A stretch of 41,160 bases of DNA, from assembly GCA_023251775.1 (NCBI GenBank), contig JAHEYC010000027.1, positions 1 through 41,160 on the forward strand, read 5' to 3'. Source of the stretch: Sphingobacteriaceae bacterium (GTDB lineage Bacteria > Bacteroidota > Bacteroidia > B-17B0 > Aurantibacillaceae). Both the position numbers and the translations under genes were made by a program. Shown here in pieces: positions 1 to 41,160 of the stretch; the stretch's first letter is position 1; each line of letters starts with the position of its first letter. The notes under the pieces are model-generated. The model saw only the letters and a program-made list of their open reading frames with translations, made no database searches and was not told the DNA's origin.

Positions 1-30
1 TCTCTTAAGAGAAACGTTGATTTTTTAGGC

Positions 31-273
31 TTATTTAGTGGTGGTTGGCGTTGCCGTAGGATTAACAGCGGGAACAATTTGTCCGCCCGGAACCTGAGCT
101 GCGGCCTGATCCATTGAAGTTTTGATCTGATTAGCAATAGAATCCTGAAATACCTTTGAGCGAGCATACATGGCTTCTCTGTTTTCGGCAGCCGGAGCAC
201 CTCCAAAATAAAGCGCGCATACAATAAGAAATGCAACAATTGAGATACCAAGATATAAGATCGGTTTTTTCAT
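31..273 (-). CDS. Small single-TM membrane protein, unknown function
   Basis: 80-residue protein with a hydrophobic segment at about residues 6-24, then a polar tail rich in Ala, Gln, Pro and Thr ending in a TP/TT-rich stretch. The N-terminus could be an uncleaved anchor or a signal peptide; a Cys sits at residue 19 but a proper lipobox is not convincing. The tail would lie outside the cytoplasm. It follows the Ala-rich lipoprotein gene on the same strand but is separated from it by a terminator, and it has its own candidate promoter: TACTTTTG at 300-293 with TTG at 323-321 (20-base spacer), which overlaps that terminator. I do not recognise a family. That it is a gene is supported by the promoter, the start and the membrane segment. 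Confidence 0.6.
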   Translation of the reverse strand: MKKPILYLGISIVAFLIVCALYFGGAPAAENREAMYARSKVFQDSIANQIKTSMDQAAAQVPGGQIVPAVNPTATPTTTK

Positions 274-292
274 AGGAATGTTTAAAGCCTAG

Positions 293-323
293 CAAAAGTA
301 AACAAAAAACAGAAAAGCCCCAA
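293..323 (-). promoter_or_regulatory. Candidate Bacteroidota promoter for the 80-residue membrane protein
   Basis: On the minus strand TTG (323-321), 20 bases, then TACTTTTG (300-293), matching the TTG...TAnnTTTG consensus. It overlaps the upstream terminator hairpin, so termination and initiation share DNA. Confidence 0.45.
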
Positions 324-344
324 GCAATTTGCTATGGGGCTTTT
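313..344 (-). terminator. Rho-independent terminator after the Ala-rich lipoprotein gene
   Basis: Perfect 9-bp stem AAAAGCCCC / GGGGCTTTT (313-321 with 336-344) around a 14-base loop. On the minus strand it is followed by a T-rich tract, as expected for the gene at 370-594. Confidence 0.85.
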
Positions 345-369
345 AAGCTAACTAACAGTACACAAATTC

Positions 370-594
370 TTAGTGTGCCGGAGCTTCAGCAGTTGTTGCA
401 GTAGTTGCAGCAGTTGAATCAGCAGGAGCAGCTTCAGTAGCAGCAGCTTCGATTGCAGCAGATGCAGCAGCAGCAGCAGAATCTAATGCGCGTTTTGCAT
501 CAGCTTCTAATTTTGCTTTTTCTTCAGCAGAAGGACCGCAAGATACCATTGTAGCAACTAAAGCTACAGCGATGAATGATAATACTTTTTTCAT
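370..594 (-). CDS. Small Ala-rich lipoprotein
   Basis: 74-residue protein with a lipoprotein signal peptide: MKK, a hydrophobic core, and a lipobox ending VSC, so Cys19 would be the lipidated residue. The mature part is about half alanine, with Glu/Lys early (residues 24-36) and Thr/Ser/Pro late. It probably forms a helical or disordered lipid-anchored peptide in the envelope. A strong terminator lies just downstream. It is transcribed divergently from the ECF sigma factor gene and shares with it a bipartite element (GGGTTACCT, 14 bases, TATTAA), so it may belong to that sigma factor's regulon (inference). I do not recognise a family; Ala-rich small lipoproteins of this kind are often abundant envelope proteins. 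Confidence 0.75.
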   Translation of the reverse strand: MKKVLSFIAVALVATMVSCGPSAEEKAKLEADAKRALDSAAAAASAAIEAAATEAAPADSTAATTATTAEAPAH

Positions 595-628
595 TTTTGA
601 GTGTTTTAAATTGTTAATGATTTAGAGA

Positions 629-657
629 TTAATATCTAAAACGGGGGTAGGTAACCC
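629..657 (-). promoter_or_regulatory. Bipartite promoter-like element upstream of the Ala-rich lipoprotein
   Basis: Minus strand GGGTTACCT (657-649), 14 bases, TATTAA (634-629), 34 bases before the start at 594. The element and its spacing match the plus-strand copy at 864-892, and the spacer also shares a TTnTA core directly before the second box. It does not fit the housekeeping TAnnTTTG promoter, which suggests an alternative (ECF) sigma factor. Confidence 0.55.
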
Positions 658-863
658 TAAAAAGATAGAGAAATAACAAATAATACATAACACATTGAAA
701 ATCAACGCAATAAATTTATAAAGGACATTTAAATTATGGAAAAATAAACTCTAAGGCACCTCCTACAATGCGGTAAAACCAAGGAAAAACATCTTAAAAA
801 ACCTCAAAAGCGTTGATACACAAGCAAATTACAGCTTTCAGGTAAAGTATGATACAAAAATTT

Positions 864-892
864 GGGTTACCTTTAACTATTCTAAGTATTAA
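864..892 (+). promoter_or_regulatory. Bipartite promoter-like element upstream of the ECF sigma factor
   Basis: GGGTTACCT (864-872), 14 bases, TATTAA (887-892), 14 bases before the ATG at 907. Identical boxes and spacing occur upstream of the divergent lipoprotein gene. This is consistent with an autoregulated ECF promoter. A housekeeping-like TACCTTTA (868-875) overlaps it and is the main alternative. Confidence 0.55.
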
Positions 893-906
893 AATCAAAG
901 GCGCTA

Positions 907-1485
907 ATGTTAAAACCAAAAGTGAATTTTACCGACAACGATTTTGTTGAAGGATTAAAGGTCGGCGACGACCAGGTTTTAAAAGCGCTTTATAAAAAGT
1001 ACTATAATCTCGTTCTTAAACTTGTTGTAAGTAATAATGGTTCTTCTGAAGCCGCGCAAGATGTATATCAAGAAACGATCATCATCTTGTACGAAAAATG
1101 TCAGGATCCGGAATTCAAATTGAGTTGTCAGCTACAAACCTATGTTTATTCAGTAGCGCGCAATTTATGGTTGAAGCATTTAAAGAAACATGGTAAGACA
1201 GGTGAATTGAAAGAATATCACCAAGATGTTTTTGAAGATGTAAGTTCGGATACTAAAACGCATTTGAAAAAAGAAGAAAGCATTGATAAGGTGTATAAAA
1301 GTTTGGAAGAACTTGGCGAACCTTGCGCATCGTTGATAAAAGATTTCTACATAAAGAAAATGAATATGGAAGACATCTCTGAGAAATTTGGATATACGAA
1401 TGCTGATAATGCCAAGAACCAAAAATACAAATGCCTGCAACGTTTAAAGAGATTATATTTTGACAATTTTACAATAGTAGATTAA
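907..1485 (+). CDS. ECF-type RNA polymerase sigma factor
   Basis: 192-residue sigma-70 family protein of the short extracytoplasmic-function type. Sigma region 2 covers about residues 24-95 (LKALYKKYYN helix, then SEAAQDVYQETIIILYEK and TYVYSVARNLWLKHLKK). A charged linker follows, then region 4 at about 125-185 with its helix-turn-helix (EDISEKFGYTNADNAKNQK, then CLQRLKRL). It directs RNA polymerase to a specific promoter set. Its stop lies 5 bases before the next gene, which carries an anti-sigma-like domain, so this is a sigma/anti-sigma pair. Likely autoregulated through the element at 864-892. The exact ECF group cannot be given by eye. Confidence 0.93.
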   Translation: MLKPKVNFTDNDFVEGLKVGDDQVLKALYKKYYNLVLKLVVSNNGSSEAAQDVYQETIIILYEKCQDPEFKLSCQLQTYVYSVARNLWLKHLKKHGKTGELKEYHQDVFEDVSSDTKTHLKKEESIDKVYKSLEELGEPCASLIKDFYIKKMNMEDISEKFGYTNADNAKNQKYKCLQRLKRLYFDNFTIVD

Positions 1486-1490
1486 AGATA

Positions 1491-2579
1491 ATGAGAACCG
1501 TAGATCTGTTTGATAATTATTTAGAAGGAAAACTCAGTGCACAAGAGTTAGCGGCGTTCGAATTACGCATGAGCAGCGATCCTGTTTTTGAAAAAGCATT
1601 TGAAGAGCACAAAACATTGATCAGCATTTTAAATAGCGGCAACGAACGTCAGGTATTAAAAAATAAACTAAAGCATATTCACTCGGTACAATTCGGAAAA
1701 GAAGCAAAGATCATTTCAATCAACAAGCCCGAGAAACTCACCAAACGTATTGGTAAAACATTTATGGTGGCGGCAAGCGCTGCGGTAATTGCTGTTATCT
1801 CAACTATTGCATTACTAAGTACAGGTGGTTATTTATTAAAGAAACAAGATAGTAAGATCACCGATCTTGGTTTAGAAGTTGCGGGATTAAAATCTTCTCA
1901 GAACGCTATCGTAAGAAAATTAAATTCCAAAGAAGACAAACCATTTGCCGCAGCTAATTTAGAAGGATCGGCATTTGCCTTAAACAATAATGGTTATGTG
2001 ATCACAAGTTGGCATATGGTAAATGGTGCCGATAGCATTTTTATTCAAAACAGTTCTACCGAGCGCGCACTTACAAAAATTATTTTTAATGATCCCGCTT
2101 TAGATATTGCGATCTTAAAAATAGAGAACCCCGCAGTAAGTAAAGGATGGCAAGTACCTTTTACATTCAATTCAAGATCAGCTGAAGTGGGAGAAGAAGT
2201 TTATACTTTAGGTTATCCGCGTCAAGATGTTGTTTACGGCGAAGGTTCTTTAAGTTCACTCACCGGTTATTCAAACGATACAGCCATGTATCAAGTATCA
2301 ATTCCTGTTAACCCGGGAAATAGTGGCGGACCGGTTCTAGATTCACAAGGAAATATAATTGGCGTGATCCGTGGCAAGATCACAACAGCTGAAGGAACAG
2401 GATTTGCCGTTAAATCAACTCAGATCATTCGTTCTATTGCTTCAGTGGAAGGCGATAGTGCAAAATCAGAATTAATAGTGAATAGTACTCGATCATCACT
2501 CAAAAAATTAAAAAGGAGTGAACAAATAAAGCGTATAGATCCATACGTATTTAACGTATTGGTTTATAAAAACAATTAA
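1491..2579 (+). CDS. Anti-sigma-like domain fused via one TM to an HtrA-like trypsin protease
   Basis: 362 residues in three parts. Residues 1-65 resemble the N-terminal domain of Bacteroidota anti-sigma factors (LFDNYLEGKLSAQEL, then a D-P-x-F-E-x-A-F-E helix) without a zinc motif. One TM segment at about 91-116 is followed by a short coiled-coil-like linker. From about 155 a trypsin-like S1C domain carries the full triad: His175 (TSWHMV), Asp205 (DPALDIAIL) and Ser278 (NPGNSGGPV). No PDZ domain is seen; about 50 basic residues follow the protease. Expected topology is anti-sigma domain in the cytoplasm and protease in the periplasm. It probably binds the sigma factor encoded 5 bases upstream and transmits an envelope signal. 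A plain anchored DegP-like protease is the alternative, but the gene pairing argues for regulation. Confidence 0.85.
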   Translation: MRTVDLFDNYLEGKLSAQELAAFELRMSSDPVFEKAFEEHKTLISILNSGNERQVLKNKLKHIHSVQFGKEAKIISINKPEKLTKRIGKTFMVAASAAVIAVISTIALLSTGGYLLKKQDSKITDLGLEVAGLKSSQNAIVRKLNSKEDKPFAAANLEGSAFALNNNGYVITSWHMVNGADSIFIQNSSTERALTKIIFNDPALDIAILKIENPAVSKGWQVPFTFNSRSAEVGEEVYTLGYPRQDVVYGEGSLSSLTGYSNDTAMYQVSIPVNPGNSGGPVLDSQGNIIGVIRGKITTAEGTGFAVKSTQIIRSIASVEGDSAKSELIVNSTRSSLKKLKRSEQIKRIDPYVFNVLVYKNN

Positions 2580-2596
2580 TACCGTTCTAAGAATTT

Positions 2597-2619
2597 ATTT
2601 GTGGAAAAGTTCCGCAAAT
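2597..2619 (+). promoter_or_regulatory. Compact hairpin between protease and DUF4349 genes
   Basis: 10-bp stem (2597-2606 with 2610-2619, one G-T wobble) closed by a 3-base loop. No T-tract follows, so it is unlikely to be a simple terminator. It may stabilise or process the message, or tune expression of the third gene. Confidence 0.35.
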
Positions 2620-2658
2620 AGCATCTGTACTTAAACACAAAACCTTAACATTTTATTT

Positions 2659-3657
2659 ATGAAAACCATTAGCAAAATTTACTTGCTTGGGCTTGTTATT
2701 GCCCTAACGCAAGCGTGCAGCGACGGAAAAAGCTACAAAGAAGATTCATCAAAAGAAAGCATAATGTCTTCACCGATGAACATGGAACAATCCAAAGATG
2801 AAGAAGGATACGTTGGAGGAAACGCATTAGCGGATAGCATTAGCGGTCCTTCAGATAAAAAAAACGATGAGAAAATGAATTTCGTGAACTCGTCCGCTTC
2901 GCGCATTGGAAAAATTGATTCCATCAAAAAATTCATTCGCACTGCCGATATAAAATTCAAAGTGAAGAATGTAGAGAAGAGTACGTATAAGATCGAGGAC
3001 ATCATCAATCATTTTGATGGCTTTGTGATCAATACCAATTTGAATTGTCGCGTAAATTATACTGAATCATTTCGCGTAAAAGAAGATTCAGTTTTGGAAC
3101 GCAAACATTTTGTGGTTGAGAACAGCATCACCTTCCGTGTTCCAAAATCTCTTTTAGACACAACCCTCAAACAAATTGTTTCGCAAATTGATTTTTTGGA
3201 TCATCGCATCATTACCGCCGAAGATGTAAGTTTTGCCGCACTTAAAAATCAAATGCATCAAAAACGTTTTGGTCGCTACCAAAAAAGGATTACGCAAGCA
3301 ACCGATAAGTCGAACAAAACAAATGCAGTTGTAAATGCCGAAAATGGTTTGTACGAAAAAGAAGGCGAAGCTGATGAAAGCGAATTGAATGATAGAATAT
3401 TAAATGATAAAGTAGATTACGCAACTGTAACCATGTATATTTACCAAGATGAAAAAGTAAGGAACGATGTTGTTTTTTCGCAACCACATTTTGATTCGTA
3501 TCAACCATCTTTTGGAAGTGAGTTTGTAAGCAGCATAAAATTCGGTTGGAATATCATACAACAATTGTTTTTGCTAATGGTAAAATTATGGCCGTTGATC
3601 TTAATAGGCGTTGGTTTGTTTTATGGTATCAGACGTTTGGTGAAGGGAAAAGCGTAA
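2659..3657 (+). CDS. DUF4349 domain lipoprotein
   Basis: 332 residues. Lipoprotein signal with lipobox ending TQAC (Cys20), a Ser/Asp/Lys-rich linker to about residue 90, then the DUF4349 core beginning FIRTADIKFKVKNVEKSTYKIE, and a C-terminal TM segment at about 300-325 followed by a basic tail. With both a lipid anchor and a C-terminal TM helix, the core sits in the periplasm. DUF4349 has no settled biochemical role known to me. It lies 79 bases after the anti-sigma/protease gene on the same strand and may be a third component of that circuit (inference). Residues 225-245 form a Glu/Asp-rich insertion before the last conserved beta strand. Confidence 0.85.
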   Translation: MKTISKIYLLGLVIALTQACSDGKSYKEDSSKESIMSSPMNMEQSKDEEGYVGGNALADSISGPSDKKNDEKMNFVNSSASRIGKIDSIKKFIRTADIKFKVKNVEKSTYKIEDIINHFDGFVINTNLNCRVNYTESFRVKEDSVLERKHFVVENSITFRVPKSLLDTTLKQIVSQIDFLDHRIITAEDVSFAALKNQMHQKRFGRYQKRITQATDKSNKTNAVVNAENGLYEKEGEADESELNDRILNDKVDYATVTMYIYQDEKVRNDVVFSQPHFDSYQPSFGSEFVSSIKFGWNIIQQLFLLMVKLWPLILIGVGLFYGIRRLVKGKA

Positions 3658-3663
3658 TTTGTA

Positions 3664-3820
3664 AGTCCCGTAGGGACTACATATTGGTAAAAACCCAAAT
3701 GAAAGGGAAAAAGAAATCCCGTAGGGATGACATGTTACATGTCGCCCCTACGGGGCTTTAACGATCATAATAAATTATGATCTACCGATATGCCGTCCCT
3801 ACGGGACTATTTATCGGCAT
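3664..3820. repeat. Palindromic REP-like repeat cluster (TCCCGTAGGGA family)
   Basis: Copies of a short palindrome: AGTCCCGTAGGGACT (3664-3678), TCCCGTAGGGA (3717-3727), GCCCCTACGGGGC (3744-3756) and GTCCCTACGGGAC (3795-3807). The second and third copies pair into a 17-bp stem with two mismatches (3718-3734 with 3738-3754). The last copy is bracketed by ATGCCG (3790-3795) and CGGCAT (3815-3820) and includes the comF stop codon. It fills the gap between convergent genes and may act as a two-way terminator. Confidence 0.8.
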
Positions 3821-4496
3821 ACGCAATTGTTGCAACCGAAATGTGAATTCCCTCCACATCTTTTAACGCTTGCCAAACTCCTTCAACAGTTGATCCTGTG
3901 GTGATCACATCATCTACCAATAAAATATGTTCGTTCTTAAAAGTTTCAACATTACTCAAAGCAAACACATCTTTTACATTTTCCCATCGCTCGTATTTTC
4001 GTTTTTTGGTTTGTGTTGAGGTTTCCAGTTCGCGAATGAGCGTGGTTGTATCTAAAGCAATTCCGCTTGTTTCCGAAATTCCTTTTGCAAAGCATTCGCT
4101 TTGATTATAACCGCGCGAGGCTTGTTTCTTTTTATGCAAAGGAACCGGAACAATATAATTTATGCCTTCAAAAAAAGAGGTGGTCTTAAGATCATTATAA
4201 AATGTATTGCCCATCAACACACCAATGTTCTGCTGGTTCTCGTATTTTAAAGAATGTAATAGATTTTGAACTTTACCGTCTTTTTCAAAAAGGAACAAAC
4301 TAGTGGCTTGTTGTAAAGGAACCCTGCCGCCAAGGGCCATAATAATAGGATTTGTGTTATTTAAATGAAAATTACTCTTTGGCAAACTCAACACACATTT
4401 ATTACAAACCACCCGCTCGTGCTTATACAGCAGGCCTTCGCAGGCCTCGCAATAGCGGGGGTAAATTAATGACATGAAATCGTTAATAAGTGTCAT
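3807..4496 (-). CDS. comF: ComF family phosphoribosyltransferase-like protein
   Basis: 229 residues, the usual length for ComF/GntX-like proteins. The N-terminal zinc ribbon shows Cys16/Cys19 and Cys31/Cys34 (CxxC...CxxC). The C-terminal part is a type I phosphoribosyltransferase fold with the PRPP-binding motif LLVDDVITTGST at 192-203; VPVPLHKKKQASRGYNQS at 116-133 is typical of the family. ComF takes part in DNA uptake in competent bacteria, but in Bacteroidota its role is not established. Transcribed divergently from the coiled-coil protein gene. The stop codon and last codons lie inside the palindromic repeat cluster. Confidence 0.92.
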   Translation of the reverse strand: MTLINDFMSLIYPRYCEACEGLLYKHERVVCNKCVLSLPKSNFHLNNTNPIIMALGGRVPLQQATSLFLFEKDGKVQNLLHSLKYENQQNIGVLMGNTFYNDLKTTSFFEGINYIVPVPLHKKKQASRGYNQSECFAKGISETSGIALDTTTLIRELETSTQTKKRKYERWENVKDVFALSNVETFKNEHILLVDDVITTGSTVEGVWQALKDVEGIHISVATIAYADK

Positions 4497-4550
4497 ACGC
4501 CGTATCGAAAATAGTATAAATAGTTATTAATTTTACAGTAAATTATTAAA

Positions 4551-5471
4551 ATGAATCAGGAAGACTCTAAATCAAAGAAGAAGAGGGGTATTTTTTTATG
4601 GATCATTATTTTCCTTTTGATGGGATCTAATGCGGTTTTGGTTTGGTTATATCTTCAAGAGAAAAACAAGCTTGCCGAAAAAATAATAGAAATAAAAACT
4701 ATTTACGTTGAAAAGGAAACCATTGAATTGGATCTTGCCACACTGAAAAAAGATTATGAAGGTTTGCAAACAAACAATAAAGCCATACAGGCCGATATTG
4801 AATTGAAGAAAGCACGCATTGAAGAATTAATGATAGAAGCAAAAAAGCACAAGGGCGATGCGTATTTTATTGCAAAACTTAAAAAGGAAACCGAAACTCT
4901 TCGCGCCATCATGCAACATTATGTTGTGACGATCGATTCGTTGAATACATTAAATCAAAAGTTGGTTGTAGAAAAGAAAAATGTGCTCAAACAATTAAAT
5001 GAGGAGAAAGAAAAAGGAAATAAACTCAACGAAGAGAAAGAAGAACTAAAGAACACTATCGCTAAAGGAAGCATTCTTACATGCTTTAACGTTACAGCAA
5101 AAGGGGTTTACTTTAAAAAAGGCGGCAAAAAAGAAGTGGAAACAAGTAAGGCGCGCAAGGCCAAAAAAATAAAAATTGGCTTTAGTCTGGGCGAAAATAA
5201 AATTGCAAAAGCCGGCGAAAAAACGGTTTATATTCGCATTATGACCCCCGACGGAAAGGAAATGGCCAAAAGTTACGATGATAGCTACAAGTTTGTTTTT
5301 AACAAAAGCAATGGCTATTTCGCAGGAAAAGAAACAGTTAACTATGGCAATGTAGAGCTAAGCGCGGTTACCTACTGCGAAGGCCAAGGCGATATGGTGC
5401 CGGGAAATTATATTATCGAGATCAGTTGCGACGGGGCTTTGATAGGGAATACGAATCTGAAATTGGACTAA
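4551..5471 (+). CDS. Single-TM coiled-coil membrane protein, unknown function
   Basis: 306 residues. A Lys/Arg-rich start (SKKKRG) precedes one TM helix at about 14-35, so the rest should be periplasmic. A long Glu/Lys-rich coiled coil runs from about 36 to 170, followed by a compact beta-rich C-terminal domain with a hydrophobic pattern ([27 protein letters not shown]). The architecture suits a structural or tethering role in the envelope, but I do not recognise a named family. It stands alone between comF (divergent) and gcvT (same strand, 97 bases on). Confidence 0.8.
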
Positions 5472-5568
5472 GATTTACCAATTTCCCTCTTTTAAAAATT
5501 CAATCTTTTACTTACATTTATCTTCCCGCATTTTTTATAGAACGGGTTTTGCTATGCTAACTTTAGAC

Positions 5569-6654
5569 ATGAAAAACACAGCGCTTACAAACAAACACAT
5601 AAGCCTGGGCGCTAAAATGGTGCCTTTTGCAGGATATAATATGCCTGTTTCGTATTCAGGATTGAACGACGAACATTTAACCGTTAGAAATGCGGTTGGC
5701 GTTTTTGATGTGAGTCATATGGGCGAGTTCAAAATAAAAGGACCAAAAGCTTTGGATCTTTTACAAAGAGTTACATCCAACGATGTTTCAAAATTAACCG
5801 ATGGAAAAGTTCAGTACTCGTGTTTGCCAAATGATAAAGGCGGAATTGTAGATGATCTTTTGGTGTATCGTGTAATGGAGAATGAATATTATTTAGTGGT
5901 GAACGCTTCTAATATTGAAAAAGATTGGAACTGGATCTCAAAACATAATACGCAAGGCGTGGAAATGATAGATGTGTCGGAGAAAACAAGCTTACTTGCC
6001 GTTCAAGGACCAAAAGCCATTAACACATTACAAAAATTAACGGATGTTGATCTTTCAAAAATGGAGTACTATACTTTTACGGTTGGAAAATTAGCAGGCA
6101 TAGATCATATTGTTATTTCAAACACAGGATATACAGGCGCAGGAGGATTTGAGTTATATGTGCCAAATGAAAAAGTAGAAGAAGTATGGAATAAAGTATT
6201 TGAAGCAGGAAAAGAATTTGGAATAAAACCTGTTGGATTAGGTGCGCGCGATACCTTACGTTTAGAAATGGGATTTTGTTTATATGGAAATGATATCGAC
6301 GATACAACATCGCCTATTGAAGCAGGATTAGGATGGATAACAAAATTCACAAAAGATTTTACTAATCGTGCACAAATTGAAGGACACAAAACAAACGGTG
6401 TTGCAAAAAAATTAGTTGGATTTGAAATGATCGACAGAGGAATCCCCCGTCACGATTATCAAATTGCAGATGCAAAAGGGAATGTGATCGGTAAAGTTAC
6501 TTCCGGAACACAATCGCCAAGTTTAAATAAAGCCATTGGAATGGGCTATGTAAAAACAGAATTTGCAAAACCTGATACCGAAATATTTATTCTGATAAGA
6601 GATAAAGCCATTAAAGCTAAAGTTGCCAAGATCCCGTTTTTACCTAAACCATAA
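5569..6654 (+). CDS. gcvT: Aminomethyltransferase (glycine cleavage system T protein)
   Basis: 361 residues from the chosen start. GcvT transfers the methylene group from aminomethyl-lipoyl H-protein to tetrahydrofolate, releasing ammonia, as part of glycine cleavage. Seen: [20 protein letters not shown], the family start, then [11 protein letters not shown], the folate-binding region around [34 protein letters not shown] and [14 protein letters not shown] chose the ATG at 5569 because family members start at MKNTAL; an in-frame ATG at 5554 would add five residues. The stop is 3 bases before the next gene, so the two are probably co-transcribed. gcvH and gcvP are not in the window. Confidence 0.96.
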
Positions 6655-6657
6655 TTT

Positions 6658-7377
6658 ATGCCCGAGGTAGAAGTTTGTTTTTCGCCCAATGTGTATCCTT
6701 TGTTCCATAAGGATGATGCCATTGTTGTGGTGATAGATGTTCTTCGCGCCACTTCGGCAATTACTACGGCATTTTATAATGGCGTGGCGCAAATGATCCC
6801 CGTTTCAACAGTTGAGGAAGCCTTAGAATATAAAAAGAAAGGATACATTGTTGCGGCCGAACGTAATGGTGAAATTGTTCCGGGGTTTGATCTGGGTAAT
6901 AGTCCTTTTGGTTACATGAATACAAAAGTAAAAGGAAAAACAATTGCTATCACAACTACGAACGGAACTCAAGCCATAAAAGCGGCAGAAAAAGCCAAGC
7001 GCATTCTCATAGGAAGTTTTTTGAATTTGGATGTGATGATAGATTATTTACGCGCCGAGAAAAAAGACGTTTTGCTTTTATGCGCGGGATGGAAAAATAA
7101 ATTTAATTTAGAAGATACCTTATATGCCGGCGCTATTGCCGATGCGCTCATTACAAAATTTGAGTTCACAACTCATTGCGACTCGGCTATTGCCGCCGGA
7201 CAATTATTTCATTTAGCAAAACACGACCTGTACGAATTCTTATCGCACTCTTCTCATCGCAATCGTTTATCCAAATTAAATTTAGATCGCGATATAAAAT
7301 ATTGTTTAACGCCCAATCAGTGCCCTGTGATACCTGTTATGGAGAACGGCGTGCTAACAAAATTACAATTGGTGTGA
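6658..7377 (+). CDS. comB: 2-phosphosulfolactate phosphatase family protein (ComB-like)
   Basis: 239 residues, the usual family length. Conserved blocks: VVIDVLRATSAITTAF near residue 25, AERNGEIVPGFDLGNSP near 67, ITTTNGTQAI near 98 and LLCAGWKNKFNLEDTLYAGA near 141. In archaea ComB dephosphorylates 2-phosphosulfolactate in coenzyme M synthesis. Bacteroidota do not make coenzyme M, so here it may serve sulfolactate metabolism or another phosphate ester; sulfonolipid-related roles are only a guess. It follows gcvT by 3 bases and overlaps the next gene by 4 bases (GTGA), so expression is coupled. Confidence 0.88.
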   Translation: MPEVEVCFSPNVYPLFHKDDAIVVVIDVLRATSAITTAFYNGVAQMIPVSTVEEALEYKKKGYIVAAERNGEIVPGFDLGNSPFGYMNTKVKGKTIAITTTNGTQAIKAAEKAKRILIGSFLNLDVMIDYLRAEKKDVLLLCAGWKNKFNLEDTLYAGAIADALITKFEFTTHCDSAIAAGQLFHLAKHDLYEFLSHSSHRNRLSKLNLDRDIKYCLTPNQCPVIPVMENGVLTKLQLV

Positions 7378-8189
7378 GAAATTTTATCCTCTTACTTCTT
7401 TTACTGGCAACAATGCCGGTATTTTCGCAAAAAGACTCTACAAAAAAGAAGAGAACTATTTTTTTGATGTGGGGGTATAATCGTGAAGCGTATACGTCGA
7501 GCACTTTACATTTTAAGCATACAGGAAGCGGAGTTAACGAACAAGGCTCTTATGATTTTGTGGTGAAGAATGTAAGAGCGAACGACCGCCCGGACTTTGA
7601 TCAACTTTATGACGTGATCAACATAACAATTCCTCAATTCAATTTTCGTGCAGGTTTTTGGATGAACAATGCAAATGACGAAGGATTTGAATTAAGTTAC
7701 GATCATGCTAAATACGTAGTTACTGATTGGCAGACAGCACGATTTGTTGGAACCATTAACGGAACATATGTAGACAAAGATTCAATTTTGAATCCGGATT
7801 ATTTTCATTTTGAACACACAGATGGCGCCAATTTTTGGATGCTTAGCTATTTGAAAAAGAATAAGATCTATCATTCAAAAAGCAAGAACTTTAAATTGAG
7901 TTATATTTTTAAACCAGGAGCCGGTGTTGTTATTCCTCGTACCGACGTTACACTTTTCGGAAAAAAGCTAAACAATAAATTCAAAGTGGCAGGCTTTTGT
8001 GCAGGAATTGAAACTTCAATACGCGCGGAATTATACAAACATTTTTTTATTGATATGGCCGCAAAAGGAGGATATGCCAATTATCTAAGCGCATTATGTT
8101 TAGGCAAAGGCTTAGGAAAAGTAAATCATCAATTTGGTTTTGTAGAAGGGATCCTTTGCATAGGATATCAGTTCAACTCAAAGCGCTAA
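7374..8189 (+). CDS. Putative outer-membrane beta-barrel protein, GTG start
   Basis: 271 residues with a signal peptide (MRNFILLLLLLATMPVFSQ). The mature part has alternating beta strands with aromatic residues (FNFRAGFWM, FELSYDHAKYVV, FKLSYIFKPGAGVVIP, FGFVEGILCIGYQF) and ends in a strand closing near the C-terminus, as outer-membrane barrels do. The GTG at 7374 places the signal peptide exactly at the start and overlaps the comB stop as GTGA, a classic coupling arrangement; the open frame further upstream is only read-through inside comB. The 3' end overlaps murI (convergent) by 12 bases. Family not named. Confidence 0.8.
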   Translation: MRNFILLLLLLATMPVFSQKDSTKKKRTIFLMWGYNREAYTSSTLHFKHTGSGVNEQGSYDFVVKNVRANDRPDFDQLYDVINITIPQFNFRAGFWMNNANDEGFELSYDHAKYVVTDWQTARFVGTINGTYVDKDSILNPDYFHFEHTDGANFWMLSYLKKNKIYHSKSKNFKLSYIFKPGAGVVIPRTDVTLFGKKLNNKFKVAGFCAGIETSIRAELYKHFFIDMAAKGGYANYLSALCLGKGLGKVNHQFGFVEGILCIGYQFNSKR

Positions 8190-9023
8190 ATGTTTCGCGC
8201 TAACTTCTTTCCCAAAGAATTTCCCCGCTTGTGAATTAAAATTTTCCGGTGTTCCCGTTGTATAAAATTCAAGCTTACCCGTTTTGGTACATTTGCTTTC
8301 AATTTCCGGGTGACGTTTTAAATAGTCTATCAATCCTTTAGCAACAATATCTCCTTGAGAAACTAATTGTATGTGTTGAGGTATAAATTGACGTAATTTA
8401 TTTTCGATCAAGGGATAATGAGTACATCCTAAAATGATCGTATCAATTTTATCCGACTGCTTTAAAAGTTCTTCAATATTTTTCTTTATAAAATGATTTG
8501 ACTCTTCTGTATTCAATTCATCATTCTCGATCATTGGTACCCACTTAGGACAAGCTTCTTGAAAAACGTTTACATCGGGATGAAATTTATGAATTTCTAT
8601 TGGGTACGAATTTGAAACTACAGTTCCTGTTGTTCCCAATACGCCAATGTGTTTTGTTTTGGTTAATGTTCCTGCTAGTTCAGTGGTAGGACGAATAACG
8701 CCAAGCACTCTTCTGTTGGGATCAATATTTGGTAGATCTTTTTGTTGAATAGTTCGAAGCGCTTTTGCAGAAGCTGTATTACATGCAAGAATAACTAAAT
8801 GACAACCTTTGTCAAATAAATGATTCACGCATTCTAATGTATATTGATAAACCGTTTCAAAACTTCGTGTTCCGTAAGGCGCGCGCGCATTATCTCCCAA
8901 GTACAAATAATCGTATTGCGGTAATTGTTTATGGATCTCTTTTAAAATGGTGAGTCCGCCATATCCACTATCGAATATGCCAATTGGTCCTGGCCTGTTA
9001 TCTAAATTATTTTTGATGTTCAA
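8178..9023 (-). CDS. murI: Glutamate racemase
   Basis: 281 residues from the chosen start. It interconverts L- and D-glutamate for peptidoglycan. Seen: PIGIFDSGYGGLTILKEI, the start motif, with YLGDNARAPYGTRS, then the first catalytic Cys in LACNTASAKAL and the second in ILGCTHYPLI. I chose TTG at 9023 because no ATG exists before the conserved motif and the alternative GTG at 9053 lies upstream of the TATATTTG promoter box (9042-9035), so it would not be transcribed from it. The start call is uncertain; the family call is not. Divergent from the DUF5522 gene. Confidence 0.95.
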   Translation of the reverse strand: MNIKNNLDNRPGPIGIFDSGYGGLTILKEIHKQLPQYDYLYLGDNARAPYGTRSFETVYQYTLECVNHLFDKGCHLVILACNTASAKALRTIQQKDLPNIDPNRRVLGVIRPTTELAGTLTKTKHIGVLGTTGTVVSNSYPIEIHKFHPDVNVFQEACPKWVPMIENDELNTEESNHFIKKNIEELLKQSDKIDTIILGCTHYPLIENKLRQFIPQHIQLVSQGDIVAKGLIDYLKRHPEIESKCTKTGKLEFYTTGTPENFNSQAGKFFGKEVSAKHLAL

Positions 9024-9034
9024 AAGATCGAAGA

Positions 9035-9042
9035 CAAATATA
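9035..9042 (-). promoter_or_regulatory. TATATTTG -7 box for murI
   Basis: TATATTTG on the minus strand at 9042-9035. The predicted transcription start, about 5 bases on, is only a few bases before the TTG at 9023. No clear -33 TTG is seen. Confidence 0.5.
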
Positions 9043-9062
9043 ACAAATACCACTATAACATC

Positions 9063-9070
9063 TATCTTTG
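9063..9070 (+). promoter_or_regulatory. TATCTTTG -7 box for the DUF5522 gene
   Basis: TATCTTTG ends 6 bases before the ATG at 9077, nearly back to back with the murI box. The predicted transcription start falls on or next to the ATG. Confidence 0.5.
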
Positions 9071-9076
9071 TATATC

Positions 9077-9256
9077 ATGTTCAATAAGGATCTTGCCCCG
9101 GAAGATTATTACTTGAGTCCGGAAGGCTATATAATTTTTACCGAGAAATACCATCTTAAGCGGGGGTATTGTTGTAAAAGCGGATGCAAACATTGTCCGT
9201 ATAACTATAATATAAAGACCGGAAAGTTTGACAAGCCCAAAGAAAAGGGTACTTAG
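9077..9256 (+). CDS. DUF5522 domain protein, small Cys-rich
   Basis: 59 residues. Matches the DUF5522 pattern: DYYLSPEGYIIFTEKYHLKRGYCCKSGCKHCPYNY, with four Cys in the arrangement CC-x3-C-x2-C, which could bind zinc or an iron-sulfur cluster. Function unknown. The ATG at 9077 is preferred over the TTG at 9068, which overlaps the promoter box. The stop overlaps the stop of the convergent lipoprotein gene by 3 bases. Confidence 0.85.
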   Translation: MFNKDLAPEDYYLSPEGYIIFTEKYHLKRGYCCKSGCKHCPYNYNIKTGKFDKPKEKGT

Positions 9257-9801
9257 ATGAACATGATACCTGTGAGCAAAGTTAACAGAGCGCCGATCAT
9301 TGCTATAACGATAGCAAGCAAAACAGGAAAACCGGGATTATACAGAACTATTGCAAATGCGTAAACAATAGTAAGTAAAAGAAAAAATATAAGGCCAATA
9401 CCTGCTTGTGCATCCGAATAAGAACTTTTTTGTTGTTGGATCCGAAAAGTCAATTTCTTTTTTACATTTTCTTTTATAGTTACTAATGTAGTTTGTTCAT
9501 TCGCAGAATTCGAAAACGATAAGGGCTTTTTATTTGGTGGTGAAGAACACTCTTTTTTTACTTCAGAAATTGAATTAAAGGAGGGTGTTGCATCATCTTG
9601 TTCAACAACAACAATTTCTGTTGTTTCATTCTTTATTTTAGGATGATCACTTTTGTTTTCCTTAGCACCACTCGTTCTTTTGTGTGAGGCAATATTTACA
9701 TAATAACCCTTATTGTATTTACGTTTAATAAAAACACCTTTATTTACCGAGGCGCAACTGCCCAGTAAACACACGATCAATATACTTACAAAAAACCGCA
9801 T
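9253..9801 (-). CDS. Lipoprotein with two C-terminal TM helices, unknown
   Basis: 182 residues. Lipoprotein signal with lipobox LLGSC (Cys16), a polar low-complexity middle (about 30-125) rich in Lys, Ser, Glu and Thr, then two hydrophobic helices at about 132-155 and 158-181 joined by a short NPGFP turn. The C-terminal pair resembles small two-TM modules found on Bacteroidota lipoproteins, but I cannot name it. A protein both lipidated at the N-terminus and embedded at the C-terminus would be a cell-envelope anchor. Confidence 0.65.
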   Translation of the reverse strand: MRFFVSILIVCLLGSCASVNKGVFIKRKYNKGYYVNIASHKRTSGAKENKSDHPKIKNETTEIVVVEQDDATPSFNSISEVKKECSSPPNKKPLSFSNSANEQTTLVTIKENVKKKLTFRIQQQKSSYSDAQAGIGLIFFLLLTIVYAFAIVLYNPGFPVLLAIVIAMIGALLTLLTGIMFI

Positions 9802-9942
9802 AGGGTATTAGATAAAAATAGAACAAAAAACCCTTGAAATAACCACAAAAAAGTTAAAGACGTTAAAAATGAGGTGATATTTTAGTGATTTAAATGCCGT
9901 TTAGCTCAACATTTCCTGTAAATTTACTCTCATTATTTCTAT

Positions 9943-11973
9943 ATGAGTACGGAACGCGATCTTACAACGAAACAATTTCAGGAACTTATTTTAAAAGGGA
10001 TCCCGAGCACATTACCCGAAATTAAACCTTACGAAACTACTATTAATCACGCACCAAAACGCAAAGCTATTTTAAATGCGGAAGAAAAAAAACTAGCCAT
10101 CAAAAATGCGTTGCGCTATTTCGAACCAAAACATCACAACATTTTAGCAAAAGAATTTTTAAATGAATTGGAAACGTACGGCAGGATTTACATGTATCGT
10201 TTTCGTCCCGATTATAAAATCTATGCACGACCAATAAATGACTACCCTCATCAAAGCAAACAAGCTGCGGCCATTATGCACATGCTTAGTAATAATTTAG
10301 ACTACGCTGTTGCGCAACATCCGCACGAATTAATTACCTACGGAGGAAACGGCGCGGTGTTTCAAAATTGGGCACAGTATTTATTAACGATACAATATTT
10401 AGCTTTAATGACCGACGAACAAACTTTGGTTTTGTATAGCGGTCATCCTATGGGATTATTTCCTTCGCACAAAGATGCGCCACGCGTTGTGATCACAAAC
10501 GGAATGATGATCCCAAATTATAGCAAGCCGGATGATTGGGAAAAATTTAATGCACTTGGCGTAACGCAATACGGACAAATGACCGCGGGAAGTTTTATGT
10601 ATATTGGTCCGCAAGGAATTGTGCATGGAACAACCATTACAGTAATGAATGCCGCGCGCAAAAAATTTCCAACTGAACAAGAACGTACAGGAAAATTATT
10701 TGTGACCTGTGGTTTAGGCGGAATGAGTGGCGCGCAACCAAAGGCCGCAAAAATTGCGGGATTAGTTTCTATTACGGCGGAGATAAATCCAAAAGCTGTG
10801 AAAACGCGTTATACACAAGGTTGGGTAGATGAAGTTCATACTGATCTTGATAAACTAATTGCAGCGGTAAAAAATTCTCAAAATAAAAAAGAAGCAAGAT
10901 CATACGCGTATGAAGGGAATGTGGTTGACCTTTGGGAAAAACTTTCAAAGGAAAATATTAAAGTAGATATTGGAACCGATCAAACATCATTGCATAACCC
11001 ATGGGCGGGAGGATATTACCCTGCTGGTTTTTCTTTGGAAGAAAGTAACAAGATGATGGCCGAGGATCCAAAGAAATTTAAAGAAGAAGTTCAGAGAACT
11101 TTAGTTCGCCATATTAATGCCGTTAATGCACACGCAACAAAAGGCATGTACTTTTTTGATTACGGAAATGCATTCTTGTTAGAAGTTTCTCGCGCAGGAG
11201 GAGATGTTTTTGAAAAAGGAAGTAAGGAAGATTTCAAATATAAGTCTTACGTGCAAGATATTTTAGGACCTATGTGTTTTGATTATGGTTTTGGTCCTTT
11301 TAGATGGGTATGCACTTCTGCAAAACCGGAAGATCTTGCTTACACCGATAAATTAGCAGAGGAAGTTTTAACTCAAATGCACAAAACTGCCCCTGCAGAA
11401 ATTAAACAACAACTGCACGATAATTTAGTGTGGATCCAAGAAGCACAGCAAAATAATTTAGTGGTTGGTTCGCAAGCGCGTATTTTATATGCGGATAGCG
11501 AGGCGCGAATAAAAATTGCGTTGGCAATAAACAAAGCTATCAAAGATGGAAAAATTTCGGCGCCCGTTGTTTTAGGAAGAGATCATCACGATGTAAGCGG
11601 AACAGATTCGCCTTACCGCGAAACATCAAATATTTACGATGGAAGTAAATTCACTGCCGACATGGCCGTGCAAAATTTTGTGGGCGATGCATTTCGCGGC
11701 GCTACTTGGATAAGTTTACATAATGGTGGCGGAGTAGGTTGGGGTGAAGTGATCAACGGAGGATTTGGTTTGGTATTGGATGGAAGCGAAGATGCAGAAC
11801 GCAGATCGAAACAAATGTTATTTTGGGATGTAAATAATGGAATTGCTCGCAGAAGTTGGGCTAGAAATAAAGAAGCGCAATTTGCCATCAAGCGCGAAAT
11901 GGATCGTACGTCAAATTTAAAAATTACCTGGGCAAATGAGGTGAGTGATGATGTACTCAAAGATCTTTTTTAA
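9943..11973 (+). CDS. hutU: Urocanate hydratase
   Basis: 676 residues. Converts urocanate to imidazolonepropionate in histidine breakdown, using tightly bound NAD. Seen: YGGNGAVFQNWAQYLL near residue 128, YGQMTAGSFMYIGPQGI near 209, CGLGGMSGAQPKAAKIAGL near 256, the family signature with the active-site Cys (FDYGFGPFRWVCTSA) near 446, and HNGGGVGWGEVINGGFGL near 597. It is about 120 residues longer than the common proteobacterial enzyme and belongs to the longer form also seen in eukaryotes. No other hut gene is in the window. TAAATTTA at 9919-9926 is a possible -7 box. Its stop codon is the first three bases of an inverted repeat. Confidence 0.96.
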   Translation: MSTERDLTTKQFQELILKGIPSTLPEIKPYETTINHAPKRKAILNAEEKKLAIKNALRYFEPKHHNILAKEFLNELETYGRIYMYRFRPDYKIYARPINDYPHQSKQAAAIMHMLSNNLDYAVAQHPHELITYGGNGAVFQNWAQYLLTIQYLALMTDEQTLVLYSGHPMGLFPSHKDAPRVVITNGMMIPNYSKPDDWEKFNALGVTQYGQMTAGSFMYIGPQGIVHGTTITVMNAARKKFPTEQERTGKLFVTCGLGGMSGAQPKAAKIAGLVSITAEINPKAVKTRYTQGWVDEVHTDLDKLIAAVKNSQNKKEARSYAYEGNVVDLWEKLSKENIKVDIGTDQTSLHNPWAGGYYPAGFSLEESNKMMAEDPKKFKEEVQRTLVRHINAVNAHATKGMYFFDYGNAFLLEVSRAGGDVFEKGSKEDFKYKSYVQDILGPMCFDYGFGPFRWVCTSAKPEDLAYTDKLAEEVLTQMHKTAPAEIKQQLHDNLVWIQEAQQNNLVVGSQARILYADSEARIKIALAINKAIKDGKISAPVVLGRDHHDVSGTDSPYRETSNIYDGSKFTADMAVQNFVGDAFRGATWISLHNGGGVGWGEVINGGFGLVLDGSEDAERRSKQMLFWDVNNGIARRSWARNKEAQFAIKREMDRTSNLKITWANEVSDDVLKDLF

Positions 11974-12047
11974 CCACGAAAGGCACGAAAACTTACACGA
12001 AAAACACGAAATATTTTGTGCTTTTCGTGAAAAAACTTTCGTGGTTA
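11971..12047. repeat. CCACGAAAG-type iterated hairpin
   Basis: Ends are a perfect 12-bp inverted repeat TAACCACGAAAG / CTTTCGTGGTTA (11971-11982 with 12036-12047). Inside, the left arm repeats a CACGAAA unit four times with 8-12-base spacing, partly paired by the right arm. It starts at the hutU stop codon and lies between two convergent genes, so it may terminate both. Confidence 0.8.
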
Positions 12048-12057
12048 AAATGGTTTC

Positions 12058-12738
12058 TTAATGCGATGATTTAAAATAATCACTAATAATTTTACCAAGC
12101 GCCACTTCTGTAACCTCTGAATATTCAGAAATAGAAGGTGAAATATCAGACTCTTTTAGTAATGATTCCGTAATACTTTCGATCTGATACGTAGTTTGTC
12201 CATCGCTGTCAAATAGGTCATGTTGCACAATAAGTTTTCCTTCAAATTCTTTTTGAGGGAAAAATAAATGATAAGGTATTTCAGAAGCGCTAGAAGTAAT
12301 GTTCTTTGAGAGCGCATATTTTTGTGTTGCATAAATAATATACTGCGATTCCTTAGTAGTTATCCTCCCAAAATAACAAACAAGATCTTTAATTATTTTA
12401 GTGCTGTCTTTAGCAAGACTAGCTTTTTCAACGGAGCCCGGTTTTTTAAACGCACTTTTAACACAATATTTGCTGCCATCAATTGTACAAAGTTGAATGG
12501 ATGTCTTTTTTTTGCAATCAATTATATGACTCATTTCAGCAAAAGGCAATGACATATCAACGCGTACAATATCTCCTTTAATAGAAACACTTAGGTCTTG
12601 TGGATATTTGATAACGCCATATTCTGCATGATAATCAATGGCATATTTAATTGTTCCTTCAAATGGTTTGGTTTTTGTTTTGAAGGAAGATCCAAATACT
12701 AATAATACTAAAATAAAGAATGAGTATAATTTTTTCAT
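12058..12738 (-). CDS. Exported protein of unknown function
   Basis: 226 residues with a signal peptide (MKKLYSFFILVLLVFGSSF). The mature part starts FEGTIKYAIDYHAEYG, reminiscent of Bacteroidota secreted DUF4412-like proteins that begin with a similar FEGTI strand, then GDIVRVDMSL and a C-terminal stretch with SEYSEVTEVALGKIISDYF. The ATG at 12738 is chosen over the longer frame, whose extra 18 codons come from the neighbouring repeat. TATCTTTA at 12751-12744 is a -7 box 5 bases before the ATG. Function unknown. Confidence 0.7.
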   Translation of the reverse strand: MKKLYSFFILVLLVFGSSFKTKTKPFEGTIKYAIDYHAEYGVIKYPQDLSVSIKGDIVRVDMSLPFAEMSHIIDCKKKTSIQLCTIDGSKYCVKSAFKKPGSVEKASLAKDSTKIIKDLVCYFGRITTKESQYIIYATQKYALSKNITSSASEIPYHLFFPQKEFEGKLIVQHDLFDSDGQTTYQIESITESLLKESDISPSISEYSEVTEVALGKIISDYFKSSH

Positions 12739-12764
12739 GATATTAAAGATAGGGATTTTAGAGA

Positions 12765-12884
12765 CAGAAACCACAGAGAACTTCGTTCTCACAGAGGTTT
12801 ACACAGAGGACACTGAGAATAGCACCTCCGGCTTTGTGACCTCTGTGTAAAACTCCGTGAAGCGTTAGCGCCCTGTGGTTTCTG
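12765..12884. repeat. CCACAGAG-type iterated hairpin
   Basis: About 120 bases bounded by a perfect 12-bp inverted repeat CAGAAACCACAG / CTGTGGTTTCTG (12765-12776 with 12873-12884). The arms repeat CACAGAG units and pair further inside (CACAGAGG with CCTCTGTG). Lies just after the feoB stop and before the next minus-strand gene; a likely terminator for feoB. Confidence 0.8.
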
Positions 12885-12887
12885 CTT

Positions 12888-14891
12888 CTACTGCAGGATA
12901 TTAAACGTTATCCAAGCTGATATATATGCCAAAGCCGTCAAATATACAAACTGAATTGCCGGCCATTTCCAACTTTTAGTTTCTCGCTTCACAACGGCAA
13001 TAGTACTCATGCACTGCATGGCAAATACATAGAAGATCACCAAACTAAAACAAACGGCCATGGTATATTTTAAATTTCCACTCTCGTCTTTTTCCGATAG
13101 TAATTTTTCTCTGATCCCTTTTTCATTTCCATTAGCACCGTAAATGGTACTCATAGTTCCCACAAAAACTTCGCGCGCGGCAAAAGAGGTGATGATGGCA
13201 ATGCCAATTTTCCAATCGTAACCAAGCGGACGAATGACAGGCTCGATAACTTTACCTAAATGTCCAATGTATGAAGCTTCTAATTTTTGAGAAGCTATGA
13301 ATTCCTTGTAATAATTTGGATCGGCTTCGCCAACGTGAGGATATTCGGCGTCCACATATTTTTTTTCTATTTCTTCGATCGCATTTCCCGGACCATAATT
13401 ACTCAAGAACCATAAAATAATGGAAATAGAAAGAATAACTTTTCCGGCATCAAAGACAAATACTTTTATTTTGTTGAGTACGCCTAATGCAACGTTTCTC
13501 AAAAGCGGAACTCTATACACCGGCATTTCCATCATAAAAAAAGAAGCCTCTTTTGTTTTTAATAATTTTTGCAATACAAATGCGGTGAGTAAAGTAAAAG
13601 CAAATCCTAAAATATAAAGTCCGAATAATACAATGCCTTTTAAATTCAAAAACCCCAATACAATAGTTGAAGGAAACATCATCGAGATCAAAAGCGTATA
13701 AACCGGTAATCGCGCCGAACAACTCACTAATGGCAAAACAAAAATGGTTATTAAGCGTTCTTTAAAATTACTGATAGAGCGTGTTGACATGATAGAAGGA
13801 ACCGCACAAGCAGTTGCGCTTATCACCGGAATTACCGATCGCCCATTCAATCCAAACTTGCGCATTACTTTATCCATTATAAAACTCGCACGCGCCATAT
13901 AACCCGAATCTTCCAGCAAGGCAATAAATAAAAATAAAAATGTTATTTGTGGAACAAACATTAGCACACCACTAATTCCTGTTACAACACCATCGCTAAT
14001 TAAATTATTAAGAATTCCTCCAGGTAAATTACCTTTTATGAATGATGATAAAGCAATGAATGCATCCTCTATCCAACCCATTGGATATTCGGCCACATAA
14101 AAAATAAATTGAAAAATAATGAATAGCAAGGTCATAAAGACCAAATAGCCCCAAACTTTATGCGTTACGATATTATCAATTTTTGTACTACGCTCTTTTA
14201 ATTTTAATTGCTCTGGAGATCTTACGCAAAGCGAATAAATATATTTTACATTTTTATAACGATAGATCTTATCATCCTCTTCCCATTTTTGTAATTCTGT
14301 TTTATTTGGATCTTCAAACTGAGAATTTATTTTTTGTGCATAATTCTCTGTTACCGAAATATCAAAGAATTTATTTCGTGAAACTTCCGCATTTACAATA
14401 GCTTCTTTTATTTTTTCTGTTCCTTCTTTTGTGCGCGAATCAATGGCAACAATAGTTATTCCCAACAGGTCTTTTAATTTCTCACTATCAATGTTTATGT
14501 TTTGATAAATGGCTTCGTCTATCATATTCAACACAACTACCGTTCGCATTCCAAGATCTAACACTTGCGTGGCCAATAATAAATTGCGTTGCAAATTGGT
14601 GGAGTCTAAAACTACAACAACAACATCGGGTTTATCTGTGAGTAAATTTTTTACGGCAACTTCTTCATCGGTTGATTTAGCGAACAAACTATAAGTGCCC
14701 GGAAGATCAATTAAATTGACCGAATTAGTTTTGTACTTAAAACTTCCCTGAAGTTTATCTACAGTTACACCACTATAATTTCCTGTTCTTTGATTGAGTC
14801 CGGTTAGCGCATTAAATAGCGTAGATTTTCCGGCGTTCGGATTTCCTAATAAAACAACATTCAGATCTTTGTTTGATGGACTCAAAATCAA
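12888..14891 (-). CDS. feoB: Ferrous iron transport protein B
   Basis: 667 residues; inner-membrane Fe(II) transporter with an N-terminal GTPase. G1 GNPNAGKST at 16-24, G3 DLPG at 62-65 and G4 NMID at 122-125. The membrane part shows the Gate motifs: GYMARASFIMDKVMRKFGLN then SATACAVPSIMSTRSI and PLVSCSARLPVY. The start is TTG at 14891, overlapping the feoA stop as TTGA; a second TTG two codons later is possible. It is shorter than the E. coli protein (about 770 residues), as is common in this phylum. Coupled with feoA. Confidence 0.95.
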   Translation of the reverse strand: MILSPSNKDLNVVLLGNPNAGKSTLFNALTGLNQRTGNYSGVTVDKLQGSFKYKTNSVNLIDLPGTYSLFAKSTDEEVAVKNLLTDKPDVVVVVLDSTNLQRNLLLATQVLDLGMRTVVVLNMIDEAIYQNINIDSEKLKDLLGITIVAIDSRTKEGTEKIKEAIVNAEVSRNKFFDISVTENYAQKINSQFEDPNKTELQKWEEDDKIYRYKNVKYIYSLCVRSPEQLKLKERSTKIDNIVTHKVWGYLVFMTLLFIIFQFIFYVAEYPMGWIEDAFIALSSFIKGNLPGGILNNLISDGVVTGISGVLMFVPQITFLFLFIALLEDSGYMARASFIMDKVMRKFGLNGRSVIPVISATACAVPSIMSTRSISNFKERLITIFVLPLVSCSARLPVYTLLISMMFPSTIVLGFLNLKGIVLFGLYILGFAFTLLTAFVLQKLLKTKEASFFMMEMPVYRVPLLRNVALGVLNKIKVFVFDAGKVILSISIILWFLSNYGPGNAIEEIEKKYVDAEYPHVGEADPNYYKEFIASQKLEASYIGHLGKVIEPVIRPLGYDWKIGIAIITSFAAREVFVGTMSTIYGANGNEKGIREKLLSEKDESGNLKYTMAVCFSLVIFYVFAMQCMSTIAVVKRETKSWKWPAIQFVYLTALAYISAWITFNILQ

Positions 14892-15127
14892 TTCAACCTT
14901 TCCACCACAATATTCATGGCTTCGTTAAGGCGCAGGCTAAGTTCGTAACCCGAAACGTAAATAGCAAACGGACAACCTAAGGGCGCAATTTTTGTGATGT
15001 ACAATTCTTCTCCCGGAAAACATCCCATCTCAATGAGTTTTGTCTTCATAGGATTATCGGCAATACTTTTAATGATCGCCTTTTCGCCTGGTTTTAATTG
15101 TGAAAGTAATGTGTCCATATTGGGCAT
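14888..15127 (-). CDS. feoA: Ferrous iron transport protein A
   Basis: 79 residues; small SH3-like cytoplasmic partner of FeoB. Seen: LSQLKPGEKAIIKSIADNPMKTKLIEMGCFPGEELYI, then PLGCPFAIYVSGYELSLRLNEAMNIVV, the usual FeoA order. The ATG at 15127 is chosen because a CATCTTTG box (15137-15130) ends just upstream of it; the ATGs at 15118 and 15142 are alternatives. Overlaps feoB by 4 bases. Iron regulation is likely but I see no clear Fur site. Confidence 0.92.
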   Translation of the reverse strand: MPNMDTLLSQLKPGEKAIIKSIADNPMKTKLIEMGCFPGEELYITKIAPLGCPFAIYVSGYELSLRLNEAMNIVVERLN

Positions 15128-15263
15128 AACAAAGATGGCCAAACAACGGCGCTTATTAAATACCTCTTTAATGGTATAATTAAGCTCAGTTATGAACCAT
15201 AAGTTGTTGATTTAACGTTTTTTATGGCAATAGACTTGAGGTAAAAGCGTTGTTAAAATTCAC

Positions 15264-15271
15264 TATATTTG
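15264..15271 (+). promoter_or_regulatory. TATATTTG -7 box for dxs
   Basis: TATATTTG ends one base before the first ATG (15273). The predicted start of transcription lies near the second ATG at 15276. A TTG at 15236-15238 is 25 bases upstream, longer than the usual spacing. Confidence 0.5.
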
Positions 15272-15272
15272 T

Positions 15273-17228
15273 ATGATGAAAATTGTAGACGGTCCCGGCT
15301 TTGTGCCCGGAGATCTTTTAGCTCAGATCAACTCCCCCGCAGATCTTAAAAAACTGTCTAAGGAACAACTAACTCAATTAAGTAATGAGCTTCGTCAATT
15401 CATCATCGATCTTGTTTCGGTAAAAGGCGGACATTTTGGTGCTTCGCTTGGAGTTGTTGAACTCACTGTTGCATTACATTATGTTTTTAATACACCCTAC
15501 GATCAATTGGTTTGGGATGTTGGTCACCAAGCGTACGGACATAAAATTTTAACCGGTCGCCGTGACGTTTTTCACACGAACAGAAAATACAAAGGCATTA
15601 GTGGTTTTCCAAAACGCAGCGAAAGTAATTACGATACATTTGGTGTAGGACATTCATCTACAAGTATTGGCGCTGCATTAGGAATGGCAGTTGCAAGCAG
15701 GTATTTAAAAATAAAAGACAAACAACACATTGCCGTTATTGGTGATGGATCTATGACGGCGGGCATGGCGTTTGAAGCCATGAATCATGCCGGTGTTGAA
15801 AATGCAAATTTGTTGGTTGTATTAAATGATAATTGCATGAGCATTGACCCGAACGTTGGTGCTTTGAAAGAATATTTAACCGACATTACAACGTCGCATA
15901 CGTACAATAAAGCAAAAGATAAAATTTGGGATCTGTTAGGGAAAATTTCAAAATTTGGACCAAACGCCCAAGAGATCGCTTCAAAAATCGAGAACGCTGT
16001 AAAAACATCTTTACTTAAACAAAGTAATTTATTTGAATCATTAAAGTTCAGATATTTTGGTCCTGTTGATGGACATGACGTACAACGTTTAGCAACTGTG
16101 CTTGCAGATATTAAAGATATTCCCGGACCAAAAATTTTACATGTACTTACAAAAAAAGGAAAAGGCTATAAATTTGCTGAGCAAGGAAACGAAACGTTAT
16201 GGCATGCACCCGGAGTTTTTAATAAAGAAACCGGAGAGATAATTAAAGTAACGCCAAAAAATCCTCAACCTCCAAAGTATCAGGATGTATTTGGACATAC
16301 CATTGTTGAGTTAGCCGAAAAGAATTTAAAGATCATGGGAATTACTCCCGCTATGCCATCTGGCTCATCATTAAACATTATGATGAAAGCTATGCCCGAT
16401 AGAGCAGTGGATGTGGGAATTGCCGAACAACACGCCGTAACATTTAGCGCAGGTTTAGCAACACAAGGATTATTGCCTTTCTGTAATATTTATTCATCGT
16501 TCATGCAACGCGCGTACGATCAAGTTGTGCATGATGTTGCTTTACAAAAATTAAAAGTTGTGTTTTGTTTAGATAGAGGAGGATTAGCAGGAGCAGATGG
16601 ACCAACACATCACGGCGCATTTGATATTGCGTATTTCCGTTGCATTCCAAATATGATCGTGAGTGCGCCAATGAACGAAGAAGAACTTCGTAATTTGATG
16701 TACACAGCGCAATTGGATGAAACACAAGGACCATTCAGCATTCGTTACCCAAGAGGAAATGGTGTAATGGTAGATTGGAAAACACCGTTTAAGAAATTAG
16801 AAATTGGTAAAGGCAGAAAAATAAAAGATGGAAAAGATGTTGCCATACTTTCTATTGGTCACCCCGGAAATTTAGTTACCGAAGCCATTACAAAATTAGA
16901 AAGCGAAAATATTTCCGTTGCGCATTACGATATGCGTTTTGCAAAACCAATTGATGAGGAAATGCTTCACGAAGTTTTTTCTAAATTCAAAAAAGTAATT
17001 ACCGTTGAAGATGGTTGCATCATGGGCGGAATGGGCAGCGCTGTTTTAGAATTTATGGCCGATAATAATTATTCAGCACAAGTTGTTCGTTTAGGAATTC
17101 CCGATAATTTTATTGAGCACGGCGAACAAAGCGAATTGTATACTGAATGTGGATTTTCTCCAGAGGAAATTGCCAAAGCCACAAAAGAAATTCTTACGGA
17201 GACCTCAAAAAAGAAAAAAGCAATTTGA
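15273..17228 (+). CDS. dxs: 1-deoxy-D-xylulose-5-phosphate synthase
   Basis: 651 residues. Condenses pyruvate and glyceraldehyde 3-phosphate using thiamine diphosphate, the first step of the MEP isoprenoid pathway. Seen: GGHFGASLGVVELTVALHYVF, VWDVGHQAYGHKILTGRR, the ThDP motif GDGSMTAGMAFEAMNHAG to NDNCMSID, RYFGPVDGHDV, then AEQHAVTFSAGLA and DRGGLAGADGPTHHG. Two adjacent ATGs (15273, 15276) follow the promoter box. A GTG at 15303 would give MPGDLLAQINSPADL, closer to some family starts, and would leave about 25 bases of leader. It runs divergently from feoAB. Confidence 0.97.
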   Translation: MMKIVDGPGFVPGDLLAQINSPADLKKLSKEQLTQLSNELRQFIIDLVSVKGGHFGASLGVVELTVALHYVFNTPYDQLVWDVGHQAYGHKILTGRRDVFHTNRKYKGISGFPKRSESNYDTFGVGHSSTSIGAALGMAVASRYLKIKDKQHIAVIGDGSMTAGMAFEAMNHAGVENANLLVVLNDNCMSIDPNVGALKEYLTDITTSHTYNKAKDKIWDLLGKISKFGPNAQEIASKIENAVKTSLLKQSNLFESLKFRYFGPVDGHDVQRLATVLADIKDIPGPKILHVLTKKGKGYKFAEQGNETLWHAPGVFNKETGEIIKVTPKNPQPPKYQDVFGHTIVELAEKNLKIMGITPAMPSGSSLNIMMKAMPDRAVDVGIAEQHAVTFSAGLATQGLLPFCNIYSSFMQRAYDQVVHDVALQKLKVVFCLDRGGLAGADGPTHHGAFDIAYFRCIPNMIVSAPMNEEELRNLMYTAQLDETQGPFSIRYPRGNGVMVDWKTPFKKLEIGKGRKIKDGKDVAILSIGHPGNLVTEAITKLESENISVAHYDMRFAKPIDEEMLHEVFSKFKKVITVEDGCIMGGMGSAVLEFMADNNYSAQVVRLGIPDNFIEHGEQSELYTECGFSPEEIAKATKEILTETSKKKKAI

Positions 17229-17238
17229 TCAAAATAAA

Positions 17239-17260
17239 AAAGGCGCCCTAAAGCGCCTTT
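17239..17260. terminator. Bidirectional terminator between dxs and the T9SS protein gene
   Basis: 8-bp stem AAAGGCGC / GCGCCTTT (17239-17246 with 17253-17260) with a 6-base loop. The minus strand has a long T-tract afterwards, so it is strongest for the minus-strand gene at 17279-17959; it can also serve dxs. Confidence 0.85.
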
Positions 17261-17278
17261 CGTTATTTCAATATCTTT

Positions 17279-17959
17279 TTATTTCACAACCATTATTTTT
17301 CCTCTCGCAATGGTATTGCCTTTGTCAACAACATTAATGATATAAATTCCTTCGTTTAATCCATAAAGATCAACAGTATTCTTTCCCGAATTAAGACTTA
17401 CCACACGTTCGGTTTTCCCAATAGAGTTTGTAATGTAGGCAGTTAAACTTGTTGCAAGATCATTATTAATTATAACATGATCATTTGCAGGATTAGGATA
17501 AACACTTAATACATCTGTTTGAGAATACTCTTTTATTCCTGTTGGTGCCGAACACGCAATAGTTGGAAATGAAACAGCTGCGCATGTAGTTGAGCTCACC
17601 ATTAATGTTCCGTTAACCGTTGCAGTTGTTTCGTAATATATGGTCGTATTATTTCCACCGCTTCCAAAGCGAGTAACGATCGAATTTCCTTGCATATAAA
17701 CGAACTGAGCAAAACAATTCTTTAAAACTAATTCCGCGCCGGGTAAAAGGTAATACTGACGTTGATTACTTCCCAAGGTATCATAAAGTCTTACATTCGA
17801 ACAAACTTGAATGTATTGTCCTACACCTGTAAGTCCAACGGTATAAACACCCGGACTTCCAAAAACCGTTTGCGGCGCTTGAGTTTTAGTACACTGAGCC
17901 TTGTTAATACCTACAACGGCAAAAAGCGCAATAAGAATAGAAAATAATTTTGTTTTCAT
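17279..17959 (-). CDS. T9SS type A sorting domain protein
   Basis: 226 residues. Signal peptide (MKTKLFSILIALFAVVGINKAQ), a beta-rich middle with repeated Gly/Thr/Asn (GVYTVGLTGVGQYIQVCSN, GAELVLKNC), and a C-terminal type A sorting domain beginning SVYPNPANDHVIIN and ending GIYIINVVDKGNTIARGKIMVVK. It should cross the outer membrane by T9SS and stay on the surface or be released. ATG 17959 is preferred to an upstream in-frame ATG because the signal peptide starts there; TATCTTTG at 17985-17978 is a -7 box. Cargo role unknown. Confidence 0.85.
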   Translation of the reverse strand: MKTKLFSILIALFAVVGINKAQCTKTQAPQTVFGSPGVYTVGLTGVGQYIQVCSNVRLYDTLGSNQRQYYLLPGAELVLKNCFAQFVYMQGNSIVTRFGSGGNNTTIYYETTATVNGTLMVSSTTCAAVSFPTIACSAPTGIKEYSQTDVLSVYPNPANDHVIINNDLATSLTAYITNSIGKTERVVSLNSGKNTVDLYGLNEGIYIINVVDKGNTIARGKIMVVK

Positions 17960-18124
17960 GTGGATGATTTTACGTAGCAAAGATAGAGCAATATAAGGCC
18001 CCGGTAAAAACGCCCACTAATTTAAAGCAGAGCCTCACTAAGTTAAATACGTTAAAATGCGAATAGACCTGAATATCCCTTAGTCATATTGACCTAAATC
18101 ATGTCCGTTTTATGAGCATTATAC

Positions 18125-18155
18125 TTGTTAAAAGAGCATTAAACCCTTATATTTG
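18125..18155 (+). promoter_or_regulatory. Promoter for paaA
   Basis: TTG (18125-18127), 20 bases, TATATTTG (18148-18155): a well-formed Bacteroidota housekeeping promoter. It lies inside an in-frame upstream extension of paaA, arguing that the extension is not translated. Confidence 0.65.
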
Positions 18156-18183
18156 CTGTGCTGGGATGAAAGCCCGCCTTAAC

Positions 18184-19119
18184 ATGAGTGTAAACGTTGA
18201 AGAACTGTTCGAAAGCAAATTAGCCAAGAACGATATCATAGAACCAAAAGATTGGATGCCCGAGAATTATCGTAAGCATTTGATCCGTCAAATTTCTCAG
18301 CATGCCCATAGCGAAATTGTTGGGATGTTGCCTGAAGGAAATTGGATAACACGCGCCCCAAGTTTGCGTGCCAAATTAGTATTGCTTGCAAAAGTTCAAG
18401 ATGAAGGCGGACATGGATTATATTTATATACCGCTGCAGAATCTTTAGGAACAAGCCGCGATGAAATGTTAGACGCATTACATACAGGCAAAGCAAAATA
18501 TTCTTCTATTTTTAATTATCCAACTTTAACTTGGGCAGATATTGGCGCCATTGGTTGGTTAGTAGATGGCGCTGCAATTATGAATCAAGTAATGTTGCAA
18601 CGTACGTCATACGGACCATACGCTCGCGCGATGGTAAGAATTTGTAAAGAAGAAAGTTTTCATCAACGCCAAGGATATGAGGTAATGACCAAATTATCTT
18701 TCGGAACTCCTGAGCAAAAAGAAATGGCGCAAGATGCATTAAATCGTTGGTGGTATCCAACATTAATGATGTTTGGTCCACCCGATGCAGAAAGTCCAAA
18801 TAGCGATAACGCTATCAAGTGGAGAATTAAACGCGAAACGAACGATCAATTACGTCAGCGTTTTGTAAATCAAACCATCCCGCAAATAGAATATTTAGGA
18901 TTAACCTGTCCCGATAAAAGTTTGAAATGGAACGAAGCAAAAAAAGGTTACGATTTTAGCGAACCGGATTGGGCAGAGTTTAAAAATGTAATTCATGGTA
19001 ATGGTCCTTGCAATAAAGAAAGACTTGTATCAAGAAATAAATCGCACAAAGACGGAGAATGGGTGAGAGCAGCAGCTTCTGAATTTGCGCGAAAACAAAA
19101 CGAATCAACAGCAGCATAA
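18184..19119 (+). CDS. paaA: 1,2-phenylacetyl-CoA epoxidase subunit A (catalytic)
   Basis: 311 residues. Diiron oxygenase subunit that epoxidises the ring of phenylacetyl-CoA with O2 in aerobic phenylacetate breakdown. Carboxylate and His ligands are visible: Glu44 (HAHSEIVG), Glu74/His77 (QDEGGHG) and Glu157/His160 (EESFH). [21 protein letters not shown] and [13 protein letters not shown] are family blocks. Start chosen at 18184 ([10 protein letters not shown]); ATG 18166 is an alternative. The longest open frame begins at 18112, upstream of the promoter, and is not used. paaB follows 14 bases later. paaC is 10 kb away. Confidence 0.96.
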
Positions 19120-19133
19120 AATAGAATCTAGTT

Positions 19134-19421
19134 ATGGCAGACAGTCAAGGCCCATTATGGGAAGTATTTGTACAAAAAAAAGCAGGACAACCATTTGTTC
19201 ATTGTGGAAATTTGCATGCATTCGATAAAGAAATGGCATTACAAAATTCACGCGATCTTTATACACGTAGAGGAGAAGGAATGGCATTGTGGGTTGTTCT
19301 GTCGAGTAATATTGTTTCAAGCAGTCCCGAAGATATTGGAAGTTTTTTTGAACCAAGCAACGATAAGATCTTCCGTCACCCAACCTTCTATCAAATTCCT
19401 GATGGCGTTGGCCATATGTGA
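19134..19421 (+). CDS. paaB: 1,2-phenylacetyl-CoA epoxidase subunit B
   Basis: 95 residues, the usual length. Small subunit needed for a stable and active PaaABC(D)E complex. Seen: PLWEVFVQKKAGQPFVHCGNLHAFDKEMALQNSRDLYTRRGEG, then LWVVLSSNIVSSSPED and PTFYQIPDGVGHM. It directly follows paaA. The next gene in the usual operon, paaC, is not here; instead a long hairpin repeat and an antiparallel surface-protein operon follow. Confidence 0.95.
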   Translation: MADSQGPLWEVFVQKKAGQPFVHCGNLHAFDKEMALQNSRDLYTRRGEGMALWVVLSSNIVSSSPEDIGSFFEPSNDKIFRHPTFYQIPDGVGHM

Positions 19422-19469
19422 TCAAAAAAATTCTTCGCAGCTACGCTGCTTGAAGCGTCCGATTTTTTA

Positions 19470-19609
19470 GCCACGAATTACACGAATTAACACGAATCTA
19501 TGTGTGATCAGATTTCACAAATCTGTGTGTATTATAAAACACACTTTACACACAGATTAGTGCAATTTTAAATAAACCCAGATTAGTGAAAATTAGTGAA
19601 ATTCGTGGC
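19470..19609. repeat. CCACGAATT-type iterated hairpin after paaB
   Basis: 140 bases bounded by a perfect 10-bp inverted repeat GCCACGAATT / AATTCGTGGC (19470-19479 with 19600-19609). The left arm repeats ACACGAATT units, and inner segments such as ACACAGATTAGTG and CAGATTAGTGAAAATTAGTG repeat on the right. Two small GC-rich hairpins flank it: GCAGC/GCTGC just upstream (about 19438-19450) and CCTCGGC/GCCGAGG at 19621-19637. It lies between the convergent ends of paaB and the surface operon. Confidence 0.8.
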
Positions 19610-19649
19610 AAAACACATCACCTCGGCGTAGCCGAGGCTCCGAAGTAAT

Positions 19650-21092
19650 TTAATTCCTCACAAACACACTGTAAGGATCCACCGATAGTTCAACTCTCTT
19701 TGATGATACTTTGAAAGTTGTAAGATCAATAAAATTCAAAAAACCATTTCTTCCTGTGCAAGCTGCCGAATGATGCGGTGCAGGCCCATCGGTAAATAAA
19801 TTTCTGCTGGCAACGTATAATATTTTTTTATTTTCATCAACGCCAATTCCATGCGGCATATATCCAACCGATACAGGCGGCTTTGCTGCAAAGGTAGAAA
19901 TATCAATTTCGGTGATGGTGCCTTTTTGTCCCGCAACACTAACCGAATCATAAGGCGAAGAAACATACATTTTATTTAGTCCGTAAGAAATAGCGATCTC
20001 CAAAGGGTAATATCCTGTTGGAATGATATTCGTAATTTGTTTGGTTGCTATATTATATACGCGCACATCATTTGTTTTTTGACAGGTAATAAAGAACGAT
20101 TGTTTATCGGGAGAAAGAATGATCTCGTGCGCATCCAATTTACTAAGCGATGAAGGCGGAAATCCCGGCTCAATGCTAATTTGATCAGCGCCGGTAAAAG
20201 CGGTATCAATTTTCCAAATAAAATTCCCTGTTTGTGCAGTTACATAAATAGTATCATTGGTAGCATTTAATGCAACGCCATGCGGATAATTAAATCCGGG
20301 AACATTGTAAATTAATTTCATTTTTTCAAGATCAACAGAAGCAATGTGTCCGTTACTCGTCCATGCAACGCAATACGCTCGTTTTCCATCGCTCGAAATA
20401 GTAAGTGTATTCCAATCATAATTGGGCCCAAGCGTTGTTTCGGCAACAAAGGAATCATCAGAGCATCTGAATTTTTGGATAAGACTGTTAGCAACGAATA
20501 CAACATACCAATAATTTCCGTCGGGCGAAACCTTTATCGTGTGCGGAACTTCAACCACATTAGTTTTATTTCCAACAGTGATATATCTTATTGGAAGTTG
20601 AGTTTCCGAATCCATAACAGTTACCACATCGCAACCTTGGTTAACCACATAAGTTTTTTTTCTGTTAGGATTGTCGGCCCATTTTATCTCTCCATTAATA
20701 TTTGGCGCACCGGCATCGATCCAATCTTTTATGGTCTTTACTTCTTCTTTTGTTAGTGCGCTTTTATTTAAAGGCATGGTTGGACCATTCATTAATCCAA
20801 ATTCAGGATACGTATTAATGAAATAACATAAGGATGAAAAATCACTTCTGAACGGGATCACTGCCGCGCCTGAACTTGTACCTTTAAAAAGATCGTTCCA
20901 TGTAGAAAGATTTAATCCTGAAGCAGCTTTGTAACTTTTATTATTGTGACAACCTTCTGTGGCGCAGGTTAAGGCAACGATCTTTCCAACATCATTTGGG
21001 TAATCTCCAAAGTTAGCAAGACCTATATCTTTTTTACATGAGAAGAACAAAACAGTAACTAGTAAGAAAATATGTTTGGAGATGTCCCTCAT
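19650..21092 (-). CDS. Lipoprotein with c-type cytochrome-like domain and YVTN beta-propeller
   Basis: 480 residues. Lipobox ending FFSC (Cys19). Residues about 30-130 resemble a c-type cytochrome domain: Cys43/Cys48/His49 (CATEGCH, four residues between the Cys instead of two), Met106 in GPTMPLNKSALT, and IKDWIDAGAPN. Residues about 140-480 form a YVTN/lactonase-type beta-propeller (PHTIKVSPDGNYWYVV, PHGVALNATNDTIYVT, PHGIGVDENKKILYVAS). The role may be electron transfer or a surface scaffold; heme binding is not proven. Its ATG overlaps the upstream gene's stop as ATGA, so it is the last gene of a three-gene operon. Confidence 0.82.
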   Translation of the reverse strand: MRDISKHIFLLVTVLFFSCKKDIGLANFGDYPNDVGKIVALTCATEGCHNNKSYKAASGLNLSTWNDLFKGTSSGAAVIPFRSDFSSLCYFINTYPEFGLMNGPTMPLNKSALTKEEVKTIKDWIDAGAPNINGEIKWADNPNRKKTYVVNQGCDVVTVMDSETQLPIRYITVGNKTNVVEVPHTIKVSPDGNYWYVVFVANSLIQKFRCSDDSFVAETTLGPNYDWNTLTISSDGKRAYCVAWTSNGHIASVDLEKMKLIYNVPGFNYPHGVALNATNDTIYVTAQTGNFIWKIDTAFTGADQISIEPGFPPSSLSKLDAHEIILSPDKQSFFITCQKTNDVRVYNIATKQITNIIPTGYYPLEIAISYGLNKMYVSSPYDSVSVAGQKGTITEIDISTFAAKPPVSVGYMPHGIGVDENKKILYVASRNLFTDGPAPHHSAACTGRNGFLNFIDLTTFKVSSKRVELSVDPYSVFVRN

Positions 21093-23299
21093 TTAATGAT
21101 CACTAATTTAGCCGAATGAATTTTAGCTTCTTCCGATGAACATACATTTAAATAATACACACCTACAGCGATTGTAGTTGTATTTAATGAGAACGTCATA
21201 TCGTGAACTTTAGTATTCAAAACAACCTCACCTATCGAATTATAAAGATAAACAATTGCGGAATTACTTAAATTTTTTGGCAGACGAACGATCACATGAT
21301 CCTTAGCAGGATTAGGATAAATTAACATCTGCGTTTCTTTTTCCTCATTTAGTTCATGTATTCCCACAGGAGCTTTTGAATTAAAAAAGTGTAAACCGCC
21401 TGCATGGTTTCCTACAAATAGATCACGTTTGCTATCGCCGTTCACATCTACATATTGTATCGCGCTTCGTGGGCCTGCGTTAATAGAATTTACCATACTA
21501 TCCAAAAGATTGAACGTGCCGCTTAAATTTCCATCAATATTATCATAAAAATAAATACGTCCGCTAATAGAACCGCATAATAATTTATAAGTACCCGCAT
21601 CATCGTACATAAATGGCGCGCAACTTCCATCGGTACTATAAAGTGATGGTGCTCCTTTTACATTTACATTTCCAAAAGTAGTGGTGATCAAAGAAAATGA
21701 AGGAACAGTTGTTGTGCCCACATTTTTATAATACGCTAATCTTCCATTTCGCAAACCAACTAAAAGATCCAAAAGATTATCTTTATTAACGTCGATCAAT
21801 TGTGGGTAAGGCGCTCCTTGCGTTGTGGTAATTCCAAAATAATTATAGAAATAATTTGTAAACGCAAACGGATTTCCATTTCCCGCGGTGTTCTCTACAA
21901 AATGAATTTTTCCATAGTAATCGGCTAATACCATATCCATATCATTATCGCCATCTATATCACCAAACGTTGGCACTAAACCCACCAAAGTATTTGTAGT
22001 TGCAAATGCAGAGATATTGGCGTAATCATTTGTTATAAGTGTATAAGCAGGTTGAGTCAATGTACCAATGTTTTTGTATAACGAAAGTTTTGTTTTTAAA
22101 ACGCCGGTTTGATAGTAGCCCATATTTCCAACAACAAGATCTTTTAATCCATCGGCGTCAACATCTATCACAACAGGATAAGCCCCTTCGCCAAGTTCTA
22201 TCATTTCATCTTGTAAAAAGTCACCTTTTTTAAATTGAAAGTAAGATGCAGTTACTGTGCTGGTATTTTCATACAACCAAACGCTTGCTGTATTTTCGCC
22301 ATTGATAGAATTAGGGCAGACAATAAGATCTTTTTTTCCATCGTTGTTCACGTCTATATGATGTCCACAAGGAAAACTATTTAAATTGATCACTTGCGTA
22401 GAAGCTTTTAATGGATAGTTAGGATATAGTTTTGTGGTATCGCCAATATGCGCAACGGTAGCACTGCCTGTATTATCCAAATACAACATTCTATTGCACG
22501 ATACATCTCCCAATAACAGATCTTTATCGCCATCACCATCTCTGTCAAAACACAATAAGCAAGAACCCGAATGTAAATTTGGATCTGAAGTTTTGAATTG
22601 ATTCAATGCAACAGCACAATTACTTTCCGAAAAATCTCCCCATGTTGTCTCGTTCAATTCAAATACCAAACTATCGGCATTGCTGTATAATTCTTTACTC
22701 ATATTTTTGTGATACTCCAACTGAAAACCACTGGCGTTGAAAGCCACAATGTCAAGATCACCATCATTATCAATATCCGAAAATCCCGGCAACGAAATTG
22801 GACTCGAATAGATATTAATATAGTTGGCTGTAGTAGTTGGCGTTGCATTAGAAATAAGTAGTTGTTTTTCTAGCGTAAAACTTAAAGTGGATACAGAAAC
22901 ATTCTTATAAACTTTAATTCCACCAAGGGCATACGTAAACAGATCCGCTTTACCATCATTATTATAATCGTGAAAACACGCCCATTGTTGCACTGTAGGA
23001 AGTTGAGCGTTGTAAGAATTCGCAAACGAATATTTTGTTTGTCCTGCACTACCCTGATTAATAAAACACCTAAAGATCCCGTACGAGAAATTATTTACTT
23101 TATCAAAAGCAATAAGATCGTTCTTAGAATCATTGTTGAGGTCGAGTTCCGAAAAAATGCAGGCATTTAAACCGCCCGCCCAAGGAAGTTTAAGCGAATA
23201 CCCATTTTTAATAACACTAATGGTATCAAAACCTACAGGAAGTTGGGCAATAGAAAAATTAAAAAAAAGAAGAAAGAATAACGTTGTAAACCTTATCAC
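21089..23299 (-). CDS. FG-GAP/VCBS repeat T9SS type A surface protein, GTG start
   Basis: 736 residues from GTG 23299. Signal peptide MIRFTTLFFLLFFNFSIAQ. About nine calcium-loop motifs of the FG-GAP/VCBS type are spread along the protein, for example DLNNDSKNDLIAF, DYNNDGKADLF, DIDNDGDLDIVAF, DRDGDGDKDLLLG, DVDADGLKDLVVG and DVNGDSKRDLFVG. They suggest an integrin-like beta-propeller. The C-terminus is a type A sorting domain (MLIYPNPAKDHVIV to GVYYLNV). The GTG puts the signal peptide at the N-terminus and lies 25 bases after the upstream stop; an ATG at 23371 would overlap the upstream gene by 47 bases. Probably adhesive. Confidence 0.85.
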   Translation of the reverse strand: MIRFTTLFFLLFFNFSIAQLPVGFDTISVIKNGYSLKLPWAGGLNACIFSELDLNNDSKNDLIAFDKVNNFSYGIFRCFINQGSAGQTKYSFANSYNAQLPTVQQWACFHDYNNDGKADLFTYALGGIKVYKNVSVSTLSFTLEKQLLISNATPTTTANYINIYSSPISLPGFSDIDNDGDLDIVAFNASGFQLEYHKNMSKELYSNADSLVFELNETTWGDFSESNCAVALNQFKTSDPNLHSGSCLLCFDRDGDGDKDLLLGDVSCNRMLYLDNTGSATVAHIGDTTKLYPNYPLKASTQVINLNSFPCGHHIDVNNDGKKDLIVCPNSINGENTASVWLYENTSTVTASYFQFKKGDFLQDEMIELGEGAYPVVIDVDADGLKDLVVGNMGYYQTGVLKTKLSLYKNIGTLTQPAYTLITNDYANISAFATTNTLVGLVPTFGDIDGDNDMDMVLADYYGKIHFVENTAGNGNPFAFTNYFYNYFGITTTQGAPYPQLIDVNKDNLLDLLVGLRNGRLAYYKNVGTTTVPSFSLITTTFGNVNVKGAPSLYSTDGSCAPFMYDDAGTYKLLCGSISGRIYFYDNIDGNLSGTFNLLDSMVNSINAGPRSAIQYVDVNGDSKRDLFVGNHAGGLHFFNSKAPVGIHELNEEKETQMLIYPNPAKDHVIVRLPKNLSNSAIVYLYNSIGEVVLNTKVHDMTFSLNTTTIAVGVYYLNVCSSEEAKIHSAKLVIIK

Positions 23300-23324
23300 T
23301 AAGCTGCGCGAGAACAAGATCGTA

Positions 23325-26300
23325 TTACTTGAGCAAGGTAACGTGTCCTTTACGTGTATGTTTCTTACCATCTAAAGAGGTAAATGTAACTAAATATACA
23401 TAAACTTCGTTCTTACAAAGCTTACCTTTGTAGGATCCATCCCAACCTTTATCCATATCAGTTGTGGTAGCTAGTTTTTCACCCCATCTGTCGTAGATAA
23501 TTAAAGTCACATCCGATATTCCGGTTCCGTGAACTTTGAAAGTTTCATTCAATCCATCTTCGTTTGGCGTGAACACGTTTGGTATATAAATATTGTAATT
23601 ATTTGTAACCTCTATACAAACATCATCAAATGCCTTACAACCAAATTCGTTTATGGCTTGTGCTTTATAGCAGCCACTATTTTTTGGCATGATCTGAGTG
23701 ATAGGACAAACTGCACAAATAATATCCTCACCGGCGATCCATGTGATAGTTCCCGTTCCTTTGGCAATGATCTGCATTGGTTCATCAGAGTTGAATGTAG
23801 AATTAACACCGGCCGAAACAGTTGGCGTAGGATTTACTTTTACAAGAACCGAAGCCGTAACTGTACAGAAATTGAACTCAGAAATATTAACCGTGTAAAT
23901 GGTTGTTGTTACAGGATTAGCAATTGGATTTGGAATATTATTATTATTTAAACTTCCTTTCGGCATCCATAAATATGTGCTGCTTCCTCCTGCATTTAAA
24001 CCAATTGATTCTCCTTCGCAGATCTCAACACTACGACTAACAGTTGCAGTAATGGTAGGAATTACCTGAAGTAATATTTCTTTGGTAAATGTACAAGTCA
24101 GTGTTCCTGTAGTGTTGTACCCCATTACTGTATAATTTGTAGAAGCGCTAGGTGTTGCAACTGCAGTACTATTTGTGAATGTATTAAGCGTGCTCATCGG
24201 TGACATAGAATAATTTTGTGCACCCGATGCAAATATCATAGCGCTTGCACCTTGACAAATTTTTGTTGGATTAACACTTAACTGAAGCAATGGTTTAGGG
24301 ACAACATTTATAGTAATAGAAGTTGTTCCTATACAAATACCATTATTTCCGGTTAAGAAATACGTTGTAGTAACTGCAGGAGAAGCTACAACAAAGTTTG
24401 ATGTGGTTGTGTTTAATGTATTACCCGGACTCCACACATAATTATTAGCACCGTTTGCATTAATGTTTGCTTTGTCGCCTTCGCATATCACCGTTTTATC
24501 GGCAACAACCATAATGGTTGGTAAAGGAATAACTGTGACATCAATAGCAGCAATTGCAGTACAAGTTGCTAATTCACCAAGGAGGGTGTATTGTGTATTA
24601 AGAAATGGTGTAATAGAAATTGAATTACCCGTTGTGGTGTTTGTTGGAGAACCTAACGTCCACGTATACGATGACGCACCGTTGGCATTAATGATCGTTG
24701 TTGTTCCTGCACAAATTGGAGGAATAAATGGCGTGATACTTACTGTAGGATTTGCCACAACAGTAATGATGGCATTTTGTGCTTGACTATGACATCCAAC
24801 ACTTGTTCCAATAACACTGTATACAGAAGTAATAGTTGGATTGCCAACAACAGTGGCACCAAATATTGTATTTAATGCAGTTGGTGGCGACCACGTATAC
24901 GTAGTTGCACCCGTTGCGCTAATAGTTGCGCTTGTTCCCGCACACATACTACTTGATACAGTTGCTAATATTGGATTTGGTAATACAGTTAAATTAAATG
25001 TGGTTGAATTTGTACACGTTCCCGAAATTCCAAATACAGAAAGTGTTCCAACACTTAACACACCTACTACAGGAGGCGTAACAACAATATTTGCAACAGT
25101 TAAGTTTGGAGTCGAATATCCTCCGGGTAATGTCCATGTATAGTTAGACGCACCATTAGATGTTACAAGAACCGTATTTGTGGAGCCGTTAAAGTTTTGT
25201 GAACAAACTGTATTATTACCAACAACAGTAATAGTTGGTAAAGGAATTACTTGTGCGTTAGCAATAACAGTTTGTGAACAACCTGCGGTTGTAGTTCCAA
25301 CTACTTGGTAAGGACCACTCATATTTGCTTGTGCATTTAAGATCACAGGATTTTGTAGAGTAGAACTATAGGCTAAAGGACCGCTCCACGCAAATGTTGC
25401 TGCAGGAACTGAATTGACAGTTAATGATAAATTTTGCGCAACGCAGATGCTTACGTTAGCGGTATTAAGAACAGGAATTGGATTTACAGTTACGTTTGAA
25501 ACTGCATAACTCATACAACCAAGTGCAGTTCCCCACACGGTATAAGAAGTATTTACTAAAGGAGCAACTGTTGCAGAAGTTGCACTAATTGCATTTGCAC
25601 CGGCCGACCAAGTATAATTACCCGCACCACCCGCTGTTAGAACTGCCGTAGCACCTTGACAAATGTTTGGTGAGTTAACGGTGATAGTTGGTGAAGGATT
25701 GATATTGATACAAACGGTATTTGATGTCAATGTACTATTACATCCCGTTACTGATGCCTGAAAACATGTAGTGGCCGATAATGTTGGTGTGATGATAGAA
25801 GATGTATTTGTTGCAATGATCGTCCATGGGCCTGTAGAACTTGGCGCACTTAACCATTTTATGGAACCGGAAAAGGAGTTAATTGCAACAGTTGCAGCAG
25901 TTCCATAACAAACACTAGCAGGCGCAGTTACTGTTCCTACAGATGGAGGGGATGTACTAACAACTACGTTAACAACTGCACTTGCGGTCCAGCAACCTGT
26001 TGGTCCACCACCAACCCATACAGTGTATTGTGTTGTTACAACAGGAGAAGCAATCGGATTAGAACACGTGATGCAACTTAAGGATGCACCCGGAGCCCAT
26101 GAATAAGTTAAGGGTCCGCCACCACAACCATTGTTAACCACTGCACTTAGTTGTGCTGTTTGCGGTAAACAAATGCTTGGAGGATTTGAACTTGCAATTA
26201 CAGTAGGCTGAACAAAATTACCCGGAGTTGTAAATACTTGTGTTGCGGTCCATCCACTAAAAGTAAATCCTCCATACACTTCGCGTATCCTGAATTTGTA

Positions 26301-26648
26301 TTGAGTACCGGCGCATAAATTCCCAATAGGAATATTCATGGTTGGAATAACAAAGGGTGTTGCATTCTTGGCATATCCTGGCGAAGTGTAATAAAAAGGT
26401 GCAGTGGCAGTGAAAGCATTATTGTTACACACTAATTCAACTTGGATGCTGTAGGTGCAATTATAAATTGTATTACTGGAAGCATTAAGAACGATGTTGT
26501 TTCCTACAATATTCCAATTATTGATGGTTGGAATATTTAACGGCGAACAAGCATTAACCTTGTTGTTCATTCCTAAGAAAAATACCGCAAACGCGAACGA
26601 TAGCAGCTTGATCTTAGTTAGTCGTGTTTTAATTGTTTTACTCAACAT
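23325..26648 (-). CDS. T9SS type B protein with tandem Ig/PKD-like repeats (gliding motility-associated C-terminus)
   Basis: 1107 residues. Signal peptide at 1-33. After a first fibronectin-like region (LCAGTQYKFRIREVYGG), about ten Ig-like repeats of 75-85 residues follow, each with a pattern such as C-x-G-x4-I-x-A-x-GA-x2-Y-x-WSP then TT-x-Y-x-V-x-G-x-C. The last about 85 residues are the gliding motility-associated C-terminal domain: IYIPNVFTPNEDGLNETF, LIIYDRWGEKLATT, GWDGSYKGKLCKNEVYVYLV, typical of T9SS type B cargo. It is probably a long surface fibre or adhesin. In one repeat the conserved Trp is Met (NYSMSPMSTLNT). First gene of the operon with the two genes above. Confidence 0.88.
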   Translation of the reverse strand: MLSKTIKTRLTKIKLLSFAFAVFFLGMNNKVNACSPLNIPTINNWNIVGNNIVLNASSNTIYNCTYSIQVELVCNNNAFTATAPFYYTSPGYAKNATPFVIPTMNIPIGNLCAGTQYKFRIREVYGGFTFSGWTATQVFTTPGNFVQPTVIASSNPPSICLPQTAQLSAVVNNGCGGGPLTYSWAPGASLSCITCSNPIASPVVTTQYTVWVGGGPTGCWTASAVVNVVVSTSPPSVGTVTAPASVCYGTAATVAINSFSGSIKWLSAPSSTGPWTIIATNTSSIITPTLSATTCFQASVTGCNSTLTSNTVCININPSPTITVNSPNICQGATAVLTAGGAGNYTWSAGANAISATSATVAPLVNTSYTVWGTALGCMSYAVSNVTVNPIPVLNTANVSICVAQNLSLTVNSVPAATFAWSGPLAYSSTLQNPVILNAQANMSGPYQVVGTTTAGCSQTVIANAQVIPLPTITVVGNNTVCSQNFNGSTNTVLVTSNGASNYTWTLPGGYSTPNLTVANIVVTPPVVGVLSVGTLSVFGISGTCTNSTTFNLTVLPNPILATVSSSMCAGTSATISATGATTYTWSPPTALNTIFGATVVGNPTITSVYSVIGTSVGCHSQAQNAIITVVANPTVSITPFIPPICAGTTTIINANGASSYTWTLGSPTNTTTGNSISITPFLNTQYTLLGELATCTAIAAIDVTVIPLPTIMVVADKTVICEGDKANINANGANNYVWSPGNTLNTTTSNFVVASPAVTTTYFLTGNNGICIGTTSITINVVPKPLLQLSVNPTKICQGASAMIFASGAQNYSMSPMSTLNTFTNSTAVATPSASTNYTVMGYNTTGTLTCTFTKEILLQVIPTITATVSRSVEICEGESIGLNAGGSSTYLWMPKGSLNNNNIPNPIANPVTTTIYTVNISEFNFCTVTASVLVKVNPTPTVSAGVNSTFNSDEPMQIIAKGTGTITWIAGEDIICAVCPITQIMPKNSGCYKAQAINEFGCKAFDDVCIEVTNNYNIYIPNVFTPNEDGLNETFKVHGTGISDVTLIIYDRWGEKLATTTDMDKGWDGSYKGKLCKNEVYVYLVTFTSLDGKKHTRKGHVTLLK

Positions 26649-26813
26649 TACTTTAATGGTTAATTAGGTGATGCTATATTACACTATTTTATGCTGTTAT
26701 GGCAGAATCTAAGTTCCCCAAATAGCAATCCTAATCAATTATACGCGTATTTCACTCATACAGAGAGGGTAAATCCATTTAGGTGAACTAATAAGTCTTT
26801 GTTTTTTATTCGT

Positions 26814-26821
26814 TATATTTG
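26814..26821 (+). promoter_or_regulatory. TATATTTG -7 box for the SBBP protein gene
   Basis: TATATTTG, 16 bases before the ATG at 26838. A TTTG at 26798-26801 is 12 bases upstream, shorter than usual. Confidence 0.5.
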
Positions 26822-26837
26822 ACTAATTGCTTAAAAA

Positions 26838-29459
26838 ATGAAGAGGATAAGGACGTATTTTTTACCTGGTTTAATAGTGGCTTTTTCCTTCATTTTTAAT
26901 CAAGGGATGTATTCGCAGAGCGAGAGTTTTGGGGCGGGTTTTGTCGAAAATAAAGGACAAATAGTTGATCAATTTTTTAAGCCAAATGATAATGTTCTTT
27001 TTCAATACACAGGCAAAGGCATCAAGATCCAATTAAGAAAGAATGGTTATTCTTACGAATTATTTAACCTTAAAGATCTTCCACAAACTTCTCCCGTAAG
27101 AGCCACTTTAGCTCATCTTAAAGAACTTTCTCAAACAAAGATCATCGGTCGCAGAATTGATATTGATTTTTTAGGACAAAAAAATAATTGCGTCGTTAGT
27201 GCAGTAGATCCTCTTGCCGGAAAACTTAATTACGTTTTTAATGGAAAAGAAACCTATAACGTAAGCGTTTTCAAAAAAGTTATCTATACCAATGTGTATG
27301 ATCATATTGATGTGGAATTCATTATTGATCCTAATAATTCAATTCCGCTGAAGTATAATATCATTCTCAATCCCGGAGCCAATATCAACGATATTCAAAT
27401 GGTTTGTCTTGGATCTAACAAAATATTATTGAACAACAAAGGAAATTTGGAGATGAGTACCGACATTGGAAATATTTCGGAAACAATTCCTTTTAGTTTT
27501 TATACGGATGCCCCTTCAACAGATCACGATGTGAAATTTGAATTGAATGGAAATATTATTTCTTACAAAACAGCTTACGATAAAACAAAAACACTCATCA
27601 TCGATCCAAGTTCTAATTTAGTTTGGGGAAATTATATTGGCGGAAATGCACTTGACTATTCGACCGCCCTTACAATTGATAATTCAAATTTTTTATATAA
27701 AACAGGATATACACTAAGCTCATCAAACATTGCATCGGCAGGTGTTTACCAAACAACGCTAAGCGGAAGTTTTGATGCGTACTTAGTAAAATATAATTCA
27801 AGCGGCAATTTTATTTGGGGTACGTACTTTGGTGGACCAGATGTGGATGCAGTTTATACCATTGCTCACGACTCGGGAGGAAATATTTTTGTTGGTGGAG
27901 ATACATTTAGCACATCAAATATTGCAAGTGTTGGCGCGCATCAAATAGTATACGGCGGAGGAATAGACGACGGCATGATATTTAAATTTAATTCAGCCGG
28001 ACAAAGATTATGGTCGACCTATTACGGCGGAACGCAACACGAAGTGATTGGTGCACTTTGTGTTGACATGAACAATAATGTTATTGTGTGCGGTCATTCC
28101 GAAAGTACAAATGCCATAGCAACCGCAAGTGCATACCAAACAATTTATTCGTCAGCATATGATGTGTTCATTGCAAAATTCAATTCACTGGGTGTAAGGC
28201 AATGGGGAACATATTATGGCGATACAGGTGCCGATGAAGGTTGGGGCGCTGATACAGATGTTAACGGCGATATTTATATTACAGGATTTACCTCATCACC
28301 ATTTAGCATCTCAACGCCAACCGCACATCAAACAACTTTAGGAGGAGGAAATACCGATTGTTTTTTATTAAAAATGAATGCCGCTGGAAATAATTTAATT
28401 TGGGGAACGTATTATGGTGGCAACGGAGATGATGGTGGAACATCTGTAGAGGTAGATCCAACCGGAAAAATATTTTTAGTTGGAAATACATCAAGCACAA
28501 ATAATATTGCTTCTGCTTCAAGTTACCAAACGGTTATTGGAAGTGCAGAAGATGGATTTCTTGCTTCATTTACAATTAATGGCGTAAGGATTTGGGGAAC
28601 ATATTTTGGTGGCGCCGATACGGATTATATCAACGATCTTTTTATTGATGCAAATAAAGATCTTTTATTTTGCGGACAAACATTAAGCACAAATGGAATT
28701 AGCACAACTGGAGCATACCAACCAAACATTGCAAATGCAAGTAATTATGATGCGTACTTTGCTAAATTCACAAATGCGGGAATTTTAAAATTAGGAACGT
28801 ATTACGGCGGTTCAGAAAGCGAGAACTCTAAAGGAATTGTGGTGGATACGCAAGGCAAAGTTTATTTATCTGGAGAAACAACAAGCACTGTTGGTATTTC
28901 TAACGCGGCATCAACATCATCGATTTATATTGGCAATGGCGACGCGTTCCTTTCAAAATTTTGTATTGAATCCGTTATTTCTGTTACGCCGGCAGGAACT
29001 TCAACCGCTTGTTTGGGAAGTACAATTACCATAAACGCATTAACGGGTTGTCAAAGTTATTCGTGGAGCACAACACAAACTACACCGTCAATTTCGGTGA
29101 TCTATACAACATCAATTGGCACATATTCTTATTTAGTGAATGTAGTTGATGGAGATGGATGTAACGGACACTCAGATACAATTTTTATAAATGTTTTGGA
29201 TTGCTCAACGGGATTGCTCACAAACTCTGTAAAGAATGACATCAAGATCTATCCAAATCCTGTAGCAACTAAATTATTTATTGAAGTTTCCGAGAATGCG
29301 ATCGGCGTAAGAATAATTGATATGTGCGGAAAAGAATTATTGAATGAAAAGCAATTATCGACCGAATGGATCGATGTTTCAACTTTAAGATCAGGAATGT
29401 ATCTTCTTGAATTACTGTATTCCGACAAAAAAGAAGTAAAAAAATTCCTTAAAGAATAA
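26838..29459 (+). CDS. Seven-repeat SBBP T9SS type A surface protein
   Basis: 873 residues. Signal peptide at 1-26, then an N-terminal domain starting GFVENKGQIVDQFF, as in the DUF7948 family of SBBP proteins. From about 260 to 714 there are seven repeats of about 65 residues, each WGTYYGG ... D-x-x-G-x-I-x-V-x-G-x-T-x-S/T, matching a seven-bladed beta-propeller. An Ig-like segment (SVTPAGTSTACLGSTITINALTGCQSY) follows, then a type A sorting domain (IKIYPNPVATKLFIEV ... SGMYLLELL). It is a surface protein of unknown partner. Same strand as paaC, 33 bases upstream of it. Confidence 0.88.
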   Translation: MKRIRTYFLPGLIVAFSFIFNQGMYSQSESFGAGFVENKGQIVDQFFKPNDNVLFQYTGKGIKIQLRKNGYSYELFNLKDLPQTSPVRATLAHLKELSQTKIIGRRIDIDFLGQKNNCVVSAVDPLAGKLNYVFNGKETYNVSVFKKVIYTNVYDHIDVEFIIDPNNSIPLKYNIILNPGANINDIQMVCLGSNKILLNNKGNLEMSTDIGNISETIPFSFYTDAPSTDHDVKFELNGNIISYKTAYDKTKTLIIDPSSNLVWGNYIGGNALDYSTALTIDNSNFLYKTGYTLSSSNIASAGVYQTTLSGSFDAYLVKYNSSGNFIWGTYFGGPDVDAVYTIAHDSGGNIFVGGDTFSTSNIASVGAHQIVYGGGIDDGMIFKFNSAGQRLWSTYYGGTQHEVIGALCVDMNNNVIVCGHSESTNAIATASAYQTIYSSAYDVFIAKFNSLGVRQWGTYYGDTGADEGWGADTDVNGDIYITGFTSSPFSISTPTAHQTTLGGGNTDCFLLKMNAAGNNLIWGTYYGGNGDDGGTSVEVDPTGKIFLVGNTSSTNNIASASSYQTVIGSAEDGFLASFTINGVRIWGTYFGGADTDYINDLFIDANKDLLFCGQTLSTNGISTTGAYQPNIANASNYDAYFAKFTNAGILKLGTYYGGSESENSKGIVVDTQGKVYLSGETTSTVGISNAASTSSIYIGNGDAFLSKFCIESVISVTPAGTSTACLGSTITINALTGCQSYSWSTTQTTPSISVIYTTSIGTYSYLVNVVDGDGCNGHSDTIFINVLDCSTGLLTNSVKNDIKIYPNPVATKLFIEVSENAIGVRIIDMCGKELLNEKQLSTEWIDVSTLRSGMYLLELLYSDKKEVKKFLKE

Positions 29460-29468
29460 TTATAATAA

Positions 29469-29476
29469 TAAATTTG
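29469..29476 (+). promoter_or_regulatory. TAAATTTG -7 box upstream of paaC
   Basis: TAAATTTG, 16 bases before the paaC ATG and just after the preceding stop. It suggests paaC has its own promoter now that it is separated from paaAB. No -33 TTG is seen. Confidence 0.4.
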
Positions 29477-29492
29477 TACTCAGTTAATTTCC

Positions 29493-30248
29493 ATGGAAAA
29501 TAAAGCACTTTTTGATTACGTTATAAATTTGGCCGACGATAAATTAGTATTGGCGCAACGTTTAAGCGCGTGGACAGGTCACGGCCCGTTTTTAGAAGAA
29601 GATCTTGCATTGACCAATATTGCATTGGATATGTTCGGCACAGCAAAATCTCTTTTAGAATATGCTGCAAAAATAGAAGGCAAAGGAAGAACAGAAGATG
29701 ATCTTGCTTTTTTTAGGAACGAGCGACAATTCACTAATTGCTTGATCTGCGAACAAGACAATGGCGATTATGCAAAAACAATTTTACGTCAGGCATTTTT
29801 CGATTCATTTGATTATTTATTATACACCGAACTTGCAAAAAGTAAGGACGAAACTCTAGCAGGCATTGCCGCAAAATCAATAAAAGAAATTACCTATCAC
29901 AAACGTCACTCGCATAGTTGGGTGAACCGTTTTGGAAATGGCACTGAAGAAAGCAAAACGCGTTTACAAAATGCCGTGAATGAATTATGGCGCTTTACCG
30001 GCGAATTTTTTGAAACAAGCGATAACGATAAAGCATTAGCCAAACAAGGAATTGCTGTTGATGTGTCAACATTAAAAGGCGCTTGGGAAAAAGAGATCTT
30101 AACGCTACTTCAAAAAGCAACTATTACAATTCCTTTGGATTCCTATATGCAAACAGGCGGACGCAAAGGCGTTCACACGGAGCATTTAGGATTTTTACTT
30201 TCCGAAATGCAAGTGCTTCCAAGGATGTTGCCGGATGCAAAATGGTAA
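29493..30248 (+). CDS. paaC: 1,2-phenylacetyl-CoA epoxidase subunit C
   Basis: 251 residues, full length. Ferritin-like structural partner of PaaA. Seen: NLADDKLVLAQRLSAWTGHGPFLEEDLALTNIALDMFG, EDDLAFFRNERQFTNCLICEQ, AAKSIKEITYHKRHSHSWVNRFGNGTEESK, and GRKGVHTEHLGFLLSEMQVLPRMLPDAKW at the end. In most genomes it follows paaB directly; here it is 10 kb downstream. paaD and paaE are not seen after it; instead a small exported protein gene overlaps its last 7 bases. Confidence 0.95.
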   Translation: MENKALFDYVINLADDKLVLAQRLSAWTGHGPFLEEDLALTNIALDMFGTAKSLLEYAAKIEGKGRTEDDLAFFRNERQFTNCLICEQDNGDYAKTILRQAFFDSFDYLLYTELAKSKDETLAGIAAKSIKEITYHKRHSHSWVNRFGNGTEESKTRLQNAVNELWRFTGEFFETSDNDKALAKQGIAVDVSTLKGAWEKEILTLLQKATITIPLDSYMQTGGRKGVHTEHLGFLLSEMQVLPRMLPDAKW

Positions 30249-30604
30249 GAAAGATCATTTTAATATTATTTTTTATTTACGGTTTTAATTTGACAACCAG
30301 CGCTCAGAATGCGAAAGTGGTGTACGATTCTATTATCAGTTTAACTGATTTGGACAAGATAAAAAGCATAAGAACGATAATTAAATACTCAAAAAATTGC
30401 CAAGTGTATCAAGTCAATTTGATTTATCACGCAAAGGGAATGCTAAAAGGAGAAGCATTGTATAAACATGATTGCTTTGAAACAGATTTTAATAAATATT
30501 TGGAACGCTGCAAATTTAAAAAGGGAGATTTTTTCATCGTTGAGTTTATAAAAGCATCATGCCAACCTTTAATGGGAACTGGGTATAAGTTTAAAATAAA
30601 GTAA
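30242..30604 (+). CDS. Small exported protein overlapping paaC, possibly GldM-C-like
   Basis: 120 residues with a signal peptide (MVRKIILILFFIYGFNLTTSAQ). The ATG at 30242 lies inside the end of paaC (7-base overlap), so translation is probably coupled. The mature part has a segment, LERCKFKKGDFFIVEFIKASCQ, that resembles the KRGDxxxFEDIKA stretch near the C-terminus of the gliding protein GldM; this is a weak visual similarity. Four Cys residues could form disulfides. Family otherwise unknown. The longer frame starting at 30083 is read-through inside paaC. Confidence 0.65.
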   Translation: MVRKIILILFFIYGFNLTTSAQNAKVVYDSIISLTDLDKIKSIRTIIKYSKNCQVYQVNLIYHAKGMLKGEALYKHDCFETDFNKYLERCKFKKGDFFIVEFIKASCQPLMGTGYKFKIK

Positions 30605-30714
30605 TGTCTAACTTCAAAGAAACCTGGAAAAAGTATTCCCCCTATTTTGTCGATATATGGCAATATATTGTCATCATTTTAGTGATGATCATTGCGGCTA
30701 TATTTATTCTTTAG
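30604..30714 (+). CDS. 36-residue single-TM membrane microprotein
   Basis: Reads MSNFKETWKKYSPYFVDIWQ, then one hydrophobic helix (YIVIILVMIIAAIFIL) running to the C-terminus. The start overlaps the upstream stop by one base (TAATG), a coupling arrangement. The amphipathic, aromatic N-terminus followed by a C-terminal helix looks like a real small membrane protein, but no family is recognised and a chance ORF cannot be excluded. Confidence 0.5.
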   Translation: MSNFKETWKKYSPYFVDIWQYIVIILVMIIAAIFIL

Positions 30715-30719
30715 TCACT

Positions 30720-30737
30720 TCCCGATAGCTATCGGGA
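30720..30737. repeat. 18-bp perfect palindrome
   Basis: TCCCGATAGCTATCGGGA is its own reverse complement. It sits 5 bases after the microprotein stop. No T-tract follows. Short palindromes of this kind recur between genes in Bacteroidota. Confidence 0.7.
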
Positions 30738-30798
30738 TACACGAGTTGTTTCGCTTAGTATTTGTCCACACGGATCAGTCTAATTAGGACCTAAAAAA

Positions 30799-30824
30799 CC
30801 TCCGCGTCTCCGTGCCTTAGTGGC
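30799..30824. repeat. Unpaired half of a CCACTAAGG-type iterated element
   Basis: On the minus strand this reads GCCACTAAGGCACGGAGACG then CGGAGG, the same CCAC...CAC layout as the left arms of the other hairpins. No matching right arm is seen, so it looks like a decayed copy. Confidence 0.5.
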
Positions 30825-30862
30825 TAAAAAGGCCCCAACGCAAGCAGTTTTAAATATTTGCC

Positions 30863-30870
30863 TATATTTG
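30863..30870 (+). promoter_or_regulatory. TATATTTG -7 box for gmk
   Basis: TATATTTG ends 3 bases before the ATG at 30874, so the predicted start of transcription is at the start codon. Confidence 0.5.
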
Positions 30871-30873
30871 TAC

Positions 30874-31458
30874 ATGGCAAATGGTAAACTTATCATTTTT
30901 TCAGCACCATCGGGCTCCGGTAAGACAACCATTGTGCGCCATTTGCTCAAAACATTCCCAAATCAAATAGAGTTCTCAATTTCTGCAACTACTCGTCCAA
31001 AACGCAGCGAAGAAGAAAATGAACGCGATTATTATTACCTCAGCATTGACGAATTCAAAAAGAAGATCGATAATAAAGAATTTTTAGAATGGGAAGAAGT
31101 TTACGCAGGAAATTATTACGGAACACTACGCAAAGAAGTGGAGCGCATTTGGGCGACAGGCAAAGCTGTAATTTTTGATATTGATGTAGAGGGCGGATTG
31201 AATTTAAAGAATCAATTTAAAGCCGATGCCTTAAGTATTTTTGTAATGCCTCCAAGTATTAAAATATTGGAAGAGCGTTTAGGTTCACGAAGTACTGATA
31301 GTCCCGAAAGTATTGCGCGCCGCGTTGCAAAAGCCGAAAAAGAATTAAAGACAGCCGAATTATTTGACTGTTTTATTTTGAACGAGATCTTAGAAGATGC
31401 GCTCAAAAAAGCAGAGATGGTAGTGTCATTATTCATAAATAAAAAAGCAGCCTCTTAA
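30874..31458 (+). CDS. gmk: Guanylate kinase
   Basis: 194 residues, usual length. Phosphorylates GMP to GDP. P-loop FSAPSGSGKTTIV near residue 8, then the GMP-binding region FSISATTRPKRSEEENERDYYYLS, EFLEWEEVYAGNYYGTLRKEVE and VIFDIDVEGGLNLKNQF. The start at 30874 is chosen because the signature follows at once; the open frame beginning at 30820 includes the promoter box. Its last codons form part of the terminator stem. Confidence 0.96.
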   Translation: MANGKLIIFSAPSGSGKTTIVRHLLKTFPNQIEFSISATTRPKRSEEENERDYYYLSIDEFKKKIDNKEFLEWEEVYAGNYYGTLRKEVERIWATGKAVIFDIDVEGGLNLKNQFKADALSIFVMPPSIKILEERLGSRSTDSPESIARRVAKAEKELKTAELFDCFILNEILEDALKKAEMVVSLFINKKAAS

Positions 31459-31466
31459 GCTGCTTT
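31444..31466 (+). terminator. Rho-independent terminator of gmk
   Basis: 8-bp stem AAAGCAGC / GCTGCTTT (31444-31451 with 31459-31466), 7-base loop, then a T-rich tract. The stem overlaps the gmk stop codon region. Confidence 0.9.
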
Positions 31467-31489
31467 CTTTTTTTATAGAATATTTTTAA

Positions 31490-32032
31490 TTAGGCGGTTC
31501 CTGTTTTACGCACACCTGTGGTTTTCTTATTACCCGCAATAGCTTTCGCATTTCCACCATCTTTATTGATACCATGTTTTGTGCCCGAAGAATCATCATT
31601 TAATTTGATGTTCTTAGTTTTTTCGTGAAGTTCTTTATTTTCTTCTTCCGTTTTTAAATTAGAAGTGCTTTGCAAAGCATTATACCAACTAAATAATTTG
31701 CGCATATTGCTTACATAAACGCGATCCTTATCGTAATCAGGTAAAATTTGTGCGAAATAAGCTTCTACTGTTTTATCATCCGCTTTATGATCAACTGCCG
31801 GTCCGCCTTTTTCTTTATCAAAAATAGCCGTGATAATTTCATTTATCGGTTTATCATCACCGGTAGTGAACATACTAATATCAGTTAGCGTACTAACTTT
31901 TGTTGAAGCGTAAACATTCACGCGTTTTTTATCGGATAATCCTTCTACGATGATCCCGTTCTTGCTTTGTGCAACGATCTTATACAAACCCGGTTGGCCT
32001 GTAATAGATATAAATCCTGTCAAATCGATCAT
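31490..32032 (-). CDS. DUF5606 domain protein
   Basis: 180 residues. The N-terminal DUF5606 domain is clear: TGFISITGQPGLYKIVAQSKNGIIVEGLSDKKR, then VYASTKVSTLTDISMFT, and a second conserved block (AYFAQILPDYDKDRVYVSNMRKLFSWYNAL) near 92-120. The tail (about 125-180) is polar and low in complexity. Cytoplasmic (no signal peptide); function unknown, though the family is conserved in Bacteroidota. It has a good promoter (TTTG 32085-32082, 18 bases, TATCTTTG 32063-32056) and is divergent from the MtfA-like gene. Confidence 0.88.
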   Translation of the reverse strand: MIDLTGFISITGQPGLYKIVAQSKNGIIVEGLSDKKRVNVYASTKVSTLTDISMFTTGDDKPINEIITAIFDKEKGGPAVDHKADDKTVEAYFAQILPDYDKDRVYVSNMRKLFSWYNALQSTSNLKTEEENKELHEKTKNIKLNDDSSGTKHGINKDGGNAKAIAGNKKTTGVRKTGTA

Positions 32033-32055
32033 TTTATTTAAATTTATTGGGATAA

Positions 32056-32085
32056 CAAAGATAGGATTTTCTTGCTTACTGCAAA
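32056..32085 (-). promoter_or_regulatory. Promoter for the DUF5606 gene
   Basis: Minus strand TTTG (32085-32082), 18 bases, TATCTTTG (32063-32056). A near-consensus pair that overlaps the divergent promoter of the next gene. Confidence 0.65.
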
Positions 32086-32101
32086 TAAATTTCTAAATTT
32101 A
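32072..32101 (+). promoter_or_regulatory. Promoter for the MtfA-like peptidase gene
   Basis: TTG (32072-32074), 19 bases, TAAATTTA (32094-32101). The TTG start codon at 32107 follows 5 bases later, so the mRNA may be leaderless. Confidence 0.55.
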
Positions 32102-32106
32102 TTTTT

Positions 32107-33294
32107 TTGAAAGACAACGAAGATATAGTGTTAAATGCGGAGGGCTTGCATGCCTTCTACGAGAGTTATTTTCAATACTATACAACACTCACGCCACAAT
32201 ATAAAAACAGATTTATTGAACGCTGTTCATATTTTATGGATTCAAAAGCCATTGTGGGCGCCGAAGGTTTTGAAATAACCAATAAAGTTCGCGCCATCGT
32301 TTCTGCAAGCGCTGTACAACTTACAATGGGTCTTGATACCTGGGATTACGATTATTTTATGGAGATCATCATTCATCCGCAAAAATTCATGCACAAACCC
32401 ACGCAACAACATTTCAAAGGCGAAACAAATTTGGCGGGATATATAAAATTAAGTTGGTTGAGCTTCATAAATGGATATAAGAACCCAACCGATAATGTGA
32501 ACCTTGGCATCCACGAATTTTCTCACGCGCTCAGGTTCAATAGCATTAGAGGAAATGTACAAGATTATTATACCAAACATTTTTTTATGATGTGGCTTGG
32601 CACTGCGTACGAAGCGTATTATCATATCAAACAAGGCAAACAAACAATTTTTAGAGAATATGGTGGTGCAAATATCAACGAGTTCATTAGCGTTTGCTTT
32701 GAACATTATTTTGAATCGCCACAGCAAATAAAAGAAGCGTATCCGCATTTATATTATAATACCGCCATCTTACTAAATCAATTGACCGAAGGAAATATCA
32801 CAAGCATTGATATTCGCGAACGTATGATGATCGAAAAAAGTAAACTCTTAACGCCTTTGCAAGATCGTGAGATAAAACAACGGCTCATTGATTCAAATGC
32901 TGTACCGCTTATTACAATTTCGGGAGTGATATGGGGATTTACAATTATGGCGGCAGGAATTTTTAGCGGACCAAGCATTATTTTACTTCTGATATTTTTT
33001 GCCACGTATTTAAAATTAGACTCGAATTTCATCACACTCATCATCACTAAAAATGAGATCGAGATCAAAAAGGGATTCTTCTTTTTAAAGAATTGGTATC
33101 GCCATTCATTTCAATTATCGCATTTGGTGAATGTAACATTAAATAAAGTCGACGATGGTTGCGAGTTCTCATTGGTATATTATAATACCAACGATGATCA
33201 TTTTTACGAAGAGAATTTTTTGTGTGATAAGGTATTCGTTGAAGAACTATTAACAGAATTCAAAACCAATAAAATAGCCATAAACCGTTTGTAG
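32107..33294 (+). CDS. MtfA-like zinc peptidase with C-terminal TM pair and PH-like domain
   Basis: 395 residues, TTG start. Residues about 15-240 match the MtfA (M90) fold: LTPQYKNRFIERC, then the zinc site His136-Glu-Phe-Ser-His140 in GIHEFSHALRF, and INEFISVCFEHYFE with the likely third ligand Glu192. E. coli MtfA is a soluble protein of about 265 residues; here two TM helices (about 267-287 and 289-303) and a beta-rich PH-like region (about 310-395, ITKNEIEIKKGFFFLKNWYRHSFQL) are added. The added part suggests membrane attachment. Substrate unknown. No ATG start is available near the N-terminus, so the TTG is likely. Confidence 0.83.
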   Translation: MKDNEDIVLNAEGLHAFYESYFQYYTTLTPQYKNRFIERCSYFMDSKAIVGAEGFEITNKVRAIVSASAVQLTMGLDTWDYDYFMEIIIHPQKFMHKPTQQHFKGETNLAGYIKLSWLSFINGYKNPTDNVNLGIHEFSHALRFNSIRGNVQDYYTKHFFMMWLGTAYEAYYHIKQGKQTIFREYGGANINEFISVCFEHYFESPQQIKEAYPHLYYNTAILLNQLTEGNITSIDIRERMMIEKSKLLTPLQDREIKQRLIDSNAVPLITISGVIWGFTIMAAGIFSGPSIILLLIFFATYLKLDSNFITLIITKNEIEIKKGFFFLKNWYRHSFQLSHLVNVTLNKVDDGCEFSLVYYNTNDDHFYEENFLCDKVFVEELLTEFKTNKIAINRL

Positions 33295-33317
33295 CAATGG
33301 TTTATTTAGTACATTTG
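33288..33317 (+). promoter_or_regulatory. Promoter for the Xaa-Pro aminopeptidase
   Basis: TTTG (33288-33291), 18 bases, TACATTTG (33310-33317). The ATG is 4 bases further on, so the predicted start of transcription coincides with the start codon. The -33 box overlaps the stop region of the preceding gene. Confidence 0.7.
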
Positions 33318-33321
33318 CCCT

Positions 33322-34611
33322 ATGAAATACGCCCAAATACCAAACAGTTTATTTATTGATAATCGCAATAAATTCAAAAATCATTTGAAGCCTAATTCGC
33401 TTGCCGTTTTTTTTAGCAACGATATCATGCCAACAAATGCGGATGGCGCTATGGGGTTTAAACAAAATAGCGATCTGTTCTATTTAACAGGCATTGATCA
33501 GGAAGATACCATCCTGGTTATTTTTCCGGATGTAAAAGACGGAAAACATACCGAAGTTCTTTTTATAAAAGAAACAAGCGAACTCATTGCCATTTGGGAA
33601 GGCGCAAAACTTACCAAAGATCAAGCTAAAGAAGTGAGTGGAATAAAAAATATTTATTGGTATACAGAATTTGATAAGATATTTAAAACGTTTGCGTTCC
33701 AGGCCGAGAATTTTTATTTGAACAGCAACGAACACACACGTCGTTATATTGATACACAAACTGCCGAAGATCGTTTCAATTTACGTTTACGCAATTCATA
33801 TCCTACGCATACAATTTTGCGCAGCGCACCATTCATGCATCATATTCGTTCGGTAAAAAGCGCTATTGAAATTGACCTTATCCAAAAAGCATGCGATATC
33901 ACCGAAAAAGGATTTCGCCGATTATTGAAATTTGTAAAACCCGGCGTGTTCGAATACGAAATTGAAGCAGAATTAATTCACGAATTTGTACGTAATAAAA
34001 GTAGAGGGTTTGCGTACGGACCAATTATTGCCGCCGGAAAAAGTTCATGCGTATTGCATTATGTGGAGAATGATAGGGAATGTAAAGCCGGTGATATAAT
34101 TTTGTTAGATGTTGCAGCAGAATACGCCAATTACGCAAGTGATCTAACACGCGTTCTACCGATTAGCGGAAAATTTACCAAGCGTCAGAAGGAAGTTTAT
34201 AATGCTGTTTTACATGTAAAAACCCAAGCAGAAAAGCAATTAGTTCCCGGAAACACATTCGAAAAATATAATAAATTCGTTGGTGATGTAATGACCGAAG
34301 AATTATTAAAACTTGGCCTTCTAAAAACGGATGATGTAAAAAATCAAAATCCCGCATGGCCGGCGTTCAAAAAATATTTCATGCATGGCACCTCGCATTT
34401 TTTAGGATTAGATGTGCACGATGTTGGTTTTTTTCACGAACCAATGCAAGCAGGAATGGTGTTTACAGTAGAGCCCGGAATTTATATTCCCGAAGAGAAT
34501 TTAGGAATTCGCTTAGAAGATAATCTTCTTATCACCACTAACGGAACGCAAAACCTTATGAAAAATATTCCTTTAAAAGCAGAGGAAATTGAGGATCTGA
34601 TGCATAAGTAA
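33322..34611 (+). CDS. pepP: Xaa-Pro aminopeptidase (M24B)
   Basis: 429 residues. Removes N-terminal residues linked to proline; two metal ions. The N-terminal AMP_N domain includes FFSNDIMPTNADGAMGFKQNSDLFYLTGI. The catalytic pita-bread domain shows the ligands in order: Asp in ILLDVAAEY, Asp in ASDLTR, His in HGTSHFLGLDVHDVG, Glu in TVEPGIYIPE and Glu in GIRLEDNLL. Cytoplasmic. It follows the MtfA-like gene by 27 bases but has its own promoter. The symbol is given by family. Confidence 0.95.
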   Translation: MKYAQIPNSLFIDNRNKFKNHLKPNSLAVFFSNDIMPTNADGAMGFKQNSDLFYLTGIDQEDTILVIFPDVKDGKHTEVLFIKETSELIAIWEGAKLTKDQAKEVSGIKNIYWYTEFDKIFKTFAFQAENFYLNSNEHTRRYIDTQTAEDRFNLRLRNSYPTHTILRSAPFMHHIRSVKSAIEIDLIQKACDITEKGFRRLLKFVKPGVFEYEIEAELIHEFVRNKSRGFAYGPIIAAGKSSCVLHYVENDRECKAGDIILLDVAAEYANYASDLTRVLPISGKFTKRQKEVYNAVLHVKTQAEKQLVPGNTFEKYNKFVGDVMTEELLKLGLLKTDDVKNQNPAWPAFKKYFMHGTSHFLGLDVHDVGFFHEPMQAGMVFTVEPGIYIPEENLGIRLEDNLLITTNGTQNLMKNIPLKAEEIEDLMHK

Positions 34612-34749
34612 CCCCCTTAATCACCACTTTTTACCGCTTAAACGTTAAAAAGATGGATTTCGAATAAAAACAGGCCTAATTCACTTTAGAACTTGCACGT
34701 ATAAAGGCCTTTCACTATTTTTATTATCTATAATAAACCTATCAAAGAC

Positions 34750-37700
34750 ATGAAAAAAGGATTACTTTTTATTTTTAGCATTTGTTGTTTTTCTGCGTTC
34801 TCGCAAGAATGGACAAATCAATTGGAACCAAACGCAAACTATTACGATATTAAAGCGGCGTTCGAGAATTATTGGAAAGATAAAACTCCCGAGCGCGGAC
34901 AAGGATATAAAGCAATGAAACGCTGGATGTGGGCCATGGAACCTCGTGTTTATCCAAGCGGCGATCTAAAAAATGTGGATGCGGGCAAAGCATTTGAAGT
35001 ATATCAAAAGTATAATCAAAGCGTTCCTTCTGGCAAAAATATAAGTTCGGCAGCCATTTCGGCAACTACTGCAAATTGGACCGCATTAGGACCTTTTGGT
35101 TCGGCTACAAACACAGGCGCCGGTCGTTTACAATGTGTTCGTTTTCATCCTGCAGGTACAAACACAGTATTTGTTGGTGCAGCAGCAGGTGGTTTATGGA
35201 AATCTACCAATGGAGGAACAACTTGGTCAACAACAACCGATCAAATTGCTTCATTAGGAGTTTCTGATGTGGTAGTGAATCCAACAAATAACAATATTAT
35301 TTACATTTCTACCGGAGATTTTGATGGAGCACCAAGCGGATTTAGCGCAGGAGATTCAAAATCAGTAGGCGTACTAAAATCAATTGATGGTGGTTTAACA
35401 TGGAATACAACAGGTCTTAATTGGACCGCAAGTCAATTAAGATTTATTTCAAGACTTTTAATGAATCCTACTAATGTGAACGAATTATTTGCGTTCACTT
35501 CTATTGGAATTTATCGCACAACAGATGCAGCTGCAACATGGACGCAAGTTGCTACCGGATATTATAAAGATGGTGAATATAAACCGGGCGATCCAACTAC
35601 AATTTATGCAGCTAATGTAAATACTGTTTATAAATCAACCGATGGTGGAGCAACATTTGCAGGAACTAGTTTCAATGCATCAGGGATAAATCAAATTCGC
35701 ATCGCAGTTACAGCAGCAAATCCAAATTACTTGTATGTTGTTGGTACTTCAGGCACCAACGCTTTTGGAAAATTAGCTCGTTCAACAGATGCCGGTGCAA
35801 CTTTCACAACTATGTCAACTACTCCAAATGTTTTAGGAGGTACGCAAGCATGGTATGATCTATCCATTGCAGCCAATCCATCTAATCAAGATGATATCTG
35901 TGTTGGTGGAATTGATCTTTGGAGATCAACAAATGGTGGAGTTACTTGGGTGCAAAAGACCTTTGGTTATGGTGGAGGACCTTACGTTCATCCCGATCAA
36001 CACGATGCTATTTATTCGAACAGCACAACTATTTGGGTGGCGCATGATGGCGGAGTTGATAGAAGTACAAACAGCGGAAGTACTTGGACCAACATGAATG
36101 GAAATATGAATATTGGCGAACCTTATTTTCTTGGTGTATCAGCAACAAGCGCAACACGAATTGTTGCAGGTTTGCAAGATAACGGAAGTATTGTTTACAA
36201 CGGAACTTGGTTCTTAGGAAAAGGCGGCGACGGAATGGATTGCTTTGTTGATTGGAATAATCCAAATATCATCATTGCATCTTCACAAAATGGAGGTCAC
36301 GGCAGAAGTACCAATGGCGGAACTTCTTTTTCAAATATTGTAACAGGCTTAACAGGAAATGCTAATTGGATCGCACCAATTTGTCAAGATCCTAATGTGG
36401 CAACAACATACTATGCGGGTCGTCAAAATGTTTTCAAGTCAACTAACTCAGGTGCTTCATGGACACAATTGGGAACGCTGCCTGCTTCGGGTGATGTTAT
36501 GCTTATCAATCCTGCACCTTCAAATCCGAATGTAATTTATGCCGCAAGAGCAAGTGCTATTTACAAAACTACCGATGGTGGCGCAACTTGGGGATCAATA
36601 ACCGGAACACTTTCTATTCTTGGTGCTATCACTGATATTGAAGTGGATAATAATAATGCCAACAACGTTTACATCACACTTTCTGGATATGTTGCTGGAG
36701 TAAAAGTATTTTATTCGAACAATGGCGGAGCAACCTGGACAAATTATTCTACAGGCTTACCTAATTTACCTGCAAATTGTATCGTTTACAAAAAAAATAG
36801 TCCGGGTGTAATTTATGTTGGAATGGATTATGGTGTTTACTATCGCGAATCAAGTATGCCTTCGTTTATTCCGTACAACACCGGTTTACCAAATGTATGG
36901 GTAAATGATATGGAGATATTTTATCCAACAGGAAAATTAAGAGCAGCAACATTTGGTCGCGGAATTTGGGAAACAAATTTGTATTCAAATCCTTCTGCGC
37001 CTCCATCAGCTTATTTTAATAATAATTATACTTCAGCTTGTGTAAACGTTCCATTTGTATTCAACGATCAATCGGCAAATTCGCCGGTATCTTGGAGTTG
37101 GAGCTTTCCTGGAGGTGCACCTGCAACTTCAACTGTGCAAAATCCAGTAGTTACTTATGCAACTCCGGGTACATATACGGTGACATTGATCTCAACAAAC
37201 GGTAACGGCCCAAGCGCACCTTATACAACAACAATTATAGCAAATGTTATTCCAACTGTTTCTGTTGGCAACCCAAGCGTTTGCGCAGGATCTAACACAA
37301 ATATTCCTGTAACAACTAATGGAAGTTTTGTGAATTGGTCAACCGGATTTAATGGAATGTCATTGAATTTATTGGCGGTTAGTACATCGTCATTATATAC
37401 ATTCACTGTTTCATTAGGTGCCTGTACAGTAACAAGCAGTTCATCGCTTACAGTTTGGCCTATTCCTCCAATTCCTATGATCTCTACGGTTGGAAATTCC
37501 TTAACAACAGCAGCTGCAACAACTTACCAATGGTTCTTGAATGGAACTCCAATTCCGGGAGAGACCAATCAAAATTACGTTCCAACTTCCGACGGGTGGT
37601 ATAGCGTAGATGTAACCAATAGTTTTGGTTGCGTTAATTCTGCAACATCTATTTATATTTCCATCACTGCCCTTAAATCAGGTCAAAAATTACTGTCAGG

Positions 37701-37941
37701 GTTCAAGTTGAGTCCTAATCCTGCAAAGGAGCAATTAATGATCAAACGGGAAGATGGCTTAAGAACTTCAGTAAATTATGAGGTAATTAGTATTGTTGGA
37801 CAAAAAGTTCTAAGCGGAACATTTAAGTTTGACAATTCGGACGAAACACCTTTGAATATACAGGTTTTAGCACCAGGCACATATATAATTAAACTGAACT
37901 CTAATGGTAACGGTACTGCTATTAAGTTCATAAAAGAATAA
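34750..37941 (+). CDS. T9SS type A surface protein with BNR/sortilin-like propeller and PKD domain
   Basis: 1063 residues. Signal peptide MKKGLLFIFSICCFSAFSQ. A short N-terminal helical region (YWKDKTPERGQGYKAMKRWMW) is followed from about 110 to 745 by many BNR/VPS10-like repeats (KSTNGGTTWS, KSIDGGLTWN, RSTDAGATF, RSTNGGVTW, KTTDGGATWG), which form a beta-propeller. A PKD domain (SWSWSFPGGAPATSTVQNPV then TPGTYTVTLIS) and an Ig-like segment (YQWFLNGTPIPGETN) follow, then a type A sorting domain (LSPNPAKEQLMI to GTYIIKL). It could be an enzyme-like or adhesive surface protein; the catalytic Asp box of sialidases alone does not prove hydrolase activity. Confidence 0.88.
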   Translation: MKKGLLFIFSICCFSAFSQEWTNQLEPNANYYDIKAAFENYWKDKTPERGQGYKAMKRWMWAMEPRVYPSGDLKNVDAGKAFEVYQKYNQSVPSGKNISSAAISATTANWTALGPFGSATNTGAGRLQCVRFHPAGTNTVFVGAAAGGLWKSTNGGTTWSTTTDQIASLGVSDVVVNPTNNNIIYISTGDFDGAPSGFSAGDSKSVGVLKSIDGGLTWNTTGLNWTASQLRFISRLLMNPTNVNELFAFTSIGIYRTTDAAATWTQVATGYYKDGEYKPGDPTTIYAANVNTVYKSTDGGATFAGTSFNASGINQIRIAVTAANPNYLYVVGTSGTNAFGKLARSTDAGATFTTMSTTPNVLGGTQAWYDLSIAANPSNQDDICVGGIDLWRSTNGGVTWVQKTFGYGGGPYVHPDQHDAIYSNSTTIWVAHDGGVDRSTNSGSTWTNMNGNMNIGEPYFLGVSATSATRIVAGLQDNGSIVYNGTWFLGKGGDGMDCFVDWNNPNIIIASSQNGGHGRSTNGGTSFSNIVTGLTGNANWIAPICQDPNVATTYYAGRQNVFKSTNSGASWTQLGTLPASGDVMLINPAPSNPNVIYAARASAIYKTTDGGATWGSITGTLSILGAITDIEVDNNNANNVYITLSGYVAGVKVFYSNNGGATWTNYSTGLPNLPANCIVYKKNSPGVIYVGMDYGVYYRESSMPSFIPYNTGLPNVWVNDMEIFYPTGKLRAATFGRGIWETNLYSNPSAPPSAYFNNNYTSACVNVPFVFNDQSANSPVSWSWSFPGGAPATSTVQNPVVTYATPGTYTVTLISTNGNGPSAPYTTTIIANVIPTVSVGNPSVCAGSNTNIPVTTNGSFVNWSTGFNGMSLNLLAVSTSSLYTFTVSLGACTVTSSSSLTVWPIPPIPMISTVGNSLTTAAATTYQWFLNGTPIPGETNQNYVPTSDGWYSVDVTNSFGCVNSATSIYISITALKSGQKLLSGFKLSPNPAKEQLMIKREDGLRTSVNYEVISIVGQKVLSGTFKFDNSDETPLNIQVLAPGTYIIKLNSNGNGTAIKFIKE

Positions 37942-37962
37942 GACATTTCGACCCTAAAAAAA

Positions 37963-38011
37963 AGACTGTAATCCTTGATGATTTCCATAAAAATGGTTAT
38001 CCTTACAGTCT
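37963..38011 (+). terminator. Candidate terminator between the T9SS gene and nuoA
   Basis: 9-bp stem AGACTGTAA / TTACAGTCT (37963-37971 with 38003-38011) with a small inner hairpin (CCAT/ATGG), followed by AATTTTT. AT-rich, so moderate strength. Confidence 0.6.
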
Positions 38012-38031
38012 AATTTTTAGCGTCGGATAAC

Positions 38032-38406
38032 ATGAACCAGGCTTCATCTCCCATCGATTACCTTCCAATTGTTTTAATGTTTTTAGTGGCCGCGGGTTTT
38101 GTGGTAACTACCATGGTAGCTTCGCATTTATTAGGCCCAAAACGGAATACAAAAATAAAATTAGATTCGTTCGAGTGTGGTATCGAAACTCACGGAAATG
38201 CACGCTTACCTTTTTCCATTAAATATTTTCTTGTCGCCATTTTATTTGTGCTGTTTGATATTGAAGTGATCTTCATGTATCCTTGGGCAGTAAATTTTAG
38301 AGAACTCGGAATGCTGGGCGTTGTTGAGGTTTTTTCTTTCATCGCTTTATTACTTGTTGGATTTTATTATATGATATCGAAGAAAGCATTGAAGTGGGAA
38401 GAGTAA
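38032..38406 (+). CDS. nuoA: NADH-quinone oxidoreductase subunit A
   Basis: 124 residues, three TM helices (about 9-31, 63-83, 92-114). Membrane subunit of complex I near the quinone site. Family signature FECGIETHGNARLPFSIKYFLVAILFVLFDIEVIFMYPWA. First gene of the nuo cluster; a hairpin-rich spacer follows before nuoB. Confidence 0.96.
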   Translation: MNQASSPIDYLPIVLMFLVAAGFVVTTMVASHLLGPKRNTKIKLDSFECGIETHGNARLPFSIKYFLVAILFVLFDIEVIFMYPWAVNFRELGMLGVVEVFSFIALLLVGFYYMISKKALKWEE

Positions 38407-38413
38407 ATAATTA

Positions 38414-38467
38414 GTGAGGTTGTGAATTAGTGAGTTATTTAATTAGATCACCAATTCACTAACTCAC
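38414..38467. repeat. 8-base periodic hairpin in the nuoA-nuoB spacer
   Basis: Left arm GTGAGGTTGTGAATT (38414-38428) pairs with AATTCACTAACTCAC (38453-38467) with two mismatches. The whole spacer reads as eight-base units (TTAGTGAG, GTTGTGAA, TTAGTGAG ...). It fills almost the whole 77-base gap. Confidence 0.7.
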
Positions 38468-38483
38468 CAAATAAAAAATTAAA

Positions 38484-39047
38484 ATGAGCAACAAACCTAT
38501 AAAACGTACTAAGCTTGAAATGGCAAAAAGTCCTCAAGGAATTGAAGGACCCGGTTTTTTTGCAACAAAATTACAAGACGTTATTGGATTAGCCCGCGCA
38601 AATTCGTTATGGCCTTTACCTTTTGCAACTTCCTGTTGCGGAATTGAATTCATGGCAACCATGGCAAGTGATTACGACTTGGCACGTTTTGGATCGGAGC
38701 GTTTAAGTTTTTCTCCTCGCCAGGCAGATATGTTGATGGTGATGGGAACCATCGCCAAAAAAATGGGACCAACACTTCGTCAAGTTTATGAACAAATGGC
38801 AGAACCAAGATGGGTATTATCAGTTGGCGCTTGTGCAAGTAGCGGTGGAATTTTTGATACTTACAGTGTGCTTCAAGGAATTGATCGCATCATTCCGGTT
38901 GACGTTTATGTTCCGGGTTGTCCTCCTCGTCCCGAACAAATTATTGAAGGCATTTTAAAAATTCAGGAATTAGCAAAGAACGAAGATCTGCGCAGAAGAA
39001 ATTCTCCTGAGTACAAAAAATTAATGAACAGTTACGGAATAGAATAA
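38484..39047 (+). CDS. nuoB: NADH-quinone oxidoreductase subunit B
   Basis: 187 residues. Holds cluster N2, the last iron-sulfur cluster before quinone. Four Cys ligands visible: Cys51 and Cys52 (TSCCGIEFMA), Cys117 (GACASSGG) and Cys146 (VPGCPPRPE). Peripheral arm of complex I. nuoC starts 5 bases after its stop. Confidence 0.97.
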   Translation: MSNKPIKRTKLEMAKSPQGIEGPGFFATKLQDVIGLARANSLWPLPFATSCCGIEFMATMASDYDLARFGSERLSFSPRQADMLMVMGTIAKKMGPTLRQVYEQMAEPRWVLSVGACASSGGIFDTYSVLQGIDRIIPVDVYVPGCPPRPEQIIEGILKIQELAKNEDLRRRNSPEYKKLMNSYGIE

Positions 39048-39051
39048 GATC

Positions 39052-39552
39052 ATGAGTCAAGACCTTTTAAATAAATTAACCGAATCTATTAACCAAAATG
39101 TTGCAGGCGCAATTGAGAAAGCAGAATTGCCTTACGATTTTGCTACGTTCACCATTCACAAAGATCATATTCACGAAGTATTAGAATTTTTAAGATCGGA
39201 TAAAGATTGGAACTTTCATTTCCTAACTGACCTTACAGGATTTCAAACAGCCGACGAAAAACAATTAGGTGTTGTGTATCATTTGCACAATATGATGAAG
39301 AATATTCGCGTGCGCATTAAAACACATTTTGATATCAATAAACCCGAGATCCCAACAGCAACCGATATTTGGCCGGGCGCAAATTGGATGGAGCGCGAGA
39401 CCTATGATTTTTACGGTGTAAAGTTCAAAGGACATCCAAATTTAAAACGCATTTTGAATGTGGATGAGATGGATATTTTTCCATTGAGAAAAGAATATCC
39501 TTTAGAAGATCAACAACGCGAAGACAAGAGCGATAAAATGTTTGGCAGATAA
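39052..39552 (+). CDS. nuoC: NADH-quinone oxidoreductase subunit C
   Basis: 166 residues, separate from NuoD (not fused as in E. coli). 30-kDa subunit of the complex I peripheral arm. Signature ATDIWPGANWMERETYDFYGVKFKGHPNLKRIL, then FPLRKEYPLED. nuoD follows 65 bases later, with a repeat-bearing spacer between. Confidence 0.96.
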   Translation: MSQDLLNKLTESINQNVAGAIEKAELPYDFATFTIHKDHIHEVLEFLRSDKDWNFHFLTDLTGFQTADEKQLGVVYHLHNMMKNIRVRIKTHFDINKPEIPTATDIWPGANWMERETYDFYGVKFKGHPNLKRILNVDEMDIFPLRKEYPLEDQQREDKSDKMFGR

Positions 39553-39582
39553 AAATTTCGGGTAATAGTTTCACACAGAACA

Positions 39583-39610
39583 AGAAACTAGAAACCAGGA
39601 ACCAGAAACT
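39583..39610. repeat. Four 7-base tandem units in the nuoC-nuoD spacer
   Basis: AGAAACT, AGAAACC, AGGAACC, AGAAACT in direct succession (28 bases), 6 bases before nuoD's ATG. Purine-rich; may lie in the ribosome-binding region. Confidence 0.75.
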
Positions 39611-39616
39611 TTAAAA

Positions 39617-40837
39617 ATGGCGAAGAAAGAAAAAGAATCAGTTAAGCAAACAGATGATTTCGTAGAGGAAAAAGAATATTCCATTCTTAACCTTGGTCCA
39701 ACACATCCTGCAACACACGGTATTTTTCAGAACGTGTTGAAAATGGATGGCGAGATCATTCACGAAGCAACGCCAACGGTTGGATACATTCATCGCGCAT
39801 TCGAAAAATTAGCTGAGCGTCGTCCTTACGCACAGATCACAACACTTACCGATCGTTTGAATTATTGTTCTTCCCCAATAAATAATATGGGTTGGCACAT
39901 GACCGTTGAAAAACTCATCGGCGCCAAATTGCCAAAGCGTGTGGAGTACATGCGAGTTATTGTAATGGAACTTTCGCGTATTGCTGATCATTTAATTTGT
40001 AATTCGGTAATTGGAGTTGATACAGGCGCCATGACAGGCTTCCTTTATATTTTCCAATGGCGCGAAAAAATTTATGATATCTATGAATCGATTTGCGGTG
40101 CACGTTTAACTACAAACATGGGACGCATTGGAGGATTTGAACGCGAGTGGCCACAAAAAACTTGGGATCTTATTGATTCATTCTTAAAAAATTATCCAAA
40201 AGCATTACAAGAATTTGCCAATCTACTTGAGCGCAATAAAATTTTTATGGATCGCACAATTAATTGCGGACCAATAAGCGCAGAGATGGCCTTGAATTAT
40301 AGTTTCACCGGACCGAATTTACGCGCGGCTGGCGTTGATTACGATGTGCGCGTTGCAACACCGTATTCATCTTACGAAGATTTTAATTTTACAGTTCCAA
40401 TTGGAACAAGCGGCGATACCTACGATCGTTTCATGGTTCGTCAGGAAGAAATGTATCAATCGATGGACATCATCAAACAAGCCATTAAGAACATGCCAAA
40501 AGAAGGCGGGTTCCATGCTGATGTTCCTGATTTTTATTTACCGCCAAAAGAAGAAGTTTATAATAATATGGAAGCATTGATCTACCATTTCAAAATTGTG
40601 ATGGGAGAAACAGATGTTCCAAAAGGAGAAATTTATCATAGCGTTGAAGGAGGAAATGGAGAGTTAGGATTTTATTTGCAAAGTGATGGCGGAAGAACGC
40701 CTTTCCGTTTGCATTTCCGTCGACCATGTTTTATTTATTATCAGGCGTATCCTGAAATGATAAAAGGAAGTATGTTAAGCGATGCCATCATTACCATGAG
40801 TAGCATGAATGTGATAGCAGGAGAATTAGATGCATAG
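39617..40837 (+). CDS. nuoD: NADH-quinone oxidoreductase subunit D
   Basis: 406 residues. 49-kDa subunit that forms the quinone pocket with NuoB. Seen: LNLGPTHPATHGIFQNVLKMDGE, GYIHRAFEKLAERRPYAQ, DRLNYCSSPINNMGW, ELSRIADHLICN, NMGRIGG, and GELGFYLQSDGGRTPFRLHFRRP near the C-terminus. nuoE begins 24 bases later. Confidence 0.97.
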   Translation: MAKKEKESVKQTDDFVEEKEYSILNLGPTHPATHGIFQNVLKMDGEIIHEATPTVGYIHRAFEKLAERRPYAQITTLTDRLNYCSSPINNMGWHMTVEKLIGAKLPKRVEYMRVIVMELSRIADHLICNSVIGVDTGAMTGFLYIFQWREKIYDIYESICGARLTTNMGRIGGFEREWPQKTWDLIDSFLKNYPKALQEFANLLERNKIFMDRTINCGPISAEMALNYSFTGPNLRAAGVDYDVRVATPYSSYEDFNFTVPIGTSGDTYDRFMVRQEEMYQSMDIIKQAIKNMPKEGGFHADVPDFYLPPKEEVYNNMEALIYHFKIVMGETDVPKGEIYHSVEGGNGELGFYLQSDGGRTPFRLHFRRPCFIYYQAYPEMIKGSMLSDAIITMSSMNVIAGELDA

Positions 40838-40861
40838 AATTTAGTTTAAGAATTTTTTACA

Positions 40862-41160
40862 ATGGGAAGTCAAGTACACGGAACACAAGAATTCAACAAG
40901 AACAAGCGCGCCGAAATAAGATTCAGCGATGCTGCTATGGCTACTGTAAAAGATATCATCAGCCATTATCCTGAAAGCAAAATTAAATCAGCATTGTTGC
41001 CAGTGTTACATGTAGCGCAAGCAGAATTTGGCGGATGGTTAAGTCCCGAAACAATGGATTACGTTGCTTCAGTTCTAAAAATAAAACCAATTGAAGTTTT
41101 TGAAGTAGCATCATTTTACACCATGTACAATTTAAAACCGGTGGGCAAATGTGTGTTGGA
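40862..41160 (+). CDS. nuoE: NADH-quinone oxidoreductase subunit E (partial, cut by window end)
   Basis: First 99 codons only. NuoE carries a 2Fe-2S cluster of the NADH-oxidising module. Visible: RFSDAAMATVKDIISHYPES, SALLPVLHVAQAEFGGWLSPETMDYVA, VFEVASFYTMYNLKPVGK; the first cluster Cys would be the C in the KCVLE at the edge. Start ATG at 40862. Confidence 0.95.
   Translation, partial: MGSQVHGTQEFNKNKRAEIRFSDAAMATVKDIISHYPESKIKSALLPVLHVAQAEFGGWLSPETMDYVASVLKIKPIEVFEVASFYTMYNLKPVGKCVL

Follow-up and report, generated by a model that had tools for sequence, protein, structure and literature searches.

A predicted anti-sigma factor fused to a membrane-anchored serine protease behind an ECF sigma factor gene in Bacteroidota

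In regulated intramembrane proteolysis (RIP), a periplasmic site-1 cut is followed by an intramembrane site-2 cut. The best-known pathways use one protein as the site-1 protease and another as the anti-sigma factor; in E. coli, both sensing and the initial cut fall to DegS, a protein distinct from the anti-sigma factor (PMC7593790, in its sections on these pathways). The question raised by a locus of a Sphingobacteriaceae bacterium is whether the two could be united in a single chain. The locus lies near the beginning of the window, which here means the whole stretch of 41,160 nucleotides that was analysed. A sequence-only reading had placed a sigma factor gene directly before the gene of a fused protein, 5 bases apart, and the open reading frames of the window are arranged exactly so. 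An ECF sigma factor of 192 aa (907-1485, plus strand) is followed, after a 5-base gap, by a protein of 362 aa with one membrane helix (1491-2579, plus strand), which we describe as an anti-sigma factor/serine protease fusion on the grounds given below. The identity of the sigma factor is well supported by its score of 66.2 bits against the ECF superfamily model TIGR02937, which passes the curated cut-off of 42.9, by a Pfam match to Sigma70_r2 (E 1e-10), and by a match to the AlgU chain 6in7_B among PDB chains (E 4e-5). In the Pfam scan of the window sigma factor only region 2 was found, and region 4 was not. Scans of positions 1-4600 for sigma-70-type promoters and terminators gave no more hits than shuffled sequences.

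The membrane anchor of the fused protein could be located from its best 19-residue hydrophobic stretch, which begins at residue 91; the single membrane helix that had been predicted is therefore placed at residues about 91-112 (1761-1826, plus strand), where A94 and A95 are invariant in 247/247 proteins. It is followed by a coiled-coil-like stalk at residues 123-144 (1857-1922, plus strand) with the heptad pattern I123, L126, V130, L133, Q137, I140, and L144. The stalk is probably a coiled coil, an assignment drawn from the heptad pattern because the structure model of the fused protein has low confidence in the stalk, as it does in the membrane part. The distance between A95 and G159 varies little among the relatives (mean 65 residues, sd 3.3, range 53-80), and the stalk would thus set a roughly uniform spacing between membrane and protease. 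Couplings between stalk and protease within the chain were too noisy for use.

The trypsin-like protease domain spans residues 159-320 (1965-2450, plus strand), as judged from Pfam, the triad alignment, and fold matches. The Trypsin_2 match covers residues 159-292 (E 3e-23), and the best fold matches of the domain are Deg1, MucD, and DegS-deltaPDZ. The catalytic triad that had been read from the single sequence, His175, Asp205, and Ser278 (codons at 2013-2015, 2103-2105, and 2322-2324), is aligned to identical residues in 247/247 unique fused proteins; G276 and G279 are likewise invariant. The preservation of the triad throughout the set indicates that catalysis is under selection. No PDZ domain was found in the fused protein at E<=1 in Pfam. 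The match to the DegS equivalog model (55.1 bits) stays below its cut-off of 422.95, as does the best NCBIfam match of the protease, the MarP model NF033740, at 87.2 bits against a cut-off of 250.

The combination of an anti-sigma-like region, a membrane helix, and a trypsin domain in one chain recurs well beyond the window. The full-length fusion was found in 39 of the 60 genomes searched, the source genome included, comprising every one of the 37 genus genomes and 2 genomes from other families, so that the fusion is not a chance event. A named collection yielded 471 stretches that encode relatives of the query; the 80 best of them, which were fetched, include Pedobacter, Olivibacter, Solitalea, Daejeonella, Pontibacter, and Adhaeribacter. 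Of 395 genomes sampled evenly across the phylum, 35 gave matches at E<=1e-45, 29 within the class and 6 outside it; the 6 outside cover the protease only, and two of the 29 within it start only at position 33 or 40. The fused members that begin late in the profile, at position 33-41, are L171 and L173. In two other families, 135/151 and 137/146 genomes carry the fusion with one match per genome, a few of the matches being partial (G797, G798, G852, and G931). The former family includes Pedobacter, Olivibacter, and Solitalea, as judged from identical promoter-like sites. Several Bacteroidota families thus carry the fusion as a single-copy gene in almost every genome sampled.

The sequence-only reading had made its proposal depend on the fused protease not occurring widely without a neighbouring sigma gene, and had called for a genome survey of the pair. 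The pair turned out to be widespread: of 312 fusion loci, counted as matches over 200 bits and partly overlapping between searches, 310 have a sigma gene directly before the fusion; in the remaining two (L117 and L190) the sequence stops about 115 bases upstream. The gap between the two genes ranges from -98 to 220 bases and lies between -60 and 100 in 245/247 unique pairs.

Residues 1-70 (1491-1700, plus strand) very probably form an anti-sigma domain, an assignment based on the predicted fold, weak profile matches including NF052375, the adjacency of the sigma gene, and coevolution. The structure model shows three confident helices at residues 3-12, 17-29, and 31-68. A Foldseek search with the modelled residues 1-115 against 350,542 PDB chains reported 13 chains at E<=10, of which 9 come from anti-sigma factor entries, including all of ranks 1-8, with each of these matches weak when taken singly (E above 2). 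The entries are RsiW (5wuq), MucA (8z6g and 6in7), RslA (3hug), and the SigK partner (4nqw), and the matched chains were taken as the anti-sigma rather than the sigma chains by their length and residue numbers. Upon realignment of the same fold candidates, RsiW reached a Z of 6.2 with an rmsd of 4.7 over 68 residues and six more anti-sigma entries ranked above the unrelated rows, where, as the tool warns, a Z under 8 may merely reflect a common arrangement of helices. Among 18,950 NCBIfam models, the one matched by most N-terminal regions is NF052375, named 'anti-sigma factor', which was matched by 41/58 regions at E<=0.5 (best 3e-7); the window protein itself scores 14.3 bits, far below the cut-off of 100. 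Pfam gave no anti-sigma match for the N-terminus of the window protein, and among 23 such regions it gave one zf-HC2 match at 0.0019, the rest being noise. A search of the PDB with a sequence profile of the N-terminus gave 143 rows (E<=5), of which the best 60 contained no anti-sigma factor and the first was a ribosomal protein at 0.027. The anti-sigma-like N-terminus proposed earlier is thus upheld by fold, coevolution, and the neighbouring sigma gene, but in the window protein it finds no anti-sigma match in Pfam and stays below the cut-off of NF052375.

The coevolution of the N-terminal domain with the sigma factor was evaluated by mean-field coupling analysis of 247 unique sigma/fusion pairs, equivalent to about 184 effective sequences. 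In a first run, 7 of the top 20 couplings fell in columns of the anti-sigma domain against about 4 expected, a modest enrichment. Coupling to the sigma factor was stronger for these columns than for protease columns matched to them in entropy within the same chains, with 0 of 400 draws as high as the value observed. Furthermore, when sigma rows were re-paired within clades, the true pairing was reached in 0/40 cases for the top 1, 5, 10, and 20 couplings. The leading pairs include sigma 133/L47, sigma 59/H64, sigma 153/residue 7, and sigma 58/E19, the strongest being sigma 133/L47, in which L47 belongs to helix 3. Re-pairing removes most of the coupling strength from four of the five leading pairs; sigma 59/H64 keeps it (observed 1.61, re-paired null mean 0.90, maximum 1.99) and therefore may reflect clades only. 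With sigma numbering relative to RpoE estimated from alignments to solved ECF factors, the leading pairs could be compared with the contacts given in the relevant part of PMC7406223. Sigma 133 corresponds approximately to RpoE 134-135, for which sigma4.1/helix 3 contacts are listed; sigma 153 belongs to region 4 and is a few residues away from the sigma4.2/helix 1 contacts. Sigma 58 corresponds approximately to RpoE 54, a sigma2.2 contact in that list, where its partner here, E19 of helix 2, does not appear. The top pair thus resembles a sigma4.1/helix 3 contact, and the sigma2/helix 4 pair (59/64) is not pairing-specific. These data support a contact between the N-terminal domain and the sigma factor and are taken as support rather than proof, because the number of sequences is small. 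As far as coevolution can speak for a predicted contact, and by the survey of neighbouring sigma genes, the design idea of the sequence-only reading withstands both refutations that it had named. The opposite explanation, that the N-terminus is no anti-sigma domain and the two genes merely share an operon, could draw on the missing Pfam match and on the absence of anti-sigma factors from the best 60 PDB profile rows, but it is very improbable given the fold, the NCBIfam matches, the adjacency, and the coevolution.

A promoter-like site, GGTTAC-N15-GTATTAA, lies before the sigma/fusion operon (865-892, plus strand), and a second, GGTTAC-N15-ATATTAA, faces away from it before a small lipoprotein gene (629-656, minus strand); both were assigned by pattern and comparative counts. 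Most sigma genes are preceded by GGTTAC-N15/16-GTATTAA, and a near-strict form of it is found upstream of sigma in 212/247 pairs, with a spacing of 15 in 182. In 219 deduplicated loci, which leave out 28 of the 247 pairs with short or duplicate upstream sequence, the sigma site occurs in 199, the facing site in 139, and both in 129, against 0 in the reversed control. The facing-site count uses a pattern that keeps G at the position widened to R for the window, and these comparative counts are the independent support for the sites. In the source genome, GGTTACN{15,16}RTATTAA occurs exactly twice, both times at this locus, and not in the reversed control; because the R was chosen after both window sites were known, these two matches follow from the way the pattern was written, and what is informative is the absence of a third in the genome, together with the same layout in other genomes. 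From the position and co-occurrence of the sites, autoregulation of the operon is predicted, in which the sigma factor would read the GGTTAC sites.

A wider regulon in the source genome was also sought with relaxed patterns. A pattern with two mismatches gave 218 matches against 490 in the reversed control, and the GTATWAA form gave 1 against 3; the relaxed patterns are thus unenriched and carry no signal beyond the two sites of the locus. Among relatives, GGTTACN{15,16}GTATWAA was found 112 times in 38 genus genomes (control 64), 79 times in 25 genomes of family f41 (control 26), and 77 times in 24 genomes of family f36 (control 36), from which it follows that many single sites are chance.

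The gene divergent from sigma encodes a small low-complexity lipoprotein of 74 aa (370-594, minus strand), recognised from its ORF and from a lipobox, ..MVSC-G, read by eye. The product, repeat-rich and probably disordered, has Ala, Thr, Ser, Asp, and Val as its abundant residues. A cluster of small divergent lipoprotein ORFs recurs in 38/80 loci, and of the 139 loci that bear the facing site, 108 have a lipobox-like ORF behind it (108/219 of the deduplicated loci overall); these ORFs have a median length of 66.5 residues and are Ala-, Thr-, Ser-, and Asp-rich. Directly downstream of the fusion lies a DUF4349 lipoprotein gene (2659-3657, plus strand; PF14257, E 1e-19), which in the window has no strict promoter-like site of its own. 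Among 20 strict-pattern sites selected for inspection in the genus, 10 precede DUF4349 ORFs, mostly about 17-33 bases ahead of the start codon; nine of these ORFs score above the Pfam cut-off, and the tenth (L416), a frame of 142 aa, falls below it. Of the other inspected sites, three precede genes of coiled-coil lipoproteins, one a DUF2459 and one a DUF4294 gene, one lies inside an ORF, and four (L407, L412, L413, and L419) have no clear gene. The promoter-like sites shared by the operon and the lipoprotein genes suggest a candidate core regulon that consists of the operon, the small lipoprotein, and the DUF4349 lipoprotein. Given an output so rich in lipoproteins, what is sensed is presumably the homeostasis of lipoproteins or of the outer membrane.

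With modest confidence, we lean towards a self-contained envelope-stress switch in which a single polypeptide would serve as sensor, site-1 protease, and anti-sigma factor. At rest, residues 1-70 would hold the sigma factor at the membrane, and the protease domains would oligomerise on the coiled-coil stalk. Envelope stress, most likely faulty delivery of lipoproteins or outer-membrane proteins, would render the protease active, and the active protease would cut the stalk of its own complex, either in trans between protomers or in cis, as site-1 cleavage. With about 65 residues from the membrane helix to the protease, the stalk may be too short for cleavage in cis. An RseP-like protease would then cut the membrane helix and release the sigma factor, which would raise the expression of its own operon and of the lipoprotein genes. 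The source genome encodes an RseP-like M50 protease with a PDZ domain, so that a single-pass anti-sigma-like protein and a site-2 protease candidate, both features of RIP, are present in the same genome. The only other Trypsin_2 protein of this genome is DegP-like and carries PDZ domains.

The N-terminal module is not restricted to the protease. Its profile finds matches in 132/295 genomes of the class, and 20 of these were picked because their reading frames suggested a different C-terminus; in 20/20 a sigma-like gene lies directly upstream, one with a weak score of 23 bits. These proteins thus have the N-terminal profile and the upstream sigma gene in common with the fusion and differ in the C-terminus. 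Among ten C-termini that were scanned, three have TPR matches (one below the cut-off), one a PKD domain and a CHU_C signal, one a PPIase domain, and one a weak CHU_C match, and four gave nothing convincing; no protease domain was found in the ten. Since the module carries varied periplasmic domains behind a sigma gene, the slot appears to be generally a sensor slot. It is accordingly possible, if rather doubtful, that the protease domain acts as a substrate sensor and leaves its own chain uncut: the binding or cleavage of misfolded envelope proteins would change its shape and free the sigma factor, either via the stalk and membrane helix or by exposing the stalk to the DegP-like protein or a signal peptidase. 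The other periplasmic domains carried by the module with sigma upstream in the 20 chosen cases, and the separate PDZ-bearing DegP-like protease of the genome, are in keeping with such a sensor, as are other anti-sigma factors that sense periplasmically and are cut by other proteases, of which RsiV is the example given in the relevant part of PMC7593790. A sensor that only binds, however, would not need all three catalytic residues, and their retention in 247/247 proteins argues that activity is needed beyond binding.

The protease could also be mainly an effector, a membrane-anchored quality-control enzyme whose amount the sigma factor would adjust by feedback, the anti-sigma domain doing no more than closing the loop. 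Its place in an operon behind a promoter-like site would suit this role, and so would three stand-alone relatives of the protease (L043, L044, and L045) that have no sigma relative in the fetched stretch. Nevertheless, families that conserve the protease also conserve the anti-sigma domain, the membrane helix, and the length of the stalk, which would be unneeded if the parts were unconnected, and we regard an effector role of this kind as unlikely.

The proposed self-cleaving switch would be a variant within the RseA/DegS kind of pathway, in which the fusion of anti-sigma factor and site-1 protease is what is new; self-cleavage and the nature of the signal are what we infer from sequence. In common with RpoE/RseA/DegS/RseP of E. 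coli and with AlgU/MucA/AlgW, there is an ECF sigma factor, a predicted single-pass anti-sigma factor with a class I-like fold, a protease of HtrA-type fold, and an RseP-like site-2 protease in the genome. In contrast to these pathways, the predicted anti-sigma factor and the protease are one chain that lacks a PDZ domain, no Pfam match to MucB/RseB was found in the three neighbouring proteins scanned, and the GGTTAC-N15-GTATTAA site is accompanied by a candidate lipoprotein regulon. MarP, a mycobacterial membrane-anchored serine protease, shares the PDZ-less trypsin fold, and its structure (Rv3671c, 3k6z) is among the fold matches. It has several membrane helices and is not known to carry an anti-sigma domain. 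In RsgI, self-cleavage is a spontaneous backbone break within a small domain, whereas the present chain carries an entire serine protease domain. RsgI of Clostridium thermocellum resembles the proposed switch as an anti-sigma factor freed from the membrane by RseP, and the paper on it also mentions autoproteolysis (PMC12203970).

Such a fusion was not found described in titles and the beginnings of abstracts in searches of the open-licence literature. Here, one chain combines both predicted functions, and most of the genomes sampled in three Bacteroidota families encode it. The finding bears on a count in the part of PMC7406223 on Bacteroidetes, in which a class I anti-sigma neighbour was assigned to only 6% of the ECF sigma factors and the question was raised whether synteny has been lost or other modes prevail. 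The present data suggest a partial further answer: an anti-sigma module that is divergent but structurally ordinary sits right behind the sigma gene, carries various sensor domains, and is missed or under-scored by curated profiles. With a predicted promoter and a small candidate regulon, the system is directly testable in harmless bacteria from soil and water.

A more speculative extension, to which we assign a low probability, would make the locus a three-gene gauge of lipoprotein delivery, with the tiny lipoprotein behind the facing site as a substrate or ligand of the fused protease. A lipoprotein stuck in the inner membrane would meet the tethered protease and be cut, and the cut lipoprotein would either compete with the cutting of the anti-sigma stalk, as a feedback, or trigger it. 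If true, one polypeptide would read the export of a product of its own regulon.

A further feature of the fused protein is a conserved helix-strand tail at its C-terminus, residues 341-359 (2511-2567, plus strand; helix and strand modelled at 342-359), which was defined from the structure model and from conservation, its mean information being 2.74 bits against 2.63 for the protease. The tail occupies the place of the HtrA PDZ domain, and similar C-terminal tails are present in the stand-alone protease relatives L043-L045.

The N-terminal module of the fusion is also found on very large proteins of 762-814 amino acids at four of the fetched loci (L336, L337, L338, and L339), each of which carries a sigma gene directly upstream of the large module protein. 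A Pfam scan revealed a PPIase domain in one of these four proteins and no convincing Pfam domain in the other three.

In genome G037, a related promoter-like element, GTCACCCTTT, is present in the region upstream at L042 / L139, where a sigma gene is accompanied by a protein that shares the N-terminal family of the fusion and lacks the protease. Because this element occurs there and the genome contains 10 matches to the N-terminal module, the promoter type may differ among sigma paralogues. At L159-L164 and similar loci, the earliest codon at which the sigma gene could start, a GTG or a TTG, lies only 0-3 bases beyond the GTATTAA element, the downstream half of the promoter-like site, and a start at that codon would give a nearly leaderless message.

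The nearest relative (L004 / L046) encodes a fusion 86% identical to that of the window. Its sigma gene is broken into two overlapping reading frames, and the fusion is intact; the genome is a metagenome bin, and the split probably stems from a frameshift introduced by sequencing or assembly, but is possibly genuine.

Divergent to the sigma gene, a second small gene (31-273, minus strand; 80 amino acids, with a hydrophobic N-terminus and an Ala/Gln-rich tail) lies downstream of the small lipoprotein gene and is read in the same direction. At other loci, too, the small lipoprotein cluster contributes more than one ORF, with 69 ORFs spread over 38 loci.

The gap separating the DUF4349 gene from the next gene (3807-4496), a ComF-like candidate by reading, is occupied by copies of GTCCCTACGGGAC. 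Two exact copies (3665-3677 and 3795-3807) stand in opposite orientation to each other, against an expectation of 0.00 from shuffles, and a near copy is located at 3716-3728; they look like a small interspersed repeat.
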